Assembly (NCBI RefSeq): GCF_013348785.1
Contig: NZ_CP054691.1
Location: forward strand, 930,001 to 994,000
Source: Gordonia sp. X0973
GTDB lineage: Bacteria > Actinomycetota > Actinomycetes > Mycobacteriales > Mycobacteriaceae
DNA length: 64,000 nt
Reading direction: 5' to 3'
Numbering within the stretch: position 1 is the stretch's first letter; every line of letters begins with the position of its first letter. Both the position numbers and the translations under genes were made by a program. Below are positions 1 to 64,000 of this stretch, piece by piece. The notes under the pieces are model-generated. The model saw nothing but the letters and a program-made list of their open reading frames with translations. It had not been told where the DNA came from and searched no databases.

Positions 1-169
1 TGGGGCCGCCGGCGACGCGCAGCGCGAAACCGATGGCCAGGATCGCGTACAGCCACCACTGGTTGACGACGATCGACGCGATCGCGAGCAGGATCACCAG
101 TCCCGCGGTCGCGCGGGCCGCGTAGTCGTTGACCGGGTTGGGGAAGGCGAAAGCCTCGCGCACCGACAT
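1..169 (-). CDS. DUF4395 family membrane protein, N-terminal part
   Basis: Only the first 56 or so codons are in the window; the gene runs off the left edge. The protein begins MSVREAFAFPNPVNDYAARA and continues into a hydrophobic segment (GLVILLAIASIVV), the usual opening of DUF4395 integral membrane proteins, whose function is unknown. The ATG is preceded by a good ribosome binding site (GGAGGTT, about 4 bases upstream). In many actinobacteria DUF4395 genes sit next to thioredoxin or sulfurtransferase genes, but the neighbour on that side is not visible. Confidence 0.75.
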   Translation of the reverse strand, partial: MSVREAFAFPNPVNDYAARATAGLVILLAIASIVVNQWWLYAILAIGFALRVAGGP

Positions 170-234
170 GGATAACCTCCGTTGAAAGACAACGACAAGG
201 TTAATCGCTGGTCAGCGATGGTGCCCAATTGCGA

Positions 235-771
235 TCAGGCTGAACGAAACCGGGTTTGCGCGGACTTTTCGCGGAAGTAGCCCCAGCCGAATCCGTAGGA
301 CACGATGACGGCGACCCCGAAGATGGCCAGCAACGCCGGGACGAACCAGGCGACGAAGTAGAGGGCGTGGCTGGCGTGGAACTTGTCGGCCATCGCGAGA
401 TAGGCGATGACGAGTGCGATCAACCCGATTTCGAGTATGACGGCGGTGGCCGCGGCGACTCCCCGCGCCACCGCGCTGAGGCCGGACAGACCGGCGGTGA
501 CCACGAGGAACAGCGAGAGCAGGATCCCGATGATCCCCATCCACGTCAGCGTCCACCCGAGGGCGTTCAGGCGGTAGTCGGGCTTCACGCCGTCGATCCA
601 GACCATGACCAGCACGACGAGCAGGTACACCAGCGTGATGCCGCCGAGCACGGCCGACGCGGCGATGGAGGCAGTCAGGGATGTCGGCCGCTTCACCGTC
701 GCACCTGTCGGTCCGAATGGGCCGGCCGGGCCGGGAAGATAGCCGGGGGCCGGGGGCACCGGGTGAGTCAC
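235..771 (-). CDS. Four-helix membrane protein of unknown function
   Basis: A 178-residue protein with a proline/glycine-rich cytoplasmic N-terminus (residues 1-25) followed by four hydrophobic segments, roughly residues 35-60, 73-95, 105-127 and 138-163. No catalytic motif is visible and I do not recognise the family. It overlaps the upstream gene by 4 bases (stop and start share ATGA), so the two are almost certainly translationally coupled. The short polar tail (REKSAQTRFRSA) suggests a cytoplasmic C-terminus. Confidence 0.7.
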   Translation of the reverse strand: MTHPVPPAPGYLPGPAGPFGPTGATVKRPTSLTASIAASAVLGGITLVYLLVVLVMVWIDGVKPDYRLNALGWTLTWMGIIGILLSLFLVVTAGLSGLSAVARGVAAATAVILEIGLIALVIAYLAMADKFHASHALYFVAWFVPALLAIFGVAVIVSYGFGWGYFREKSAQTRFRSA

Positions 772-1121
772 CGCGACTGCTCGTCGGGCAACGATTCGCC
801 CTCGATCTCGGCGTCGAGGATCTCGACGGTCGATGCCGGCGGTGCCAACGCCTCCGGCTCGTCGTCGGCCAGGCGGTCGGCGGCCATCTGGTCGAGTCGC
901 TCGGAGTCCGCCTTGGCCCGCTTGGCCGCCTCGCGCATCTCGAAGCCGTCGGTGACGAGTTCACCGATCTCCCGGGCGACGTCGGCGACGGCGGTCGTGA
1001 TGATCGTGGCTATCCGGCCGACGCGTGTCGCGGTCCCCTCCACGGCCTGCTGGGCAAGGTCCTTGTTGCGCTCGAGTGCGGCGGCGTCGAGCTTCCGCCG
1101 CGGCTGGATGTCGTCGCTCAT
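768..1121 (-). CDS. Conserved hypothetical protein, soluble, charged
   Basis: A 117-residue protein without signal peptide or membrane segment, rich in Ala, Glu and Arg, probably mostly helical (residues 10-85) with an acidic, disordered tail. I cannot assign a function. It precedes and overlaps by 4 bases the four-helix membrane protein, so the pair probably acts together, perhaps as a membrane protein and its cytoplasmic partner. The overlap is seen; the partnership is inference. Confidence 0.65.
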   Translation of the reverse strand: MSDDIQPRRKLDAAALERNKDLAQQAVEGTATRVGRIATIITTAVADVAREIGELVTDGFEMREAAKRAKADSERLDQMAADRLADDEPEALAPPASTVEILDAEIEGESLPDEQSR

Positions 1122-1152
1122 GTCCGTAATCCTAGTGCCCCGTGGCAGAACA

Positions 1153-1506
1153 CTAGAAGCCCTGCATCCGCCGACGGTAGGCGCCGTAACGGAACCGGTC
1201 GCCGTAGTAGTACCAGCCGATGCAGCTGAGGCCGAGAACGACGAGGACGAGGGCGGCCAGCAGGATGGGAACCAGCCACCCGAAGGTCCAGGTGGTGGTG
1301 CTCGAAAAGTATCGGCCGTTGCGCGCGGACCACACCGCCAGAGCGACGAGGAGGGGTTCCAGCAGAAGCAGGAACCCGATGGCGTTGCCGCGGCTCAGAC
1401 CGCTGACGAGCGATCCGAGCGACGTGAGCAGGATGAACATCGCGAGGACGACCGCGGTGAACGGCGCGAACCCGATCAGGTAGTCCCCCACGTCGACGTG
1501 GCGCAT
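1153..1506 (-). CDS. Small membrane protein, possible frameshifted gene
   Basis: From ATG 1506 this reads a 117-residue protein with three hydrophobic segments (about residues 14-38, 45-60 and 78-102) and a basic, Tyr-rich tail. No good ribosome binding site precedes the ATG. Upstream, in another frame, an ATG at 1642 opens a stretch with good coding character (MSLSGKESRIDYDKLALRV, then a Pro/Gly-rich linker) that would run into this frame if one base were changed in the run of five C at 1485-1489. The real gene may therefore be 1153-1642 with a frameshift or sequencing error. Function unknown. Confidence 0.5.
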   Translation of the reverse strand: MRHVDVGDYLIGFAPFTAVVLAMFILLTSLGSLVSGLSRGNAIGFLLLLEPLLVALAVWSARNGRYFSSTTTWTFGWLVPILLAALVLVVLGLSCIGWYYYGDRFRYGAYRRRMQGF

Positions 1507-1529
1507 ATCCGGCGGGTTGGCCCTGCGCA

Positions 1530-1564
1530 CAACCGCCGGGCACGGGTTGCGTGCCCGGCGGTTG
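1530..1564. terminator. Strong hairpin, possible terminator
   Basis: A perfect 14-bp inverted repeat (CAACCGCCGGGCAC and its complement) around a 7-base loop, extended by 3 more pairs after one mismatch. It lies about 120 bases beyond the desaturase stop codon and could end that transcript. There is no T-tract, and it would lie inside the longer frameshifted reading of the neighbouring membrane protein, where it would encode the Pro/Gly linker. Confidence 0.45.
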
Positions 1565-1683
1565 CGCGGGTGAGACGACGACCGGCACGCGGAGCGCGAG
1601 TTTGTCGTAGTCGATCCGGGATTCCTTCCCGCTGAGACTCATGACGGTGAGCGTACCGTCGGGTCGTCGGCGGAGTCGGTCCC

Positions 1684-2871
1684 TCAACTGGCCTTCGCGG
1701 CGGCCTGACGCTCGATGTTGACGACGAGGTCGTCGTCGTCGCGGGTCCACGAGTTCGGCAGGCTCAGCTTGGCGATCTTCTTCCACGTGGAGCCGAGCTG
1801 GGAGCGCAGGTTGCCGGTGTTGTACGGCAGGCCGTGGCGCTCGCAGATCTCCTGGACCTCCGCCGCCATCTCCGGGTATCGGTTGGCCGGGACGTCGGGG
1901 AACAGGTGGTGCTCGATCTGGTGGGACAGGTTGCCACTCATGATGTGGAAGAGTTCGCCGCCCTCGATGTTGGCCGACCCGAGCATCTGGCGGATGTACC
2001 ACTCGCCGCGCGTCTCGTTCTCGGTCTCCTCCTTGGTGAAGGTCTGCGCACCGGTGGGGAAGTGGCCGCAGAAGATGATCGAGAAGGTCCACAGGTTGCG
2101 GACCAGGTTGGCCGCGGCGTTGCCCGCCAGCGTCGAGACGAACATCGGTCCGCTCAGCGCCGGGAAGATGACGTAGTCCTTGAGGACCTGCTTGCTGGCC
2201 TTACGCCACATGCCCTTGACGAGGCCCTTGACGTCGGACCACTTGCGCTCGCCGGACATGACGCGCTCCACCTCGAGGTCGTGCAGCATGACGCCCCACT
2301 CGAACAGCAGCATCAGTGCGGCCGCGTAGCCCAGATTGCCCAGGTAGTAGGGGTTCCACTTCTGGTCGCGGGCCATGCGCAGGATGCCGTAGCCCACGTC
2401 GCGGTCCTCGCCGACGATGTTGGTGTAGGTGTGGTGCATGTAGTTGTGGCTGTGCTTCCACTGGTCGGCCGGGCACACGGTGTCCCACTCGAATTCGCGG
2501 GAGTTGTAGGTGTCCTCGCGCATCCAGTCGTATTGACCGTGCATGACGTTGTGGCCGATCTCCATGTTGTCGAGGATCTTCGACGCGCCGAGCATGCCGA
2601 CGGCGGCGATCCACGCGGGCGGGAACCAGCCGGCGTACATCAGGGCGCGGCCGCCGATTTCCAGGCCGCGCTGCCAGCGGATGATCTTGTAGATGTATTC
2701 GCGGTCGGAGTCGCCGACGTCGGCCATGATGCGGGCGCGCAGCTCCTCGAGCTCACGGCCGATCTGCTCGACCTGCTCGTGGGTCAGGTCGACCGTCTTG
2801 ATGGGCTCGGCCTCGGTCTTGGTCTTGGTGGACTTCGCGGCCTCGAAGTAGTCGCTGATCTGAATAGCCAT
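1684..2871 (-). CDS. Membrane-bound acyl-CoA delta-9 desaturase, DesA3-like
   Basis: A 395-residue fatty acid desaturase of the type of M. tuberculosis DesA3 (Rv3229c), which introduces a double bond into stearoyl- or palmitoyl-CoA at the membrane. All three histidine boxes that bind the di-iron centre are present: HNVMH at about 107-111, HSHNYMHH at 140-147 and HQIEHH at 317-322. Hydrophobic segments lie between them (about 80-100, 180-198, 240-270). Start chosen at ATG 2871, 2 bases after the stop of the reductase gene with GAGGTTT as binding site. The same frame stays open far upstream, but that part is antisense read-through of the reductase and regulator. Electrons come from the neighbouring reductase. 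Confidence 0.93.
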   Translation of the reverse strand: MAIQISDYFEAAKSTKTKTEAEPIKTVDLTHEQVEQIGRELEELRARIMADVGDSDREYIYKIIRWQRGLEIGGRALMYAGWFPPAWIAAVGMLGASKILDNMEIGHNVMHGQYDWMREDTYNSREFEWDTVCPADQWKHSHNYMHHTYTNIVGEDRDVGYGILRMARDQKWNPYYLGNLGYAAALMLLFEWGVMLHDLEVERVMSGERKWSDVKGLVKGMWRKASKQVLKDYVIFPALSGPMFVSTLAGNAAANLVRNLWTFSIIFCGHFPTGAQTFTKEETENETRGEWYIRQMLGSANIEGGELFHIMSGNLSHQIEHHLFPDVPANRYPEMAAEVQEICERHGLPYNTGNLRSQLGSTWKKIAKLSLPNSWTRDDDDLVVNIERQAAAKAS

Positions 2872-2873
2872 GG

Positions 2874-3947
2874 TTAAACCTCGATTTCGACGTCGCCAAC
2901 GGGGGTGTTGACGCAGAGCTGGATGTGGGTGTCGGCCTCGGTATCCGTTTCCCCGGTGAGGATGTTGCGGGTGCAACCGGACTTCTTGACCTTGGTGCAG
3001 GAGAAGCAGATGCCCATGCGGCAGCCGCTCTCGGGACTCAGACCGGCCGCCTCGGCCTGGTCGAGGATGGTGCGACCGTCGTTCTCGGCGGTGACCCCGG
3101 ACGAGATGAAACTCAGCTGTCCGGTGACGGGCGTGTTCGGGTCGACGGTGGGGACGGTCAGTGTGAACGCCTCGGTGTGCAGGCGGTCGGTGATGCCGGC
3201 CTGCTCGCAGTGGTCGCGGACGGCGTCCATGAGCGACGCCGGGCCGCAGAGGAAGACGTCGGCGCCGTCGAGGGCGACATCGGTCAGGTGCTTGCCGGTG
3301 AAGTGGTCCGGCGAGGCGCCCCGCGTGTAATGCAGGCGCAGGTCGACGTTCGGGTTGAGCGCCGCGATGGTGTGCAGCTCGGCGCGGTAGGCGACGTCGT
3401 CGGCCGATCGGGCGTAGTGGATGAAGGTCATCGTGCCGCGGTAGTTCCGGTCGATGAGTGTTCTCATCATTGAGAGAACGGGTGTAACACCGGATCCGCC
3501 GCTGATGAAGACGACGGAGTCGCCGAGTTCCTCGGGCAGCGTGAAGTCGCCTGCAGCCTGTTCGAGGCCGACGACCATGCCGAGGTGCGCCCGCTCGCGC
3601 AGGTGGCGCGAGACGAGCCCGCCGTCGTGGGCGGTGATCGTCAGCTCGATGTCCTGGTGGCGGTCGCCGGCGGTGTTGGCCGGGGAGAAGCAGCGGGACT
3701 GCCTGACACCGTCGATAACGGTGCTGAGCTGGACATACTGTCCGGCCCTGTGTCCCTTCCACTGTCGCGTCGGGCGCAGGGTGAGGGTGACCGTCCGATC
3801 CGTGGACCGGCGGATGCCGACGACCTCGGCGCGCAGATCGCGCCAGGTGAGCATCGGGTCGACGAGTTCGAGGTAGCGGTCTACCGGGTGGGGGGTGAGG
3901 GCGGCCTGGACGACCGATCCCACAAGTGTGGAGAGTCGGGTGCTCAT
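2874..3947 (-). CDS. Flavin/2Fe-2S oxidoreductase, electron donor to the desaturase
   Basis: A 357-residue ferredoxin-NADP reductase-type protein fused to a C-terminal plant-type ferredoxin, resembling Rv3230c, the partner of DesA3. The FAD domain includes RCFSPAN (about residue 85-91), the NAD(P) domain starts at ISGGSGVTPVLSM and ends with LCGPASLMD, and the C-terminal domain carries the cluster ligands in CRMGICFSC followed by a distant Cys (HIQLCV). It is the first gene of a two-gene operon, 2 bases before the desaturase, and divergent from the TetR gene with an operator in the 100-base gap. Confidence 0.92.
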   Translation of the reverse strand: MSTRLSTLVGSVVQAALTPHPVDRYLELVDPMLTWRDLRAEVVGIRRSTDRTVTLTLRPTRQWKGHRAGQYVQLSTVIDGVRQSRCFSPANTAGDRHQDIELTITAHDGGLVSRHLRERAHLGMVVGLEQAAGDFTLPEELGDSVVFISGGSGVTPVLSMMRTLIDRNYRGTMTFIHYARSADDVAYRAELHTIAALNPNVDLRLHYTRGASPDHFTGKHLTDVALDGADVFLCGPASLMDAVRDHCEQAGITDRLHTEAFTLTVPTVDPNTPVTGQLSFISSGVTAENDGRTILDQAEAAGLSPESGCRMGICFSCTKVKKSGCTRNILTGETDTEADTHIQLCVNTPVGDVEIEV

Positions 3948-3986
3948 GAGTGATAGCCTCCTGGGTGGGCCGATTGGGTCCTTCTA

Positions 3987-4006
3987 CAGTGAACGACCGT
4001 ACACTG
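3987..4006. promoter_or_regulatory. Palindromic operator between desaturase operon and TetR gene
   Basis: Imperfect 20-bp palindrome CAGTGAACGACCGTACACTG: arms CAGTG-a-ACG and CGT-a-CACTG around a central AC. It sits about 40 bases upstream of the reductase start and 46 upstream of the TetR start, so one bound repressor could control both. The AGTGAAC-type arm resembles sites described for DesT-like regulators of unsaturated fatty acid synthesis. The match is seen; the regulator assignment is inference. Confidence 0.6.
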
Positions 4007-4051
4007 AAAAGTGTGCCACATGTAGCCAATGGTTCGTCAAGGGAGATTCTT

Positions 4052-4789
4052 GTGACGGCCGTCACCGCCGTACACTCGTCGCTTGTGAACAAGGCTGACC
4101 CTCCACGTGACCGGCAGCGCGCCGGCCGATCGAAGGGGGCCGAGCGTGCGCGCGAGCCCGAGTCCCGGGCCGAGAAGAAGAACCGCACCCGCCAGGCGCT
4201 GTTGGACACGACGATGGAGTTGGTCGCCGACCGCAGCTTCTCGGGGCTGAGCCTGCGCGAGGTCGCGCGCGGCGCGGGGATCGTGCCCACGGCCTTCTAT
4301 CGCCACTTCACGTCGATGGAGGATCTCGGCGTCACCCTGGTCGAGGATTCGATGCGGGTGCTGCGCCGGACCCTGCGCGAGGGTCGTCGAGACCTGGCGG
4401 CCCGCAACGCCTTGCCGACGGCGACGAACTCGTTGGAGATCCTTCTCGACCACATGCGCGACAACGAGGCGCAATTCCGCTTCCTCGTCCGCGAACAGCA
4501 CGGCGGGGTCCCGGAGATCCGCCGTGCCATCGACACCGAGCTGCGCCTCTTCGCCAAGGAGCTGGCGATCGACCTGGCCCGGGTCCCCGACCTCGCGAAG
4601 TGGGGGGCCGGCGATTTGGAGCTGGCCGCCGACCTCATCGTGACGATCATGCTGACTGCCGTCGCCGACCTGCTCGACGGCGAATACCGCGGTGCCGCGG
4701 TGGAGTCGGAGGTGCTCGACCGGGCCAAGCGACAGCTCGTCCTGGTATTCCTCGGGATGAACGACTGGGACGCGACGCGCAACGTCTGA
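4052..4789 (+). CDS. TetR-family regulator, probably of the desaturase operon
   Basis: A 245-residue repressor. Residues about 30-90 form the TetR helix-turn-helix domain (TRQALLDTTMELVADRSF, then LSLREVARGAGIVPTAFYRHF), followed by an all-helical ligand-binding domain. Start chosen at GTG 4052, with GGGAGA five bases upstream. The longer reading from 3950 would run through the operator and promoter. Position and divergent orientation suggest it senses acyl-CoA and represses the reductase-desaturase operon and itself, as DesT-type regulators do elsewhere. FasR-like function is an alternative. Confidence 0.82.
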   Translation: MTAVTAVHSSLVNKADPPRDRQRAGRSKGAERAREPESRAEKKNRTRQALLDTTMELVADRSFSGLSLREVARGAGIVPTAFYRHFTSMEDLGVTLVEDSMRVLRRTLREGRRDLAARNALPTATNSLEILLDHMRDNEAQFRFLVREQHGGVPEIRRAIDTELRLFAKELAIDLARVPDLAKWGAGDLELAADLIVTIMLTAVADLLDGEYRGAAVESEVLDRAKRQLVLVFLGMNDWDATRNV

Positions 4790-4850
4790 CCGGCGGTGGC
4801 CTGATTCGATCGCGGGGCGAATCGGACAGCGTGGGCGTTAGTCTGCTCGC

Positions 4851-6287
4851 ATGGCAGACGGAGACCGCACCGGCTCGACCTTTGGTCGCTACGAGCTGGG
4901 CGAGCTATTGGGGCGCGGCGGGATGGGCGAGGTGTACCGCGCGGTCGACACGGAGAAGGATCGCACCGTAGCGCTCAAGTTGCTGCCCGCGGCGCTCGCC
5001 GCCGACGACTCCTACGTCGAGCGGTTTCGGCGCGAGTCGCGGGCGGTCGCCCGGCTCGATGAACCGCACATCATCCCCATCCACGACTTCGGCGAGATCG
5101 ACGGGACGCTCTATCTGGACATGCGCATCGTCGACGGCGCCGATCTACGGTCGACGATCCGCGGCACCGGAAAGCTGGCGCCGCCGCGGGTGGTCGCGAT
5201 CATCGAGCAGGTCGGCGCCGCCCTCGGCGCCGCGCATGCCGCGGGAATCGTCCACCGCGACGTCAAGCCGGAGAACATTCTCCTGACGCCCAGTGACTTC
5301 GCCTACCTCGTCGACTTCGGCATCGCCCAGGACGCCGACACCGCGCAACCGCAGCTGACACAAGTCGGCACCACCGTCGGATCGGTCGCCTATATCGCAC
5401 CGGAACTCTTCGACGACGAGGAGGCGACATCGGCGAGCGATGTCTACGGTCTTGCCGTCGTCGCATACGAGGCGCTGACCGGGCGTGGACCTCACCCCGC
5501 CGCGACGAAGGCGGCGGCGATCAAATCGGCACTGCTGGATACCCCGGTCTTGCCGAGCACGCTCGACCCGAGCCTGCCCGTCGGATTCGACGACGTCCTG
5601 CTGCGGGGTCTCGCTCGAGATCCGGCGCAGCGATATGCTGGTGCCGGCGAGTTCGCCGCCGCGGCGCGCGCGGCCCTGGACACCGGCACCGGGTGGAGTG
5701 AGACCGAGACCGTGGCGTATCCGGTACCGGATGCTCCGCCGCCGGATGCGCCCACGTGGGACATGACCAAAGCGATGCCGGCGCCGGTGCGGCACACGGG
5801 AGCGCAGGTCGGCTCCACGGCCTCGCCACCGCCGACCGGATTGGCGTACGGGGCCTATCCGTCCGGATCGGCGTATGCCGTGACGCCGAAGAGTCGCGGC
5901 GGCAACCAGGTTCTCATCGGGGTGCTGGCGGCGCTCGTCGTCGTCGCGTTGGGTGTTGGCGGATACTTTGCGTGGAGTTCGCTGCGCGGGGACTCGGCAG
6001 CGTCGCCGCCGGTGACGGTCACCGAGACGACATCGGCCGGACCGGCGATCCCGCCACCGGATTCGGTTCCGTGCGATACGACGGTCGGCGTCGGTACCAG
6101 TGTGACGTCCTGTCCGTTCGCCGCTGCGGTGCGTGACGCCTACCTTGCTGCGGGGGCCAAGGGGCAGGCCCGGACGGTGACTGCGTACAGTCCCGTCACC
6201 GGTCAGAGTTACAGCATGAGTTGTCTGCCCGAGCAGGGGATCGTGGTGTGTCGCGGCGGCAACGATGCGGTCGTCCATATCTACTAG
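4851..6287 (+). CDS. Transmembrane Ser/Thr protein kinase, PknE/PknH type
   Basis: A 478-residue receptor kinase. The kinase domain shows the glycine loop GRGGMGEVY (21-29), catalytic Lys43, the catalytic loop HRDVKPEN (135-142), DFG (155-157) and APE (184-186). A Pro-rich juxtamembrane linker (about 285-350) leads to one membrane segment (about 354-375). The extracellular domain of about 100 residues has four Cys (PCDTT, TSCPF, SMSCLPE, VVCRGG), probably two disulfides, as in PknE/PknH sensor domains. The ligand is unknown. The next gene begins 4 bases after the stop. Confidence 0.92.
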   Translation: MADGDRTGSTFGRYELGELLGRGGMGEVYRAVDTEKDRTVALKLLPAALAADDSYVERFRRESRAVARLDEPHIIPIHDFGEIDGTLYLDMRIVDGADLRSTIRGTGKLAPPRVVAIIEQVGAALGAAHAAGIVHRDVKPENILLTPSDFAYLVDFGIAQDADTAQPQLTQVGTTVGSVAYIAPELFDDEEATSASDVYGLAVVAYEALTGRGPHPAATKAAAIKSALLDTPVLPSTLDPSLPVGFDDVLLRGLARDPAQRYAGAGEFAAAARAALDTGTGWSETETVAYPVPDAPPPDAPTWDMTKAMPAPVRHTGAQVGSTASPPPTGLAYGAYPSGSAYAVTPKSRGGNQVLIGVLAALVVVALGVGGYFAWSSLRGDSAASPPVTVTETTSAGPAIPPPDSVPCDTTVGVGTSVTSCPFAAAVRDAYLAAGAKGQARTVTAYSPVTGQSYSMSCLPEQGIVVCRGGNDAVVHIY

Positions 6288-6291
6288 AGGT

Positions 6292-7221
6292 ATGAGTAGT
6301 CGTCGCGCCGTCCCGGCGATCGCCCTGACTGTCGTCGGTCTCTCGGCTGGGTTGCTGTCCTCCGGCTGTGCCTCCGACGGCGAGTCCGATTCGAGCGGCA
6401 CGTCGTCGAGCGCGTACGCGACCTCGTCGTCGGCACCGGTGTCGACGACGAGGCGTCCGGCACCCGGGCCGTCGCGGGCGAAGGCCTTGGCAGCGCTCGG
6501 TGCCGGCGCATTGGGGTTGAACAAGAGCCTCGAGCCGTTGGGGCTGAACCAGAAGGTCGTGGTCGCCATCGCCCCGGTCGGGCGGGTCGACGAGCCCATC
6601 GTCATCGGCGACAACAAGCCGGCACAGGTCGCGTGGTCGACGATCAAGGTGCCGTTGGCCATCGCCGCGGAGCGCAAACACCGCGGGCCGATGCCGCAGA
6701 CGGTCGCCGCCATCGTCGCGTCGGATAACGAGGCAGCGCAGGCGCTGTGGGCTTCGTTGGGCGACGGCCAACAGGCTTCGGCAGCCGTGACGGCGGTGCT
6801 CCGCGAGGCCGGCGACCGTCGCACGGTGGTCCCGGCGACCCCGAAGCGCCCGCCGTACACGGTCTTCGGACAGACGACCTGGAGTGCCGAGAACGCCGCC
6901 CGCTTCACGGCGGGCATGGCCTGCCTGCCCGACAGCGCCCGGGTGCGACAGCTGATGGGGAAGGTCGACGCCGAGCAACGGTGGGGTGCGGCGACTTTGG
7001 GCGCGCGCGCCGGAGTCAAGGGTGGTTGGGGTCCGGGCACGGGCGGCGGCTATGTGGTGCGCCAACTCGCCTTGATCACCCATCGGGACGGATCGCAGAC
7101 CGCCGCGGCGATCGTCACCTTCGGTTCCGGGACGTCGATGGCGAGCGGGACCTCGGCGTTGAACCACGTCGGCGCCTGGCTGGCGAAGCAGGAAAAGAAC
7201 CTGCCGCGCGGATACTGCTAG
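6292..7221 (+). CDS. Beta-lactamase/transpeptidase-fold lipoprotein
   Basis: A 309-residue lipoprotein. The signal peptide ends in a lipobox (LLSSGC, lipidated Cys26), followed by a Ser/Thr/Pro linker to about residue 65. The rest has the three motifs of the penicillin-recognising serine fold in order: STIK (116-119), SDN (144-146) and KGG (243-245). It may be a class A beta-lactamase relative or a peptidoglycan-interacting enzyme. It lacks the Glu-containing omega-loop motif I would expect in a true beta-lactamase, so activity is open. It begins 4 bases after the kinase gene and is probably co-transcribed. A longer start at 6265 would overlap the kinase and skip the signal peptide start. Confidence 0.78.
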   Translation: MSSRRAVPAIALTVVGLSAGLLSSGCASDGESDSSGTSSSAYATSSSAPVSTTRRPAPGPSRAKALAALGAGALGLNKSLEPLGLNQKVVVAIAPVGRVDEPIVIGDNKPAQVAWSTIKVPLAIAAERKHRGPMPQTVAAIVASDNEAAQALWASLGDGQQASAAVTAVLREAGDRRTVVPATPKRPPYTVFGQTTWSAENAARFTAGMACLPDSARVRQLMGKVDAEQRWGAATLGARAGVKGGWGPGTGGGYVVRQLALITHRDGSQTAAAIVTFGSGTSMASGTSALNHVGAWLAKQEKNLPRGYC

Positions 7222-7382
7222 CACCCCACAGCCCGTTCACCGTCTATTCATAGCTTTGGCGCCATTGATTCACCGCAAACCTCGCTGGGGTAACCAAACG
7301 GACATTTCGTCTCCGTAACGTTCGGCGCGTTGTCGGGCTCGCAGAGCCCCAAAGCACGCCCTCACGAGGAGAAGAAACGAGA

Positions 7383-8069
7383 ATGAGCGCATTCACCGGT
7401 GCCGCAAAGCGCCTGGTCGTCGGTGTGGCTGTGGTTCCCGCCGCGATCGCCGCACTTGCCGTCAGCGGGACGACGACGGCCACTGCCGACACTTTCGTCC
7501 GTCTGCCGAACGGCACCGCCAAGTCGGGCGGAATCACCATCATCAAGACCGGCGAAACCGCACGAGTCGCCCCGTCGATTGCCGCCAACGGCGCCGGTCG
7601 CTCGGCCTGGCTGTCGGGCAAGGCCAAGGTGCTGGCCCCGCATATCGAGAAGAAGGAAGCCGGCCCCAACAACGGCCCGCGCGGCGAGGATGCGATGCCA
7701 GGTTCGAACGGCGCCTCGACGACCGGTGCCGCGGCTTCGCTGACCGTCGGATACGTAGTCGGCTGCCAGGTCAACCTCGGCAACCTCGACGCGGGGATCA
7801 CCGGTTCGATCCCGAGCCTCGCGAACCCGGAACCCGGCCTAGGCGGAGCCCTCAGCCTTCCGCTGTCGCCGGGCAAGGTGCAGTACGTCACGATCGAGAA
7901 GAAGCAGCTCGAAGAGCCGGGCGACTATTTCTTCAACTGGGATCGCGCCCAGCTGGAGATCGCCGGTTGCGCCGGGCACGCCCAGGCCCGGTCTTTCGTG
8001 ATCGTCGAGACCACCGGTGACAACCACCAGAAGGTCAGCCTCTTCGGCAAGCGCTTCTCCGTCGGCTGA
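7383..8069 (+). CDS. MspA-family porin, A-type subunit (first copy)
   Basis: A 228-residue mycobacterial-type outer-membrane porin with an N-terminal signal peptide cleaved near TATADT (about residue 35). The mature part carries the family pattern VRLPNGT, GRSAWLSGK, YVVGCQVNLG and the C-terminal half ending QARSFVIVETTGDNHQKVSLFGKRFSVG. MspA-type subunits form an octameric goblet channel for small hydrophilic solutes. Strong ribosome binding site (GAGGAGAAG). It is followed 43 bases later by the B-type gene. The A-type has an insertion with PNNGPRGED, shared with the second A copy and absent from both B copies. Confidence 0.93.
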   Translation: MSAFTGAAKRLVVGVAVVPAAIAALAVSGTTTATADTFVRLPNGTAKSGGITIIKTGETARVAPSIAANGAGRSAWLSGKAKVLAPHIEKKEAGPNNGPRGEDAMPGSNGASTTGAAASLTVGYVVGCQVNLGNLDAGITGSIPSLANPEPGLGGALSLPLSPGKVQYVTIEKKQLEEPGDYFFNWDRAQLEIAGCAGHAQARSFVIVETTGDNHQKVSLFGKRFSVG

Positions 8070-8112
8070 TCCCCGCCCACAGACATTTCAGACTCGGAAA
8101 TAGAGGAACACC

Positions 8113-8778
8113 ATGAATTCGCGTATCACCATGCTGGCCGCGGCCTGCGGCGCCGCTGCCGTCGCGGTCGCTTCGACGCTGATCGCGGCGTCGCCCGCCG
8201 ACGCCGACACCCGCGTCGTGCTGCCCGCGCAGACCGATACCAAGAAGATGGGCGACGGCACCCTGGTGTCCATGTCGCGCAGCCAGGAGCGGGCCATCGT
8301 GAACGCTTCGGTCGGCGGAACCCCGGTGCACCGCAACGCCGCGGTCTCCGGCCAGTACCGCATCCACATCTCCAAGCCGGCGTCGAAAATCCAGCTGCGC
8401 GCCGGGTACGTGGTCGGTTGCCAGGTCAACTTCGGCGGTGTGAAGGGCCAGAGCGGCTTCGGCACCCTGGACACCACACCGGCGCCGACGGAGATCAAGC
8501 CGACCGTCGGTTCGACGTTCACCCTCGGTCCCGGCCAGGCGACGAATTACTACATCGTCGATACCGAGAAGGCCGACGACTTCGGCAATGAGAAGCACGA
8601 GCCGAAGGTGACCTGGAAGAAGAAGGACGACGTGAAGTTCGGGTACTACAACACCCAGCTGACGCTCAACGGCTGCGCCGGCTTCGCCCAGGCGCGGTCG
8701 ATCGCCAACGTGCTCGTCGAGACCAAGCACGCCACCGAGTACCTCGTCTTCTACGGGCGTCCGTTCTCACTGGGCTGA
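8113..8778 (+). CDS. MspA-family porin, B-type subunit (first copy)
   Basis: A 221-residue porin with a signal peptide ending near ADADT (about residue 33). The mature part begins RVVLPAQTDTKKMGDGT, with ERAIVNASVGGTPVHRNA, then YVVGCQVNFGG and a C-terminal half ending LVFYGRPFSLG. It differs from the A-type by its longer first loop (QTDTKKMGDGTLVSMSR) and the DTEKADDFGNEKHEPKVTWKK loop. It is the second gene of the A1-B1 operon (ribosome binding site GAGGA). In Nocardia, NfpA and NfpB form a mixed channel, so A and B may do so here. That is inference. Confidence 0.93.
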   Translation: MNSRITMLAAACGAAAVAVASTLIAASPADADTRVVLPAQTDTKKMGDGTLVSMSRSQERAIVNASVGGTPVHRNAAVSGQYRIHISKPASKIQLRAGYVVGCQVNFGGVKGQSGFGTLDTTPAPTEIKPTVGSTFTLGPGQATNYYIVDTEKADDFGNEKHEPKVTWKKKDDVKFGYYNTQLTLNGCAGFAQARSIANVLVETKHATEYLVFYGRPFSLG

Positions 8779-8804
8779 TCTGCTCGCAGGGGAGTTCGAC
8801 CGGC

Positions 8805-8834
8805 TCGGGCCGTCACCGGAAGGTGGCGGCCCGA
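8805..8834. terminator. Hairpin terminator after the first porin pair
   Basis: A 13-bp stem (TCGGGCCG-T-CACC against GGTGGCGGCCCGA, one G:T pair) with a GGAA loop, 27 bases after the stop of the B1 porin and without a T-tract. The rest of the 348-base gap to the second pair, about 8835-9110, is AT-richer than the genes and must hold the promoter of A2-B2. I see no gene in it. Confidence 0.6.
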
Positions 8835-9023
8835 ACTGCTATCGCCGTGAAATCCGACATCTATTCCCAATCGGAAAAGTAGTCTCTGTCGGAAAAGTCG
8901 ACCTAACGAGCCTGTAACAAGCGCTGAGTACGTTTCGGGCACAGCGACTGATTTGTACGGTTCGTGTCAGTGCGGTCAGGGGTTGCGGAAACTGAATTCG
9001 ATGGATGATATGCGCAGGTGAAC

Positions 9024-9042
9024 ATAGGTTTGCCTTACTAGA
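9024..9042. promoter_or_regulatory. Possible iron box (IdeR/DtxR type) before the second porin pair
   Basis: The 19-mer at this position (core AGGTTTGCCTTACTA) matches 12 of 19 positions of the actinobacterial IdeR/DtxR consensus, including the AGGTT and CCTTAC half-site cores. It lies 85-103 bases upstream of the TTG start of A2. The match is weak, and the first porin pair shows no comparable site. Confidence 0.3.
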
Positions 9043-9126
9043 ATCCTCGTGTTTCAATTGGCCGGAACCCCGTCGTCTTCACAGGCTCCGCACGGGAATT
9101 TTTCATGTTCACCAAAGGAGAGTGAA

Positions 9127-9813
9127 TTGAGTAAGTATCTGACCCCTGCCCGACGCGTCGCGGTCGGAACCGCGGCAGCCGGTGTCGCGGTGATTGCGGC
9201 GACCGCCCTGGTGGCCCCGTCGGCGACCGCCGACGCCCGTTTCAACCTGCCGAACGGTCGGGCTCATGGTGAAGGATTCACCATCTTCCGCACCGGCGAG
9301 AAGGTTGTCGTCGGGCCGTCGCTGGCGGCCAACGGTGCCGGCCGCTCGGCCTGGGTCTCTGGCAAGGTGCGCGTAGCGGCCCCGGGGATCGAGACCCGCG
9401 AAGCCGGCCCGAACAACGGCCCGCGCGGCGAGGATGAGCTGCCGGGCTCGAACGGTACGTCGACGACCGATGCCGCCGCGACGCTCTCGATCGGCTACGT
9501 CGTCGGATGCCAGGTGGATATCGGCACGATGGGGGCTGGTCTGAGCGGATTCGGTACGGATCCCGGTCAGGAGATCACGTCGCTGGGTGGGTCGTTTTCG
9601 TTGCCGCTAGCCCCAGGCAAGATCGTCTACGCGCAGATCGAGAAGAAGCAGCTGCAGAAGCCGGGGACTTACTACTTCTACTGGCAGCGCTCGCAGATGG
9701 AGATCCAGGGCTGCGGCGGCTATGCGCAGGCCCGCTCCATGGTGACGGTGGAGCGCACCGGTATCGACCACGACAAGGTTTCCCTCTGGGGTAAGCCCTT
9801 CTCCATCGGCTGA
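9127..9813 (+). CDS. MspA-family porin, A-type subunit (second copy)
   Basis: A 228-residue porin, the same length as the first A copy and closely similar to it. It shares FNLPNGRAHGEGFTIFRTGE, GRSAWVSGKVR, EAGPNNGPRGEDELPGSNG, IGYVVGCQVDIG and the ending HDKVSLWGKPFSIG. Start chosen at TTG 9127 because GGAG lies 6 bases upstream and the signal peptide (cleaved near ATADA) then has normal length. The reading from 9049 adds a segment without signal character. It is the first gene of the A2-B2 operon, with B2 following after 37 bases. Confidence 0.92.
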   Translation: MSKYLTPARRVAVGTAAAGVAVIAATALVAPSATADARFNLPNGRAHGEGFTIFRTGEKVVVGPSLAANGAGRSAWVSGKVRVAAPGIETREAGPNNGPRGEDELPGSNGTSTTDAAATLSIGYVVGCQVDIGTMGAGLSGFGTDPGQEITSLGGSFSLPLAPGKIVYAQIEKKQLQKPGTYYFYWQRSQMEIQGCGGYAQARSMVTVERTGIDHDKVSLWGKPFSIG

Positions 9814-9850
9814 CCGCGGCCCCGACTCACATAGACCAGAAGGAATGAAC

Positions 9851-10501
9851 ATGATCAAGAATGTGAAACGTGCTGCGGTGGCAGCGGCGGCCGTCGGTGC
9901 TTCCGTGGCCGTGGGCATGACTCTGCTGACCCCGGTCGCGCAGGCCGACACCCGGATTGTGCTTCCCAAGGAGACGCAGACCGCTCGAATGGGTGATGGC
10001 ACCGTGGTGACCTTCACCCGTCTGCGCGAGCGTGCCACCATCAACCCGTCGATGGGTGGAACGCCACTGCACCGCAACGCCTGGATCTCGGGCAAGTTCT
10101 CGGTGCGCACCTCGCAGAAGGTGGACAACATCGAGATCAATCCCGGCTACATCGTCGCTTGCCAGGTCAATCTGGGCGGCGCAACCGGAAACCTCGGTGA
10201 TGACGCGCTACTCAACGGAATCCCCGGCACTGGTGGCCAGGTCGAGCTCGGCCCCGGCCAGGCTCGGGCCTACTACCTGACCGACTGGGAGCACGCCGAC
10301 GACTTCGCTGCCGAGAAGCACGACACGAAGACGTCGACCAAGGACACCAACCGCGCGAACTTCGGCTACACCAACCAGCAGCTGAGCCTGGCCGGTTGCG
10401 GCGGCTATGCGCAGGCCCGTTCGTTCGCGACGATCCTCGTCGAGACCGAGATGGCCTCGCAGCAGATGAGCTTCTACGGACGCCCCTTCTCGTTGGGCTG
10501 A
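9851..10501 (+). CDS. MspA-family porin, B-type subunit (second copy)
   Basis: A 216-residue porin resembling the first B copy: RIVLPKETQTARMGDGTVV, RATINPSMGGTPLHRNAW, IVACQVNLGGATG, a TDWEHADDFAAEKHDTKTS loop and the ending MSFYGRPFSLG. Start taken at ATG 9851 because AGAAGGA (9838-9844) then lies 6 bases away; the ATG at 9845 directly abuts the binding site. It is the last gene of the cluster, followed by a perfect terminator. The signal peptide ends near AQADT. Confidence 0.92.
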   Translation: MIKNVKRAAVAAAAVGASVAVGMTLLTPVAQADTRIVLPKETQTARMGDGTVVTFTRLRERATINPSMGGTPLHRNAWISGKFSVRTSQKVDNIEINPGYIVACQVNLGGATGNLGDDALLNGIPGTGGQVELGPGQARAYYLTDWEHADDFAAEKHDTKTSTKDTNRANFGYTNQQLSLAGCGGYAQARSFATILVETEMASQQMSFYGRPFSLG

Positions 10502-10523
10502 TGTAGCAGCACCTCACGCTGAC

Positions 10524-10559
10524 CAGCGCCCCGGCAACCACAAGGTTGCCGGGGCGCTG
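10524..10559. terminator. Perfect 16-bp terminator hairpin after the porin cluster
   Basis: CAGCGCCCCGGCAACC pairs without mismatch with its downstream complement around an ACAA loop, 22 bases after the B2 stop codon. It is the clearest terminator-like structure in the window, though without a run of T. The region to 10614 holds only a degenerate piece of the dispersed repeat. Confidence 0.8.
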
Positions 10560-10614
10560 TCCTATGCGGCGGTAGTACGGCCGACGGTGGTCGTGCGGAT
10601 CCGGGTACCGACAC

Positions 10615-10827
10615 GGTGGTCGAGTGGATCCGAGGCGCGAGCCAGATGGGTGGTCGAGTGGATCCGAGGCGCGAGCCAGATGGGTGGTCGAGTGGATCCG
10701 AGGCGCGAGCCAGATGGGTGGTCGAGTGGATCCGAGGACCGACACGGTGGTCGAGTGGATCCGAGGCGCGAGCCAGTTGGGTGGTCGAGTGGATCCGAGG
10801 CGCTAGCCGAGGAGCCGTATCGAGACC
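10615..10827. repeat. Tandem array of the dispersed repeat (34-bp period)
   Basis: The motif GGTGGTCGAGTGGATCCGAG recurs with its CGAG core at 10621, 10655, 10689, 10723, 10752 and 10786, giving spacings of 34, 34, 34, 29 and 34. The third-to-fourth and last units vary slightly. The array ends with a full repeat tail (GCTAGCCGAGGAGCCGTATCGAGACC). There are no unique spacers, so it is not a CRISPR array. It appears to be a local expansion of one half of the 48-bp dispersed element found at seven other places in the window. Confidence 0.9.
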
Positions 10828-10901
10828 TCGTGAGTCGAAGTCGGATCGTGGACCACGGCCATCGAACGGGGTGTTGCGCGTCTCACACCTCATTGGTAGT
10901 A

Positions 10902-10917
10902 TAGAACATACATTCGA
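10902..10917. promoter_or_regulatory. LexA (SOS) box-like site
   Basis: TAGAACATACATTCGA matches 13 of 16 positions of the mycobacterial SOS box TCGAACATATGTTCGA. It overlaps a -10-like TAGTAT (10897-10902) and ends 23 bases before the ATG of the DUF222/HNH gene. Several 13E12-type genes of M. tuberculosis are known LexA targets, which supports the call. Confidence 0.65.
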
Positions 10918-10940
10918 ACCAGCGATGCGAGGGGGCAGCG

Positions 10941-12593
10941 ATGACCGGGACAGCAGCGGTCGTGTTGCCGGACTCGCCTCGCGAGCTGGCCGAGCTGCTG
11001 GACGCGGTCGTGGTGAAACTCGCCTCGGCCCCGTTGGCACTGGCGTCAGATGCCGAGGTGGTGTCGACGGTCGAAGCGTTGGAGCGGGTGTGGCGGCGGG
11101 CCGATGCGGTGAATGCCGGCGTATTCGTCGAGATCAGTGATCGCGCCCTGTGGGAGCCGCTGGGTTACAAGAAGGTCCGCGACTTCTACAGCGTCCACCT
11201 GCGCCTGGGGACGACGGAGGCCGCGCGTCGCGAAGCCGTCGCCGCAGCGATCGGTCGGTTGAACTCGATGACCGGCGAGCGGCTGCCACCCAAACGCGAA
11301 CCGTTGGCCGACGCAGTCGCCGCGGGTGAGGTGTCGGCCAGCCATGTCCGCGAAGTCGAGGCGATCCTCGCGAAGATCCCGCATGCGGCCTCGGCCGCCG
11401 ATGTGGATGTCGCGGTGACGGTATTGACCGAGACCGCCAAAGCCACCACCCCGGAGGATCTGCGCAAACCCGGACAGCACATCCTGGCCCATCTGGACCC
11501 CGACGGCTCGCTGACCGACGACACCGACCGGCAACGTCGCCGTGGGTTGACCCTGGGCCGGCAAGGCACCGATCTGATGAGCAAGATTTCCGGCTACGTG
11601 ACCCCCGAGGTGCGGGCCAAGTTGGAGGTGTTGCTCGACAACTGGGCCGCCCCCGGCATGAACAACCCCGACGACGATCCCGAACTGCGCCTCCGCGGAC
11701 CGGCACCACACCGACCAGCACCAGACGGATCGTCGGCCGGTGGTGGTGCAGCCGACGATGCCGGCAGGCAGGTGCTGATCGAGGCCCGCCGCCGTGACAA
11801 CCGGTCGGCGGCCCAACGCAACCACGACGCCCTCGACGCCGGCCTGGACTGGATCCTGGGACACCAAGCGCTGGGCAAGCCGGATCGGATTCCGGCCGAG
11901 CTGGTGATCACCGTCGACGAGAACGACCTCGCGCGTCGTGCCGGAGTGGCGGTCACGGCGACCGGCGCGATGATCCCGGTCAACAACCTGATCACACTCG
12001 CAGCTGATTCGACGCCCTGGCTGGCGGTGTTCAAACACCACACCCGTAGCGTGATCGACTTCGGACGCGGTCGACGATTGGCGACCAAGACCCAACGATT
12101 GGCGTTGTTCGCCTCCGAACCGGGCTGCACCATGCCCGGTTGCACCGAACCCTTCTCCCGCACCCAAGCCCACCACGCCACACTGGACTACGCCCGCGGC
12201 GGATCGACCGATGTCGCCGACATGACCGGGGCATGCGGCCCGCACAACCGGGCCGTCGGAGCCAAGCCCGGCCAATGGGAAACCACGGTGCTCACCGACG
12301 GACCCGACGAAGGACGAACCGGCTGGCGACGCACCGGCTCCGACGAACCATTCCGGGTCAACCATGTCCACGACCCGCGCGCTTACCTACGCGCAACCGT
12401 ATTCGACCCCGACCAGACCACACGCCCAGACCAGACAACCGGCGCCGACGGTGACACAGCGCCACCGACCACGCCGGTCATGAAACGCATCCGACCCGAC
12501 GAACGCTGGGGGCCACCGCGAGTAGGGAGCGCCGACACTGTCGACCGATCTTCGCCGGTCGAAGCAGCCTTGGCACTGCTCGTCGCCGCTTGA
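10941..12593 (+). CDS. DUF222 / HNH endonuclease domain protein (13E12 family)
   Basis: A 550-residue protein of the multicopy 13E12 REP family. Residues about 35-330 form the DUF222 domain (VFVEISDRALWEPLGY, SISGYV-type core, ITVDENDLARRAG). The C-terminal HNH-type region shows EPGCTMPGCTEPFSRTQAHH, DYARGGSTDVADMTGACGPHNR. The usual second Cys/His positions are partly changed (GACGPHNR where LLCRRHHR-like is common), so nuclease activity is uncertain. The family is thought to act on DNA, and its genes cluster near repeats. An SOS-box-like site lies upstream. Compare the disrupted paralogue at 46595-50339. Confidence 0.85.
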   Translation: MTGTAAVVLPDSPRELAELLDAVVVKLASAPLALASDAEVVSTVEALERVWRRADAVNAGVFVEISDRALWEPLGYKKVRDFYSVHLRLGTTEAARREAVAAAIGRLNSMTGERLPPKREPLADAVAAGEVSASHVREVEAILAKIPHAASAADVDVAVTVLTETAKATTPEDLRKPGQHILAHLDPDGSLTDDTDRQRRRGLTLGRQGTDLMSKISGYVTPEVRAKLEVLLDNWAAPGMNNPDDDPELRLRGPAPHRPAPDGSSAGGGAADDAGRQVLIEARRRDNRSAAQRNHDALDAGLDWILGHQALGKPDRIPAELVITVDENDLARRAGVAVTATGAMIPVNNLITLAADSTPWLAVFKHHTRSVIDFGRGRRLATKTQRLALFASEPGCTMPGCTEPFSRTQAHHATLDYARGGSTDVADMTGACGPHNRAVGAKPGQWETTVLTDGPDEGRTGWRRTGSDEPFRVNHVHDPRAYLRATVFDPDQTTRPDQTTGADGDTAPPTTPVMKRIRPDERWGPPRVGSADTVDRSSPVEAALALLVAA

Positions 12594-12639
12594 TGGTTGG
12601 TGCCAACTCTCTTGCGCGCGTTGGCATTTCGTCTTGCGA

Positions 12640-12763
12640 GGTCTCGATACACCTTCTCGGCTAGCGCCTCGAAGGCACTCGACCAGCGTGTCTAGCCTCG
12701 GTGTCTAGCGCCTCGAAGGCATTCGACCAACGCGTCTAGCGCCACGGATCCACTTGACCACCG
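12640..12763. repeat. Dispersed repeat, rearranged copies
   Basis: It starts GGTCTCGATACACCTTCTCGG, continues CTAGCGCCTCGAAGGCACTCGACCA, then repeats the CTAGCGCCTCGAAGGCA part twice more in altered form and ends at CACTTGACCACC. It fills the gap between the HNH gene and the lipase gene on the other strand. A short inverted repeat (TGCCAAC/GTTGGCA, 12601-12626) just before it may be the HNH gene's terminator. Confidence 0.75.
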
Positions 12764-12793
12764 GGGAAGCACCCCGGACTGCTGTGGCCGGGG

Positions 12794-13648
12794 TCAGCGC
12801 CAGCGTCGGGTGGTCGTCTCGATGACGTTCAGCGTCGTCGAAAATGCCGGGGAGCGTGGAGAGATGAGCGCGATGTGGTTTGCGCCCGGTACCTCGACCA
12901 AGCGGACGCGGGCACCGGGGCAGCGCACCCGGGACATGAATGCGCGCACGTTGCTGATGGGAACGGTGCGGTCGGCTGTGCCGTGTACGGCCACGATCGG
13001 CACCCGGGGGCACCCGATCGCCGCGGGATCGGCCGAGCTGTAGCGCTGCGGCTGCTGATCGGGGGATCCGCCCAGGAAGGCGGCGACGTTGCGGTCGCCG
13101 TTGCGCGCGGCCACGGTGAGCGCCAGCGGAGCGGAAATCGCGATCACCGCGGCCGGCCGCAGACGCATGTGCTGAGCGGCCCACACCGCGAGCTGCCCGC
13201 CCGAGCTGTGCCCGACGAGGAACACCGAACGACTCACCTGCGGGTACAGCACGGAGAGCGCGGTCGCGAAATCGGCTGCCGCGGCGGCGTCGTCCAACGT
13301 CTTGCGCCAGCTGCCGCCGGCACCGATCCGCCGGTACTCCACGTTGTAGACGGCAAAGCCGTGCTCGGTCAGGGTGCGTGCCAGACGCGACGTGCTCGAC
13401 CGGGCGATGTGGCTGCGCCAGGCGCCGCCGTGGAACAACACGATCAGCGGCGCCTGACCCTGCACATGTGACGGCAGATAGAGGTCCCCGACGTTCTGCG
13501 TGGACTCCCCGTCGAGGGTCGGATAGGGCAGCCGGATCGACTGTGACGGGGGAGCGCCGAGCGCGGTCGACTGGTTCCACCCGACGGGCAGCGCGCACGC
13601 GGCGGCGAGCAGGCAGGCACCGATCAGCAGGACGAGGATTCTTTGCAC
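12794..13648 (-). CDS. Alpha/beta-hydrolase lipoprotein (esterase/lipase)
   Basis: A 284-residue secreted hydrolase. The signal peptide ends in a lipobox (LAAAC, Cys18), so it is probably a membrane-anchored lipoprotein. The fold is that of the hormone-sensitive-lipase/BD-FAE type: oxyanion motif FHGGAW (about 73-78), nucleophile elbow GHSSGG, acid in VHGTADRTVP and catalytic His in GANHIALI. It is likely to hydrolyse small acyl esters outside the membrane; the substrate is unknown. The start is GTG. It is divergent from the small His-rich gene at 13802. Confidence 0.82.
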   Translation of the reverse strand: MQRILVLLIGACLLAAACALPVGWNQSTALGAPPSQSIRLPYPTLDGESTQNVGDLYLPSHVQGQAPLIVLFHGGAWRSHIARSSTSRLARTLTEHGFAVYNVEYRRIGAGGSWRKTLDDAAAAADFATALSVLYPQVSRSVFLVGHSSGGQLAVWAAQHMRLRPAAVIAISAPLALTVAARNGDRNVAAFLGGSPDQQPQRYSSADPAAIGCPRVPIVAVHGTADRTVPISNVRAFMSRVRCPGARVRLVEVPGANHIALISPRSPAFSTTLNVIETTTRRWR

Positions 13649-13671
13649 ACCGAAGATACTGCTGCATGCCC

Positions 13672-13690
13672 GCTGAGACCTCGCTGAGAC
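13672..13690. promoter_or_regulatory. Direct repeat GCTGAGAC-N3-GCTGAGAC, likely response-regulator site
   Basis: Two identical octamers 11 bases apart (13672-13679 and 13683-13690), with an inverted related copy (TTCTCAGC) at 13705-13712. Tandem 7-mers with an 11-base period are the usual footprint of OmpR/PhoP-type regulators. The OmpR-type gene begins 450 bases downstream, after a small gene. A related pair (GCTTAAG/GCTGAGT) stands upstream of the partner operon at 18675. Confidence 0.6.
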
Positions 13691-13801
13691 CCCTCCGTTA
13701 TCGGTTCTCAGCCTGCTTCAGACTCCTCCAAGGCCGTCGCTCGCACCCTGGGATCAGATCGTCGCCAACGACGGTCCGCGCCCGACAATCAAGGAGTTGA
13801 C

Positions 13802-14035
13802 ATGCGCAAACTCATCACCGTTCGACCGATGTGGTTCGTCGCCGCCGCGGCGACAGTGGTCCTCGGCACCGGAGCCGGTCTGGGGATCGCCCACGCGGTG
13901 ACCGGGGGATCGGCCCCGTCGATCACGAATCACCACCACCATCACGACAAGGCCACCAAGGGCAAGGACACACAGAACCGTCCGGACATCCCCGGGGTGC
14001 CCGACCGTCCCGAACCGGGCGACGTCCCCGACTGA
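13802..14035 (+). CDS. Small secreted or membrane-anchored protein with His run
   Basis: A 77-residue protein. An N-terminal hydrophobic helix (about residues 11-32) is either a signal peptide or an anchor. The outer part contains five consecutive His (NHHHHHDKATKGKD) and a Pro/Asp-rich tail (RPDIPGVPDRPEPGDVPD). Excellent ribosome binding site (AAGGAG). It precedes the response regulator on the same strand by about 106 bases, and the His run suggests metal binding. It may be an accessory to the two-component system or a target of it. I do not recognise a named family. Confidence 0.7.
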   Translation: MRKLITVRPMWFVAAAATVVLGTGAGLGIAHAVTGGSAPSITNHHHHHDKATKGKDTQNRPDIPGVPDRPEPGDVPD

Positions 14036-14141
14036 GGCGATGGTCGACTACCAGCCGCCGGGGACGGTCTTCGCCGTCCCCGGCCTCGCGTCAAACCCGA
14101 ACTCAGCGTCTCCACAGCCCCGCACGGGCATGGTGGAGGAC

Positions 14142-14816
14142 ATGCGCATTCTCCTCGTCGAGGACGATGTCAACGTCGCCGAGACCGTCCGCCGCATGAT
14201 GGTGGCGGAGGGGTGGGTCGTCGACGTCGTCCACGATGGCACCGCGGGCCTGGAAAAGATCCTCTCCGAGCGATTCGACATCGTCGTCCTCGACATCATG
14301 ATGCCCGGCCGCAACGGCTACGAGGTCGTCCGCGAGGCGCGGGCCGCCGGTGTCTGGACGCCGGTCCTCATGCTCACGGCGAAGGACGGCGAGTACGACC
14401 AGGCCGATGCCTTCGACTTCGGCGCCGACGACTACCTGACGAAACCGTTCTCCTCGGTCGTGCTCACCGCCCGCCTTCGCGCACTCGCCCGTCGCACCGC
14501 GCCGGAGCGCCCCGCGATCCTCACCGCCGGCGACCTCACCCTCGACCCGGCGGCGCATATCGTCAGGCGCGGCGACCAAGAACTCACCCTCACCCCGCGC
14601 GAATTCTCACTCCTCGCATTCCTCATGCGGAACAAGGGCGCCGTGGTGACGAAGACGGAGATCCTCGACGCCGTGTGGGATGTCAACTACCACGGCGACG
14701 AGAACGTCGTCGAGGTCTACGTCAGCTACCTGCGCCGCCGCATCGACACCCCGTTCAATCGCAAGGCGATCGAGACGGTGCGCGGCGTCGGCTACCGGCT
14801 CTCACCCGCCGGCTGA
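14142..14816 (+). CDS. OmpR/PhoB-family response regulator
   Basis: A 224-residue regulator. The receiver domain (1-115) has the acidic pair EDD near the N-terminus, the phosphoacceptor Asp in VVLDIMMPG, and the conserved Lys in LTKPF. The winged-helix domain includes LTPREFSLLAFLMRNKGAVVTKTEILDAVW, YVSYLRRRID and VRGVGYRL. ATG 14142 places the start directly at the receiver; GGAGG is only 2 bases away, so ATG 14130 (adding MVED) is a real alternative. The partner kinase is on the opposite strand and convergent, its 3' end overlapping this gene by 62 bases. Confidence 0.9.
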   Translation: MRILLVEDDVNVAETVRRMMVAEGWVVDVVHDGTAGLEKILSERFDIVVLDIMMPGRNGYEVVREARAAGVWTPVLMLTAKDGEYDQADAFDFGADDYLTKPFSSVVLTARLRALARRTAPERPAILTAGDLTLDPAAHIVRRGDQELTLTPREFSLLAFLMRNKGAVVTKTEILDAVWDVNYHGDENVVEVYVSYLRRRIDTPFNRKAIETVRGVGYRLSPAG

Positions 14817-16242
14817 GATCCCCGATCACCAGGGGCAGGCGGAACCCGACGGCCGCACCGTGCCCGGAACCGCCGGCACCGTCGGAGCCGCCGGACGCAT
14901 CGCCGACGATCACCTCCCCGTCGTGGGCGGTCACGATCTCGCTGACGATGGCCAACCCCAGACCGGAGCCACCGGTGCGCCGTCCGCGCGCCTGATCCAG
15001 GCGCACGAACCGCTCCAGCACCCGTGCCTTGTCCGCGTCGGGGATGCCGGGCCCGTCGTCGGCAACGGTCACCGTCACCGACTCGTCGTCGACGGCCATC
15101 TCGACGGCGATGCGGGTCACCGCGTGGCGCACCGCGTTGTCGACGATGTTGCGCAGCGCGCGGGCGACCTTCTCCCCGTCGACGCTGACCCGCGCCGGAC
15201 GCAGGTGCGCATCGACGACGAGATCGGTCAGCGCCGTCACCCGCGCGACCTCGGCGCCCACGATGTCGTCGAGGTCGGTCTCGGCGACGTGCAGCGCGAG
15301 GCCGCTCTCGTCGGCGCGGGCGAGCAGGAGCAGGTCGGCAACCATCTGCTGCAGGCGCAGCGCGTCGGGGAGCATGACCGATCCGACGGTGTCGGCGTCG
15401 ATCGGCTGGCCCTTCTCGTTGGCCAGATCGAGGAGTCCGACGATCGTCGTCAACGGGCTGTTGAGTTCGTGTGAGGCGTCGTTGACGAAACGGACCTGCC
15501 GCGTGCGCGCGTCTTCGATACGCGTCAGCATGCGGTTCATCGTCACCGCCAGCGTGGAGATCTCGTCACCGGTCGCCGGCACCGGGACGCGCCGGCTCAG
15601 GTCGCCGCCGGAAATCTCGTCGACGCGGCGGCGCAGCTCGTCGACGGGGGCCAGTGCCCGTCCGACGAAGTAGTGGGTCAGCACCGCCATGCCGATCACG
15701 ATCAGCGGGAAGAGGATGCAGCACAGCACGGCCACCAGCACGACGAGGTGGTTGATCGGCTCCTCGGCGGCCCCCACAGCGATGGTGAGGTGCCCGTGGC
15801 GCCCGTCGATTCCCTTGGCGCTGGTGCGGAACTCCACGTCGTCGGCGCTCGCGTGGGCGCCGTGGATGACTCGGACCTGCCCGGCCGGGACCGGGGTGCT
15901 CAGCGGCCGGGAGAACTCCGGATTGTTGACCCGCAGGACCCGCCCGTGGGAGTCGAGGATTTGGATCACGTCCACGTTGCGCGTCGGCGTCAGCAAGGCG
16001 TGGTCGATCCCGTCGATCCCCTCCGACGGGAGCGCAGTGGCGATCTGCTCGGCGCGCGACTGGGTGGCCGAATCGGCGTTGCGCAGCAGGATGTGGCGCA
16101 GCGTGAACACCATCGCGACGGCGGCGACCGCCAGCGCCACGGTCACCAGCGCGGTCGCGAGCAGCGTCAGACGTGCGCGCACCGGCCGCAGCCGGTTCAG
16201 CACCGGCCGCGACCGCACGCGGATCCGCTCGCCGCTCGCCAT
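14755..16242 (-). CDS. Sensor histidine kinase, partner of the OmpR-type regulator
   Basis: A 495-residue membrane kinase: transmembrane helices at about 25-48 and 165-189 enclose an extracytoplasmic sensor domain of about 115 residues. A HAMP domain (190-245) follows, then the dimerisation domain with phospho-acceptor His258 (NDASHELNSPL), N-box DNAVRHA, and G-boxes DDGPGIP and GGSGLGLAIV. It starts 2 bases after the stop of the upstream COG4705 gene and is the last gene of a four-gene operon. The C-terminal 20 residues (about SRRVRAGSRRRAPSRSPCD) are read antisense over the regulator gene and look like a recent extension past a lost stop. Confidence 0.88.
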   Translation of the reverse strand: MASGERIRVRSRPVLNRLRPVRARLTLLATALVTVALAVAAVAMVFTLRHILLRNADSATQSRAEQIATALPSEGIDGIDHALLTPTRNVDVIQILDSHGRVLRVNNPEFSRPLSTPVPAGQVRVIHGAHASADDVEFRTSAKGIDGRHGHLTIAVGAAEEPINHLVVLVAVLCCILFPLIVIGMAVLTHYFVGRALAPVDELRRRVDEISGGDLSRRVPVPATGDEISTLAVTMNRMLTRIEDARTRQVRFVNDASHELNSPLTTIVGLLDLANEKGQPIDADTVGSVMLPDALRLQQMVADLLLLARADESGLALHVAETDLDDIVGAEVARVTALTDLVVDAHLRPARVSVDGEKVARALRNIVDNAVRHAVTRIAVEMAVDDESVTVTVADDGPGIPDADKARVLERFVRLDQARGRRTGGSGLGLAIVSEIVTAHDGEVIVGDASGGSDGAGGSGHGAAVGFRLPLVIGDLSRRVRAGSRRRAPSRSPCD

Positions 16243-16244
16243 TC

Positions 16245-17075
16245 TCACGACGGTAGTGCGCGCGCGTCGTTCTCGATGCGATCCACCCTCGTCACGGTCA
16301 GGAAACCGACCAGCGCGACGATCACCAGCAGGAACACGATGTTGACGATCGACGAGTTCCAGCCCAGACCGCCGTTGGCCCTCGGCTGGGTCAGTAGGTC
16401 GCCCATCGAGGCGCCGAGCGGGCGGGTGACGATGTAGGCCGCCCAGAACGCGAACACCGAGTTCAGCTTGAATCCGAGATGGGCGACGGTGATGACGGCG
16501 ATGATCACCGCGAACATGAGGAGCGACTTCGGGTAACCCAAGGCCATCTTCTCGCCGATGAGGTCGCCGGCAGCGGTGCCGAGCGCGAAGGTCACCAGCA
16601 CGGCGAGCCAATAGAACATTTCACGGCGAGGGGTGCGGATCGAGTGGATCGACAGGGTTCCCTCGACCCGGTACCAGGCGGCGAACACCACCACGAGTGC
16701 CACGGCGAACACGGCCGTCGACACCTCGAGCGGGATGTGCAGCGCGTCGGTCATGTTGTCGGTGATCAACGTGCCGGTCACGCTGATCACCAGGACGGCG
16801 GCCCAGTACACCGCCGGGACATAGCGGTCGACGCGGAACTGGACGGCGAGGATCACCGCCAGCAGGATGACTGTCACGACCGTCGTCCACTGCAGGCCGA
16901 AGCCCAGGTTCATGTTCAGGTAGTCCGCCGCGGTTTCGCCGACGGTCGTCGCGAGGATCTTGATGATCCAGAAATAGATCGTGACCTCGGGAACCTTGCT
17001 CAGCAGATACTTCGTCGGCGACTGGCTCCCTCGCATCCGGGGTGTCAGCTTGTCGTTCATGGGCCTGTCGTTCAT
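16245..17075 (-). CDS. COG4705 membrane protein with fourfold internal repeat (second paralogue)
   Basis: A 276-residue polytopic protein, 8 or so hydrophobic helices. Four copies of an acidic loop motif recur: TTVGETAADYLNMNLGFG, GTLITDNMTDALHIPL, GTAAGDLIGEKMALGY and PLGASMGDLLTQPRANGGLGW. The pattern G-x3-GD/E-x2-L then LG is that of COG4705 'membrane-anchored proteins' of unknown function. Start ATG 17075 with AAAGGA 8 bases upstream, overlapping the PAP2 gene by 4 bases; the histidine kinase follows after 2 bases. Conserved acids inside helices suggest ion or metal handling, but no substrate can be read from the sequence. Confidence 0.75.
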   Translation of the reverse strand: MNDRPMNDKLTPRMRGSQSPTKYLLSKVPEVTIYFWIIKILATTVGETAADYLNMNLGFGLQWTTVVTVILLAVILAVQFRVDRYVPAVYWAAVLVISVTGTLITDNMTDALHIPLEVSTAVFAVALVVVFAAWYRVEGTLSIHSIRTPRREMFYWLAVLVTFALGTAAGDLIGEKMALGYPKSLLMFAVIIAVITVAHLGFKLNSVFAFWAAYIVTRPLGASMGDLLTQPRANGGLGWNSSIVNIVFLLVIVALVGFLTVTRVDRIENDARALPS

Positions 17076-17776
17076 GGGCGGAGTCCTTTCACGGGGAAAC
17101 GGTTGGCGATGCGGTTCAGGAGGTAGGTCGCGATCGGTGGGATCAGCAGGGCGGCCGAGGTGCCCAGCAATGCGCCGCCGACGACGTCGCTGGACCAGTG
17201 CACGCCCAGATACAGCCGGGTCCAGGCGCAGACGACGATCACGGCGGCCGCGACAAGGGCGGCCAGCCCGTGCCAGAGGCGCGGGAGTCCGGCGCCCGCC
17301 ACCAGCAGCAGGGCCACGACGAGCGCGGTGGTGCCGCCGACGTGGCCGGACGGGAAGGAGTAGGTCGCCTCCGGGGTGCCCACCTGCAGGACCTCGGGCG
17401 GTCGCGGCCGCGACACGGCGACCTTGACGACGGTGCCCGCGGCGGCCGCCGCCGCGGCGGCTGCCAGCACCGGCAGTGCGCGCCCGAGGTGGCGGTCACG
17501 CATAACGAGCGCGACGACGATCAGCGCGGTCCACCCGCACATCGCCGCGGGACTGAACAGTCGGCTCAGACCGTCGACGACGGTGGTCAGCCCCGGGGTG
17601 CGGGTGGCGATCAGCTCGCGCAGGATCACCGCGTCGACGCCCAGCGGCCCGGGATGGACCAGGAATACTGCGGCACCGATCAGGACCAGGCCGAACAGGA
17701 CGAGGCCCAGTGCCAGGTGGCCGGTCGCGGGCCGGCCGACGACGAGGGAGCCGGGGGATGGGCGGTCCGGCGTCAC
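17072..17776 (-). CDS. PAP2-family membrane phosphatase
   Basis: A 234-residue integral membrane phosphatase of the phosphatidic acid phosphatase type 2 family. The three catalytic motifs are intact: KVAVSRPRPP (motif 1), SFPSGHVGG (motif 2) and RLYLGVHWSSDVVGG (motif 3, with nucleophile His). It probably dephosphorylates an isoprenoid pyrophosphate or phospholipid at the outer membrane face. The start is GTG in a GTGA overlap with the upstream COG4705 gene, and the stop overlaps the next COG4705 gene by 4 bases, so the three are tightly coupled. Confidence 0.88.
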   Translation of the reverse strand: MTPDRPSPGSLVVGRPATGHLALGLVLFGLVLIGAAVFLVHPGPLGVDAVILRELIATRTPGLTTVVDGLSRLFSPAAMCGWTALIVVALVMRDRHLGRALPVLAAAAAAAAAGTVVKVAVSRPRPPEVLQVGTPEATYSFPSGHVGGTTALVVALLLVAGAGLPRLWHGLAALVAAAVIVVCAWTRLYLGVHWSSDVVGGALLGTSAALLIPPIATYLLNRIANRFPVKGLRP

Positions 17777-18624
17777 CGTGCTGCCCGCTCGTCGCGGCGG
17801 ATGGTGTCGGGGTCGTCGGGATCATCGGGGACGGGAGGCGGCGCGGGGAAGGGCGAGTCGATCCGCGGGCGGCGATAGCCGACGAGGATGCCGACGACGA
17901 GGATCGCCAGCAGCGCGGCCGAGGTTCCCCACGTCCCCAGGCCCAGGCCGCCCTTGGCCACCGGCTTGGAGAGCAGGTCGCCGACCGTGGCGCCGAGCGG
18001 CCGGGTCAGGATGAACGCCAGCCAGAAGAGCAGCACCCCGGAGATGTTGGTGAAGTAATGCGCGGCGAGCAGCGCGGCCATCGTAGCGGCGATGATCGCG
18101 GCGCTGCCGCCGTAGCCGAGGCCGGAACTGTCCGACAGGTAGTCGCCGAATGAGGTGCCCAGCGTGTTGGACAGCAGGATCGCCGCCCAGTACAGCGCCT
18201 CGCCGCGCAGCGTCGTGATGTTGGAGACGTCGAAGGTCTCCCCGCTGAACCGCCAGATCACGAACACGACGACCAGCAGCGACACGAGCAGCGCCGCTCC
18301 CGCCCCGTAGCCGAGCCCGCCGTCGGTGGAGGTACCCGATCCGGGCCCGCGGTTGATGAGGTCGGAGATGGTGGTGCCCGCGGTGCTGGTCGCGGCGATG
18401 ACCGTCCAGTACAGCGCCGGGTGGAAGCTCTTGGCCTTCAACTGCACGGCGAGGCTGACGACGAAAATGCCGAGGAAGAGCAGCGATGCCGCGGCGTACC
18501 CCAGCTTCAGCGTCTGTGCGAGTAGATCGCCGCCGGTTTCACCCAGCGTGGTGGCGGCGATCTTGAGCACCCAGAACAGCACCGTGACCTGGGGCAGTTT
18601 GTAGCGCGACGCGCTGTGGCGCAT
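17773..18624 (-). CDS. COG4705 membrane protein with fourfold internal repeat (first paralogue)
   Basis: A 283-residue protein, first gene of the operon (ribosome binding site AGGAG). The same four acidic motifs as in the second paralogue are visible: TTLGETGGDLLAQTLKLGY, GTTISDLINRG...GGLGYG, GTSFGDYLSDSSGLGYG and PLGATVGDLLSKPVAKGGLGLG. The tail is Pro/Asp-rich (PFPAPPPVPDDPDDPD). It is clearly related to the 16245 gene and probably arose by duplication around the PAP2 gene. The two may form a heteromer. Function unknown. Confidence 0.75.
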   Translation of the reverse strand: MRHSASRYKLPQVTVLFWVLKIAATTLGETGGDLLAQTLKLGYAAASLLFLGIFVVSLAVQLKAKSFHPALYWTVIAATSTAGTTISDLINRGPGSGTSTDGGLGYGAGAALLVSLLVVVFVIWRFSGETFDVSNITTLRGEALYWAAILLSNTLGTSFGDYLSDSSGLGYGGSAAIIAATMAALLAAHYFTNISGVLLFWLAFILTRPLGATVGDLLSKPVAKGGLGLGTWGTSAALLAILVVGILVGYRRPRIDSPFPAPPPVPDDPDDPDTIRRDERAAR

Positions 18625-18674
18625 GACTCTCCTCTTGCGTTCTCCGACTGACGCGTCGACGGTAGGAGTGGAGC

Positions 18675-18692
18675 GCTTAAGGACCGCTGAGT
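18675..18692. promoter_or_regulatory. Direct repeat GCTTAAG-N4-GCTGAGT upstream of the COG4705 operon
   Basis: Two related heptamers with an 11-base period lie 51-68 bases upstream of the first COG4705 start. They resemble the GCTGAGAC pair at 13672-13690 in front of the regulator unit, which suggests that the OmpR-type regulator controls both units. The site is also in the divergent promoter region of the oxidoreductase at 18776. Confidence 0.4.
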
Positions 18693-18775
18693 CTGATTCG
18701 GCGGCGCCCTATAGTCGAAGAATTGCCAGAGTCGACGGGAGCCGACCGAAGCCGTCGACCGAAACGAGGAGTCCC

Positions 18776-19783
18776 ATGTCGAAGCCGCTGCCAGCCGAAT
18801 TCCCCGCCCTCGTCGCCACCGATGTCGACGGTGAGATCAGGCTCAACAGCCAGACCCTCACGCCGGCCGATCTGCCTGCCGGGGAGGTGACCATCGCCGT
18901 CGAATACTCCGGCGTCAACTACAAGGACGCGCTGGCGGTGACCCCGCGCGGCGGTGTGGTCCGCAACTATCCGATCGTCCCGGGCATCGATCTCGCCGGC
19001 ACGGTCGTCTCCTCCGACGACGACGCCTTCGCCCCCGGTGACGCGGTCGTCGCCCACGGCGGGCCGATCGGCACCGACGCCCACGGCGGCTACGCGGCAT
19101 TCGCGCGGGTACCCGCGACGCAGGTCGTGAAGCTCGTCGGGCTGTCCACCCGGGAGGCCGCCGGAATCGGCACCGCCGGGTTCACGTCGGCGGAAAGCGT
19201 TGCTGCGCTGCTGGACCACGGGGTGACGGCCGCCGACGGGCCGGTCGTCGTGACGGGTGCGTCGGGCGGCGTGGGCAGCGTCGCCGTCGATCTGCTGGCC
19301 GCACTCGGATTCGACGTCGTCGCCTCCACCGGCAAGGCCGACGCCGCCGACCTGCTGCGCGAGCTCGGGGCGTCCGACGTCATCGGCCGTCTGCCCGCCG
19401 ACCCCGACGCCAAACCGCGGCCACTGGGCAAGTCGCGCTGGGCCGCCGCCGTCGACTGCGTCGGCGGCGCCACCCTCGCCGATGTCATCAGCACCCTGGA
19501 ATACGGCGGGGCGGTGGCGGCGAGCGGCCTGACCGGCGGGCCGCAGCTCTCGACGACGGTGCTGCCGTTCATCCTCCGCGGCGTGACGCTGTTGGGCATC
19601 GACTCGGTGTCGATCACCCCGGAGAAGCGCCGTGCCATCTGGGGACGGCTGGAGACCGAGCTGCGCCCGGTTCACCTGGAGAAGGTGATCACCGAGATCG
19701 GCTTGGACGAACTCCCCGACTCCCTGGCCTCGATCCGCAACGGGGCCAGCACCGGTCGGACCGTGGTGCGGATCGCGGAGTAG
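18776..19783 (+). CDS. YhdH/AcuI-type quinone oxidoreductase (acrylyl-CoA reductase family)
   Basis: A 335-residue zinc-free medium-chain dehydrogenase. The N-terminal part carries SGVNYKDALAV and PGIDLAGTVV, and the nucleotide-binding domain has VVVTGASGGVGSVAVDLLAALG. The C-terminal half (FILRGVTLLGIDSV, then KRRAIWGRL) is typical of YhdH/YhfP/AcuI, which reduce acrylyl-CoA or related enones with NADPH. Start ATG 18776 with GAGGAG upstream. The longer reading from 18623 runs through the promoter. Confidence 0.88.
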   Translation: MSKPLPAEFPALVATDVDGEIRLNSQTLTPADLPAGEVTIAVEYSGVNYKDALAVTPRGGVVRNYPIVPGIDLAGTVVSSDDDAFAPGDAVVAHGGPIGTDAHGGYAAFARVPATQVVKLVGLSTREAAGIGTAGFTSAESVAALLDHGVTAADGPVVVTGASGGVGSVAVDLLAALGFDVVASTGKADAADLLRELGASDVIGRLPADPDAKPRPLGKSRWAAAVDCVGGATLADVISTLEYGGAVAASGLTGGPQLSTTVLPFILRGVTLLGIDSVSITPEKRRAIWGRLETELRPVHLEKVITEIGLDELPDSLASIRNGASTGRTVVRIAE

Positions 19784-19791
19784 GCGTCGCG

Positions 19792-19838
19792 GGTCTCGAT
19801 ACACCCGTCTCGCTGCGCGCGTGCGGGCACTCGACCAC
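19792..19838. repeat. Dispersed repeat, divergent single copy
   Basis: It begins GGTCTCGATACACCCGTCTCG and ends GGGCACTCGACCACC, with a changed middle (CTGCGCGCGTGC in place of the usual GCTAGCGCCTCGG). It lies between the convergent stops of the oxidoreductase and the phospholipase-like gene, the typical place for this element. Confidence 0.7.
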
Positions 19839-19846
19839 CGTTGGGG

Positions 19847-21385
19847 CTAGACCGGGCCGCTCGGCGCGCGCCGGGTCCCCGGGGCCTGAGCGGGCATGGA
19901 GTTGGGCGGCACCGGGTAGGGCGTGCCGACGGTGGCGGTACCGAGGGCGATGTTGGGGCCGCACTGGGCGAGCGCGGCTTGGACCTTGGGCTGCGGGTCG
20001 GGCAGATTGACCCGACCCGACCGGCGACCGCCGGCGAAGTCGAAGGCCGAGGTCATGTCGCCGGTTGTCTCGCGCCGCCACTTGGTGAGGTTCGGTACCT
20101 CGACGCCGAAACGCGTCTCGAGGAGTCGCAGTTGCGAGGTGTGGTCGAAGACCTCCGAAGCGACGAGACCGCCGCGGCTGTACGGCGAGATCACCAGCCC
20201 GGGGACCCGGTAGCCGAGGCCGATCGGCCCGCGCATCCCGCTCGCCGCCTTCACCTTCGAGAGATCGGGCACGCTCACGTACTCGCCCGGCGTGCCGGGT
20301 GGCGCGGTGGGCGGCGTGACGTGGTCGAAGAAGCCGCCGTTCTCGTCGTAGCTGATGACGAGTGCGGTGCGCTCCCACACCGACCGGTTGGAGGTGAGGA
20401 TGCGCAGCAGGTCGATGATGCCCGCGGCGCCGAGCGCCGCCGGCAGCGCCGGGTGCTCGCACTGCATCAGCGGCGGGATCACCCAGGACACCTTGGGCAG
20501 GCGGCCGGAGCGGACGTCGGCGGCGAAGTCCTGCGGGTAGGTCGGGGCGATGCCGCGTCGGGCGAGTTCGGAATCCGGGTCGGCCGACTGCTTGAAGCAG
20601 CTGATCATCCCGTCGAGCAGCGCGGTGGACAGCGGACCGGCGTCGCGGTTGTTGTAGACCTTCCAGGAAACCCCGGCTTCGGAGAGGTTCTCCGGCATGG
20701 TGCGCCAGCTGTACACGTGCTGCGGCAGGATCGTCGGCGTTTCCAGCAGCGGTCCGCCGTGCCTTCCCTCGGGGTCGAGGGTGGCGCTCATCCAATACAG
20801 CCGGTTGGGGCTGGTGGGGCCGAGGACCGAGCAATGGTAGTTGTCGCAGACGGTGAAGGCCTCCGCCAGCGCGCGGTGGATCGGGATGTCCTTCTCCGTG
20901 TAGTAGCCCATGAGCGCGGGGGCGTTCGCCGCGCCGACCGACGCGATCGACATCGGCAGCCACCGGTCGTTGCGGCCGTGGTTCCAGGCGCGGTGCATAC
21001 CGGCCCACGAGTGGTCCGGGTCGTTGACGCATTCACCGTCGAGGGACGGTCCGCGCGTGGTGTCGAGGCGGAACGGCATCGTGTACCCGCGTCGTGTGGG
21101 GCCGACGCCGGGCGCCCAGCCGCGCTGCTTCCAGGCGGGCGACTTCTCGTCGAAGCCGCGCACCCCGGACATGGTGCCGAAGTAGTGGTCGAAGGAGCGG
21201 TTCTCCTGCATGAAGAAGACGAAGTGGTCGATGTCGTTGAGGGAGCCGGTGCCGGCGGGGTCGGCGGCGTGGGCCTCCTCGATGACCGGTCCGGCCAGGG
21301 AGGCCAGTGCGGCCAGGCTCCCGGTCGCGCCGGCGGCGGCGAGGAGTTCCCGGCGGGTCATTCCGGCGAAGGGGCCATTAGCCAT
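19847..21385 (-). CDS. Phospholipase C-like phosphoesterase, Tat-exported
   Basis: A 512-residue enzyme of the bacterial non-specific phospholipase C/acid phosphatase family. The N-terminus has a twin-arginine signal ([11 protein letters not shown], cleaved near AHAAD). Metal and nucleophile motifs follow: [14 protein letters not shown] (Glu-Asn pair), [22 protein letters not shown] and [10 protein letters not shown]. The mature enzyme would hydrolyse phosphodiesters of phospholipids outside the cell. A possible alternative start is Met9, which keeps the Tat motif. No ribosome binding site is obvious for either. Confidence 0.88.
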
Positions 21386-21447
21386 GCGCTCTGGTCTATC
21401 ACACGGACGTTAATGTCCGGGAAAACCCGGGAATGCCTCGGAAAACG

Positions 21448-21485
21448 CACAGTGCCCGTCGCCGAGAACGGCGACGAGCACTGTG
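21448..21485. terminator. 17-bp terminator hairpin
   Basis: CACAGTGC-c-CGTCGCCG pairs with CGGCGACG-a-GCACTGTG around an AGAA loop, with one mismatch. It lies 33 bases beyond the stop of the small secreted gene, on that gene's strand, and upstream of the phospholipase start, so it separates the two transcripts. Confidence 0.75.
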
Positions 21486-21517
21486 ATCGAGCTGTCAGGC
21501 GCTGGGAAGGCGACCGA

Positions 21518-21706
21518 TCACGGGAAGCAGAAGTTGAAGCTCATCGATCCGATGGGCGGACCGTAGATGCACACGCGCCAACCAGAGGCCGTCTGGTGTT
21601 CGGCCGCCTGCTGCGGCGTGGCCGCAGACGCGGGCGCGATGGCAATGGCGCCGAGGCTGAGGCCGGCGGCGGCACTGACCACCGCGAGCGAAAGACGTCG
21701 TTTCAT
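21518..21706 (-). CDS. Small secreted protein with two cysteines
   Basis: A 62-residue protein. A signal peptide (MKRRLSLAVVSAAAGLSLG, cleaved near PASA-AT at about residue 28) leaves a mature peptide of only about 34 residues, TPQQAAEHQTASGWRVCIYG and so on, with two Cys that could form one disulfide, ending FNFCFP. Very good ribosome binding site (AGGAGAT) and its own terminator, so it is expressed as a single-gene unit. Family not recognised. Confidence 0.75.
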   Translation of the reverse strand: MKRRLSLAVVSAAAGLSLGAIAIAPASAATPQQAAEHQTASGWRVCIYGPPIGSMSFNFCFP

Positions 21707-21811
21707 CGGGGATCTCCTAGCTAGGCAACAACATGTGTCACAAATGTATATCGCTGCGCATCTCGGGTTCGCGTTTAGGTGGACTTTGATAACCCATCGC
21801 GGGTGAGGGCC

Positions 21812-22573
21812 CTAGGTGACCGTCAAACCGCCGTCGACGGCGATCGTTTGACCGGTGACGTAACCCGCCGCGGCCGAGGCGAGCCAGATCGCCGACGCGG
21901 TGAGTTCGGCCGGGTCGCCGGTGCGACCGGCGAGCATGCGCGGACCCTGCTGCTCCAGGTATTCCGGCGGGTATTGGTCGGTCATCTCCGACTTGAAGAA
22001 CCCGGGCGCCAACGAGTTGACCCGGATGCCCCGTCGCCCGGTCCACTGCTGGGCGAGGTCGCGGGTCATGCCGATGACCCCGGCCTTGCTGGCGGCATAG
22101 GCGGCCTGCGGCAACCCGGCCGTCGTGATGCCGAGGATCGAGGAGATGTTGATGATCGAGCTGCCCGGCTTCATCACCCGGGCGCAGGCCTGCGCCATCC
22201 AATACGACCCGTTCAGATTGATGTCGATGACCTGCCGGAACTGCTCCGGGGTCTCGCGGGTGGCCGGGACGGCGGTGCCGACACCCGCGTTGTTGACCAG
22301 GACGTCGACCCGGCCGAACTTCGCCATCGCCTCGTCGACGACGTGCTGGCAGGCATCGGGGTCGGCCACGTCGCAGGCGACGGACAGGCTGGTGCGGCCG
22401 GTCGGCTCGATGGCCTTGGCGGTCTCGGCGAGCCGGTCGATGCGGCGCGCGGCGAGGACGACGTCGGCACCGGCTTCGGCGAACCCGGTCGCGAAGGAGA
22501 CGCCCAGACCCGACGAGGCGCCGGTCACGATGACGACTTTGTCTTCGACGGAGAAGAGGTCGGTGATGGCCAT
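21812..22573 (-). CDS. Short-chain dehydrogenase/reductase (FabG-like)
   Basis: A 253-residue classical SDR: cofactor loop TGASSGLG (about 17-24), AARR after strand 2 (prefers NADP), NNAG (about 92), catalytic Ser in NISSILG, YAASK as the Tyr-Lys pair, and PGFFKSEM. The C-terminus GQTIAVDGGLTVT is typical. It reduces a ketone or oxidises an alcohol on an unknown substrate, perhaps 3-ketoacyl. Start ATG 22573 has AAAGG at a suitable distance; 22612 would add 13 unlikely residues. It is downstream of an acyl-CoA dehydrogenase with a hairpin between them. Confidence 0.88.
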   Translation of the reverse strand: MAITDLFSVEDKVVIVTGASSGLGVSFATGFAEAGADVVLAARRIDRLAETAKAIEPTGRTSLSVACDVADPDACQHVVDEAMAKFGRVDVLVNNAGVGTAVPATRETPEQFRQVIDINLNGSYWMAQACARVMKPGSSIINISSILGITTAGLPQAAYAASKAGVIGMTRDLAQQWTGRRGIRVNSLAPGFFKSEMTDQYPPEYLEQQGPRMLAGRTGDPAELTASAIWLASAAAGYVTGQTIAVDGGLTVT

Positions 22574-22619
22574 GGACGATGCCTTTCGCGGGAGGGTGGG
22601 GGTGCGGCTCACTCTACGC

Positions 22620-22643
22620 CGGACCGAGCGGGCGCTCGGTCCG
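22620..22643. terminator. Hairpin between acyl-CoA dehydrogenase and SDR genes
   Basis: A perfect 10-bp stem (CGGACCGAGC/GCTCGGTCCG) with a 4-base loop, 54-77 bases beyond the stop of the acyl-CoA dehydrogenase. It suggests that the SDR has its own promoter in the remaining gap. There is no T-tract in the direction of the dehydrogenase transcript. Confidence 0.55.
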
Positions 22644-22696
22644 TTTGGGTGCTTCGCCGTCGGCGCTGCTGCGCACGACGACGTCGCCGCTGGAGT

Positions 22697-24472
22697 TCAG
22701 TCGGTGAACCAGGCCGGATCGGTCTGCGCGGTGGTCTGGTCCAGGGATGCGAGCAATGCCAGCTGCGGACCGGTGCTCGGGAGTTCGAACCGGAAGAAGT
22801 ATCGGGCCGCCGCGCGCTTCCCGTCGTAGAAATCGCCCGTCGCGTCGCCGACCGTCAGCAACTGCTCCAGCCACATCCACGCGACGACGATATGCCCGGC
22901 CGCCTGCAGGTACACCGAGGAATTCGTCAGCGCGACCGCCGGATTCCGCTCCGACCACAGGGTTGCGGTCGTCGCGACCATGTCGTTCACCGCGACGCGC
23001 AGGGCGTCGGCGAACTCGGCGGCCTCACCGTCGGCGGGTGCGCGGTCGATGGTGGCGGTGACGGTCTCGTGCAGCAGCGCCAGCCCGACACCGCCGTTCA
23101 TGGTGACCTTGCGCCCGAGCAGGTCGAGCCCCTGGATGCCGTTGGTGCCCTCGTGGATCGGGTTGAGGCGGTTGTCGCGATAGCACTGCTCCACGTCGAA
23201 CTCGGTGGTGTAGCCGTAGCCGCCGTGTACCTGGATGGCCAGGTTGTTGGCCTCGGTACACCACTGCGACGGCCAGGCCTTCGCAATCGGGGTGAGTACC
23301 TCCAGGAGCGTGTGCGCGCGGTCGCGTTCGTCGCCGTCGGAGGTGGCCTCCACGTCGACGAGCCGTGAACAGTAGAGCCCGAGCGCCAACGCGCCCTCGA
23401 CGTAGGCCTTCTGGGCGAGCAGCATCCGCTTGACGTCGGCGTGCTCGATGATGGGCACCGGCTCGCCGCCCGACGTCGCCGACCGGCCCTGCGTGCGGAC
23501 CTTCGCGTAGTCGACGGCGGCGAGGTATCCGGCATAGCCGATGGCCGTGGCAAGGAATCCGACGCCGATCCGTGCCTCGTTCATCATGTGGAACATGTAG
23601 GCCAGACCCTTGTGCTCCTCGCCGACGAGGTAGCCGATCGCACCCGGTTCGGCGGCATCCGGCCGATGCGTGCCGTCCCCGAAATTCAGCAGTGTGTTCG
23701 TGGTCCCGCGGTTGCCCATCTTGTGGTTGAGGCCGACGAGGGCCACGTCGTTGCGCGTCCCGTCGGGCAGGAACTTCGGTACGACGAACAGCGAGATCCC
23801 CTTGACGCCGGACCCGCCGCCCGGGGCCTTCGCGAGTACCAGGTGCACGATGTTCTCGGTCAGCTCGTGCTCACCCGCGGAGATCCACATCTTGGTGCCG
23901 GTGATCCGATAGCTGCCGTCGGCGACCGGCCGCGCCTTGGTAGTGATGTCGGCGAGCGACGAACCGGCCTGGGGCTCGGACAGGCACATGGTGCCCGAGT
24001 ACCGGCCGGTCAGCATCGGCCGCACCCACGTGTCGATCTGCTCGGCGCTGCCGTGCGCGACGAGCAGGTTGGCGTTCGCGGTGGTGAGCAGCGCATACGA
24101 CGACGTGCCCGGGTTGGCCGCCTGGAACCACGCCATCGAGGCGCGGCTGATCGTCATCGGCAGGTCGAGGCCGTCGAGTTCGGCGGGGAAGGGGGCGGCG
24201 ATGAGATCGGCCCCGGCATAGGCGTCGAGCGCGGGCTTCACCTCGTCGATCAGCACGACCTTGCCGTCGTCGCCGATGTAGGGCGGGTGCTGGTCACCGG
24301 CCTTGTTGTGCGGGGCGAAGAGCTTCGCCGCCAGGTCCTGCGAGAGGTCGAGGATTCCGTCGAAGGTGTCCCTGGAATGCGCGCCGAACTTTTCCCGAGT
24401 CGTCAGCGACGTGATGTCGAGCCACTCGTAGAGCAGGAAATCGAGGTCCCGACGGGACAGCAGGTGAGCCAT
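22697..24472 (-). CDS. Acyl-CoA dehydrogenase, large (about 590-residue) subfamily
   Basis: A 591-residue flavoprotein of the long acyl-CoA dehydrogenase subfamily related to DmdC/FadE5: N-terminal helices, LSEPQAGSSLADITTKA (FAD and substrate loop), GTKMWISAGEHELTENIVHL, catalytic-region segment QVHGGYGYTTEFDVEQCYRDNRLNPIHEGTNGIQ, and a C-terminal extension (about 470-591) typical of this subfamily. It introduces the 2,3 double bond in beta-oxidation. The start ATG 24472 lies 83 bases from the divergent DsbA-like gene. Confidence 0.9.
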   Translation of the reverse strand: MAHLLSRRDLDFLLYEWLDITSLTTREKFGAHSRDTFDGILDLSQDLAAKLFAPHNKAGDQHPPYIGDDGKVVLIDEVKPALDAYAGADLIAAPFPAELDGLDLPMTISRASMAWFQAANPGTSSYALLTTANANLLVAHGSAEQIDTWVRPMLTGRYSGTMCLSEPQAGSSLADITTKARPVADGSYRITGTKMWISAGEHELTENIVHLVLAKAPGGGSGVKGISLFVVPKFLPDGTRNDVALVGLNHKMGNRGTTNTLLNFGDGTHRPDAAEPGAIGYLVGEEHKGLAYMFHMMNEARIGVGFLATAIGYAGYLAAVDYAKVRTQGRSATSGGEPVPIIEHADVKRMLLAQKAYVEGALALGLYCSRLVDVEATSDGDERDRAHTLLEVLTPIAKAWPSQWCTEANNLAIQVHGGYGYTTEFDVEQCYRDNRLNPIHEGTNGIQGLDLLGRKVTMNGGVGLALLHETVTATIDRAPADGEAAEFADALRVAVNDMVATTATLWSERNPAVALTNSSVYLQAAGHIVVAWMWLEQLLTVGDATGDFYDGKRAAARYFFRFELPSTGPQLALLASLDQTTAQTDPAWFTD

Positions 24473-24555
24473 GCTGCCACCCTAACCACCACCCGCGGCC
24501 CGGCGTCACAGACTGTTGTGGGAACAACGACGCCTCTGGTGCGGTTGATCCGGGC

Positions 24556-25191
24556 ATGCGCGTGGAAATCTGGTCCGACATCAACTGCCCCTTCTGCTAC
24601 CTCGGCAAGAAGCGATTCGAGCAGGCGTTGGCGCAGTTCGACGGCGCCGACGACGTCGAGGTCGTGCATCGCAGCTTCGAACTCGACCCCACGCTTCCCG
24701 CCGACGCGTCGCAGCCGGTGCTCGGCGCGCTGGCCGCCAAGTACGGGATGTCGCCGGAGCAGGCCGCGGCGGGGGAGGCGCGTCTGGCCGCGCAGGCGCA
24801 CGACGCCGGGCTGGACTACGTCACCCAGGGCCGCGACATGGGCAATTCCTTCGACATGCACCGCCTGGTCCACTTCGCCGCCGAGCAGGGGCGGGCCGAG
24901 GCGATGCTCGACGCGTTCTACGCGGCCAACTTCGCCGAGGATGGGGCGGCGTTCGGCGATCGGCAGCGGCTGATCGACGTCGCCGTCGGGGCCGGATTCG
25001 ACGAGGAGGCCGTGCGGGCGGTCGTCGACGACCCGCAGGCCTACGCCGACGCCGTTCGCGAGGACGAGAGCCAGGCCGCGCAGCTGGGCGTCACCGGCGT
25101 CCCGTTCTTCGTCTTCGACCGCGCGCTCGCCGTGTCCGGGGCGCAGCCGGTCGAGACCTTTGCCGCGGCGCTGCAACGCGCGGCGGGATAG
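24556..25191 (+). CDS. DsbA-family thiol oxidoreductase, FrnE-like
   Basis: A 211-residue cytoplasmic protein of the FrnE/2-hydroxychromene isomerase-like DsbA family. The thioredoxin active site CPFC is at about residues 12-15 (SDINCPFCYLGKKRFE), a large helical insertion follows, and the cis-Pro loop is GVTGVPFFVFD. No signal peptide, so it acts in the cytosol. FrnE proteins are linked to oxidative and metal stress tolerance. It ends 4 bases before the convergent membrane protein gene. Confidence 0.87.
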   Translation: MRVEIWSDINCPFCYLGKKRFEQALAQFDGADDVEVVHRSFELDPTLPADASQPVLGALAAKYGMSPEQAAAGEARLAAQAHDAGLDYVTQGRDMGNSFDMHRLVHFAAEQGRAEAMLDAFYAANFAEDGAAFGDRQRLIDVAVGAGFDEEAVRAVVDDPQAYADAVREDESQAAQLGVTGVPFFVFDRALAVSGAQPVETFAAALQRAAG

Positions 25192-25195
25192 GTCG

Positions 25196-25819
25196 CTAAC
25201 TTCGCGGGGTGATCATCGCGCTCGGTTTCAGCCCGCAGTCGCGCAGTTCGACCGCGGCCAGCGCGCGGATGACCGGTGGATTTCCGGCCCGCCAGTCACC
25301 GGCCGGATCGGCCGAGATGGCGCTGAGCACCTTCAACGGCTGGCCGGTGATGGCCCGCAGCGCCAGTAGGTCGACCCCGGCCTCGGTGTTGCGCAGCCGT
25401 ACGTGGGTGCTCGCGCGCCGGATGAAGCGCCAGCGCATCGGCAGGTATACCGAGAGCAGCATCGCGATCGGCACGATGGCCACCGCGATCGCCAACCACC
25501 ACGCGAAGGTGTGGACCGCTTCGGCCTGGGCGCGTCCGGCGTGGGCGATGGAATCGGCCGCACCACCGGCACCGTCGAAGGGCTTGCTGAGCTTGTCGCC
25601 GACCACCGGGACCTTGTCGGCGCTCTTACCCGCGTCGCGCAGCTTGTCGGCCATGGTGGCCCCGGCCGATTCCATCGTCCGACCGGGTGCGGCCAGCGCC
25701 ATCGTCACATCGAAGACCTTGACGGCCAGCCAGACGCAGAAGGCGGTCCAGGCCAAAGCCCACAGGTCGCCGACGATCTGACGCGTGCGACGGGCCGGGG
25801 TATCCGCGTAGAGCTTCAT
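25196..25819 (-). CDS. Membrane protein of unknown function
   Basis: A 207-residue protein with a hydrophobic helix at about 18-42, a polar region of about 70 residues with Gly/Asp/Lys (MADKLRDAGKSADKVPVVGDKLSKPFDGAGG), a second pair of helices at about 100-125, and a basic C-terminal domain. I infer an N-in protein whose middle lies outside. ATG 25819 is preferred over the upstream 25858 because the extra residues look like non-coding read-through. It lies 4 bases after the TrpF gene in the same direction, so probably in one transcript. Confidence 0.65.
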   Translation of the reverse strand: MKLYADTPARRTRQIVGDLWALAWTAFCVWLAVKVFDVTMALAAPGRTMESAGATMADKLRDAGKSADKVPVVGDKLSKPFDGAGGAADSIAHAGRAQAEAVHTFAWWLAIAVAIVPIAMLLSVYLPMRWRFIRRASTHVRLRNTEAGVDLLALRAITGQPLKVLSAISADPAGDWRAGNPPVIRALAAVELRDCGLKPSAMITPRS

Positions 25820-25823
25820 GGCG

Positions 25824-26432
25824 TCATGATGCCCGGACCGACCGCGCCGCGCCGACAAAGGCGCGGATCGCGTCGTGGTCCTTGACCCCCGGTGCGGATT
25901 CCACGCCGCTGGAGACGTCGACGCCCCACGGCCGCGCGGCCTCGACGGCCGCGACGACGTTCGCCGGGGTCAACCCGCCGGCCAGGATCCACCGCCCGGA
26001 CGGACCGCGCTCCAACGCGCCGGTGTCCCAGCGCTCGCCGGAGCCGGGGGTCGCGGCATCCAGTAGCAGCGCCTCCTCGCCGTAGGCCCCGACGGTGAGA
26101 TCGGGGGATTCGCGCAGCGAGGTCGCCCGCCACACCCGCGGGATCAGGCCGAGTGCCGTCGTGAAGTCGTCGGGCGCATACCGGCCGTGCAACTGCAGGA
26201 TGTCGACGCCGAGGTCGACGGCGAGTGCCGCCGCCCGCGCGGCCGTCTTGTCGTTGACGACGAGGACGGTGTCGGCATCCTCGCCGACCGCCTCGACGAT
26301 CCGCCGGGCGAGATCGGCCTCGATCGCCCGCGACGACGTCTCGTTCATCACGACGCCGATCGCGTCGGCGCCCGCCTCGACGGCCACGCGCGCCGCGTCG
26401 ACGGTGGTCAGGCCGCACACCTTCACATACAC
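25824..26432 (-). CDS. trpF: Phosphoribosylanthranilate isomerase
   Basis: A 202-residue TIM-barrel enzyme that converts phosphoribosylanthranilate to CdRP in tryptophan synthesis. The general base Cys is in YVKVCGLTT at the N-terminus and the general acid Asp in LLLDAATPGSG. The phosphate-binding loops are LAGGLTPANV and GVDVSSGVES. Start taken at GTG 26432; GTG 26426 is possible, and no clear ribosome binding site is visible for either. Many actinobacteria lack trpF and use PriA instead, and no other trp gene lies nearby, so this may be a true TrpF or a relative with another job. Confidence 0.75.
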   Translation of the reverse strand: MYVKVCGLTTVDAARVAVEAGADAIGVVMNETSSRAIEADLARRIVEAVGEDADTVLVVNDKTAARAAALAVDLGVDILQLHGRYAPDDFTTALGLIPRVWRATSLRESPDLTVGAYGEEALLLDAATPGSGERWDTGALERGPSGRWILAGGLTPANVVAAVEAARPWGVDVSSGVESAPGVKDHDAIRAFVGAARSVRAS

Positions 26433-26486
26433 GCTGAACCAGGGTAATCGCTGACACCGGCCGGTGCCGCGACGATAATGGTCGGC

Positions 26487-26888
26487 ATGGCAGATCGGGG
26501 AAACCGCGGCGACGGTGCGCCGCGCACCGGCCGGGAACGGCTGCGCAAACTCACCCAGGCGGCGCTCACCGCCGACGAGACCGTCGACCAGGTGCAGGAG
26601 ATCCTCGGCGACATGGGGGAGGCGCTGGACGCGCTGACCGTGACGATGGGGTCGATGGACACCACCATCGGTTCGCTCGACGGCTCGCTGGCCCGGGTGA
26701 GCACCACGATGGACCGGATCGACGGGATGTCCGACCGCGTCGACGACCTGATGCGTCGCATGGAGGGGATCGTCTCGCGGGTCGAGAAGATCGTCGGCGT
26801 CGCCGAGACCGCGCTGGTGCCGGTGGCCGCCGTCGAGTCGGTGGGTCGCGGGGTCGCCGGCATATTCGGGCTGGGCGGGAAGAAATAG
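26487..26888 (+). CDS. Small coiled-coil protein of unknown function
   Basis: A 133-residue protein. After a basic, Gly-rich N-terminus it is one long heptad-patterned helix (about 25-105: TMGSMDTTIGSLDGSLARVSTTMDRIDGMSDRVDDLMRRM), reminiscent of the signalling helices of chemoreceptors or of phasin-like proteins. The C-terminus is hydrophobic and Gly-rich (GVAGIFGLGGKK) and may touch a membrane. It overlaps the amidase gene by one base, so they are co-translated. ATG 26478 (adding MVG) is an alternative start. Confidence 0.6.
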   Translation: MADRGNRGDGAPRTGRERLRKLTQAALTADETVDQVQEILGDMGEALDALTVTMGSMDTTIGSLDGSLARVSTTMDRIDGMSDRVDDLMRRMEGIVSRVEKIVGVAETALVPVAAVESVGRGVAGIFGLGGKK

Positions 26889-27694
26889 TGGCTCGGATTC
26901 GAGTCGCCCTCGTCGTGGTCGGGGCATTGGCGGCGACCGGATGCGCCACCGGCCCGGTCGGCGTCGCGTCGAGCAGTGCCGCACCGGATGCCGGTTCGAC
27001 GGGCAGCGGCTCGTCGAGTCTCGCCCCGTGCGGGCAGCGGGTCGTCGCGATCGATCCCGGGCACAACCCGGTGCGCATCGAATCCTTCGACCCGGTCACC
27101 GGCGCCGCGCAGATCGACTATCCGAACGGCGCCGAGGACCGCAACGTGTTCTCGGTGGCACAGCAGGTGCAGCGCACGCTCACCGCCCGCGGCTATCGCG
27201 TCGTGCTGCTCAAGCGCTCGCCGGGGGAGAGTGTCAGCTACCGGGAACGGGTGACCCGGGCCGAGCGCGCCGGTGCGGCCCTGGCGGTCAGCATCCACAC
27301 CAGTCCGGGCGTCAACGCGGTGTTCCCGCAGCGGGTCGGGCTCTACCGCAGCGGTGCGGGTCGCGGCGGCAAGCCGGTGCGGATCGTCTTCACCAACGCG
27401 GCGACGGCCGCGGCGAGCCAGCGCTATTCGGCGGCGATCGCGGCGGCCCGCTCCAAAGCCGAGGGGCATCGGGTTTCGGTGCGCGACAACAACTTCGGCG
27501 GCCGTGCCCCGTTGTGGGCGGGCAACATCCCGATCATCTCGCTGATCGCGACGAACACGCCGTGGGTCTACAACGAGTTCGGCCCGGCCGGCGGTACCGG
27601 CGGTTCCATCCCGGTCCCGGCGACCGCGTTGAGCAAGTATGCGCGCGGGATCGCGACCGGTATCGAGGCGGCACTGCCCACTCGGTGCATGTGA
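26888..27694 (+). CDS. N-acetylmuramoyl-L-alanine amidase, lipoprotein
   Basis: A 268-residue zinc amidase of the Amidase_3 family, which cleaves the bond between muramic acid and the stem peptide in peptidoglycan. A lipobox (LAATGC, Cys19) anchors it outside the membrane. The zinc ligands are His in AIDPGHNP and His in VSIHTSPG, with Glu in VYNEFG as the probable catalytic acid; a second Glu ligand would be in the DYPNGAEDRNVF segment. The start is GTG, overlapping the stop of the coiled-coil gene by one base. Confidence 0.85.
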   Translation: MARIRVALVVVGALAATGCATGPVGVASSSAAPDAGSTGSGSSSLAPCGQRVVAIDPGHNPVRIESFDPVTGAAQIDYPNGAEDRNVFSVAQQVQRTLTARGYRVVLLKRSPGESVSYRERVTRAERAGAALAVSIHTSPGVNAVFPQRVGLYRSGAGRGGKPVRIVFTNAATAAASQRYSAAIAAARSKAEGHRVSVRDNNFGGRAPLWAGNIPIISLIATNTPWVYNEFGPAGGTGGSIPVPATALSKYARGIATGIEAALPTRCM

Positions 27695-27700
27695 ACCAGA

Positions 27701-27848
27701 GGTCTCGATACGGTTCCTCGGCTTGCGCCTCGGATCCACCGCCGGATCGAGTGATCGCGACGAAGGAGCGATCGTATCGAGATCTCGACCACCCATTGCC
27801 GGTGGTCGAGTGCCGGCGAGCCGCTAGGCGAGTCGGCGTATCGAGACC
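27701..27848. repeat. Dispersed repeat, two copies in inverted orientation
   Basis: A direct copy (27701-27739, GGTCTCGATACGGTTCCTCGG to GGATCCACC) is followed by a related central part with GATCGAGTGATCGC and a reversed copy (27801-27848, GGTGGTCGAG to TATCGAGACC). The whole could fold into a long imperfect cruciform. It fills the 219-base gap between the amidase and the ABC transporter. Confidence 0.8.
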
Positions 27849-27913
27849 TCGTGAGTAAGCGCGTGTAAGCCGACGTAAGCGCCGTGTCAGCGGCGTTCTG
27901 CATCGTTGTCGGC

Positions 27914-28948
27914 ATGACTACAACCATTGATGCGGCCACGGCCGCCACTGCCGGGGCCGGCGACCACGTCGCATTCGGCTCCGAACTCGCCATCGACGCC
28001 CAGGGCCTGGTCAAGCACTTCGGCAACACCAAGGCCGTCAACGGCGTCGACCTGGCCGTACCCGTCGGATCGGTGTACGGCGTGCTCGGGCCGAACGGCG
28101 CGGGCAAGACGACGACGGTCAGCATGCTGGCCACCCTGCTGCGCCCCGACGCCGGTCAGGCGAAGGTCTTCCGCTACGACGTCGTGCGCGACGCCGTCGC
28201 CGTGCGCTCGCTGGTCGGGGTCACCGGCCAATACGCGTCGGTCGACGAAGACCTCACCGCCACCCAGAACCTCGTGCTGTTCGGGCGGCTACTGGGGATG
28301 TCGCGGCCCAAGTCGCGGTCCCGCGCGGAGGAGTTGCTGGAGAGCTTCGGCCTCCAGGAGGCGGCCAACCGGCCGCTGAAGGAGTTCTCCGGCGGCATGC
28401 GGCGGCGCCTCGACCTGGCCGCGAGCCTGATCGACACCCCGCCGCTGCTGTTCCTCGACGAGCCGACCACCGGCCTCGACCCGCGCACCCGCGCCCAGAT
28501 GTGGGACACCATCCGTGACCTGGTCGCCGGCGGTTCCACCGTGCTGCTCACCACGCAGTACCTCGACGAGGCCGATCAGCTCGCCGACCGGATCGCGGTC
28601 GTCGACCACGGCGTCGTCATCGCCGACGGCACCGCCGACGAGCTCAAGCAGTCCGTCGGATCGTCGACCCTGCAGCTCACCCCGGCCGACCGCGCCGATG
28701 CGGCGCGCACCGCCGAGATCGCCGAGCGCGTCGTCGGCGAACCGGCCGTGCTCAGCCCGGAGGCCGCGCGCGTCACCGTCAGCCTGCACCGCACCAACGT
28801 GGTGCCCGACGTGCTGATCGCGCTGCGTGAGCAGGGGATCGACGTCGAGGAGATCTCGGTGCAGAAACCGAGCCTCGACGAGGTCTTCCTGACCCTGACC
28901 GGCAAGCCCGAACCCGGCGCCGACGAATCCGACAGCAACGAGAAGTAG
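27914..28948 (+). CDS. ABC exporter ATP-binding protein, DrrA type
   Basis: A 344-residue ATPase of the daunorubicin-resistance (DrrA) type. Walker A is GPNGAGKT (59-66), the signature is FSGGMRRRLDLA, Walker B is LLFLDEPTTGLD, and the switch His is replaced by Gln (TTQYLDEADQL), which is common in DrrA proteins. The C-terminal 90 residues form the extra domain of this subfamily. It partners the permease 12 bases downstream to export a lipophilic compound. Start ATG 27914; the reading from 27884 adds 10 doubtful residues. Confidence 0.9.
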   Translation: MTTTIDAATAATAGAGDHVAFGSELAIDAQGLVKHFGNTKAVNGVDLAVPVGSVYGVLGPNGAGKTTTVSMLATLLRPDAGQAKVFRYDVVRDAVAVRSLVGVTGQYASVDEDLTATQNLVLFGRLLGMSRPKSRSRAEELLESFGLQEAANRPLKEFSGGMRRRLDLAASLIDTPPLLFLDEPTTGLDPRTRAQMWDTIRDLVAGGSTVLLTTQYLDEADQLADRIAVVDHGVVIADGTADELKQSVGSSTLQLTPADRADAARTAEIAERVVGEPAVLSPEAARVTVSLHRTNVVPDVLIALREQGIDVEEISVQKPSLDEVFLTLTGKPEPGADESDSNEK

Positions 28949-28959
28949 GAGCTTCCACC

Positions 28960-29790
28960 ATGACGACCACACTTGCCCCCAGGCGGAGAATTTCCACCGC
29001 CGCGGTCCGCTCCGAGGCCAAGACCTCGGTCACCCTCGCCGAGACCGTCAAACAATCCTTCACGATGGGTTACCGCGGTCTGCTCAAGATCCGGCACAAC
29101 CCCGAACAGCTCTTCGACGTGGTGTTCCAGCCCGTCATCTTTACGTTGATGTTCACCTACATCTTCGGTGGCGCCATCGCAGGCAACGTGCACAACTACC
29201 TGCCGCTGATCATCCCGGGCATCCTCGTCCAGACCGTCATCACGACCTCCGTCGTGACCGGCACCCAGTTGCGCGAGGATATGGACAAGGGCGTCTTCGA
29301 CCGGTTCCGGTCGTTGCCGATCGCCCGGATCTCACCGTTGGCCGGCGCCCTGTTGGCCGATGTCATCCGCTACCTGATCGCCACCGTCATCACCTTCGGC
29401 GTCGGAATCGCGATGGGCTGGCGGCCCGACCCCCTCGGCGTCGTCGGCTCGATCCTGCTGGTGATGGTCTGCGCCTTCGCCCTCTCCTGGATCTTCGCCC
29501 TCATGGGCTGCCTGATGAAGAAGGCCTCCGCGGTGCAGGGCGTCTCGATGCTGATCCTGTTCCCGCTGACCTTCATGTCCAACGCCTTCGTGCCGACCGA
29601 CAAGATGCCCGGCTGGCTGCAGGCCTTCGTCAAGGTGAACCCGGTCAGTCACCTGGTGACCGCGGTGCGCGAGATGTGCAACAACGGCCACATCGGCACC
29701 CACGTCGTGTGGAGCCTCATCGGCGCGGCGGTGATCATCGTGATCTTCGCGCCGCTGGCGGTGCGCGCCTACATCCGCAACGCGAAGTAG
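28960..29790 (+). CDS. ABC exporter permease, DrrB type
   Basis: A 276-residue ABC-2 permease with six hydrophobic segments. The DrrB family features are visible: FQPVIFTLMFTYIFGG after an N-terminal amphipathic region, FDRFRSLPIARISPLAGALLADVIRY (the EAA-like cytoplasmic loop) and a C-terminal NPVSHLVTAVRE. Ribosome binding site AGGAG, 12 bases after the ATPase gene. Ends 10 bases before the convergent AfsR-like regulator. Drug or lipid (DIM-like) export are both possible. Confidence 0.9.
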   Translation: MTTTLAPRRRISTAAVRSEAKTSVTLAETVKQSFTMGYRGLLKIRHNPEQLFDVVFQPVIFTLMFTYIFGGAIAGNVHNYLPLIIPGILVQTVITTSVVTGTQLREDMDKGVFDRFRSLPIARISPLAGALLADVIRYLIATVITFGVGIAMGWRPDPLGVVGSILLVMVCAFALSWIFALMGCLMKKASAVQGVSMLILFPLTFMSNAFVPTDKMPGWLQAFVKVNPVSHLVTAVREMCNNGHIGTHVVWSLIGAAVIIVIFAPLAVRAYIRNAK

Positions 29791-29800
29791 GCGGTAGCCG

Positions 29801-32800
29801 CTACCGCGCGACGACCAGCCGGTAGAACTCGTCGACCGCGTCCCGTCGAGACATCGATGCGACGCGGTCGGCGAGTTCTTGCCAGTGGGCGTCGGGCAGC
29901 GGGGAGTATTCGCGCATGTGCTTCCGCACGTCGTTAAGGCTGCGGTAGTCGCGGCGGGCGCCCAGGCGCTCGCTCAACAGCATGAGCGTGGCCCCGTCGG
30001 CGCGGGCGGCCGTATCCGTCTCCGCCGGGTCGGTGGACACCATGAGACCGGTGGCCAGGGCCATGGTGGCGGCCTGCGGGATGTCGTGCCAGCCGCGCGG
30101 GGTGAACATCTCGCGCATCCCGTCGCGGACGACGTCGACGACCGCGCGCGCACGCGGCCAGGCGCCCTCCAGGGAGAGTCCGGCGATGATCACCGAGAGC
30201 ACCATGAGCGCCCCCGGGTCGCGGACGACCATCGGATGGTCGCCGATCAGCAGGTCGCTCGCCTGCTGGTACAGGTCGACCGAGCCTTCTCCCCGGACCC
30301 GGGCCACCTCGGCGTAGCCGAGGATCATCCCGGCGACGGCCTCCGGGTTGCCCTGCGGCGCGGGGTCGCCGGGTCGCCACCCGTCGGCGAGGATCGCCAA
30401 TTCCGTCTCCGCCTCGTCGACTTGGCCCATGGCGATCAACGACGCGACGAGGAATCCGCGCGCCTGCTGCTCGTCGTCGTCGGCGCCGATCGACGCCAGG
30501 GTGTGCGCCCCGGCCCGGTAGTAGCCGACGGCCTCCTCCCACCGCCCCTGCTGCGAATAGACGCTCGCGGTGCTGACGTTGATCATGGAGGCCGCGAACG
30601 GGTCGCTGGGGTTCATGTGGTCGCGCAGACGGTCGGCGTCGGCCAATGCCCCGGCGAGGTTGCCCGCGTTCTCCCGCAGATTGTGGCGCAGACCGAGGGC
30701 GATCTGGCGCACCTCGGGATTCGCCGACGCGGTGGCGCGCACGACGGATCGCACCCCATCGGTGACTCGGTGCGTCAGCACCAGAGAACCCAACAGTTCG
30801 GTCGGCAGTTCGAACCGGAGATCGGGTCGGTGCAGCGGCCGGAGCGCCGCGCGGCCGCGTGCGACCCCGCGCAGGTTCCGCACGGCCAGCAATTGGCCGA
30901 TGACCGTGAGTAGCGTCGCCTGCCAGAGTTCGCGCAGGCGGTCGTCGAGGTCCGGGGGCGCCGCGGGCAGGGCGTCGATGATCCGCTGCGCCCACGAATG
31001 GATCTCGGAGTGCATGCCGCGCATCCCCCAGAAGGAGGCCACCAGCGGAAAGACCGTCACGATGGTGACGGCGGTGTCACCCGTCTCGCCGGCTTCCCGG
31101 CCGGTGAGCGCGCGGCGCAGCACCCAGATCAGGTTCTCCATCTCGGTGGCGACGTCGGTGATCAGCGCGCGGTCCACCCCCGATTCGCCGGTGCGCCGGA
31201 CGGCGGTGGCGTAGTCGCATGCCCACCGGGCCATCGCCGCATCGACCTGGGCGCCCGTCTCGTCGTCGAGCTGTTCCTCGCCGAACTCGCGGACCATCTC
31301 CAACATCCGGTAGCGGGTGCGTCCGGCCACCTCGGTGACGCCGAGCAGTGACTGGTTGACCAGGGCGTCGAGGGCGTCGTCCACCTCCGGTCCCTGGCCG
31401 AGCACCGTCGCCGCCGCGGCGGGGGAGAAGCCGGCCGGGAAGCGGCAGAGCCGTGCCAACGCGTTGCGTGCGTCGTTGTCGAGCAGGTCCCAACTCCATT
31501 CGATGACCGCGCGCAGCGTCCGGTGCCGGTCCGGCGCCGTCCGGTCGGCGGAGCGCAGCAGGTCGAAGCGTGCGGCGAGACGGCGGGCGACCTCCTCGAC
31601 GCTCATCGTCCGGGTGCGCGCGGCCGCCAGCTCGATCGCGAGTGGCAGTCCGTCCAAGTGGCGGCACAGGTCGTTGACGGTGTCGGCGGGCAGCTCGATG
31701 CCGGGCCGGATGGCGCGGGCGCGCACGGTGAACAGCTCGACGGCCGACGGGTGCTCCCCCTCCACCTCCAGGACCGGCAGCGGGTAGATCTGCTCGGCGG
31801 CGATCTGCAGCGGGGAACGGCTCGTGGTGAGGACGCGCAGGCCGGGTTCGACGGCGATCAGGTCGTCGACGATGCGGGCGCAGGCCTCGATGACCTGCTC
31901 GCAGTTGTCCAGGATGAGCAGCGATTCACGGCCGCGGACGGCATCGGCGAGCCGGTCGGCCAGATCGCCGACGGCCAGCCGCGGCCGACCGGGGGTGCTC
32001 ATGTCGACCTCGCCGACGTCGAGGGCCTGGGCCAACGCGGCCACCACGTCGTCGTTGTCGCGGACCGACGCCAGCGGGACGAAGAACACCGGCAGGTTCC
32101 GCCTGGTGCTGACCGCGTTGCCGACGGCGTTGGCCATGCGGGTCTTCCCGACGCCGCCGGGGCCCAGGATCGTGACGACGCGGTGTCGGCCGACGGCGGT
32201 CACCAGGGCGGCGAGATCGGCATCGCGCCCGACCAGCGGTGTCGGCTCGGCGCGCAGTCCGACGGTCTTGGCGCGCCTGGTCGGGGGAGCGGCCACGGTC
32301 GGTGGGTTCTCCGCGAGGAGTTCGGCGTGCAGCGCGGTGGCCTCCCCGCCCGGATCGACGCCCAGATCGGTCGCCAAGGCCCGGCGCAGGCGGGCGAACA
32401 CGGCGAGGGCGTCGGCACGTCGGCCCTGCCCGACCAGCGCGCGCATCAGCAGGACGTGGGCCGGCTCGTCGAGCGGATCGACGGCACAGCGCTGCTCGGC
32501 GATCTCACGCGCGCAGGCGTAGTCGCCGTCGTTCAGGGCCGCGGCGGCCCGCGCCTCGTCGAGTCGGCGTCGGGCGGCGCCGGCGAGGCGGGCCACGTCG
32601 CCCGCCAACGCGGAATCGTCGCCCAGGTCGTCGCCGGGTTCACCGCGCCAGAGTTGCGTCGCCTCGTCGATCGCCTCGGACTCGCCCTCGGCGAGCAGTC
32701 GCTGCGCGATCGCGATGTCGGTGTCGACGCCGGTGAGGCGGTAGGCGGTGCCGACCCCCTCGATGAGGGCGCCGCCCAGCAAGGGGCGCAGCCGCGAGAT

Positions 32801-33004
32801 CTGCGTCTGCAGCGCGGGTTGCGGCGAGCGCGGCGGATCGTCCTCCCACACGTCGTCGATGAGGCGCTGCGCGGCCCGCGGCCGGCCGTCGGCGAGGACG
32901 AGGGACACCAGCAGACGGCGGGCGCGCAGGCCCGCGACCGGCTCGCCGGCCACGGTCACCGGTCCGAGTAGGCCGACGATGGGTCGGTCGGGTCGCTGCG
33001 GCAC
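29801..33004 (-). CDS. AfsR/SARP-type regulator with BTAD and NB-ARC ATPase domains
   Basis: A 1067-residue multidomain regulator. A winged-helix DNA-binding domain (about 1-90, GLLGPVTVAGEPVAGLRARRLLVSL) and a bacterial transcriptional activation domain (about 95-235) are followed by an NB-ARC/AAA ATPase: Walker A GPGGVGKT (281-288), Walker B SLLILDNCEQV, and GLPLAIELAAARTR. The C-terminal 450 residues are helical, probably TPR-like. It is likely to be a cytoplasmic transcription activator of an exported or secondary product. The adjacent DrrAB operon is a plausible target, but that is inference from position. Confidence 0.88.
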   Translation of the reverse strand: MPQRPDRPIVGLLGPVTVAGEPVAGLRARRLLVSLVLADGRPRAAQRLIDDVWEDDPPRSPQPALQTQISRLRPLLGGALIEGVGTAYRLTGVDTDIAIAQRLLAEGESEAIDEATQLWRGEPGDDLGDDSALAGDVARLAGAARRRLDEARAAAALNDGDYACAREIAEQRCAVDPLDEPAHVLLMRALVGQGRRADALAVFARLRRALATDLGVDPGGEATALHAELLAENPPTVAAPPTRRAKTVGLRAEPTPLVGRDADLAALVTAVGRHRVVTILGPGGVGKTRMANAVGNAVSTRRNLPVFFVPLASVRDNDDVVAALAQALDVGEVDMSTPGRPRLAVGDLADRLADAVRGRESLLILDNCEQVIEACARIVDDLIAVEPGLRVLTTSRSPLQIAAEQIYPLPVLEVEGEHPSAVELFTVRARAIRPGIELPADTVNDLCRHLDGLPLAIELAAARTRTMSVEEVARRLAARFDLLRSADRTAPDRHRTLRAVIEWSWDLLDNDARNALARLCRFPAGFSPAAAATVLGQGPEVDDALDALVNQSLLGVTEVAGRTRYRMLEMVREFGEEQLDDETGAQVDAAMARWACDYATAVRRTGESGVDRALITDVATEMENLIWVLRRALTGREAGETGDTAVTIVTVFPLVASFWGMRGMHSEIHSWAQRIIDALPAAPPDLDDRLRELWQATLLTVIGQLLAVRNLRGVARGRAALRPLHRPDLRFELPTELLGSLVLTHRVTDGVRSVVRATASANPEVRQIALGLRHNLRENAGNLAGALADADRLRDHMNPSDPFAASMINVSTASVYSQQGRWEEAVGYYRAGAHTLASIGADDDEQQARGFLVASLIAMGQVDEAETELAILADGWRPGDPAPQGNPEAVAGMILGYAEVARVRGEGSVDLYQQASDLLIGDHPMVVRDPGALMVLSVIIAGLSLEGAWPRARAVVDVVRDGMREMFTPRGWHDIPQAATMALATGLMVSTDPAETDTAARADGATLMLLSERLGARRDYRSLNDVRKHMREYSPLPDAHWQELADRVASMSRRDAVDEFYRLVVAR

Positions 33005-33113
33005 CCTGCCAGCTTAGGCGTCCGCGTCCACCGGTCCCCGCCGTGCCATTTCTCGGTCTCGTCCGGTCTGCCCCACCGAACTTCCCGAATCGGACAGGCC
33101 GGGTTGGGTCGCC

Positions 33114-33142
33114 GTTCACCCGGGCGTCCCGCCATGTCCACC
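33114..33142. promoter_or_regulatory. Possible PHO box upstream of pstS
   Basis: Three heptamers with an 11-base period, GTTCACC (33114), CGTCCCG (33125) and GTCCACC (33136). The first equals the GTTCACC unit of the actinobacterial PHO box and the third matches at 6 of 7 positions, while the middle unit is poor. It lies about 60-90 bases upstream of the pstS start, where a PhoP/RegX3-type activator would bind. Confidence 0.4.
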
Positions 33143-33202
33143 CCGGACCCCTAGCGTCCATCGCGACGGGCCCCGACGGTGGGCCGCCAGAACGAAAGGT
33201 CC

Positions 33203-34276
33203 ATGGTGAATTTCCAGCGCAAAGGTTTCGGTCGCGCGAGCGCGGCAGTGGCAGGCGTCGCCGCCGCGATGACGGTGGCGGCATGTGGTGGCGGGTCGGG
33301 CTCGAGCACGACCATCACCGGTGAGGGCTCGACGGCGCAGCAGAAGGCCATGGAGCACTTCAGCAAGGTGCTGACCGACAAGGGCGGTGCGGTCCTCGAC
33401 TACACCGGCAGCGGCTCGGGCGACGGCATCAAGAAATTCCTCGCCGGCGACGTCGACTTCGCCGGTTCGGACTCGCCGCTCAAGGACGACGAGGCGGTCA
33501 AGGCGAAGGCGCGTTGCGGCGGCAACGAGGCGTGGCACATCCCGCTCGTCGCCGGGCCGGTGGCGATCGCCTACCACCTCGACGGCGTCGAGGACCTGAA
33601 GCTGAACCCGACGGTGCTCGCGAAGATCTTCGACTCGAAGATCACCAAGTGGGACGACAAGGAGATCGCCGCGCTCAACCCGGGCGCCAAGCTCCCGTCG
33701 ACCGCGATCGTCCCGGTCCACCGCAGCGACAGCTCCGGCACCACCGACAACTTCCAGAAGTTCCTCTCCGCCGCTGCCCCGGCCGCGTGGACCCACGGGC
33801 ACTCCAAGGAGTTCAAGGGCACCGGCGGCTCGGCCGCGTCGAAGTCCACCGGGGTCGGTGACACCGTGAAGAAGACCGCGGGCGCCGTCACCTACGTCGA
33901 GTGGGGCTTCGCCACCGAGAACAACCTCGGGGTCGCCGCCATCGACTTCGGCTCCGGCGCGGTGAAGCTCACCGCCGAGTCGGCCGGCAAGGCCCTCGAC
34001 AGCGTGAAGTTCAAGCAGCCCGGTGACAAGAACCTCGTCGTCGACGCCGACGCGCTCTTCGCGTCCAAGACGGCCGGCGCCTACCCGCTGATGCTGACCA
34101 CCTACGAGGTGGTCTGCTCGACCGGCTACTCCGACGCGAAGACCGGACCGGCCATCAAGGAGGCGTTCACGACGATCCTCTCCGACGGTCAGAAGGGCCT
34201 CGCCGAGCTCGGCTACGTGCCGCTGCCGGAGGGCTACCAGGCGACGCTGCGCTCCACCGTCGACGCCCTGAAGTAG
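33203..34276 (+). CDS. pstS: Phosphate-binding lipoprotein PstS
   Basis: A 357-residue periplasmic phosphate receptor. The lipobox AAC-GGGSG puts the lipidated Cys at about residue 27. Phosphate-binding segments are GEGSTAQQ, TGSGSGDGIKKF, AGSDSPL and the HRSDSSGTTDNFQKFL motif. It captures phosphate and hands it to PstCA. Start ATG 33203 (MVNFQRKG) with GAAAGG five bases upstream. First gene of a five-gene operon. Confidence 0.95.
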   Translation: MVNFQRKGFGRASAAVAGVAAAMTVAACGGGSGSSTTITGEGSTAQQKAMEHFSKVLTDKGGAVLDYTGSGSGDGIKKFLAGDVDFAGSDSPLKDDEAVKAKARCGGNEAWHIPLVAGPVAIAYHLDGVEDLKLNPTVLAKIFDSKITKWDDKEIAALNPGAKLPSTAIVPVHRSDSSGTTDNFQKFLSAAAPAAWTHGHSKEFKGTGGSAASKSTGVGDTVKKTAGAVTYVEWGFATENNLGVAAIDFGSGAVKLTAESAGKALDSVKFKQPGDKNLVVDADALFASKTAGAYPLMLTTYEVVCSTGYSDAKTGPAIKEAFTTILSDGQKGLAELGYVPLPEGYQATLRSTVDALK

Positions 34277-34279
34277 ACC

Positions 34280-35329
34280 GTGCCGGCTCCCAACGACATG
34301 ACGACTCCCCGACAGGGGCGCCATGCCAAGCCCGATGACGCCGCCGCCACCGCGGCGGCGCCATCGGGCGACCGGCCCCCCTCATCGCTCACCGGATCGG
34401 CGGCCAGCCGCCTCGGCGATGTCGTCTTCAAACGCCTCGCGACCGGATCCGGACTCCTGGTCACCCTGGTGATCGCCCTTATCGCGGCCTTCCTCATCAT
34501 CTCGGCGGCACCGTCGCTGGCGGATAACCAGGCCAACTTCTTCACCTACTCCGGCGACTGGTCCATCGGCGGCGGAGAACTCAAGTTCGGCATCCCCAAA
34601 CTCCTCTACGCGACGCTGGTGGTCTCGATCATCGCGTTGCTGATCGCCATGCCGATCGCCCTGGGCATCTCGGTCTTCCTTACCGAGTACGCGCACAAGA
34701 AGCTCGTCGGCCCGGTGACCTACCTGGTCGACCTGCTGGCTGCGGTGCCCTCGATCGTCTACGGCCTGTGGGGCATCCTCGTCCTCGGCCCGGCGATGGT
34801 CCCGGTCAACCGCTGGCTGGTCGACAACCTCGGCTTCCTCCCGTTCTTCACGGAGCCGAAGGACAACGTGACCAACATGTCGACCGGCGGAACCCTGCTC
34901 ACCGCGGGGATCGTGCTGGCCGTCATGATCCTGCCGATCATCACCGCCGTCACCCGCGAGGTGTTCACGCAGACGCCGGTCAGCCACCGCGAGGCGGCCC
35001 TGGCACTGGGTGCGACCAAGTGGGAGGTCGTGCGCACCGCCGTCCTGCCGTTCGGTTTCTCCGGCTACATCAGCGGTTCGATGCTCGGCCTGGGCCGCGC
35101 CCTCGGCGAGACGATGGCGCTCTACCTCATCATCTCCAACACCGGCCCGATCGACTTCAACCTCATGGAGAGCGGCGAGACCTTCGCGACGAAGATCGCC
35201 AACAACGCCGCCGAATTCGACTCGCCCGCCAAGACCGGTGCGTTCATCTCCGCCGGCCTCGCGCTGTTCGTGCTGACCTTCCTGGTCAACGCCGCCGCGC
35301 GCGCCATCGTCGCGAGAAAGAAGGCGTGA
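34280..35329 (+). CDS. pstC: Phosphate ABC permease PstC
   Basis: A 349-residue membrane permease, six helices, starting 3 bases after pstS with GTG (ATG 34298 is an alternative, with no clear binding site for either). The N-terminal 50 residues are polar and Ala-rich. The permease motifs VDLLAAVPSIVYGLWG and EAALALGATKWEVVRTAVLPFGFSGYISG (EAA loop for PstB contact) are clear. Confidence 0.94.
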   Translation: MPAPNDMTTPRQGRHAKPDDAAATAAAPSGDRPPSSLTGSAASRLGDVVFKRLATGSGLLVTLVIALIAAFLIISAAPSLADNQANFFTYSGDWSIGGGELKFGIPKLLYATLVVSIIALLIAMPIALGISVFLTEYAHKKLVGPVTYLVDLLAAVPSIVYGLWGILVLGPAMVPVNRWLVDNLGFLPFFTEPKDNVTNMSTGGTLLTAGIVLAVMILPIITAVTREVFTQTPVSHREAALALGATKWEVVRTAVLPFGFSGYISGSMLGLGRALGETMALYLIISNTGPIDFNLMESGETFATKIANNAAEFDSPAKTGAFISAGLALFVLTFLVNAAARAIVARKKA

Positions 35330-35330
35330 C

Positions 35331-36206
35331 ATGACCACCGTCGAATCGGTCCGGTCCAGCTTCAAACCGCTCAGCGGCCGTCGCAAGGCGGTCAACGGCG
35401 TGGCCCGCGGCGCGGTCGTCCTGGCCGTCGTCATCGCCATGATCCCGTTGGTGTGGCTGCTGGTGACGCTGATCGCCAAGGGGATCGGCCCGATCGTCGA
35501 CCCGAATTGGTGGCTGCGTTCGGAGCGCTACGGGGGTGCGGCGAACGCCGTCGTCGGCACCTTGGTGCAGACGCTGCTGGCGACGATCATCTCGGTGCCG
35601 CTGGGCATCCTCGTGGCCGTCTACCTCGTCGAATACTCCGACGGGAAATCGGTCCTGGCCCGCGCCACCACCTTCATGGTCGACATCCTCTCCGGCGTCC
35701 CGTCGATCGTCGCGGCGCTGTTCGTCTACGCGGTGTGGCGCACGACGCTGGGCATGCCGCGGATGGGATTCCTCGTCGCCATCGCGCTGGTGCTGCTGAT
35801 GATGCCGCTGGTGGTGCGCAGCACCGAGGAGATGCTGAAGATCGTGCCACAGGACCTGCGCGAGGCGTCCTATGCGCTGGGCGTGCCCAAGTGGAAGACC
35901 ATCCTGCGGATCGTGCTGCCGACGGCGCTCTCGGGCATCGTCACCGGCGTCATGCTGGCCATCGCCCGCGTCATGGGCGAATCCGCGCCGGTGCTGATCC
36001 TCGTCGGCTCGACCAAGGCGATGAACTGGAATCCGTTCGACGGTAACCAGGAATCGCTGCCGCTGATGATGGTGCAGCAGTACGGCCAGGGACCCGGCGC
36101 CTTCGACAAGGTCTGGGGGGCGGCCCTCTCGCTGGTCATCCTCGTCGCCATCGCCTACGTCGGAGCCAAGGTCGTCTCGACCGTCTTCGCGCCCAAGAAG
36201 AGCTAA
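35331..36206 (+). CDS. pstA: Phosphate ABC permease PstA
   Basis: A 291-residue partner permease of PstC with the same architecture: VDILSGVPSIVAALFVY and the EAA-type loop REASYALGVPKWKTILRIVLPTALSGIVTG. It begins 1 base after the pstC stop, so translation is coupled. Together with PstC it forms the phosphate channel. Confidence 0.94.
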   Translation: MTTVESVRSSFKPLSGRRKAVNGVARGAVVLAVVIAMIPLVWLLVTLIAKGIGPIVDPNWWLRSERYGGAANAVVGTLVQTLLATIISVPLGILVAVYLVEYSDGKSVLARATTFMVDILSGVPSIVAALFVYAVWRTTLGMPRMGFLVAIALVLLMMPLVVRSTEEMLKIVPQDLREASYALGVPKWKTILRIVLPTALSGIVTGVMLAIARVMGESAPVLILVGSTKAMNWNPFDGNQESLPLMMVQQYGQGPGAFDKVWGAALSLVILVAIAYVGAKVVSTVFAPKKS

Positions 36207-36218
36207 GGACTATCCATC

Positions 36219-36995
36219 ATGGCCAAGCGCCTCGATATCACCGATCTGAACGTCTACTACAGCAAATTCCTCGCCGTGAAAGACGTGTCGCTGAAGGTGC
36301 CGCCGCGCAGCGTCACCGCCTTCATCGGCCCGTCCGGCTGCGGCAAGTCGACGGTGCTGCGCACCCTCAACCGCATGCACGAGGTCACCCCCGGCGCGTA
36401 TGCGACCGGGTCGGTGCTGCTCGACGGGGAGGACATCTACGGCAAGGCCGTCGACCCGGTGAGCGTGCGCTCCACCATCGGCATGGTCTTCCAGCGCCCC
36501 AACCCCTTCCCGACGATGTCGATCCGCGACAACGTCGTCGCCGGGCTCAAACTGCAGGGCGAGCGCAACGGCCGAAAACTCGACGAGGTGGCCGAGCGCA
36601 GCCTGCGCGGGGCGAACCTCTGGGATGAGGTGAAGGATCGCCTCGACAAGCCAGGCGGGGGACTGTCCGGCGGTCAGCAGCAGCGGCTGTGCATCGCCCG
36701 GGCCATCGCCGTCGAGCCCGACGTGCTGCTGATGGACGAGCCCTGCTCGGCCCTCGACCCGATCTCCACACTGGCGATCGAGGATCTGATCGGCGAGCTC
36801 AAGAAGGCGTTCACCATCGTCATCGTCACGCACAACATGCAGCAGGCCGCCCGGGTCAGCGACAAGACCGCCTTCTTCAACCTCGAAGGCGTCGGGCAGC
36901 CCGGGCAGCTCGTCGAGATCAACGACACCGAGACCATGTTCTCCAACCCGACCAAGCGGGAGACCGAGGACTACATCTCCGGCCGGTTCGGCTGA
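36219..36995 (+). CDS. pstB: Phosphate ABC transporter ATPase PstB
   Basis: A 258-residue ATPase: Walker A GPSGCGKS (37-44), signature [14 protein letters not shown], Walker [14 protein letters not shown], switch His in [13 protein letters not shown]. It energises PstCA. It follows pstA after 12 bases and precedes phoU. Confidence 0.95.
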
Positions 36996-37048
36996 CCGTC
37001 CGCACCGACTCACCCACCGACTCGCCACCACGATTAGCAGGGATACCG

Positions 37049-37714
37049 ATGCGTACCGCATATCACGAGCAATTGACCGAATTGAATTCCACGCTGGGCC
37101 AGATGTGTGAGCTGTCCGGCGTCACGATGGAGCACGCGACCCGGGCGCTGCTGCAGGCCGACCTCGACGTCGCCGAGGAGTTGCTGCGCGACCGCGAGGG
37201 GATGACCGGGCTGGCCGCCGACGCCGAGGACCGGGCCTTCAAGCTGCTGGCGCTACAGGCGCCGGTGGCCGGCGAACTCCGCGAGGTCGTCAGCGGCTTC
37301 CAGATTGTTGCCGACATCGACCGGATGTACGCGCTGGCGCTGCACGTCGCCAAGGTGGCGCGACTGCGCCACCCGGAGCCTGCGTTGCCCGAGGAAGTGC
37401 GCGGCTACTTCGCCGAGATGGGCCGGTTGGCCGTCCGGCTCGCGCACGGGGCGCGCGACGTGCTCGACTCCCTCGACGCCAATGCGGCGCTCGCGCTCGG
37501 CGCCGACGACGACGCGATGGACGACCTGCACCGCCACCTGTTCAGCGTGCTGATGGACCGGGATTGGCCGCACGGGGTGGCCGCCGCCGTCGACGTGACG
37601 CTCTTGGGCCGCTACTACGAGCGGTTCGCCGACCACGCCGTCGCCGTCGGGCGGCGCGTCGTGTTCCAGGCGACCGGGAAGACCCCGGAGCAGATCATCG
37701 CCGAGCAGGAGTAG
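37049..37714 (+). CDS. phoU: Phosphate signalling protein PhoU
   Basis: A 221-residue helical protein with two PhoU repeats. The metal-cluster/helix motif appears as [21 protein letters not shown] in the first half and [24 protein letters not shown] in the second. PhoU damps the phosphate-starvation response and Pst transport. Start ATG 37049. It ends 3 bases before the convergent P450 gene, leaving no room for a separate terminator. Confidence 0.93.
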
Positions 37715-37717
37715 GGC

Positions 37718-39157
37718 TCAGTCGATCGCGTCGGCCACGACGATGCCGCCGCGGGCCGGGATCATCGTGACGTTGCGGTGCCGCGGCTTCTCGGCCGGTC
37801 GGTCGTGGGTGCGCAGGTCGACCCGGCGCAGGATCGCGCCGACGACCGTCTGCAACTCCGCCATCGCCAGCGGTGCGCCCAGGCAGCGGCGGATACCCCC
37901 GCCGAAGGGCATCAGCTCGTAGGGGTTGATGCGGGTGCCCAGGAAGCGGTCCGGGTTGAACTCGAAGGGGTGCGGATACAGGTCGTCGCGGTGGTGCAGC
38001 AGCAGGATGCTGACGAGCGCGGTGGTGTCCGGCTCGACGCGGACGTCGCCGAAGTCGAAGGGGGCCAACAGGTTCCGCGCGACGATCGGGACGACGGGGC
38101 GCGCCCGCATCGATTCGTTGATGACGGCCTCGACGTAGGGCTCGTCGCCGCCCAACGCCGCGGCGCGGGCCCGCGTGTAGACCTCGCGGTTGCGGGTGAG
38201 GCGCTCGAAGGTCCACGCGACCGTGTTGGCCGTCGTCTCGTGTCCGGCGAGGACCAAGGTCATCAGTTCGTCGCGGATCTCGCTGTCCGACAAGGGGTTT
38301 CCGTCGGTGTCGCGGGCCGCGAGCAGTAGCGCCATGATGTCGTCGCGCGACGTCGATCCCGGTTCGGCGCGGCGCTCGGCCAGCACGCGGTAGACGGCGC
38401 GGTCGACCCCGGCCAGGACCAGTTTGAGCAGGCCGACCGGGTCTTCCCGCCGTGCGTTCACCAGCTGGGTGACGGTGGCGAAGGGGGTCGTCGACAGCCG
38501 CAGCAGGCGCAGGATGGCGGTGCGCATGGCGCGCTCGGCGTCGGTCGCCTCGCTCGGATCGGGCAGGCCGAAGATGGCCGACATGATCACGTCGAGGGTG
38601 ATCGCGTGGGCGATGTCCGACAGCGGTACCGGCTTGCCGACCGGCCACGCGCGCAACCCGGCGTCGGTGGCCCGTTCGATGCTCTGCTGATACTTCGCGA
38701 CGGCCTTGCCGTGAAAGCGGGGGAGCAGCAGTGCGCGTTGCTGGCGGTGGCGCTCGCCGATGGAGGTGAGCACGGAGTCGGGCCCGACGATGGGGGCCAA
38801 CGGCGACTGGTGGGTGGCCGACGGGGCGATCGACTCATCGGCGGTCATCACCGTCTTGATCTGCCCGGGGTCGTAGATCAGGACGACGGGCCCGCCGGGG
38901 CCGCCGGGCAGCGTGTAGCGCAGGACGTCGGTGCCGCGCCGGGCGGCGCGCGCCGCGTCGCCGAACAGGAGGTCGCCCTGGCGGGTGACGAAGGCCAGCG
39001 ACGTGGAGAACCCGCCGGGCAGCAGGGAGCGATGGGCGTCGACCAAGGCCACCGGCCCGTCCGCACCTGCGCCGTCGCCGAGGCCGGACCGTGCGTCCGG
39101 CGGTGCGAGATACCAGTGTCGGGTGCTCGTGCTCGGTGTGGTGATCGTCGCGGTCAT
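37718..39157 (-). CDS. Cytochrome P450
   Basis: A 479-residue heme monooxygenase, class I type as in actinobacteria. The I-helix oxygen motif is AGHETT (304-309), ExxR is ESMR (348-351), and the heme-binding loop is FGGGIRRCLGA with Cys425. Substrate unknown; the longer N-terminus and RFHG-containing B-C region resemble CYP135/138-type mycobacterial enzymes. Start ATG 39157 with a strong GGAGGA. A small membrane protein gene follows upstream on the same strand; no ferredoxin gene is adjacent. Confidence 0.9.
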   Translation of the reverse strand: MTATITTPSTSTRHWYLAPPDARSGLGDGAGADGPVALVDAHRSLLPGGFSTSLAFVTRQGDLLFGDAARAARRGTDVLRYTLPGGPGGPVVLIYDPGQIKTVMTADESIAPSATHQSPLAPIVGPDSVLTSIGERHRQQRALLLPRFHGKAVAKYQQSIERATDAGLRAWPVGKPVPLSDIAHAITLDVIMSAIFGLPDPSEATDAERAMRTAILRLLRLSTTPFATVTQLVNARREDPVGLLKLVLAGVDRAVYRVLAERRAEPGSTSRDDIMALLLAARDTDGNPLSDSEIRDELMTLVLAGHETTANTVAWTFERLTRNREVYTRARAAALGGDEPYVEAVINESMRARPVVPIVARNLLAPFDFGDVRVEPDTTALVSILLLHHRDDLYPHPFEFNPDRFLGTRINPYELMPFGGGIRRCLGAPLAMAELQTVVGAILRRVDLRTHDRPAEKPRHRNVTMIPARGGIVVADAID

Positions 39158-39185
39158 CGCTATTCCTCCCCGTTGATCCAGCGTA

Positions 39186-39377
39186 TTACGCGGCGTGGTG
39201 GGCCGCACCGGCTTCCAGCGCGTGCCGGGCGGCCTTGCGCTCGCGTTCTCGTCGGAGTTCCCGATCGTGCAGCGCGTCGGCGAACTCGCGGTTGCGGAAG
39301 TCCAGGCCGTTGGGGTTGTGCATCAACAGGTAGATGGCTTCTCCGATGACTGCGGCGGCGGCGATGACGTACAGCAT
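39186..39377 (-). CDS. Small single-helix membrane protein
   Basis: A 63-residue protein. One N-terminal membrane helix (LYVIAAAAVIGEAIYLLM, residues 2-19) is followed by a charged cytoplasmic domain rich in Arg, Glu and His (DFRNREFADALHDREL, then AARHALEAGAAHHAA). Start ATG 39377 has GAAGGAG 6 bases upstream; ATG 39392 would lose this. It ends 29 bases before the P450 start on the same strand. No family recognised. Confidence 0.6.
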   Translation of the reverse strand: MLYVIAAAAVIGEAIYLLMHNPNGLDFRNREFADALHDRELRRERERKAARHALEAGAAHHAA

Positions 39378-39556
39378 GACGTGCTCCTTCACCTCGGCGT
39401 CCCGGGCCGGGTGTCCGGGGCTTGGTAATCACGCTAGGTCCGCCATCGGGGCACGTCAGCGGGCTACGGGACCATCTTGTGCCCGTCTCGGGGAGGAGTG
39501 GCGAATCCGCCCGTGGGCGGAGGTCCGGCGGCGCGGCGGGGGCTAGGATCGCAGGG

Positions 39557-40753
39557 GTGGTGCGCTGGATTCTCGACCGCTACCGACATGCCTTCGCGCT
39601 GACCGGCTACAACTACCCGCCCTACTACATGCTGGTGGCCGAAGCCGGCATGGTCTGCTTCACCTCGTTCGCGGCCGTCCAGCGCCTCGTCGCGGGAGTA
39701 TCCGGTTGGCAGTGGTCGATCCTCGCCGCCGCCTTCGTGTTGGGGAGCGCGTCCTCGGTCCTCACCCTGTTCAAGGGTCATCGTCCGCTGATCCCGGTGC
39801 TGTTGGTCAACAGCGTGGCGACGACGGGGCTGTTCTGGTCGATTCCGGTACACGGCGACGTCTCGCCACTGATCCTGGTGCTGGCCGCCACGATGACGAC
39901 GGCGGTCGTGCCCTTCCGGCAGGCGATCCTCTACGTGCTCGCCTTTGAGGCGGCGATGATCGGCGGCGTGGTGTCGGGTGCCGTCGAACAGGGCTGGCTG
40001 CCCCTGGTCATGATGGTGGGCTTCGGTGGCTGCGTCGGCCAGCTGATGCAACAGCAGCTGCGGGCGTCGGATGCGGAGCGGCGCGAGCGCGAGCAGCAGC
40101 AGATCGTCGATCGCGCCGGGATCGCCGGTGAGGTCCACGACGTCGTCGCGCATTCGCTGAGCATCGTGCTGCTGAACGTCACGGCGGCCCGACGTGCGCT
40201 GGAGTGCGGAGACGACGTCGCCGACGCGGTGGAGGCGCTGCGCGACGCGGAGAGTCAGGGGCGGGCGGCGATGGGCGATGTGCGGCGCACCATCGAGTTG
40301 CTGCGCACCGACGGGGTGTCCGACGCCGCCCAGCCCGGTTTGGCGGATGTCGGCGAACTCGTGGCCGGCTTCCGTCGGGCGGGGTCCACCGTCTCCGTCG
40401 CTGTGCGCGATCCCGTCGAAGACCTGTCCAGCGCCACGGGTCTCGCCGTCTACCGGGTGGTGCAGGAATCGCTCACGAACGCGTCGAAGCATGCGGCGGA
40501 TCGTCCGGTCGAGGTGTCGGCGGGGCCGGTCGGCCGACGGGGCTACGCGGTTCGCATCACCAATCCCGTCGGCGCCGTGCGCCGGGGCAGCAGTGGCCTG
40601 GGGTTGGCCGGGATGGCCTCGCGCGTGGAGAACCTGGGCGGCGTGTTCTCCGCGGGTGTCGTCGGCGGCGAATGGGTGGTGCGCGCGGAGTTCGGCGACG
40701 TGGTGCCCGACCGGGTCACCTGCCCGGTCGAGGAGGTCTTCGGTGGACGCTGA
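39557..40753 (+). CDS. Sensor histidine kinase, NarL/DesK-type (HisKA_3)
   Basis: A 398-residue kinase. Five or six membrane helices (about 25-155) form the sensor, then a coiled linker (QQQLRASDAERREREQQQ) leads to the HisKA_3 domain with phospho-acceptor His in GEVHDVVAHSLSIVL. The ATPase domain has NASKHAADRPVEV (N-box) and GSSGLGLAGMASRVENLGG. Start taken at GTG 39557 with AGGA 8 bases upstream; GTG 39560 is possible. Overlaps the response-regulator gene by 11 bases. No large extracellular domain, so the signal probably lies in the membrane. Confidence 0.87.
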   Translation: MVRWILDRYRHAFALTGYNYPPYYMLVAEAGMVCFTSFAAVQRLVAGVSGWQWSILAAAFVLGSASSVLTLFKGHRPLIPVLLVNSVATTGLFWSIPVHGDVSPLILVLAATMTTAVVPFRQAILYVLAFEAAMIGGVVSGAVEQGWLPLVMMVGFGGCVGQLMQQQLRASDAERREREQQQIVDRAGIAGEVHDVVAHSLSIVLLNVTAARRALECGDDVADAVEALRDAESQGRAAMGDVRRTIELLRTDGVSDAAQPGLADVGELVAGFRRAGSTVSVAVRDPVEDLSSATGLAVYRVVQESLTNASKHAADRPVEVSAGPVGRRGYAVRITNPVGAVRRGSSGLGLAGMASRVENLGGVFSAGVVGGEWVVRAEFGDVVPDRVTCPVEEVFGGR

Positions 40754-41411
40754 GCCGATTCGCGTGGTCCTCGTCGACGACCAGGAACTGGTCCGCTCCG
40801 GCCTGCGCCGCATCCTGCGGCGGCGCGACGGATTCGAGATCGTCGCCGAGTGCGGTGACGGCGACGAGGTGCCGGCCGCCGTCGCGTCCTGCGATCCCGA
40901 CGTCGTCGTCATGGACCTGCGGATGAAGCGGGTCAGCGGGATGGCGGCCACCGCCGCGCTGCGCGGCGGGCCGCCCGTGCTGGTGCTCACGACTTTCCGC
41001 GACGAGGAGCTGCTCTCCGCGGCCCTGCGGGCCGGTGCGGCCGGTTTCGTGCTCAAGGATTCGCCGGCCGAGGAACTCATCCGGGCGGTGCGGCTGGTGG
41101 CCGCGGGGGAGGCGGTGCTCGACCCGGCGGTGACCGGCCGGGTGCTCGAGGCCTATCGCTCGTCGAGCCCGCCGCCAGGCGCCGACGTCGCCCGGGCGCT
41201 GCAGCGGCTCACCGCGCGCGAGCGAACCGTCCTCGAATTGATGGGTCGCGGGCTGACCAACGACGAGATCGCGGCGGAGCTGGTCATCTCCGTGGTCACG
41301 GTGAAAAGCCACGTCGGAAAGATCTTCCGCGCCCTGGACGTCCGCGACCGGGCGGCGGCGGTCGTCTTCGCCTTCGACCACGGTGTCGTGGCGCCGCGTT
41401 CCGGCGGCTGA
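40743..41411 (+). CDS. LuxR/NarL-family response regulator
   Basis: A 222-residue regulator, partner of the preceding kinase. Receiver domain: VDDQELVRSG, phosphoacceptor Asp in VVVMDLRMKRVSG, Thr in LTTF, Lys in LKDSP. The C-terminal LuxR HTH reads LTARERTVLELMGRGLTNDEIAAELVISVVTVKSHVGKIF. GTG start with AGGAGG upstream. Ends exactly next to the stop of the convergent glycosylase gene. Confidence 0.9.
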   Translation: MDAEPIRVVLVDDQELVRSGLRRILRRRDGFEIVAECGDGDEVPAAVASCDPDVVVMDLRMKRVSGMAATAALRGGPPVLVLTTFRDEELLSAALRAGAAGFVLKDSPAEELIRAVRLVAAGEAVLDPAVTGRVLEAYRSSSPPPGADVARALQRLTARERTVLELMGRGLTNDEIAAELVISVVTVKSHVGKIFRALDVRDRAAAVVFAFDHGVVAPRSGG

Positions 41412-42290
41412 TCACATGGCGCGGTAGTCGCGCACCGACATGCGCGGTCCGCGCCGCGCCGGGCGCGTCCCGCACACCTCGCACAACCGCACCACACGGC
41501 CGCGCTGCCCGGCGAAGGGCTCGAGCAATTCGAGCATCCCGGCGTCGTCGACGGCCTCGCCGATCAGCGTGTGGCCGACGACCGTCGGCAGGTGGTAGTC
41601 GCCGACGGGGACGGCATCTGGGTCGCCGACGGCCCGGCGTCGGACCTCGGCCGCCGTCCACGGCCCGATGCCGCGCAGCGACCGCAGATGGTCGGCGCCG
41701 CGCTCGACGTCCATCGCCGCGGCGCGCACGATGGTCCGCATCCGGACGGGTTCGGCGCCGCTGCGGTGCCACTCCCAGGACGGGATCGATGCCCATTCCC
41801 GACGCGGGGGCGGCACGAACAGGGCGGAGTTCGGGCCGGGGGCGGGCTCGCCGTGGCGGCGTACCAGGTAGCGCCAGGCCCGCCAGGCCTCGGTCCCGAC
41901 GACTTTCTGCTCGAGAACCGCAAGCACCAGGGACTCCCAGACCCGCGCCGAGCGACCGATGCGCAGACCGGGAGCCCGCTGCTGCATACGTGCGACGACG
42001 GGGTGGTCGGTGCGCAGCGATTCCGGATCGTCGGCCGCGCCGAGCAGATCGGGGAACTGCTCGATCAGCCACGCCGCGCCCGGACCCCAGGCCCGGGCGT
42101 CGACGTCGCCGCCGCGCCGCCGCAGGTAGAGGGTGCCGGGACCGTCGGGCGTGTGGCTGGCACGCCACACCGATCCGTCAGCGTCGAATCTCATCGTCGG
42201 GTCGCCAGAGCCGCGCCGATGCGTGCCGATCGTCGTCGGCAGGTCCAGGGCGAAACCGGGTGACCAGGTGCGGGTGAGGGTACCGGTCAT
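41412..42290 (-). CDS. DNA-3-methyladenine glycosylase, AlkA-like (HhH-GPD)
   Basis: A 292-residue base-excision repair enzyme of the helix-hairpin-helix GPD superfamily. The HhH motif is LRSLRGIGPWTAAEV and the catalytic Asp is expected in VPVGDYHLPTVVG. A pair of Cys near the C-terminus (LCEVCG) is unusual and could be a vestige of a zinc site. It overlaps the downstream-read DUF1801 gene by 4 bases (ATGA). It may excise alkylated bases. The position in the family is AlkA-like, not Tag or Nth. Confidence 0.75.
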   Translation of the reverse strand: MTGTLTRTWSPGFALDLPTTIGTHRRGSGDPTMRFDADGSVWRASHTPDGPGTLYLRRRGGDVDARAWGPGAAWLIEQFPDLLGAADDPESLRTDHPVVARMQQRAPGLRIGRSARVWESLVLAVLEQKVVGTEAWRAWRYLVRRHGEPAPGPNSALFVPPPRREWASIPSWEWHRSGAEPVRMRTIVRAAAMDVERGADHLRSLRGIGPWTAAEVRRRAVGDPDAVPVGDYHLPTVVGHTLIGEAVDDAGMLELLEPFAGQRGRVVRLCEVCGTRPARRGPRMSVRDYRAM

Positions 42291-42631
42291 CGACCGTCGG
42301 CCTTGAACGCCACGATCCGCTCGACGAGATCCCACGGTATCGGCTGGTCGAGGGGGAACTGGACCGAGCCCTTGCCCTGCTTGTAGCCGGCCAGCTCGTC
42401 GGCGAAGGCCGCGTGACCCGACGGCGTCGCGTACAGCCCGACATGGTGGGCGAAGGCGGCGAAGTAGACCAGGGGTTTGCCGTTCAGCTTGTATGCGGGC
42501 ATGCCGTAGGAGATCGACTCGACGGCATCCGGCGCGACGGTGTGGATCAGGGTGCGCAGGCGATCCATCCGGGCGCGGGTCTCGCCGTCGAACCGGTCGA
42601 GATAGGCGTCGACGCTGGCCGGCTTATCCAT
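42287..42631 (-). CDS. DUF1801 protein (YdhG-like)
   Basis: A 114-residue protein of the DUF1801/YdhG family: YLDRFDGETRARMDRLRTLIHTVAPDAVESISYGMPAYKLNGKPLVYFAAFAHHVGLY is typical, and the C-terminal part KGSVQFPLDQPIPWDLVERIV matches too. Members have been proposed to bind iron or to help frataxin-like processes; none is certain. Start ATG 42631 with AAGAG upstream (GTG 42637 is also open). It overlaps the GNAT gene by 8 bases and the glycosylase by 4, so the three genes are one unit. Confidence 0.8.
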   Translation of the reverse strand: MDKPASVDAYLDRFDGETRARMDRLRTLIHTVAPDAVESISYGMPAYKLNGKPLVYFAAFAHHVGLYATPSGHAAFADELAGYKQGKGSVQFPLDQPIPWDLVERIVAFKADGR

Positions 42632-43193
42632 CGGCACTCTTTCGATACATCGGCCACACGGTGGGGCCGTCCGGCAGGACGACCTCGTCGACGACGGCGA
42701 ACCCGAATCGCTCGTAGAGCGGGATATTCGCCCGGTTCGAACTCTCCAGGTAGGCCGGCCCCTCGATTCGGCCGAGGCGGTGTTCCAGCAGCGCGCTGCC
42801 GATTCCCCGGCCCTGCTCGACGGCGCCGATCGTCCCGAGATACCAATGCGGTTCTTTGGGGCGCATCGTGGGGAAGAGTTCCTCGACCAGTGCCGCGCGG
42901 CGGATGCGGGTGCGGAAGATCGTGACGACCCGATAGGTCGCCGTCCACTTGTTCATCGACGGCCGATACCCGGGCGGATCCCACATCGCGGCGCCCACGG
43001 GCGTGCCGTTCTCGTCGAGGAACAGGTCGGAACTGTCGGGGGCGCGGTGATAGGAGCCGGTGAAATCGAACATCGCCTGGTCGCGTTTCGGGTCGGCGAC
43101 GAGCCAACGGATCAGCGGATCGTTGCGAAAGGCACGGGCCAGCACCGTGGCGGCCTGGGTGCGGTTCGAGTCGTCGACGGGAACGATCGGCAT
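42624..43193 (-). CDS. GNAT-family acetyltransferase
   Basis: A 189-residue N-acetyltransferase. Motif A for acetyl-CoA binding is LGTIGAVEQGRGIGSALLEHRL (Q-x-x-G-x-G), and the C-terminal NIPLYERFGFAVVDEVVLPDGPTVWPMYR is the usual end of the fold. The acceptor is unknown. First gene of the GNAT-DUF1801-glycosylase unit, divergent from the DsbA-like gene at 43249. Confidence 0.85.
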   Translation of the reverse strand: MPIVPVDDSNRTQAATVLARAFRNDPLIRWLVADPKRDQAMFDFTGSYHRAPDSSDLFLDENGTPVGAAMWDPPGYRPSMNKWTATYRVVTIFRTRIRRAALVEELFPTMRPKEPHWYLGTIGAVEQGRGIGSALLEHRLGRIEGPAYLESSNRANIPLYERFGFAVVDEVVLPDGPTVWPMYRKSADG

Positions 43194-43248
43194 GTGATCC
43201 AACCTAGTGTGGTTGGCATCTCGCGGCGATACCCGATAAGTGTGGGGT

Positions 43249-43995
43249 ATGAGCGATTCTGTTGAGGCGGGTGCGCCCAAGCGCCGATTCATCGTCATCG
43301 CGCTCGTCGTCGCGGTGGTGTTCGCCGGTCTCGTCGTCGTCGCGCAATTGACGTCGAAGAAGGATGCGCCGCCGCCGACGGCCGCACCGTCGGCCGCCGC
43401 TCCCTCGTCGGGCGTGCCGCTCGGGCCGCGTCCCGAGGAGCTCTCGATGGTCCGGCGCGATCCGAAGGATCCGATGGCGATGGGCGATGTGAACGCGCCC
43501 GTGGTCCTGGTGCTCTGGACCGACCTGCGCTGCCCGTTCTGCGCGGTGTTCAACCGCGAGGTGCTGCCGGTGATCGAGAAGGAGTACATCAAGCCCGGCA
43601 AGGTGCGCTTGGAGGTCACCGACATCGCCTTCTTCGGTGAGCAGTCGGAGAAGGCCGCGGCGGCTGCTGCTGCGGCGGCCAACCAGGGCAAGTTCTTCGA
43701 ATTCCTCCGGGCGGTCTATGCCGAGGCGCCGGAGAAGGGCCATCCCGATCTCCCGCGCGAGAAGCTCGTCCACTTCGCCACCGTGGCCGGCGTGCCCGAT
43801 ATGGCACGTTTCCAACGCGACCTCGACGACGAGTCGCTGGTCACCGAGGTGCAGGCCGCCACCGTTCGCGCCCAGCAACTGACCGTCGCGAGTGTGCCCT
43901 TCTTCGTTGCCGGCCGCTCGGCGCTGGCGGGCGCCCAGCCGATCGGGACGTTCCGCGAATACCTCGACGACGCGATCAAGCACGCCGCGGGGTAG
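43249..43995 (+). CDS. Membrane-anchored DsbA/thioredoxin-like protein
   Basis: A 248-residue protein. A basic N-terminus and one helix (about 16-36) anchor it outside the membrane; a Pro/Ala-rich linker (to about 65) leads to a DsbA-type thioredoxin domain with active site CPFC (TDLRCPFCAVF) and cis-Pro in VASVPFFVAG. It is followed by a CcdA-type gene after 8 bases, so electrons probably pass CcdA to this protein, or it oxidises exported thiols. Resembles mycobacterial DsbA-like proteins. Confidence 0.85.
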   Translation: MSDSVEAGAPKRRFIVIALVVAVVFAGLVVVAQLTSKKDAPPPTAAPSAAAPSSGVPLGPRPEELSMVRRDPKDPMAMGDVNAPVVLVLWTDLRCPFCAVFNREVLPVIEKEYIKPGKVRLEVTDIAFFGEQSEKAAAAAAAAANQGKFFEFLRAVYAEAPEKGHPDLPREKLVHFATVAGVPDMARFQRDLDDESLVTEVQAATVRAQQLTVASVPFFVAGRSALAGAQPIGTFREYLDDAIKHAAG

Positions 43996-44003
43996 CCGGG
44001 GCG

Positions 44004-44918
44004 ATGGAACTCGGACTACTCGGAGCCCTGCTGGGCGGCATGTTGACCCTGCTGAGCCCCTGCTCGGTGATGCTGCTGCCCGCCTTCTTCTCCTATGCGT
44101 TCGCCAGTCCCGGGCAGCTGGTCGCCAAGACGGGTGTCTTCTATCTGGGACTCATCACGACGCTGGTGCCGCTGGGCATCCTGGCCGGCACGCTCGGCGC
44201 TTTCGTGAGCGAGCACCGGACGACGTTCGTGACTGTGGCGGCCTGGGTCGTCATCGTGCTCGGCGTCGTGATGGTGGCGGGCATTCCGCTGCCGATGCCG
44301 TCGTTCACCGGTTCCGGCGCCGACTCCGCGTCGTCGGCGGCCGTGTACGCGCTGGGCACCGTCTACGGGTTGGCCGGGGTTTGTGCCGGACCGCTGCTGG
44401 GTGCCGCGTTGACCTACGCGGCGGTCGGCGGCAACGCGGTCATGGGCGGCATCACGTTGATGGTGTTCGCGGCGGGGATGGTGATCCCGCTGCTCGTCCT
44501 CGCGTTCGCCTGGGACCGGCTGCCCGTCGTCCGGCGGCTCGTCCGCCCGCGCGAGGTGACCGTCGGTCGCTGGCACAACACGTGGACGTCGATCGTCGGG
44601 GGAGTGCTCACCATCGGAGTCGGCGTGCTGTTGCTGATCACCGAAGGGACGGCGTCGCTGGGCGGGATCGTCGGCGCCACGGACCAGTACCACCTGGAGT
44701 CGTGGGTCGCGCGCGTCAGCGGCGGTGTCTCGAATTGGGTCGTCGTCGCGGTGGCGGTGGTGATCGCCGGGGTCGCGTGGTTCTTCAGCCGAGATTCAGG
44801 TAGACGGCCTTGTCGTAGAGGTAGCTCTCGACGTGTTCCCGGCCACCCTTCCAGCCGTATCCGCTCATCTTGGTGCCGCCGAATCCGATCGACGGGTCGA
44901 GGACGCCGTAGCAGTTGA
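44004..44918 (+). CDS. CcdA/DsbD-type membrane thiol transporter, odd C-terminus
   Basis: A protein of 304 residues as read. It has six to eight hydrophobic helices, with the paired Cys of CcdA in TLLSPCSVMLLP (helix 1) and VYGLAGVCAGPLLG (helix 4). CcdA moves reducing equivalents from cytoplasmic thioredoxin to the outside. The true protein probably ends near FFSRDSG (residue about 262, base 44795). The last 40 residues (GRRPCRRGSSRRVPGHPSSR and so on) are antisense read-through over 134 bases of the convergent aldehyde dehydrogenase gene, so a stop codon seems to have been lost. Confidence 0.8.
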   Translation: MELGLLGALLGGMLTLLSPCSVMLLPAFFSYAFASPGQLVAKTGVFYLGLITTLVPLGILAGTLGAFVSEHRTTFVTVAAWVVIVLGVVMVAGIPLPMPSFTGSGADSASSAAVYALGTVYGLAGVCAGPLLGAALTYAAVGGNAVMGGITLMVFAAGMVIPLLVLAFAWDRLPVVRRLVRPREVTVGRWHNTWTSIVGGVLTIGVGVLLLITEGTASLGGIVGATDQYHLESWVARVSGGVSNWVVVAVAVVIAGVAWFFSRDSGRRPCRRGSSRRVPGHPSSRIRSSWCRRIRSTGRGRRSS

Positions 44919-46272
44919 CCCAGACGGTGCCGGCCTGGATGGCTTGGGAGACCTTGTGGGCGGTGCCGAGGTTCTCGGTCCACAGGCCGCCGGCCAACCC
45001 GTACGGGGTGGCGTTGGCGAGGGTGATGGCCTCGTCCATCGTGTCGAACGGGATGACGGTGGCAACCGGGCCGAAGATTTCTTCCTGAGCGATCGTCATG
45101 TCGTTGGTGGCGCCGGCGAACACCGTCGGCTCGACGTAGAAGCCGTCCGCATGGTCGCCGCCGAGGCGGTTGCCGCCGGCGGCCAGTTTTGCCTCTTTGT
45201 TGCCGACGTCGATGTAGCCGAGGACGCGGTCGAGTTGTCGCTGGGAGATCAGCGGTCCGAGTTGGGTGTCGGGATCGAGGCCGTTGCCGACGCGGATCGT
45301 CTTGGTGAACTCGGTCATCCGCGCGACGAACTCTTCGTGGATCGGTCGTTGCACGAAGATTCGGGTGCCGGCGACGCAGACCTGGCCGCTGTTGGTGTAG
45401 ACGCCCATCGCCGCGCCGGGGACGGCTTTGTCGAGGTCGGCGTCGGCGAACACGATGTCGGGCGACTTGCCGCCCAGCTCGAGTTGGAGGCGCTTCAGGT
45501 TGCCCGCCGAGGCGCGCACGATGGTCTGCGCGGTGCCCACCGATCCGGTGAAGGCGATGCGGTCGACGCCGTGGTGCTCGGCCAGCGCGTGGCCGGCGTC
45601 CTTGCCGTAGCCGGTGACGACGTTGATGACGCCGTCGGGGACTCCCGCCTCCGTCATCAGTTCGGCGATCCGCAGGACGGACAGCGAGGCATCCTCGGCG
45701 GGCTTGAGGACCGCCGTGCAGCCGGTGGCGAGAGCGGGGCCGAAGATCCACCACAGGCCGATCAGGGGCCCGTTCCAGGGGATGATTCCGCCGACCACGC
45801 CGACCGGTGGCCGGTACCGCAGGGTGAGGAAGTCGCCCGGCAGGGAGTTCTCCGGTGCCGCGACCGTGCCCGCGCCGACCTGACCGGCGAAGAATTGCAG
45901 GACCTGCGACGTCCAGCCGCTCAACGGCTTGGTCCGCGCGAGCGGTGCGCCCATGTCCAGGGTCTCGATCATCGCCAGCTCGTCGAAGTTCTCAAGCAGC
46001 ACGTCATGGATCTTGAGGATCAACTTGCGGCGCTGGTCTGGTGTCCAGCTGCTCCACTCGCCCTCGAACGCCGCGCGTGCGGCCGCGACGGCAGCGTCGA
46101 CGTCGGTCGATCCGCTCGCCGCGATCGATCCGAGTGATCCACCCGTCGCCGGGTTGATCACGGGGATGGTCTCCCCGGATGAAGCCGGCACCCACTTGCC
46201 GCCGATCAGGTTCTTCTTCTCGCCGCCGATGAAGGCGGGTAGTGCGGCTGGCTTCGCGGTCTGAACAGTCAT
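44785..46272 (-). CDS. NAD(P)-dependent aldehyde dehydrogenase
   Basis: A 495-residue ALDH superfamily member that oxidises an aldehyde to the acid. Conserved segments: PWNGPLIGLWWIFGPALATGC, FTGSVGTAQTIV (Rossmann), the general base Glu in LQLELGGKSP and the nucleophile Cys in NSGQVCVAGTR; EEIFGPV near the C-terminus. Closest in style to the EutG/benzaldehyde-type or phenylacetaldehyde dehydrogenases of actinobacteria. ATG 46272 with GGAG upstream. The gap to 46595 (about 320 bases) holds its promoter and a dispersed repeat copy. Confidence 0.9.
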   Translation of the reverse strand: MTVQTAKPAALPAFIGGEKKNLIGGKWVPASSGETIPVINPATGGSLGSIAASGSTDVDAAVAAARAAFEGEWSSWTPDQRRKLILKIHDVLLENFDELAMIETLDMGAPLARTKPLSGWTSQVLQFFAGQVGAGTVAAPENSLPGDFLTLRYRPPVGVVGGIIPWNGPLIGLWWIFGPALATGCTAVLKPAEDASLSVLRIAELMTEAGVPDGVINVVTGYGKDAGHALAEHHGVDRIAFTGSVGTAQTIVRASAGNLKRLQLELGGKSPDIVFADADLDKAVPGAAMGVYTNSGQVCVAGTRIFVQRPIHEEFVARMTEFTKTIRVGNGLDPDTQLGPLISQRQLDRVLGYIDVGNKEAKLAAGGNRLGGDHADGFYVEPTVFAGATNDMTIAQEEIFGPVATVIPFDTMDEAITLANATPYGLAGGLWTENLGTAHKVSQAIQAGTVWVNCYGVLDPSIGFGGTKMSGYGWKGGREHVESYLYDKAVYLNLG

Positions 46273-46542
46273 GGCTTCTCCGTCCTTGTGCCGGAGATCG
46301 GCCCCGGGTCCGACCGGGGCCACACCTGCGCGACACGGTCCCTGGTTCTCACGTCGTCGTGGGGCTGACGCGTACAGCGTCCCCCCGTTCCGAAGCCGTG
46401 AGTGTCTAAGAATCGGGACATTGTTCTCGCGTGCGAGGTGCGGCCCCGGTCGGAGCGCGCCAGTCGTTGTGAAGTTCTCAAAGGACGTGTGCGGGCCCGT
46501 CGAAGCGGCGGGTCGCTTATGGGTGGTCGTGCCTGCCTAGTG

Positions 46543-46590
46543 GGTGGTCGAGTGGATCCGAGCCGCTGGGCGAGGAACCGTATCGAGACC
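46543..46590. repeat. Dispersed repeat, full 48-bp copy
   Basis: Reads GGTGGTCGAGTGGATCCGAG, then CCGCTGGGCGAGGAACCG, then TATCGAGACC: the reverse orientation of the element, differing from the consensus only in the middle. It lies directly beyond the stop of the DUF222/HNH C-terminal fragment. The preceding 270 bases (46273-46542) show no gene. Confidence 0.85.
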
Positions 46591-46917
46591 ACGGCTAGGC
46601 GGCGTGGGTGAGTGTGTGGCTGCGTCGTTGGTGGCAGGGCATCCAGTCCTTCCGTCCGGTGGTTATGTGGGGTGGGCGGAACCAGGGGTGTCCGTCGGCG
46701 CCGATGGTGACTTCCCAGCCTTGGGTGTGGATGGAGGTGTGGTGATGGCGTGAACACAGCAGCACCATGTTCGCGAGGACGGTTTCACCGCCATCGGCCC
46801 AGTGCTGGATGTGGTGGGCCTGGGTCCACGCCGCGGGTGTGCCGCAGCCGGGTGTCAACGGCGGGTGAAATCTGACCCCCTATCGACGTCTGAAACCTGA
46901 CCCCCTTTGATGGTTGG

Positions 46918-47718
46918 TTACTGCTGTTCGCCCGGTTCGGGCGAAGTTGTGAGGAGCTCCCGTCGGGAGCGGGTCCGGTACGAGTCACCGCTGAGGGTGA
47001 GGACTTCGGCGTGGTGCACGAGCCGGTCGATCATCGCTGCGGCGACGATGTCGTCGCCGAACACTTCGCCCCACCGGCCGAACGGCATGTTCGAGGTCAC
47101 CAGGATCGAGCCCTGCTCGTAACGGTGCGCGATCAACTGAAAGAACAGGTTCGCCTGATCGGCGTCGAACGGTAGGTAGCCGACCTCGTCGATGATCAAC
47201 AACTTGTAGCGGCGCAGCCGCTTCAACTCGTGCTCGAGGCGGCCGTCGGTGTGCGCGGCCTGCAGGCGAGCGGCCCACCCGGTCGCGGTGTCGAACGCGA
47301 CCGGATATCCGGCATGGCACGCCTTGATGCCCAGCCCGATCCCCAGATGCGTCTTGCCGACTCCGGGCGGCCCGAGGAGCACGACGTTCTCGGCCTTGGC
47401 CACGAACGACATCGTCGTCAGATGCGCCAACACGTCTCGTCGCAGCGATGGCTGGTGATCGAGGTTGAAGTCCTCCAACGACTTGACCGCCGGGAAATGG
47501 GCGCCGGCGATCCGCAACCTGGTGCCGGAGGCTTCACGGTCTGCGACCTGCCGTTGCAGGACCGCGGCCAGGTACTCCTCGTGCGACCAGCCCTCCTCGC
47601 GGGCTGTGTCGGCCAGTTGTTCCCACACCCGGCCGATCGTCGGGGTCTTGAGGACCCGAGCCAGATACGCCAACGTCGAGGCCGTCGACGAACCGGCCGC
47701 AGATGCCGTCATGGTCAT
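46918..47718 (-). CDS. istB: IS21-family helper ATPase IstB
   Basis: A 266-residue AAA+ ATPase that delivers the IstA transposase to target DNA. Walker A GPPGVGKT (116-123), Walker B LLIIDEVGYLPF, sensor 1 ILVTSNMPFGRWGEVF, and DRLVHHAEVLTLSGDSYR near the end are typical. It begins inside the last codons of istA (4-base overlap). Intact, no frameshift seen. Confidence 0.95.
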   Translation of the reverse strand: MTMTASAAGSSTASTLAYLARVLKTPTIGRVWEQLADTAREEGWSHEEYLAAVLQRQVADREASGTRLRIAGAHFPAVKSLEDFNLDHQPSLRRDVLAHLTTMSFVAKAENVVLLGPPGVGKTHLGIGLGIKACHAGYPVAFDTATGWAARLQAAHTDGRLEHELKRLRRYKLLIIDEVGYLPFDADQANLFFQLIAHRYEQGSILVTSNMPFGRWGEVFGDDIVAAAMIDRLVHHAEVLTLSGDSYRTRSRRELLTTSPEPGEQQ

Positions 47719-48992
47719 GATGCGATCACCTCGCGATGACCGGTCGTCGGGTTCGGGTCGAAGTCCACCCCGAACAGTTCGTCGTAGGAGGCGGTATCGC
47801 GCACCAGCGCGGGCTCGACCGGCACCAGCTTTCCCCGACGAGCCGCCTGGTACCTGGCCTTCTGGGCTTGCGCATAGTCATGACGCAGGACCTTCGCCGC
47901 GGCCACGTGCTCGTCGTCGGTGATCGTGCGCGCAGTGTCCCAACACCGCGAATGAGCACCGATGACCTGCCCCTGGCAGGAGATCACGACCTCGTCCATG
48001 CTCGCCGCGACGTCGACGAACCGGCCGATCGCTGACGGATGCGCCGAGTAATCGTTACCGTCGACCCGCACGTAGTAGTCACGACTCAAACGGACTCGCG
48101 AGGACAAGCCGACGTGCGGCGCCACCGGCGGCAACCCGGTCATCGCGGCCAGGTCCTCGTCGAGGAAGTCGATCGGTCGACCATGCAACGACCGCACCGT
48201 CCGCGCGTTCGCCTTCGGCAACCACAACCCAAGTTGGGAGTTGAAGTCCGCGGGTGAGGCGAATTCCCGACCCGGCAGGAACGAGGTCTCGAAATAGCCG
48301 TTGTTGCGTTCGGTCATCCCCTTGAACTCCGGGTCTCGGGGCGGCGCGAGCACGATCCTGGTGCCCAGAGTTCCGGCGAACATCTGCGCCGGCTCGGTGA
48401 CTTTCCCGGTGCCGCCGATCGCTGATTCGCGGTCCCACACCAGCGTTTTCGAGACCTTCCCGATCGCCGATATCAACGCCCACATCCCGGCCAGGATGTC
48501 TCCGGCCTGCCGTGACGGGATCATCATCGCCGACAGAACCTTCGAAAACGTCAACGTCATCACCAGCACCGGGAGGATCTCGGCGTTGCCGAACCCGGTC
48601 GGGATCCGCGTCTCGGGGAACCACAAGTCCATCTGCGCCGACTCGCCGGGCTTGTGGACGATCCGATCGGCCGGGTCGATCCCGACGTACTCCGGGCGGA
48701 TCTGCCGGATCCGGTCCTTCAAGATCGTCAACGAGTTCGTCCACTCGATCCGTTCGGCGATCACCGTTGCCGGCATCTTCGGATCCAATGTGAGTTGCTG
48801 ACGGATCTGTGGCTCGACGGCGTCGACCAACGAGCCCTTCGACGGCCGCGTGTACTTCGGCGCCGCGTCCGACCGCAGCGCCGCGCGCACCGTGTTCCGC
48901 GAGTGCCCGGTCACCCGGACGATGGCCTTGATCGACAACCCCTCCGCCTTGTGCAGCCGACGGATCTCGGCCCAGTCTTCCACTGAAATCAT
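47715..48992 (-). CDS. istA: IS21-family transposase IstA
   Basis: A 425-residue DDE transposase. The N-terminal HTH is SIKAIVRVTGHSRNTVRAAL. The catalytic core shows Asp in AQMDLWFPE, Asp in LVWDRESAIGG and Glu in GMTERNNGYFETSF. Start ATG 48992 with GGAGG directly upstream; the reading from 49025 extends into the terminal repeat. Intact, so the element may still be mobile. Confidence 0.95.
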   Translation of the reverse strand: MISVEDWAEIRRLHKAEGLSIKAIVRVTGHSRNTVRAALRSDAAPKYTRPSKGSLVDAVEPQIRQQLTLDPKMPATVIAERIEWTNSLTILKDRIRQIRPEYVGIDPADRIVHKPGESAQMDLWFPETRIPTGFGNAEILPVLVMTLTFSKVLSAMMIPSRQAGDILAGMWALISAIGKVSKTLVWDRESAIGGTGKVTEPAQMFAGTLGTRIVLAPPRDPEFKGMTERNNGYFETSFLPGREFASPADFNSQLGLWLPKANARTVRSLHGRPIDFLDEDLAAMTGLPPVAPHVGLSSRVRLSRDYYVRVDGNDYSAHPSAIGRFVDVAASMDEVVISCQGQVIGAHSRCWDTARTITDDEHVAAAKVLRHDYAQAQKARYQAARRGKLVPVEPALVRDTASYDELFGVDFDPNPTTGHREVIAS

Positions 48993-49264
48993 CCCTCCAG
49001 AATGACGAGGGGGGTCAACTTTCACCCGTCGTCTGGGGGTCAGTATTCACGCGTCGTCGACACCGGGGAACTGACAGCCACGATCACGGGCGACCAGGGC
49101 TTTGCGCAGGGCGCCGGTGGCGAAGCGGGCAGTCGGTTTCACATCGATCGGTATCCCGTCGGCCATCACGATCGCGGTGAGTTCGGGGTTGCCGCAGCAC
49201 AGTGCACGGGCCTGGGAGGTCGATACCGCTCCGGTGAACCCGAGGTGGGCGATCGTGGTGTGGG

Positions 49265-49427
49265 GGTCTCGATACGACTTCTCGGCTAGCGCCTCGAAGT
49301 CACTCGACCACCATGGCGGGGACTCGCCGCCCGTCTCTGACGTGCGGTCACCGTCTGTGGTGCTCGGCTGTCTGGTGGGTGGTCGAGTGCCGGGTGAGGC
49401 GCTAGCCGAACACGGTGTATCGAGACC
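49265..49427. repeat. Two dispersed repeat copies, inverted, inside the DUF222 coding region
   Basis: A forward copy (49265-49312: GGTCTCGATACGACTTCTCGG to CACTCGACCACC) and a reversed copy (49378-49427: GGTGGTCGAG to GTATCGAGACC) flank 65 bases. Both are in frame with the DUF222 gene on the minus strand and encode a Pro/Ser-rich insert of about 65 residues (for example EALAEKSYRD and GGLDTPCSASASPG) that has no counterpart in the intact paralogue. A half copy (CTCGACCACC) follows at 49462. Confidence 0.85.
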
Positions 49428-50512
49428 CCCAGCCAACACAGCCGGTGCCGCTGACGACGGGACTCGACCACCGTTGGCTGGTAGGAGGGTGGGTAGGGGC
49501 ACGGTGAGGGTGATGTGGGGCACCACCCCACCCGAGACTGGTCGGTCGGGGTTGGCCAGATAGGTGTTGACGATGTCGACCAGGCCGTCGGCCAAACGTT
49601 GCCCCCGGGTACGCGGATCACCGTCGGGCAAATCCTTGTTGGGTGCCGACAGGGCGTCGAGGGCGGTGATCAGTGTTTCCCCGGACAGTTGGTCCAGATC
49701 TGCCTCCACCGTCACCCGACCCTCATCAGTACGGGCAATCGTGGCGGTGTTGAGCAACGGGTTCTCCGCCGGCGCGATCACCGGTGGATGATCCGGCGCC
49801 AACTCGTGGGCGATCGTGCGGGCCTTGTCTGCTACTTGGGCGGGGGTGCCCCAGCGGGCTTCCTGCAGCAAGGCGGAACCGATCTGGTTCTTGTTCTCCG
49901 CGAAACCGTTCACATCCAACCTGCTCGACACGTGGCCGAGGCCGCGGATGACCGCGTCGGCGTGCTCGAGGGAGAGGTCGCCGTCGCGGACTTCGCGGGC
50001 CAGGTCGGGTAACGCGGCAAGGTTGTCGGCCAGCCGGCCCAACCGCGCGACTGCTGCTGGTGCCAGCGGGAGTTGGCCCAGCAGGTCGCGGCCGGTCTTG
50101 AGGTTTTGTCGGGCCGGGACTCCGATGGCGTGGGCCCGATCAGCGGCGGCGGCCATCAGATAGTTCCCGATCGCCACCATGCGGAATCCGGCGGTCATGA
50201 TCGCCGCCAACTTGTCGTCGTCGACGACCGCCTCGGCCGAGGCCAACACGAACCCCACCCCGGTTCCGGTTTCGGCCGCGGTCGGTGTCAGGTCATCGGC
50301 CAGCATCGTCACGAACCGGTCGAGTTCTGTGGTGTCCATCCGATCCCCCCGATCAATACGTTGTGATCCACTTGTCGTATGTGTGTTCACATGTGTTACA
50401 TGTTGTTCGATCTGTTTGAATCCAGCCTACAACCGGGGTCTGACATGCCGTGAATATGGTGTTGGCCTGCAGTGATCACGCATTGCGACCTGTTGGCGAG
50501 GTCTTCTCACCG

Positions 50513-50582
50513 GGTCTCGATACGGTTCCTCGGCTAGCGCCTCGGATCCACTCGACCACCCACGAGGGCCCACTCGACCACC
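50513..50582. repeat. Dispersed repeat, best-conserved copy plus a partial one
   Basis: 50513-50560 is the cleanest 48-bp copy: GGTCTCGATACGGTTCCTCG, GCTAGCGCCTCGGATCC, ACTCGACCACC. A partial copy (CACTCGACCACCC) follows at 50571. The stretch 50340-50814 otherwise contains no convincing gene; weak ORFs on the minus strand in it are repeat-encoded or shadows. Confidence 0.88.
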
Positions 50583-50814
50583 CACCGGACCGACACGGCT
50601 ATCCGATCGGGTGCATTCGCTGGATGGCCGGCGCCGTGGGATTGGTGTTGTCCACGACGATGGACGCGACCGAGGATTCTGGTCAGCGATGTAGATGCGG
50701 CACGCCGCCACGTATCGCGACTCATAGGCGGCGCGTGGGGCCACTCCGCCGCCGCGGCGGGCTTTGGACGTCGCGAACCGTGCCGCGGGCCATCGCGGTG
50801 AGACTCACGGCCCG

Positions 50815-51741
50815 CTAGCGCCCGGCGCTGTACCTGTCGCGAATTGCGTACCAACGATGCGCGATTCCGCGCAGTTTCTGGACTTGTTCGTTTGGGAGGC
50901 CCACACGCTCAGCTGTCTTGTAGGCCCGCCACCACATGCGTCCGTAATCGTCGGCTGTCGAAACGTCTGGTGCTTGACCATCAATCGGCGCAATGTCGGG
51001 AAAGCCTGATGGGACCTCAGGTGGAACTTTCGTCAGCGTGGGTAGTCCAGCAGCTTTCAATGCCATTGAGAGCCAGGCGGCCTTATCCAGTGCGCGTTGG
51101 CGCGTGACGGCCTGAATTTCTTGTTCGGTTGCAAGTCGAGTGACGGTGACGACTTCCAATCCTTCAACTTCACGCGGATCACCCGGCCCGAGGACCACAG
51201 CGGGCGCAGGTCCGTCATAGCCGGGAACGATGACGCGCATTCCACGTTGCGGAGCGATTGGAAGGTTCCAGAGGTACACGTACCCGTGTGCACCTGGGTC
51301 AGGGACTGGCCGATCGAGAGACCGAAAGGCGACGCTCACAAGCACTCTTTGTGAAGCAGGGCCTATTCTGGGGGCGAGTTCGGGACGCTCCACACGGGGA
51401 GCGTGCGACTCAACGACTGCAGCGGTCGGCATCTCCTCGCGAGTAACGAAGCCCGGCCAGGGCATTGCTTGCAAGACGTCGCGAATCACGGCCGCATGCA
51501 TAGTGCCAGCCATATCGACGTTCCAGTCGATGACCGATCCTGGACCGACTTCTCTCACCCCAGCGGATACTTTCGCTCGCCATCGGTTCTTAAGGATGGA
51601 GCGCGGCACGTCGGCGACTATCGGATTGCCAGGGTCGGTGAGGGTCGCACCAACGGCGGTGGTCAAGGCGTGGCACAGTGCAGGATGCACCTGGAAGAAC
51701 GGGGCTGTGGCCTCAGTCGTGAACGCCTTCTTGGTTCCCAT
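50815..51741 (-). CDS. Hypothetical protein of unusual composition
   Basis: A 308-residue protein without signal peptide, membrane helix or recognised domain. Middle part: GTMHAAVIRDVLQAMPWPGFVTREEMPTAAVVESHAPRVE, then YVYLWNLPIAPQRGMRVIVPGYDGP; C-terminal region with Trp/Tyr (DYGRMWWRAYKTAERVG, then HRWYAIRDRYSAGR). Codon usage is visibly less G+C-biased than the neighbours, which together with the tRNA, IS and repeats suggests acquisition. Start ATG 51741; the reading from 51807 adds a stretch without coding character. Function unknown. Confidence 0.6.
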   Translation of the reverse strand: MGTKKAFTTEATAPFFQVHPALCHALTTAVGATLTDPGNPIVADVPRSILKNRWRAKVSAGVREVGPGSVIDWNVDMAGTMHAAVIRDVLQAMPWPGFVTREEMPTAAVVESHAPRVERPELAPRIGPASQRVLVSVAFRSLDRPVPDPGAHGYVYLWNLPIAPQRGMRVIVPGYDGPAPAVVLGPGDPREVEGLEVVTVTRLATEQEIQAVTRQRALDKAAWLSMALKAAGLPTLTKVPPEVPSGFPDIAPIDGQAPDVSTADDYGRMWWRAYKTAERVGLPNEQVQKLRGIAHRWYAIRDRYSAGR

Positions 51742-51856
51742 GCCGCTCAGAATGCCCCACCGTCTGACATACCGGGACGAGATGCGTGCGCTCGTGGGCG
51801 ACCGCACAGATCAAGGCTGTACGACGACGTCAAGAACGCCACTACCTGCATCGTTG

Positions 51857-51934
51857 TGGTGCCCCCACAGGGACTCGAACCCTGACCTGTATCGGTTTTA
51901 AGCCGACTGCCTCTGCCAATTGGGCTATGGGGGC
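51857..51934 (-). tRNA. tRNA with UAA anticodon (Leu, UUA codon), class I shape
   Basis: A 74-base cloverleaf plus discriminator A and encoded CCA. The acceptor stem is GCCCCCA/TGGGGGC, D-arm GCCCAATTGGCAGAGGC, anticodon stem GTCGG/CCGAT with loop CTTAAAA (anticodon TAA), T-arm CAGGG-TTCGAGT-CCCTG. The variable region is only 6 bases (ACAGGT). Bacterial Leu tRNAs usually have a long variable arm, so the charging identity is worth checking, although the anticodon reads UUA. It sits between the unknown gene and the alcohol dehydrogenase, a plausible integration neighbourhood. Confidence 0.88.
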
Positions 51935-52071
51935 GCGTGCAGGACGATACCGGCGGGTCGTCGAGATGAACATCTCGACCGCGTCGCTCACGACCCTCCC
52001 GGGCGGGCGCCGACGAGCCTATGGTTGAAAGTGCATATGACACCGTCGCCGACTCGAATCTGGAGGCCATC

Positions 52072-53103
52072 ATGCGCGCAGTGAAACTCAGCAGCCCGGG
52101 AACTGTGACGTTCGAGGAGGTTCCCGTTCCGGAGCCGGGGGCGGGGGAGATCCGCGTCAAGGTGGCCGGCGCGGGACTGTGCCACTCCGACCTGCACGTA
52201 CTCGACATGGGCGATGCGTGGCCGGCGTTCGGCCTGACGATGGGGCACGAGGGCGCGGGCATCGTCGACGCGCTCGGTCCGAACGCCACCGGACACAAGG
52301 TCGGCGATCCGGTGATCGTGAACGTCGTGTGGAGCTGCGGGAACTGTCGGGCCTGCGTCGAGGGCCGCGACAACGCGTGCGAGGTGACCGGCGGCCGCGA
52401 CAGCTTCCCGACCACGCCCGGACTGAGCTGCGACGGTGCGATGGCCGAATACATGATCGTCCCCGTGCGACAGGCCCTTCCCCTCGGGGATATCGATCCG
52501 GTCGGCGCCGGACCCCTCACCGATGCCGGCCTGACCCCGATGCACGCGATCAACACGGTCAAGCACCGCCTCACCCCCGGCGCCACAGCGGTGATCATCG
52601 GCATCGGAGGCCTCGGCCACGTCGGCTTACAGATCGTGAAGGCCATCTCGGCCGCACGCGTCGTCGCGATCGACGCCGACGAGAAGAAACTCGAACACGC
52701 GAAGCAGCTCGGCGCCGACTTCACCTTCGCTCCCGGTCCCGAGACCGCGTCGAAGATTCTGGAACTGACCAACGGCTACGGCGTCGACGTGGTGCTTGAC
52801 TTCGTCGGGGTGCAGCCGACCGTCGACACCGCGGCCGCCGTCATCGCTCCGGAAGGGCTGGTCCGGCTGGTCGGCCTGGGCGGCGGCGCATACCCCATGA
52901 ACGCCGACGTCGCGGCACCGTGGGGTGTCGACGTCCAGCGCTCTTACGGCGGCACCCGTGCGGATTTGCTGGAGGTCTTGGCGCTCGCCGCGGCGGGCAA
53001 GATCCACCTCGACTACCAGACCTATCCGCTCGAAGACTTCCAGCAGGCCATCGACGACCTGCGGGCCGGGAAACTCGTCGGGCGAGCGATCCTCGTGCCC
53101 TGA
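52072..53103 (+). CDS. Zinc-containing alcohol dehydrogenase (MDR family)
   Basis: A 343-residue zinc alcohol dehydrogenase. The catalytic zinc site is at GLCHSDLHVL and GHEGAG, the structural zinc loop is CGNCRACVEGRDNAC, and the Rossmann motif is AVIIGIGGLGHVGLQIVKA with Asp in AIDADEKKLEHAK (NAD). Substrate likely a primary alcohol or aldehyde. Start ATG 52072 with GGAGG upstream. Ends 7 bases before the convergent enoyl-CoA hydratase gene. Confidence 0.9.
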   Translation: MRAVKLSSPGTVTFEEVPVPEPGAGEIRVKVAGAGLCHSDLHVLDMGDAWPAFGLTMGHEGAGIVDALGPNATGHKVGDPVIVNVVWSCGNCRACVEGRDNACEVTGGRDSFPTTPGLSCDGAMAEYMIVPVRQALPLGDIDPVGAGPLTDAGLTPMHAINTVKHRLTPGATAVIIGIGGLGHVGLQIVKAISAARVVAIDADEKKLEHAKQLGADFTFAPGPETASKILELTNGYGVDVVLDFVGVQPTVDTAAAVIAPEGLVRLVGLGGGAYPMNADVAAPWGVDVQRSYGGTRADLLEVLALAAAGKIHLDYQTYPLEDFQQAIDDLRAGKLVGRAILVP

Positions 53104-53110
53104 CTTTCGG

Positions 53111-53887
53111 TCAACCCAGCTGAGATCGACCCCGCTCGATGACCGATCCGACGCTCCCGGCGACGAGTTCGGTTCCGCCCGTCTCGATCCATGCTTTAGC
53201 GGTGTCGGCCTCGATGCCGAGTTGGCGCGCCAGATGGTCGTCGCGCACACGGTCGTAGGAGCGCAGGAGCGAGGCGACGGCAGATCGGTTGTTCGACGCG
53301 ATGTCGGATGCCAATTTCTTGGCCGCCGGCAGCAGGTCGTCATGCCCCACCACTTCGGTGACCAAGCCGTGCTCATAGGCCAGCTGCGCGTCGACGAAAT
53401 TCCCACTCAACGACATCCGCTTGGCGAACGCGAAGCCGACCATCTCCGGCAGGCGCGCCGTCAACCCCCACATGGGCATGACCCCGACGCGAGCGTGGGT
53501 GTCGGCAAAGCGGGCGCGGTCCGAGGCGATGAGGATGTCGCAGGCCAAGGCGATCTCCAGGCCGCCGGTGATGGCCGGTCCGTTGACGGCGCCGATGATC
53601 GGCTTGCTGATCGGCGCCCACGGATGCCCGACGGGAGCTTCCTCGATATCGAACTCCTCCCAGGCCTCGGATGAGCCGAACTGCTTGAGGTCCACCCCCG
53701 CGCAGAACGCCGGATCGGCACCGGTGAGGATGACGGCGGCGACCTCGTCGTCGGCCTCCGCATCGGCGATGGCCTTTTGCAGACGGCGGATCACCTCGGT
53801 GGTCAAGGCGTTTCGCGACTCCGGGCGGTTGAGTGTGACGACGAGTGTCGCCCCGTCGCGCTCGGTGAGAACCAGATCCTGCGCCAT
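53111..53887 (-). CDS. Enoyl-CoA hydratase/isomerase family protein
   Basis: A 258-residue crotonase-fold protein: NRPESRNALTTEVI, DPAFCAGVDLKQFG (oxyanion loop), NGPAITGGLEIALACDILIASDRARFADTHARVGVMPMWG. The Gly-Glu at GGLEIALA is present and the second acid normally near VGVMP is not obvious, so hydratase versus isomerase activity is open. Start ATG 53887 with GGAGG at about 8 bases. Follows the pirin-2 gene by 27 bases, so it may be the last gene of that operon. Confidence 0.85.
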   Translation of the reverse strand: MAQDLVLTERDGATLVVTLNRPESRNALTTEVIRRLQKAIADAEADDEVAAVILTGADPAFCAGVDLKQFGSSEAWEEFDIEEAPVGHPWAPISKPIIGAVNGPAITGGLEIALACDILIASDRARFADTHARVGVMPMWGLTARLPEMVGFAFAKRMSLSGNFVDAQLAYEHGLVTEVVGHDDLLPAAKKLASDIASNNRSAVASLLRSYDRVRDDHLARQLGIEADTAKAWIETGGTELVAGSVGSVIERGRSQLG

Positions 53888-53914
53888 GTGCTCACCCTCC
53901 CACATCGCCGACCG

Positions 53915-54643
53915 TCAGTCGTCGAATCCGGCGTGCATCTCCCAGTAGAGGAGTTCGGCCGGCTCGACGACTTCGACGTCGGTGGCCGGTTCGCCGGTCA
54001 GGCGCACGGCGTCACCGCGGCCCAGCACGTCGTCGGAGCCGGTGAGCCGCACCCGGCCGGTCGCGACGAACAGGTGGCCGAACGGCGCCGCCGGAAGCGT
54101 CGCGGATCGTCCCGGTCGCAGCCGCGCGATGTGCAGGGACGCATAGCGGTTGGCCAGGCGAACGGCCGCGCCGACGCCGGGTCTTCCCGACGCCGCGACG
54201 ACGAGACCGCCGTCGGCGAGGGGCGACGACAGGTCGGCCTCGGCATAACCGGGGGTCAACCCGCGGGCGTCGGGTTCGATCCACATCTGCACCACCCGCG
54301 TCGGCACCCGCGACGACCGCGGCATGGCGCTGCGCTCGCTGTGCGAGACGCCGGTCCCGGCGGTCATCCGCTGGAGCTGACCGGGTCGCAGCACTCCCGT
54401 GTTCCCGTCCGAGTCCCGGTGCTCGACAGCGCCCTCCAGGACCCAGGTCAGGATCTCCACGTCGGCGTGCTGATGACGGTCCAGGCCCTCGCCGGGATCG
54501 ATCATGTCGTCGTTGTTGACCAGCAGGACGCCGTGCGCGTTGCCCGCGAGGTCGTAGTTGCCGGTCGCCGGGAAGGACTGCCAGGAGTCCAGCCACTCGT
54601 TGTTCCAATGGTGGCGCTGTGCCGCCGGGTGCACCGTGATCAT
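53915..54643 (-). CDS. Pirin-like cupin protein
   Basis: A 242-residue protein with the two cupin domains of the pirin family. The N-terminal metal-binding part is GEGLDRHQHADVEILTWVLEGAVEHRDSDGN and GTGVSHSERSA, similar to YhhW. Pirins can be quercetin 2,3-dioxygenases or transcription cofactors; which applies here is unknown. Third gene of the operon, overlapping marR by 4 bases (ATGA). Confidence 0.8.
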   Translation of the reverse strand: MITVHPAAQRHHWNNEWLDSWQSFPATGNYDLAGNAHGVLLVNNDDMIDPGEGLDRHQHADVEILTWVLEGAVEHRDSDGNTGVLRPGQLQRMTAGTGVSHSERSAMPRSSRVPTRVVQMWIEPDARGLTPGYAEADLSSPLADGGLVVAASGRPGVGAAVRLANRYASLHIARLRPGRSATLPAAPFGHLFVATGRVRLTGSDDVLGRGDAVRLTGEPATDVEVVEPAELLYWEMHAGFDD

Positions 54644-55089
54644 TTCCCGTCCTCCTCCGGGGACTGCAGTCGGTTGAGAATGGCGACGAGGGCGCGCCCG
54701 TCGTCGGGGGAGAGGCGCTCGACGAACAGTTCCTCGACGAGTGCGAGGTGGTCGTCGGCCGCGGCGTGCAACGCGCGCAGACCGACGTCGGAGAGGCAAG
54801 CGAAACTGCCTCGACGATCGGCCTCGTCGCGCTCTCGGCATAGGAATCCCCGGTCGGCCAGCTTGTCGATCTGATAGGAGAGTCGCGACGACGAGAACAC
54901 CATCGCCTGTGCGATCTCACTCATCCGCAGGCGCTGCCCGTCCGCGTGGGAGAGCAGTAGCAATACCTGGTAGTCGCCCAGGGTCAGCGAGTGTCGTCGG
55001 CGCAGATCCTCGTCGAGCCGAGTCTGGATCCGGGCCGAGACCTCGATGAACGGTTGCCACGCCACCCAGCGCGGATCGGTCGCACCCAT
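54640..55089 (-). CDS. MarR-family regulator of the pirin operon
   Basis: A 149-residue winged-helix regulator: LTLGDYQVLLLLSHADGQRLRMSEIAQAMVFSSSRLSYQIDKLADRGFL (HTH), wing DEADRRGSFACLS, then dimerisation helices. It lies between two pirin genes, 7 bases after the first. A perfect CTCAAATTTGAG palindrome upstream of the operon is the expected operator, so autoregulation is likely. Confidence 0.88.
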   Translation of the reverse strand: MGATDPRWVAWQPFIEVSARIQTRLDEDLRRRHSLTLGDYQVLLLLSHADGQRLRMSEIAQAMVFSSSRLSYQIDKLADRGFLCRERDEADRRGSFACLSDVGLRALHAAADDHLALVEELFVERLSPDDGRALVAILNRLQSPEEDGK

Positions 55090-55096
55090 CGCCGCC

Positions 55097-56068
55097 TCAG
55101 CGGACCACGTGCGGCATGAGCGCGTCCGGCGGGATCTGGCCGAGGCGCCCGGCCTGGTAGTCCTCGATCGCCTCGACGAGCTGCTGGCGGGTGTTCATCA
55201 CGAATGGACCATAGGCGACGACGGGCTCGCGGATCGGCTGTCCGCCCAGGAGCAGCACCTCCAGCGCGGGACGGTTCGAGTCCTGCGACGCGTCGGCGGC
55301 GACGGTGATCGCCTCGCCCGCGCCCAACACCGCCAACTGGCCCTGGTGGATCGGGCGACCCTCCGCGCCGACGGTGCCCCGCCCGGACAGCACATAGACC
55401 AGTGCGTTGAAGTCGCGCCGCCACGGCACGGTGACGCTCGCGCCGGGTTCGACGGTCGCGTGGGCGAACGTGATCGGGGTGTGCGTCGCACCCGGACCGG
55501 CATGTCCGTCGATGTCGCCGGCGATCACCCGGATCAGGGCGCCGCCGTCGGGCGAGGACACCAACCCGAGGCCCTGGCCCTGCAGGTTCTGATACCGCGG
55601 CGCGAGGAACTTGTCGGCGGCGGGCAGGTTGACCCACAACTGGATGCCGTGGAAGAGGCCGCCGGATTCGACGAGTTCGGCCGGCGGGGTCTCGATGTGC
55701 AGGATGCCCGCGCCCGCGGTCATCCACTGGGTGTCGCCGTTCTCGATCAGGCCGCCGCCACCGGCGGAGTCCTGGTGCGCGAAACGCCCGTCGAGCATGT
55801 AGGTCACCGTCTCGAAGCCGCGGTGCGGGTGCCACGACGTGCCCTTGGGCTCACCCGGCTGGTACTCGACCTCGCCCATCTGGTCCATGTGGATGAACGG
55901 GTCCAGCGCCGCACTGCTCACACCGGCGAAGGCGCGGACGACGGGGAAGCCCTCGCCCTCGTAGCCGCGGGGCCCGGTGGTGATCGACGTGACCGGCCGA
56001 TCGACGGTTTCCAAACCGGGCTCGCCCAATCGGGGCAGGGTCAGGGTGTCTGCGGTGATGGCTGGCAT
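55097..56068 (-). CDS. Pirin family protein
   Basis: A 323-residue bicupin of the full-length pirin type: PFIHMDQMGEVEYQPGEPKGTSWHPHRGFETVTYMLDGRFAHQDSAGG and MTAGAGILHIETPP carry the metal ligands (His, His, Glu, His). First gene of the pirin-MarR-pirin operon. GAAGGAG ribosome binding site. Likely role in redox-dependent control or quercetinase activity; not decidable from sequence. Confidence 0.9.
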   Translation of the reverse strand: MPAITADTLTLPRLGEPGLETVDRPVTSITTGPRGYEGEGFPVVRAFAGVSSAALDPFIHMDQMGEVEYQPGEPKGTSWHPHRGFETVTYMLDGRFAHQDSAGGGGLIENGDTQWMTAGAGILHIETPPAELVESGGLFHGIQLWVNLPAADKFLAPRYQNLQGQGLGLVSSPDGGALIRVIAGDIDGHAGPGATHTPITFAHATVEPGASVTVPWRRDFNALVYVLSGRGTVGAEGRPIHQGQLAVLGAGEAITVAADASQDSNRPALEVLLLGGQPIREPVVAYGPFVMNTRQQLVEAIEDYQAGRLGQIPPDALMPHVVR

Positions 56069-56094
56069 GACGGTCTCCTTCGGCCGATCTCAAA

Positions 56095-56114
56095 ATAGCT
56101 CAAATTTGAGTTAT
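56095..56114. promoter_or_regulatory. MarR operator, perfect 12-bp palindrome core
   Basis: ATAGCTCAAATTTGAGTTAT: perfect core CTCAAATTTGAG with matching ATA/TAT arms and one mismatch. It starts 27 bases upstream of the pirin start, so a bound repressor would cover the promoter. It is among the clearest operators in the window. Confidence 0.8.
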
Positions 56115-56230
56115 CTGCTCGATGCAACCTGACCGGGGAGCGGTCTATTCCCGAAGTCGGTGCGCGGCCGCACACCGCGGAGCGCAAGAACGGTCGGGTG
56201 GTGGTCGCGCCGACCGGCCACACTTGAGTC

Positions 56231-57142
56231 ATGGGTGGATCACGCGACCGGCTGCGCGAACTTCTGGATGCCGTCCTCGACGAGGAGAACCGCACGCTCG
56301 GGGACATGGCGGACGACGCCTACGCGTCGCCCTTCCACTTCACCCGCCAGCTGACGCGCGACGCCGGTGAGGCGCCGGTGGCGATGCGACGTCGGGTCAT
56401 GCTCGAACGTGCGGCATGGCAGCTGCACCGCGGCAGCACCGTCACCGACGCGGCCTGGGCCGCCGGATACGAATCGGTCGACGGGTTCAGCCGCGCATTC
56501 GCGCGGGCCTTCGGCCACCCGCCGAGCAATCCCGCGGCGTCGCACTGGCTCCCCGCGCCCAACGGGATCCACTTCCACCCGCCCATGTCGCTGTGGGTCC
56601 ATGCGAAGGAGACCACCATGAACCCGCTGACCGAACACCTCGTCGCACACGACCTCGACGAGACGCGCGAACTCCTCGACCGGGCGAAACAGGTGCCCGA
56701 CGAGCAGTATCGCCGGGTGGTGCTGACCGACCACGCGGTGAACGACTGGGAGGGACCGGAGGGGTCGTTGGCGCAGGTGCTGCGCGGCATCGTGCGCGCC
56801 AAGGAGGCCTGGATCGCGGCGATCGAGGGCACCGAGTTCCCGTCGAACGGCGACGACGATCCGGTGGCGCTGATCGCCCGCCACGACGAGGTCGCACCGC
56901 GCTGGCTGGCGATGGTTCGCGACGTCGAACGCCGCGGAGCCTGGAACGACCGATTCATCGACGCACTCTGCGAACCGCCGGAGAGCTTCGTGCTCAGCGG
57001 CGTCATCGCGCATGTCATCACCTTCGACGCGGCGCGTCGTCACCTCGCCCGGCACCTGCTGCGGGTCGCGGGTGTCGATCCGGGCGACGGGGATCCGATC
57101 AACTGGGCCCGCCGCGTGCGGGGAGAGGAGCCGGGGCAGTGA
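56231..57142 (+). CDS. AraC-type HTH fused to a DinB-like domain
   Basis: A 303-residue fusion. Residues about 15-100 form an AraC helix-turn-helix pair (LGDMADDAYASPFHFTRQL and VTDAAWAAGYESVDGFSRAFARAFG). Residues about 135-290 form a DinB/YfiT-like four-helix domain (LTEHLVAHDLDETRELLDRAKQVPDEQYRR, then VIAHVITFDAARRHLARHLLR) with His that could bind a metal. It is probably a transcription regulator responding to a thiol or small toxic compound. GTGA overlap with the next gene. Confidence 0.75.
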   Translation: MGGSRDRLRELLDAVLDEENRTLGDMADDAYASPFHFTRQLTRDAGEAPVAMRRRVMLERAAWQLHRGSTVTDAAWAAGYESVDGFSRAFARAFGHPPSNPAASHWLPAPNGIHFHPPMSLWVHAKETTMNPLTEHLVAHDLDETRELLDRAKQVPDEQYRRVVLTDHAVNDWEGPEGSLAQVLRGIVRAKEAWIAAIEGTEFPSNGDDDPVALIARHDEVAPRWLAMVRDVERRGAWNDRFIDALCEPPESFVLSGVIAHVITFDAARRHLARHLLRVAGVDPGDGDPINWARRVRGEEPGQ

Positions 57143-57711
57143 CGACGACGAACGGTGTGCGGGTCCACTACTACGCGGCGACGACGCTGGACGGCTTCCT
57201 CGCCGACCCGCACGATTCCCTCGACTGGCTGCTGCGCCAACCCCAGGACGAGGAGGGCTTCGGGCGTTACGACGACTTCATCGCGAATATCGGTGCCATC
57301 GTCATGGGCTCGACCACCTACGAATGGGTGGTGCCGCACCTTCTGCGCACCGGCGAACCCTGGCCGTATGAGATGCCCGCCTGGGTCATGACGACGCGGG
57401 ATCTCACCCCGCTGGCCGGCGCCGACATCCGCGTCGCCTCGGGGGACATCCGGGTCGTCTACGACGAGATGGTCGCCGCGGCGGGTGGCAAAGACCTGTG
57501 GGTCGTCGGCGGGGGAGACCTCGCCGGACAGTTCGCCGACGCCGGTCTGCTCGACGAGGTCTTCGTCTCGATCGCACCGGTGACCCTCGGTGCCGGACGG
57601 CCGCTCCTGCCGCGTCGCTACGACCTGGAACTCCTCGAGACCGGGCGCAACGGCGCTTTCGTCTGCGCGCGCTACCGCTTCGCCGGCCCACTCGTCGAGG
57701 ACCGCGCCTAG
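57139..57711 (+). CDS. Dihydrofolate reductase/RibD-like family protein
   Basis: A 190-residue protein of the DHFR-like RibD C-terminal family: VRVHYYAATTLDGFLADPHDSLDWLL, then IVMGSTTYEW and DLWVVGGGDLAGQFADAGLLDEVFVSIAPVTLGAGRPLL. It reduces an unknown pteridine or pyrimidine-like compound with NADPH. GTG start in a 4-base overlap with the AraC/DinB gene, which suggests it is a target or partner. Confidence 0.85.
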   Translation: MTTTNGVRVHYYAATTLDGFLADPHDSLDWLLRQPQDEEGFGRYDDFIANIGAIVMGSTTYEWVVPHLLRTGEPWPYEMPAWVMTTRDLTPLAGADIRVASGDIRVVYDEMVAAAGGKDLWVVGGGDLAGQFADAGLLDEVFVSIAPVTLGAGRPLLPRRYDLELLETGRNGAFVCARYRFAGPLVEDRA

Positions 57712-57720
57712 CTCGGTGGG

Positions 57721-58116
57721 TCAGTCTTGCGCCGCCCACAGGGTCGTGACGCCATAGCGTTCGAGTGTGCGGTCACCGGAAACCAGGACGAGGCCTTCGT
57801 GGGTCGCCTGAGCGACGAGCATCCGATCGAACGGGTCGCGGTGGTGCGGCGGTAATTGTGCTGCCGCCACCGCGTGTTCGTGGGTGATCGGCAGAGGTGT
57901 GAAGCCCTCGTCGGTGGCGATGTCGCCGAGGGAGGTGTCGGCGGCGAGCGTCAGCTTGCCGATCGCCTGCTTGATTCCGGCCTCCCAAATCGACGCGGCA
58001 CTCACGAAGACTTCGTTCGACGGGGAGCTGATCGCGGTCCGGGCGACTGCCGGGAGCCTAGGGTCGTCGGCCAACCACCACAACAACGCGTGCGTGTCGA
58101 GCAGGCAGCCGGTCAC
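57721..58116 (-). CDS. PIN-domain toxin (VapC-like)
   Basis: A 131-residue PIN-domain ribonuclease: LLDTHALLWWLADDPRL has the first acidic residue, VSAASIWEAGIKQAIGKL the second (Glu), and RDPFDRMLVAQATHEGLVLVSGD the third pair. VapC toxins cut tRNA or rRNA when released from the antitoxin. Overlaps the antitoxin gene by 4 bases. Confidence 0.88.
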   Translation of the reverse strand: MTGCLLDTHALLWWLADDPRLPAVARTAISSPSNEVFVSAASIWEAGIKQAIGKLTLAADTSLGDIATDEGFTPLPITHEHAVAAAQLPPHHRDPFDRMLVAQATHEGLVLVSGDRTLERYGVTTLWAAQD

Positions 58117-58361
58117 CGGTAGAAGTCCGCGACGATCTCTTCGGGTGTGGTGTCGAAATCGTCGCTCACGACGAGCTTGCCCGCCAGCCGACCGGGTCGG
58201 CGGGGGACCTGCAACTCCGCATAGCGGATCAGCCTCGCGACCGGCTCGCCCGACTTTGTGATCACGACGTCGAGGCCGTCCTCCTCGTTGAGCTTCTTGA
58301 TCAACTCGGACAGCGTCGTCTTCGCCTGATGCATCCCGATCCGCACGGTACTCTCCGTCAT
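58113..58361 (-). CDS. Phd/YefM-family antitoxin
   Basis: An 82-residue antitoxin of the Phd/YefM type: RIGMHQAKTTLSELIKKLNEEDGLDVVITKSGEPVARLIRY is the DNA-binding part and the tail binds the toxin. ATG 58361 overlaps the palindrome; GTG 58346 (with GGAGAG just upstream) would give a start at MRIGMHQAKTT and is a real alternative. A Phd antitoxin paired with a PIN toxin is the usual mixed arrangement. Confidence 0.85.
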   Translation of the reverse strand: MTESTVRIGMHQAKTTLSELIKKLNEEDGLDVVITKSGEPVARLIRYAELQVPRRPGRLAGKLVVSDDFDTTPEEIVADFYR

Positions 58362-58378
58362 TAGCTAAGCTTAGCTAA
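58361..58378. promoter_or_regulatory. Perfect 18-bp palindrome at the toxin-antitoxin promoter
   Basis: TTAGCTAAGCTTAGCTAA equals its own reverse complement and also holds two direct copies of TTAGCTAAG. It abuts the antitoxin ATG, so an antitoxin-toxin complex would block initiation directly, or the real start is downstream. Confidence 0.75.
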
Positions 58379-58403
58379 GTCTGATGTGCGCGCAAGGGGT
58401 CGG

Positions 58404-58526
58404 CTAGCCCTGTCGGCCCTTGAAGCGCGGGTTGGCCTTGTTGATCACGTAGTTGCGCCCGCGCCGGCGGACCACCTGGGACCCGGGCTGCTTCTTGAGC
58501 GACTTGAGTGAGTTGCGGACCTTCAC
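58404..58526 (-). CDS. rpmJ: 50S ribosomal protein L36, zinc-independent (type B)
   Basis: A 40-residue protein, [20 protein letters not shown] to FKGRQG, from GTG 58526 with AAGGAG at 5 bases. It has no Cys, so it is the zinc-independent (C-minus) form of L36. Such paralogues replace the zinc-binding form under zinc starvation and are usually repressed by Zur; a Zur-like box lies 14 bases upstream of the start. Confidence 0.92.
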
Positions 58527-58539
58527 GAAGACTCCTTAT

Positions 58540-58554
58540 CGACAATCGTTACCA
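58540..58554. promoter_or_regulatory. Zur-box-like site between L36 and Rv0106-like genes
   Basis: Read on the minus strand the site is TGGTAACGATTGTCG, matching 11 of 15 positions of TGAAAACGATTTTCA-like Zur sites of mycobacteria and streptomycetes. It is centred in the 71-base divergent gap and can serve both genes, which both belong to zinc-starvation responses in relatives. Confidence 0.6.
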
Positions 58555-58597
58555 TTAGAGTATCGGATGTCGGAGCTGTGACGAGCAGGAGGTTCCT

Positions 58598-59614
58598 TTG
58601 CGGTCGGTCGATGTGCTCGCGGTCGTCGGGACATGCGCCCCGGAGCGCGCCGGGTTCGCCACCCGGCTGGCCGGCGGGGCGAAGCGGGCGCTTCTCCCGG
58701 CCGCCTCACTGGAGAAGGCGGCCGATCCGCTCGACGCCGCGGTGTCGACGGTGCGCTACGGCTCCTGGCAGACCGGGGTGGTCGTCGAGTTCCCCACGGC
58801 GACCGTCGTCACCGACCTGGTCGGCACGCTCGTCGGCGACGGCCTGCTCCTGACCGACGTGGTCTGCGTCGCCGATGCGGCGCATCTGCTCGCCGATCTG
58901 TGGTGCGAGGATTACGCGGTCCAACCCCCGCCGGGCAGGTGGGGGACCTATTTGGCGACAGCGAAACTGACCGTGGGCCAGCTCGAGTTGGCGTCGACGA
59001 TCGTCCTGGTGAATTGGGCGGCCCTCCCCACGCCGGCATTGGCAACGGTCATGGGCCTCGTCAGTCATCTGAACCCCGCGGCGCATATCTGGCCGGACCC
59101 GGGGGAGGGCATCCCGCCGCTGGCCGGCGCTCCCTACGCCGTCGAACAGGGACGCCCGGGGTGGGTGGCGCTGCTCAACGACGAATTCCGCCCCCGGTTC
59201 ACCGACACGCGGGTCGGCGCGCTGCGGTACGAGGGCATCCGCCCCTTCCATCCCGACCGATTGCAGACCCTCCTCGATCACCGGATCGAGCAGGGCGAGT
59301 TCGGCGCCGTCATCCGGTCATCCGGTTTCTGTCGGTTCGCGACCCGGCCGAACGTCGTGGCGCAGTGGGATCACGTCGGCGCGATGATCTCCTTCGAACC
59401 GATCGGCTTCGACGACGACCCCGGACGCGAGCTGCTGTCCGTCGGACAAGACCTGGCCTTCATCGGGATCGACCTCGACGACGAGGCCCTTGCCGTCGCC
59501 CTGGACGAGGCCGCTCTCTCGGACGGCGAGCTACTGGCCGGAGTGGCGGCGTGGCGCGAATACCCCGACCCGTTTCCGCAGTGGCCTACGGCGCGACGTC
59601 GCCCCAGTCGTTAA
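58598..59614 (+). CDS. CobW/Rv0106-like zinc-starvation protein (Mrf-like)
   Basis: A 338-residue protein resembling Rv0106 of M. tuberculosis and Mrf of M. smegmatis, which recruits a hibernation factor to ribosomes when zinc is scarce. The N-terminal GTPase region has lost the P-loop (VVGTCAPERAGFATRL where GxxGxGKTT is expected). The C-terminal CobW_C part is clear: LRYEGIRPFHPDRLQTLLDHRI and the ending LSDGELLAGVAAWREYPDPFPQW. TTG start with AGGAGG at 5 bases. Divergent from the type B L36 gene; its 3' end overlaps the next gene by 29 bases. Confidence 0.75.
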   Translation: MRSVDVLAVVGTCAPERAGFATRLAGGAKRALLPAASLEKAADPLDAAVSTVRYGSWQTGVVVEFPTATVVTDLVGTLVGDGLLLTDVVCVADAAHLLADLWCEDYAVQPPPGRWGTYLATAKLTVGQLELASTIVLVNWAALPTPALATVMGLVSHLNPAAHIWPDPGEGIPPLAGAPYAVEQGRPGWVALLNDEFRPRFTDTRVGALRYEGIRPFHPDRLQTLLDHRIEQGEFGAVIRSSGFCRFATRPNVVAQWDHVGAMISFEPIGFDDDPGRELLSVGQDLAFIGIDLDDEALAVALDEAALSDGELLAGVAAWREYPDPFPQWPTARRRPSR

Positions 59615-60713
59615 AGCCCGACGGCCGGTGCAACCCGAAGCTGGCGTGCTCGAACATCCCCCAACCCTCCCGCTGCGTGCCGTCGGCTTCGCGGCACACC
59701 GCGTGTCCGACGTGGTCGATGACGCCGTAGGGGATCCGGCCGGCGACGGCCGGATCGGCGAGGTCATAGGTGACGCGCTCGACGAAGCCCTCGCCCTTCC
59801 ACTGCCCGTGGCCCCAATCCGGATCGCCGCCGTAGCCGCCGCCGACGTGCAGCGGGGTGGCGGCCGAGGCGTCGACCTCGATCGTCACCGGCCGGCCGTC
59901 GGAGTCGGTCGCCGAGATCGTCGCCCCCGTCGGCAGACGCGTGCCCGATCGGTAGTGGATCTGTACCCGCGGCCAGCCCAGTTGCTCGACCCGGCCGTCG
60001 GACCACACACGGGTGCAGTCGTTGAGCGTGCGGAACCCGGACGGGTCCTCCTGGATGATCAGCACCATCGCGAAGTCGTCGAAGGCCATCGGCACGTACA
60101 GCCACCACATGCCCTCGAACGGCGGATCGGCCGGGCGCCCGGCCGGTTCGGGTTCCCCGACGGGTCGGATACCCCACGACCGGTCGCGGGTGCCGATCCA
60201 CGTCGACGGGTCGACGGCGATCTCCTCGTCGTCGACCACCAGCTTCCCCGCCCATGAGCCGACCTGGGCGAAGCGCTGCGCGTCGAGGGTGACCCGGCTG
60301 CCCTGGCGCATCAGGTGCCGCTGTTCCTGCACGACGTCGAACAGACCCTTCCAGGTGAGGTCGGCCGCGATGCCCTCGGTGGGCGCCAGCGTGACCCGAA
60401 GCTCCGCCAGCGGCTCCACCACGTCGACGGCCAGGGGGCCGACGTGCTGGTGGAGCCGGTCGTCGTCCATCGCGTCGGACAGCCGCACCACGGTGTGCCG
60501 CGCGCCGTCGCCGTCTTTGCGGTGGACGAGCACGAACGCGTCCTTCACCCCGAGGATCGGGTAGTAGCCGACGCCGATGACGACGAAGATCTCGCCGCTG
60601 CGGTCGTGGGCGCACATGTAGGAGCGGTCGTAGAAATTACGGTCCGACGTCGTGGGCCACGCGATCGGCAGCGGGGCCTGGTGGACGGGGAACTCGTCTG
60701 CCGGGGTGATCAT
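59586..60713 (-). CDS. Conserved hypothetical protein
   Basis: A 375-residue soluble protein with no signal peptide, beta-rich, Trp-rich (WIGTRDRSWGIRPVG, GMWWLYVPMAFDD, GGGYGGDPDWGHGQWKGEGF). Resembles actinobacterial proteins often encoded beside phosphotransferase-like genes; the fold may be lipocalin/CrtC-like, which I cannot confirm. It follows the phosphotransferase gene with a 4-base overlap (ATGA), so it shares its transcript and probably its pathway. Confidence 0.65.
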   Translation of the reverse strand: MITPADEFPVHQAPLPIAWPTTSDRNFYDRSYMCAHDRSGEIFVVIGVGYYPILGVKDAFVLVHRKDGDGARHTVVRLSDAMDDDRLHQHVGPLAVDVVEPLAELRVTLAPTEGIAADLTWKGLFDVVQEQRHLMRQGSRVTLDAQRFAQVGSWAGKLVVDDEEIAVDPSTWIGTRDRSWGIRPVGEPEPAGRPADPPFEGMWWLYVPMAFDDFAMVLIIQEDPSGFRTLNDCTRVWSDGRVEQLGWPRVQIHYRSGTRLPTGATISATDSDGRPVTIEVDASAATPLHVGGGYGGDPDWGHGQWKGEGFVERVTYDLADPAVAGRIPYGVIDHVGHAVCREADGTQREGWGMFEHASFGLHRPSGFNDWGDVAP

Positions 60714-61855
60714 CGGACCGCGACTCCGTCCCAGTAGGTGCCCTCGATCATGGCTGACAGGGTGTCCTTGTTGAGGATCATGTCGTCGGTGTTCGCCGGT
60801 TCCTCCGCGTGGCCGAAGTGGATCGCGCGGCTCTGCACGCGGAACAGGATGATCGAGTAGATCAGCGTCGCGTAGGTCAGGTAGAAGTCCATGTCGTGCA
60901 GCTCGACGCCGGCCGCCTCGGCGTAGGTGGCCTCGACGTCGGCGCGGCGCCAGAACGACGGCAATCCTTCGAGTCCGGCGAGATCGGCGATGTCCTGGAA
61001 GAAGCGGTGCAGTGCGATGCCCCAGGCGACGTCGAGTTCGCGCGGCGCGCGGGCCGCCATCTCCCAATCGAGGAAGGCGACCGGGGAGCAGTCGCGGTAG
61101 ATGACGTTGCCCGGCCGGGCGTCGCCCCAGCACAGCACCGCCTCCCGCGTTGTCGGCAAATGGTCGTGCGCCCAGGCCAGGGCTTTCTCCAGCAGCGGCG
61201 ACCCCGCCCGGTCCCGGGTGATCCAGGCGTAGAACTCGTCGATCCGGCGCAGATGCGCGGCCAGCGGCGATTCCCCGTCGCGGGGCGCTTCGAGCAGATC
61301 CGCGGGCAGCGGCGCGGCGTGGATGGCGGCCAGGGCCAGCACCGTCTCGTCCTGCAGCCGCCGTCGGTCGCGCTCGTCGGCCTCGGTCAACCAGGACCCG
61401 AAGGTATACGGCAGCACGTCGGGCGGGATCTCGCCGTCGACGCGGCCCATCACGATGAACGGCGCGCCGATCACCGTGGCGGAGGGTTCGCTCCAATACA
61501 GCGGCGGCACGGGAACCGTCGTGGTCGCCCCGACGTGTTCCATCAACCGGAACTGGTTGTCGAGGTCGTAGGAGCCGAAGATCGGGTCGCTGTCTGGCGA
61601 CGGCGCGACGCGGATGACCAACGGGTGCGACTGCCCGTCCCACTCGGCGTCGACCATGACGGTCTCGCTCGACATCCCGTTCCCGTCGGGCAGGTTGATC
61701 TGTGCGATCCTCACCTGCTGCCCGACCTTTTCGGCGAGCCAGGCGGCCAGTGCCGACTCGATGGTCTCGGGGTCCAGCCGGGAGTCCGCGGGCCGGGCCA
61801 GGTCTGCGGAGTTGGCCGGGGCCGCGTCGTCGGGAATCGGTTGCGTATTAGCCAT
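60710..61855 (-). CDS. Phosphotransferase (APH/choline kinase fold)
   Basis: A 381-residue kinase-like enzyme of the aminoglycoside phosphotransferase superfamily: catalytic loop LCWGDARPGNVIY, metal-binding FLDWEMAARAP (DxE for DFG), N-lobe ETVMVDAEW. In this bacterial group such proteins, often near acyl-CoA dehydrogenases, are thought to phosphorylate small metabolites, not antibiotics. A KstR-like palindrome lies 10-23 bases upstream of the start, hinting at steroid-related control. Confidence 0.8.
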   Translation of the reverse strand: MANTQPIPDDAAPANSADLARPADSRLDPETIESALAAWLAEKVGQQVRIAQINLPDGNGMSSETVMVDAEWDGQSHPLVIRVAPSPDSDPIFGSYDLDNQFRLMEHVGATTTVPVPPLYWSEPSATVIGAPFIVMGRVDGEIPPDVLPYTFGSWLTEADERDRRRLQDETVLALAAIHAAPLPADLLEAPRDGESPLAAHLRRIDEFYAWITRDRAGSPLLEKALAWAHDHLPTTREAVLCWGDARPGNVIYRDCSPVAFLDWEMAARAPRELDVAWGIALHRFFQDIADLAGLEGLPSFWRRADVEATYAEAAGVELHDMDFYLTYATLIYSIILFRVQSRAIHFGHAEEPANTDDMILNKDTLSAMIEGTYWDGVAVR

Positions 61856-61864
61856 GTCCAGAAT

Positions 61865-61878
61865 GAGAACACGTTCTA
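61865..61878. promoter_or_regulatory. KstR-like operator upstream of the phosphotransferase operon
   Basis: On the minus strand TAGAACGTGTTCTC: AGAAC and GTTCT arms around GT. The KstR consensus is TnnAACnnGTTnnA; seven of its eight fixed bases match, only the last A is C. KstR is the TetR-type repressor of cholesterol catabolism in mycobacteria and relatives. Confidence 0.5.
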
Positions 61879-61995
61879 ATTACTGCCCGCATGGATTCGG
61901 GCGGTTCGGTGCCTCTGGATCGCCTGACCCGGTCTTTTGACCAGGTCTTATGCCGACTGACCTGCCCGGTTTCGACGAGGTGTTGACGCCCTAAC

Positions 61996-62008
61996 TTATC
62001 GACGATAA
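61996..62008. promoter_or_regulatory. Palindrome TTATCG-A-CGATAA before the MMPL gene
   Basis: Perfect 6-bp arms about one central base, 33-45 bases upstream of the GTG start. The setting suits a TetR/MarR-type operator controlling the exporter; the regulator is not in view. Confidence 0.45.
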
Positions 62009-62040
62009 CTTAACGTGGGTAACCAACTTGGGAGGCTTCC

Positions 62041-64000
62041 GTGGAACGACTCACCCGGCTCGTGCTCGCCGCGCCGAAATCCGTCCTCACCGGTGCCCTG
62101 GCACTGCTGGTGATCTTCGGCGTCTACGGCGCCGGTGTCGCCGGACACCTGTTGTCGGGCGGATTCGAGGACCCGCATTCGGAGTCCGCGCAGGCGAGCA
62201 AGATCCTCGAGAACGATTTCGAGCGCGGCAGCATCCAGGTCGTCTTCAAGATCGACGCACCCGGCCGTGACGTCACCGTCGACCCGCTCGTCGCCAAGAT
62301 CGGCAAACCGCTGGTCGCCGAGATCAAGGGCTACGACTTCGTGCAGGACCCGGTGCTGTCGATCTGGACGGATCCGGCCGCGGCGAAGAACCTGATCAGC
62401 AAGGACAAATCGTCGACGCTGATCATCGTGCCGCTCGCCGGCGGGGAGAACGTCGCCCCCGGGCACGCCCAGGAATTGGCCGAGCGCTTCGCCGGGGAGC
62501 GCGACGGGGTGACGATCACCGCGACCGGGCAGGGCAAGGTCTTCGCCGACACCAACAAGCAGGTGTCCAAGGACCTGGCCATCGCCGAGGGAATCGCCAT
62601 CCCGATCAGCTTCATCGCGCTGATCATCATCTTCGGCGGCGTCATCGCCGCAGCGCTGCCGCTGGTGGTCGGGATCTTCGCGATCGTCGGGACACTGGCC
62701 CTGCTGCGCGTGTTCGCCCTGTTCACCGACGTCTCCATCTTCGCCATGAATCTCGCGACGGCGATGGGGCTGGCGCTGGCCATCGACTACACGCTGCTCA
62801 TCGTGACGCGCTACCGCGAGGAGGTGGCCGGCGGGCTGGATCGGCCAGCGGCGATCCGCCGCGCCATGTCGACGGCCGGTCGCACCGTGATGTTCTCCGC
62901 GGTCACCGTCGGGCTCTCCCTCTCCGGGCTGTTGCTGTTCCACCAGTACTTCCTGCGGTCCTTCGCCTACGCGGGTCTCGCCGTCGTCGTGGTCGCGCTG
63001 CTCGGATCGCTGGTCATCACACCGGCACTGCTCGCAGTGCTCGGCGACCGCATCGACGGGTGGGATCTGCGCAAGCCGATCCGCCGGCTGCTCGGGCGCC
63101 CCGAGCACGGCTTCATCCCCACCGAGCAGACCTGGTGGTACCGCTTCGTCCAGTGGGTCCTGCGCCGGGCCGCGCCGGTGGCACTGATCGTCACCGTCCT
63201 CCTGCTGGTCCTCGGGGCGCCCTTCCTCTCGATGAAACTCGGCTTCCCCGACGACCGGATACTCCCGACCTCGCAGTCCTCCCGCGTGGCGATGGACGAG
63301 ATCCGTTCGGACTACGCGCAGAAACTCGGCGGCGAGGTCACCGTCGTGGTGACCGGGTCCACCGACCAGGCCGTCGACGACTATGCGGCCAAGCTTTCGG
63401 CGGTGAAGGGTGCCGACGCGGTCACCACGCCCGACGCGGTGTTCGCCGGTGGCCAGCCCGTCGGGCCGCGCCAATCCGACGACCGTCGCGGGGATCACCG
63501 CATCCTCACCGTGGCCAACAACATCAACCCGCTCGACGATCAGGGCAAACAGCTTCTGGCCGAACTGCGCGCGGTGCCCAAACCCGCGTCGGCCGACGTG
63601 AAGTTCGCCGGCATCGCCGCGTCCACCGAGGACACGGTCGCGTCGATATACCACCAGCTGCCGTGGGTGCTGCTGTGGATCGCGGTCGCCACGTTCATCC
63701 TGCTGTTCCTGTTCACCGGCAGCGTCGTACTGCCGCTGAAGGCACTGGTGCTCAACCTGCTCTCGCTCTCGGTGACCTTCGGGGCGGTCGTGTGGATCTT
63801 CCAGGAGGGCCACTTCGGCGCGCTGGGCACCACCGCCACCGGCTTCATCACCGCGACCATGCCGATCCTGATGTTCTGCGTGGCCTTCGGATTGTCGATG
63901 GACTACGAGGTGTTCCTGCTCGGCCGCATCCGCGAGGAGTGGCTCAAGTCGGACAAGACCACCGCCGACAGCGACCACGCCGTCGCTTACGGTCTGGCTA
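62041..64000 (+). CDS. MMPL-family RND exporter, 5' part
   Basis: The first 653 codons of an RND exporter of the MMPL family that transports lipids or small molecules outward; the gene runs off the window with no stop. Helix 1 (about 15-35) is followed by a porter domain, then helices 2-6 (about 185-330: FIALIIIFGGVIAAALPLVVGIF, LATAMGLALAIDYTLLIVTRYREE with the proton-relay Asp-Tyr), a second porter domain and FGLSMDYEVFLLGRIREEW (second Asp-Tyr pair). GTG start with GGGAGG. Resembles ActII-3/MmpL-like drug exporters more than MmpL3. Confidence 0.9.
   Translation, partial: MERLTRLVLAAPKSVLTGALALLVIFGVYGAGVAGHLLSGGFEDPHSESAQASKILENDFERGSIQVVFKIDAPGRDVTVDPLVAKIGKPLVAEIKGYDFVQDPVLSIWTDPAAAKNLISKDKSSTLIIVPLAGGENVAPGHAQELAERFAGERDGVTITATGQGKVFADTNKQVSKDLAIAEGIAIPISFIALIIIFGGVIAAALPLVVGIFAIVGTLALLRVFALFTDVSIFAMNLATAMGLALAIDYTLLIVTRYREEVAGGLDRPAAIRRAMSTAGRTVMFSAVTVGLSLSGLLLFHQYFLRSFAYAGLAVVVVALLGSLVITPALLAVLGDRIDGWDLRKPIRRLLGRPEHGFIPTEQTWWYRFVQWVLRRAAPVALIVTVLLLVLGAPFLSMKLGFPDDRILPTSQSSRVAMDEIRSDYAQKLGGEVTVVVTGSTDQAVDDYAAKLSAVKGADAVTTPDAVFAGGQPVGPRQSDDRRGDHRILTVANNINPLDDQGKQLLAELRAVPKPASADVKFAGIAASTEDTVASIYHQLPWVLLWIAVATFILLFLFTGSVVLPLKALVLNLLSLSVTFGAVVWIFQEGHFGALGTTATGFITATMPILMFCVAFGLSMDYEVFLLGRIREEWLKSDKTTADSDHAVAYGLA

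Follow-up and report, generated by a model that had tools for sequence, protein, structure and literature searches.

The window analysed here, a stretch of 64,000 nucleotides, was taken from a complete 3.75-Mb genome. It contains two gene units that face each other, the right one tightly packed, flanked on the left by a divergent hydrolase gene. The genes and the RNA element of the locus, in window coordinates, are as follows.

12794..13648, minus strand: lipoprotein alpha/beta-hydrolase (BD-FAE), divergent from the left unit (Pfam; lipobox LAAAC read from the sequence)
13802..14035, plus strand: small acidic protein, membrane-anchored or secreted, with a local run of His (HHHHH)
14057..14084, plus strand: strong RNA hairpin in the interval between the small gene and the regulator gene (fold)
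14142..14816, plus strand: OmpR/PhoB-type response regulator (Pfam Response_reg and Trans_reg_C), recognition helix NVVEVYVSYLRR
14755..16242, minus strand: membrane sensor histidine kinase with two TM helices (Pfam HAMP, HisKA, HATPase_c); the ATG start is our choice
16245..17075, minus strand: D2, COG4705/DUF347 protein of the MmfC1-type clade (Pfam; tree)
17072..17776, minus strand: PAP2 phosphatase, GTG start (Pfam; motifs)
17773..18624, minus strand: D1, COG4705/DUF347 protein of the MmfC2-type clade (Pfam; tree; model pLDDT 91)

The gene content, the protein families and the facing units had been described in an earlier sequence-only reading, and all were confirmed by ORFs, Pfam and motifs. 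The left unit, on the plus strand, encodes the small secreted protein and then the OmpR-type regulator. The right unit is read on the minus strand in the order D1, PAP2, D2 and kinase, with 4-bp overlaps at D1/PAP2 and PAP2/D2 and a gap of 2 bp between D2 and the kinase gene. The kinase and regulator genes lie tail to tail and have 62 bp in common at their 3' ends. A 106-nt stretch containing the hairpin gave a z score of -3.1, and 2 of 200 shuffles were equally stable.

D1 and D2 scored 192 and 200 bits against COG4705/DUF347 (PF03988; cut-off 28.2), with four matching stretches each, and these account for all eight DUF347 hits obtained in the genome. The family is large: of 8,000 candidates scored, 7,997 passed an E value of 0.001. 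The PAP2 domain was above its cut-off and the three catalytic motifs (KxxxxxxRP, PSGH and RxxxxxHxxxD) were all intact, as were the kinase motifs and the receiver residues of the regulator in the motif check. The undecaprenyl-diphosphatase equivalog of NCBIfam was not reached (best score 48 bits, cut-off 250), nor was the heavy-metal CztRS/CopRS subfamily of NCBIfam (214/279 and 198/293 bits).

Relatives of the small protein were found in four other regulator loci examined (L111, L102, L125 and L126); most regulator loci examined had no such small gene by our filter. A TGAGfGI-like anchor is retained in the relatives, together with an acidic tail of Pro, Glu and Asp that is repeated in three of them. 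The five-His run is peculiar to the protein of the window, with scattered His in L111, and the earlier reading as a metal-binding-like peptide was not supported, as the run was absent in the four relatives found. Secreted proteins of the PepSY or MmfD-like kind took similar places in other phyla.

Conservation of the gene set in relatives

Own genome included, DUF347 occurred in 15 of the 59 genus genomes, in 29 of 151 family genomes sampled and in 19 of 296 from across the phylum, likewise a sample. The linkage of DUF347 to the two-component genes was borne out in other genomes: a kinase match lay within 6 kb in 15/15 genus genomes with DUF347 and a regulator match in 12/15, and one or other two-component gene lay within this distance in 21 of the 25 further DUF347-bearing genomes sampled from the family. 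Outside the family the figure was 5 of 13 genomes, the fragmentary phylum matches G272 and G434 being excluded from the linkage counts. PAP2 was found within 500 bp of DUF347 in 13/15 genus genomes and 7/25 other family genomes, so the PAP2 linkage is highest in the genus; all these counts are phmmer matches to the proteins of the window, by which distant PAP2 proteins are missed.

The division of kinase and regulator between facing units, which had been singled out as unusual, is real but typical of the family. Among 29 adjoining kinase-regulator loci of the genus and family, 25 were convergent (19 of them with overlapping 3' ends), three divergent and only one codirectional, and the split is therefore a stable trait of the family. 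All four adjoining loci outside the family were codirectional.

The N-terminal half of the kinase scored at least 200 bits in 21 of the 59 genus genomes, namely 14/15 with DUF347 and 7/44 without (Fisher P 1e-7, kinship ignored). In four of the seven congeners with this kinase in which DUF347 was not found, PAP2 adjoined the kinase/regulator pair. Two congeners carry a PAP2-DUF347 fusion. The sensor was poorly conserved.

Direct-repeat boxes and their candidate binder

Three predicted regulator boxes lie at the cluster. They were ranked in the 64 kb with a matrix built from 90 sites, window excluded.

13672..13689, plus strand: box 1, before the small gene, GCTGAGACCTCGCTGAGA, exact; TRF 11-bp tandem; matrix rank 1
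14101..14118, minus strand: box 2, 23 bp before the regulator ATG; matrix rank 2
18675..18692, plus strand: box 3, degenerate (4/14 mismatches), 50 bp before D1; matrix rank 5

Box 1, which contains the 11-bp tandem that TRF placed before the small gene, was the sole 0-mismatch site genome-wide. The third-ranked matrix match, at 13658, overlaps it as an extra half-site, and the fourth falls outside the cluster, at 25308.

In 63 loci (0.93 Mb), GCTGAGA-N4-GCTGAGA with at most 2 mismatches was found 91 times at spacing 11, while each of the control spacings 8, 9, 10, 12, 13, 14 and 22 gave 4-13 occurrences. Sixty of the 91 boxes, in 41 of the 63 loci, stood ahead of cluster-gene starts at distances of -30 to 350 bp, often about 25 bp; gene starts in relatives are estimates. 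With at most 1 mismatch there were 32 sites compared with 1 for the reversed pattern in 12 genomes, which were selected for carrying boxes. In the own genome no excess was seen at up to 2 mismatches (10 vs 11). In a close relative (L111), whose operon lacks D1, the PAP2 operon, the regulator and the small gene were each preceded by matrix matches. DUF347 genes distant from the pair were also boxed in L100 and L151 (pair elsewhere in the genome) and in L150 (at least the kinase elsewhere), and those away from the pair in L117 and L146 had no box. The seven kinase loci without DUF347 had no box at the cluster at up to 2 mismatches and one distant site, and matrix candidates above 9 bits were present in 3/7. 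In relatives, boxes were likewise found before genes for BacA, DedA and ZIP proteins.

On this sequence evidence, the small protein, the regulator and the D1-PAP2-D2-kinase operon were shown to have a predicted PhoP/MprA-like direct-repeat box in common. The divergent hydrolase gene, which starts 23 bp from box 1 and has relatives in four fetched loci (L111, L112, L106 and L109), probably has a share in the same box and is probably a further member, so that the system would extend leftward. A putative action of the regulator on the right unit was supported by the predicted boxes, and both units look like one regulon. Because the linkage recurs in relatives and both units have a cis-element in common, the layout is beyond chance; the module is real and conserved, and it is probably co-regulated. 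The same linkage and boxes supported the earlier proposal of one signalling and envelope system.

The closest solved structure to the DNA-binding domain of the regulator is that of M. tuberculosis PhoP, and the PhoP/MprA-type regulators of this species likewise have a direct repeat with a 4-bp spacer and a near-identical recognition helix. The PhoP site is given as TCACAGC-N4-TCACAGC, with Ser216 sharing a water with base A6, in passages of PMC4832192; A6 is the third base of the site by our reading of the numbering. The box here reads TCTCAGC, with T at that base in place of the A of PhoP's TCACAGC. The linked family regulators have Val at the PhoP Ser216 position, or Ile in three Nocardia loci, and this residue would fit the T in the box, an apparently neat match. 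However, an MprA-like regulator has Val there as well and a box in its own promoter, and MprA could therefore share these sites.

The DUF347 pair and its possible role

A tree of 68 DUF347 proteins, picked by us, was split with 100/100 support into two clades, one with D1 and MmfC2 and the other with D2 and MmfC1. One member of each clade was present at 14 loci, including the window, a Tn6048-type plasmid, Bradyrhizobium, Methylobacterium and Nostoc (flagged as a long branch). The two clades thus pair across phyla, and the pairing is therefore old or was transferred as a pair. Eight other pairs consisted of two D2-type paralogues. Eight long helices were predicted in the model of D1. In an alignment of 71 sequences an Asp in each of the four repeats was kept in 99 to 100%, and K21, E29 and R208 were also conserved; no His, Cys or Met position reached 63%. 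Fold searches gave no confident match to known transporter folds in the PDB. A C-terminal domain akin to the free-standing MmfD is attached to DUF347 at loci of Nocardia, Mycobacteroides and Priestia, and this domain is a four-helix bundle in the L118 model; three free-standing MmfD-like examples were below every Pfam cut-off.

We consider the chances about even that the locus is a two-component-controlled envelope-protection set related to mmf (multiple-metal-response) in which D1/D2 and PAP2 recycle the polyprenyl carrier, in this bacterial group presumably decaprenyl phosphate. Envelope or cation stress would activate the kinase, and the phosphorylated regulator would bind the boxes and give more regulator and more operon product; the kinase, as the last gene of the operon, would add positive feedback. 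PAP2 would dephosphorylate the spent polyprenyl pyrophosphate carrier at the outer face, and the D1/D2 pair may move or hand back the polyprenyl phosphate so that wall synthesis goes on. The fusion, the box and the two-clade pairing point to such lipid-carrier recycling. The PAP2-DUF347 fusion has a parallel in the DedA-PAP2 fusions mentioned in passages of PMC9876793.

Metal handling is the main rival, and we regard it as possible but doubtful. The DUF347 pair would move a cation and phosphate released by PAP2 would precipitate the cation outside, as in a proposal made for Frankia, or the set would serve metal uptake, as in a reading of plasmid pHB44. The Frankia paper proposes, in its passages on DUF347, that these proteins are metal transporters acting with UppP (PMC4531530); induction of Tn6048 by zinc and lead is reported in passages on this transposon, and pHB44 is interpreted in terms of Fe/V import in passages of PMC4914505. 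The best scores of regulator and kinase were to heavy-metal families, below cut-off, and the four conserved Asp also suit a metal role. Gene neighbourhoods were counted within 10 kb of DUF347 (0.47% of 208 Mb, 40 genomes), with family matches near DUF347 read by eye and totals taken as table sums. FetB/UPF0014 was found there in 10 of 37 cases (expected 0.18), DedA in at least 9 of 183 (expected 0.87) and BacA/UppP in 4 of 58 (expected 0.28), families that were picked after being noticed near boxes or loci, so that their P values are optimistic. FetB is annotated as an iron exporter, and the neighbours therefore support both carrier and metal readings; the FetB linkage strengthens metal transport as a rival, and metal genes adjoin several plasmid DUF347 copies. 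Two families chosen as metal comparators speak against the metal reading: P-type ATPases numbered at least 3 of 244 (expected 1.16, P 0.11), and there were no cation-efflux genes among the matches listed (159 in all; the expectation, 0.75, was computed with 158). The poorly conserved sensor and the His run not kept in relatives of the small protein likewise speak against metal. Carrier recycling was preferred because of the fusion, because PAP2 stays constant across the genus and because DUF347 has no conserved soft-metal ligands.

Two further alternatives concern the controller and the substrate. That the boxes belong to a general MprA envelope-stress regulon, with the linked regulator not the main controller of the operon, is in our view improbable. 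The same box precedes, in other genomes, genes for an MprA-like regulator (L186) and PepD-like proteins (L188 and L194), and the recognition helix of this MprA-like regulator, NALEVYVGYLRR, is close to that of the linked regulator. However, no box was found before DUF347 in four family genomes (G089, G124, G103 and G112) where no such pair was seen beside DUF347 (L120 has one 2-mismatch site just past the gene end); loci outside the family gave 1 box compared with 1-3 at other spacings, and the linked regulator and kinase are themselves preceded by boxes. By similarity, the MprA-like L206 scored 182 bits with the regulator of the window, and the family-linked regulators at least 286, except L127 (125). 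Least probable of all, we think, is that PAP2 acts on another phospholipid and that DUF347, instead of being a transporter, serves the kinase as a structural or sensory partner. PAP2 specificity is unreadable from sequence and the best equivalog scores were below cut-off, but the co-occurrence of DedA and BacA and the eight long DUF347 helices with conserved charges argue otherwise.

Under the preferred reading of carrier recycling, we suggest tentatively, and with less confidence than the recycling itself, that COG4705/DUF347 is a third polyprenyl-phosphate translocase family, next to DedA and DUF368. Its members would act as a two-clade pair, directly coupled to a PAP2 pyrophosphatase, and metal or envelope stress would turn them on through a dedicated two-component system. 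Lipid-carrier recycling is essential to wall synthesis, and a concrete candidate is offered by a large family that fusion, operon and shared promoter box link to a probable carrier phosphatase; further, yet unidentified translocases are allowed for in passages of the C55-P translocase paper (PMC9876793). If true, the suggestion would explain the wall-lipid phosphatase in metal-responsive cassettes such as mmf. The box defines a directly testable regulon.

Comparison with known systems

The earlier reading held that COG4705 proteins had no known function and that the arrangement was not a recognised one. The family is still one of unknown function; however, a metal-transporter proposal exists in passages of PMC4531530, and mmfC1 and mmfC2 are placed in a cassette in passages of PMC4914505. 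The arrangement is not without precedent either, as the gene set resembles this mmf cassette of Tn6048, which is found in Cupriavidus metallidurans, pMOL98 and pHB44. As described in those passages (PMC4914505), the cassette (mmfA B C1 D C2 R S) consists of mmfA (PepSY), mmfB (UPP phosphatase), mmfC1 and mmfC2 (DUF347), mmfD (secreted), mmfR and mmfS. Common to mmf and the window are a UPP phosphatase (a probable one in the window), DUF347 proteins of both the MmfC1 and the MmfC2 type, a small secreted protein and an OmpR-type two-component system. The phosphatases are of the PAP2 family in both, with a weak direct match (E 5e-4), and MmfR and MmfS are distant from the pair of the window (133 and 60 bits), the regulator scoring higher with the MprA-like L206. 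In contrast, the seven mmf genes are codirectional and lie on a transposon, and the PepSY protein MmfA and MmfD had no match among window ORFs of at least 40 aa at E 0.01.

Passages of the same paper (PMC4914505) report that with pHB44 the host's MIC for bacitracin rose from 40 to 300 ug/ml, an effect tentatively ascribed to mmfB, and that pBS64 had no bacitracin effect in an already resistant host; the cassette itself was read by its authors as an aid to Fe and V uptake. In 19 plasmid neighbourhoods, selected for variety and not at random from 40 listed of 255 records, an OmpR-type two-component gene was close by in 11 (one of them, H12, counted on 'ATP-binding protein') and PAP2 or undecaprenyl-diphosphatase in 9.

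The UppP-DUF347 operons of the Frankia paper resemble the window in combining a phosphatase with DUF347, and they are up under lead; unlike in the window, a two-component system goes unmentioned in the passages on them (PMC4531530). The C55-P translocases DedA/UptA and DUF368/PopT are, like DUF347, polytopic membrane proteins, and theirs is a role in lipid-carrier recycling, with DedA-PAP2 fusions in many instances according to passages of PMC9876793. DUF347 is a family separate from DedA and DUF368, and its carrier role is a candidate one, by context. The set in the window is an actinobacterial chromosomal variant of the barely understood mmf-type cassette and not a wholly new kind of system.

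Hairpin and sites away from the cluster

A strong hairpin, from which a T run was absent, was located in the left unit. The matrix, built from 90 sites outside the window, gave its fourth-ranked match outside the cluster. Boxes (direct repeats GCTGAGA-N4-GCTGAGA, putative regulator sites) with two mismatches were found in the window's own genome (G000), in a number not above control. The genes behind two of them, in loci L173 and L170, are named from their sequence.

Window 14057-14084: position of the hairpin, which follows the small gene and precedes that of the regulator
Window 25308-25331: fourth-ranked matrix match
G000:C1:3279243 (L175): two-mismatch box preceding a DedA gene
G000:C1:2016746 (L173): two-mismatch box preceding a presumably sigB-like gene
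G000:C1:922700 (L170): two-mismatch box preceding a probable DyP peroxidase gene

Neighbours of DUF347 genes

FetB, DUF347, and DedA genes were grouped near the module in loci of four genomes (G053, G031, G159, and G117). Among the 37 FetB genes of 40 genomes, 10 lay within 10 kb of DUF347. The DUF347 matches of loci L104, L158, and L160 each contained one in-frame stop, as counted by the search tool.

Nearby mcr genes and the MmfD-related domain

An mcr gene was close to a DUF347 gene in two loci, L227 (mcr-10.4) and L212 (mcr-9.1); in L212, mcr-9.1 was followed by a regulator and a kinase. A published paper places a qseBC-like pair downstream of mcr-9. A domain without a Pfam match formed a C-terminal fusion to DUF347 in some genomes and in others stood free as MmfD, a secreted protein of the mmf cassette of Tn6048. 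Examples of this MmfD-related domain, fused or free-standing, include the following.

L118:6789-8036
L215:6795-7244
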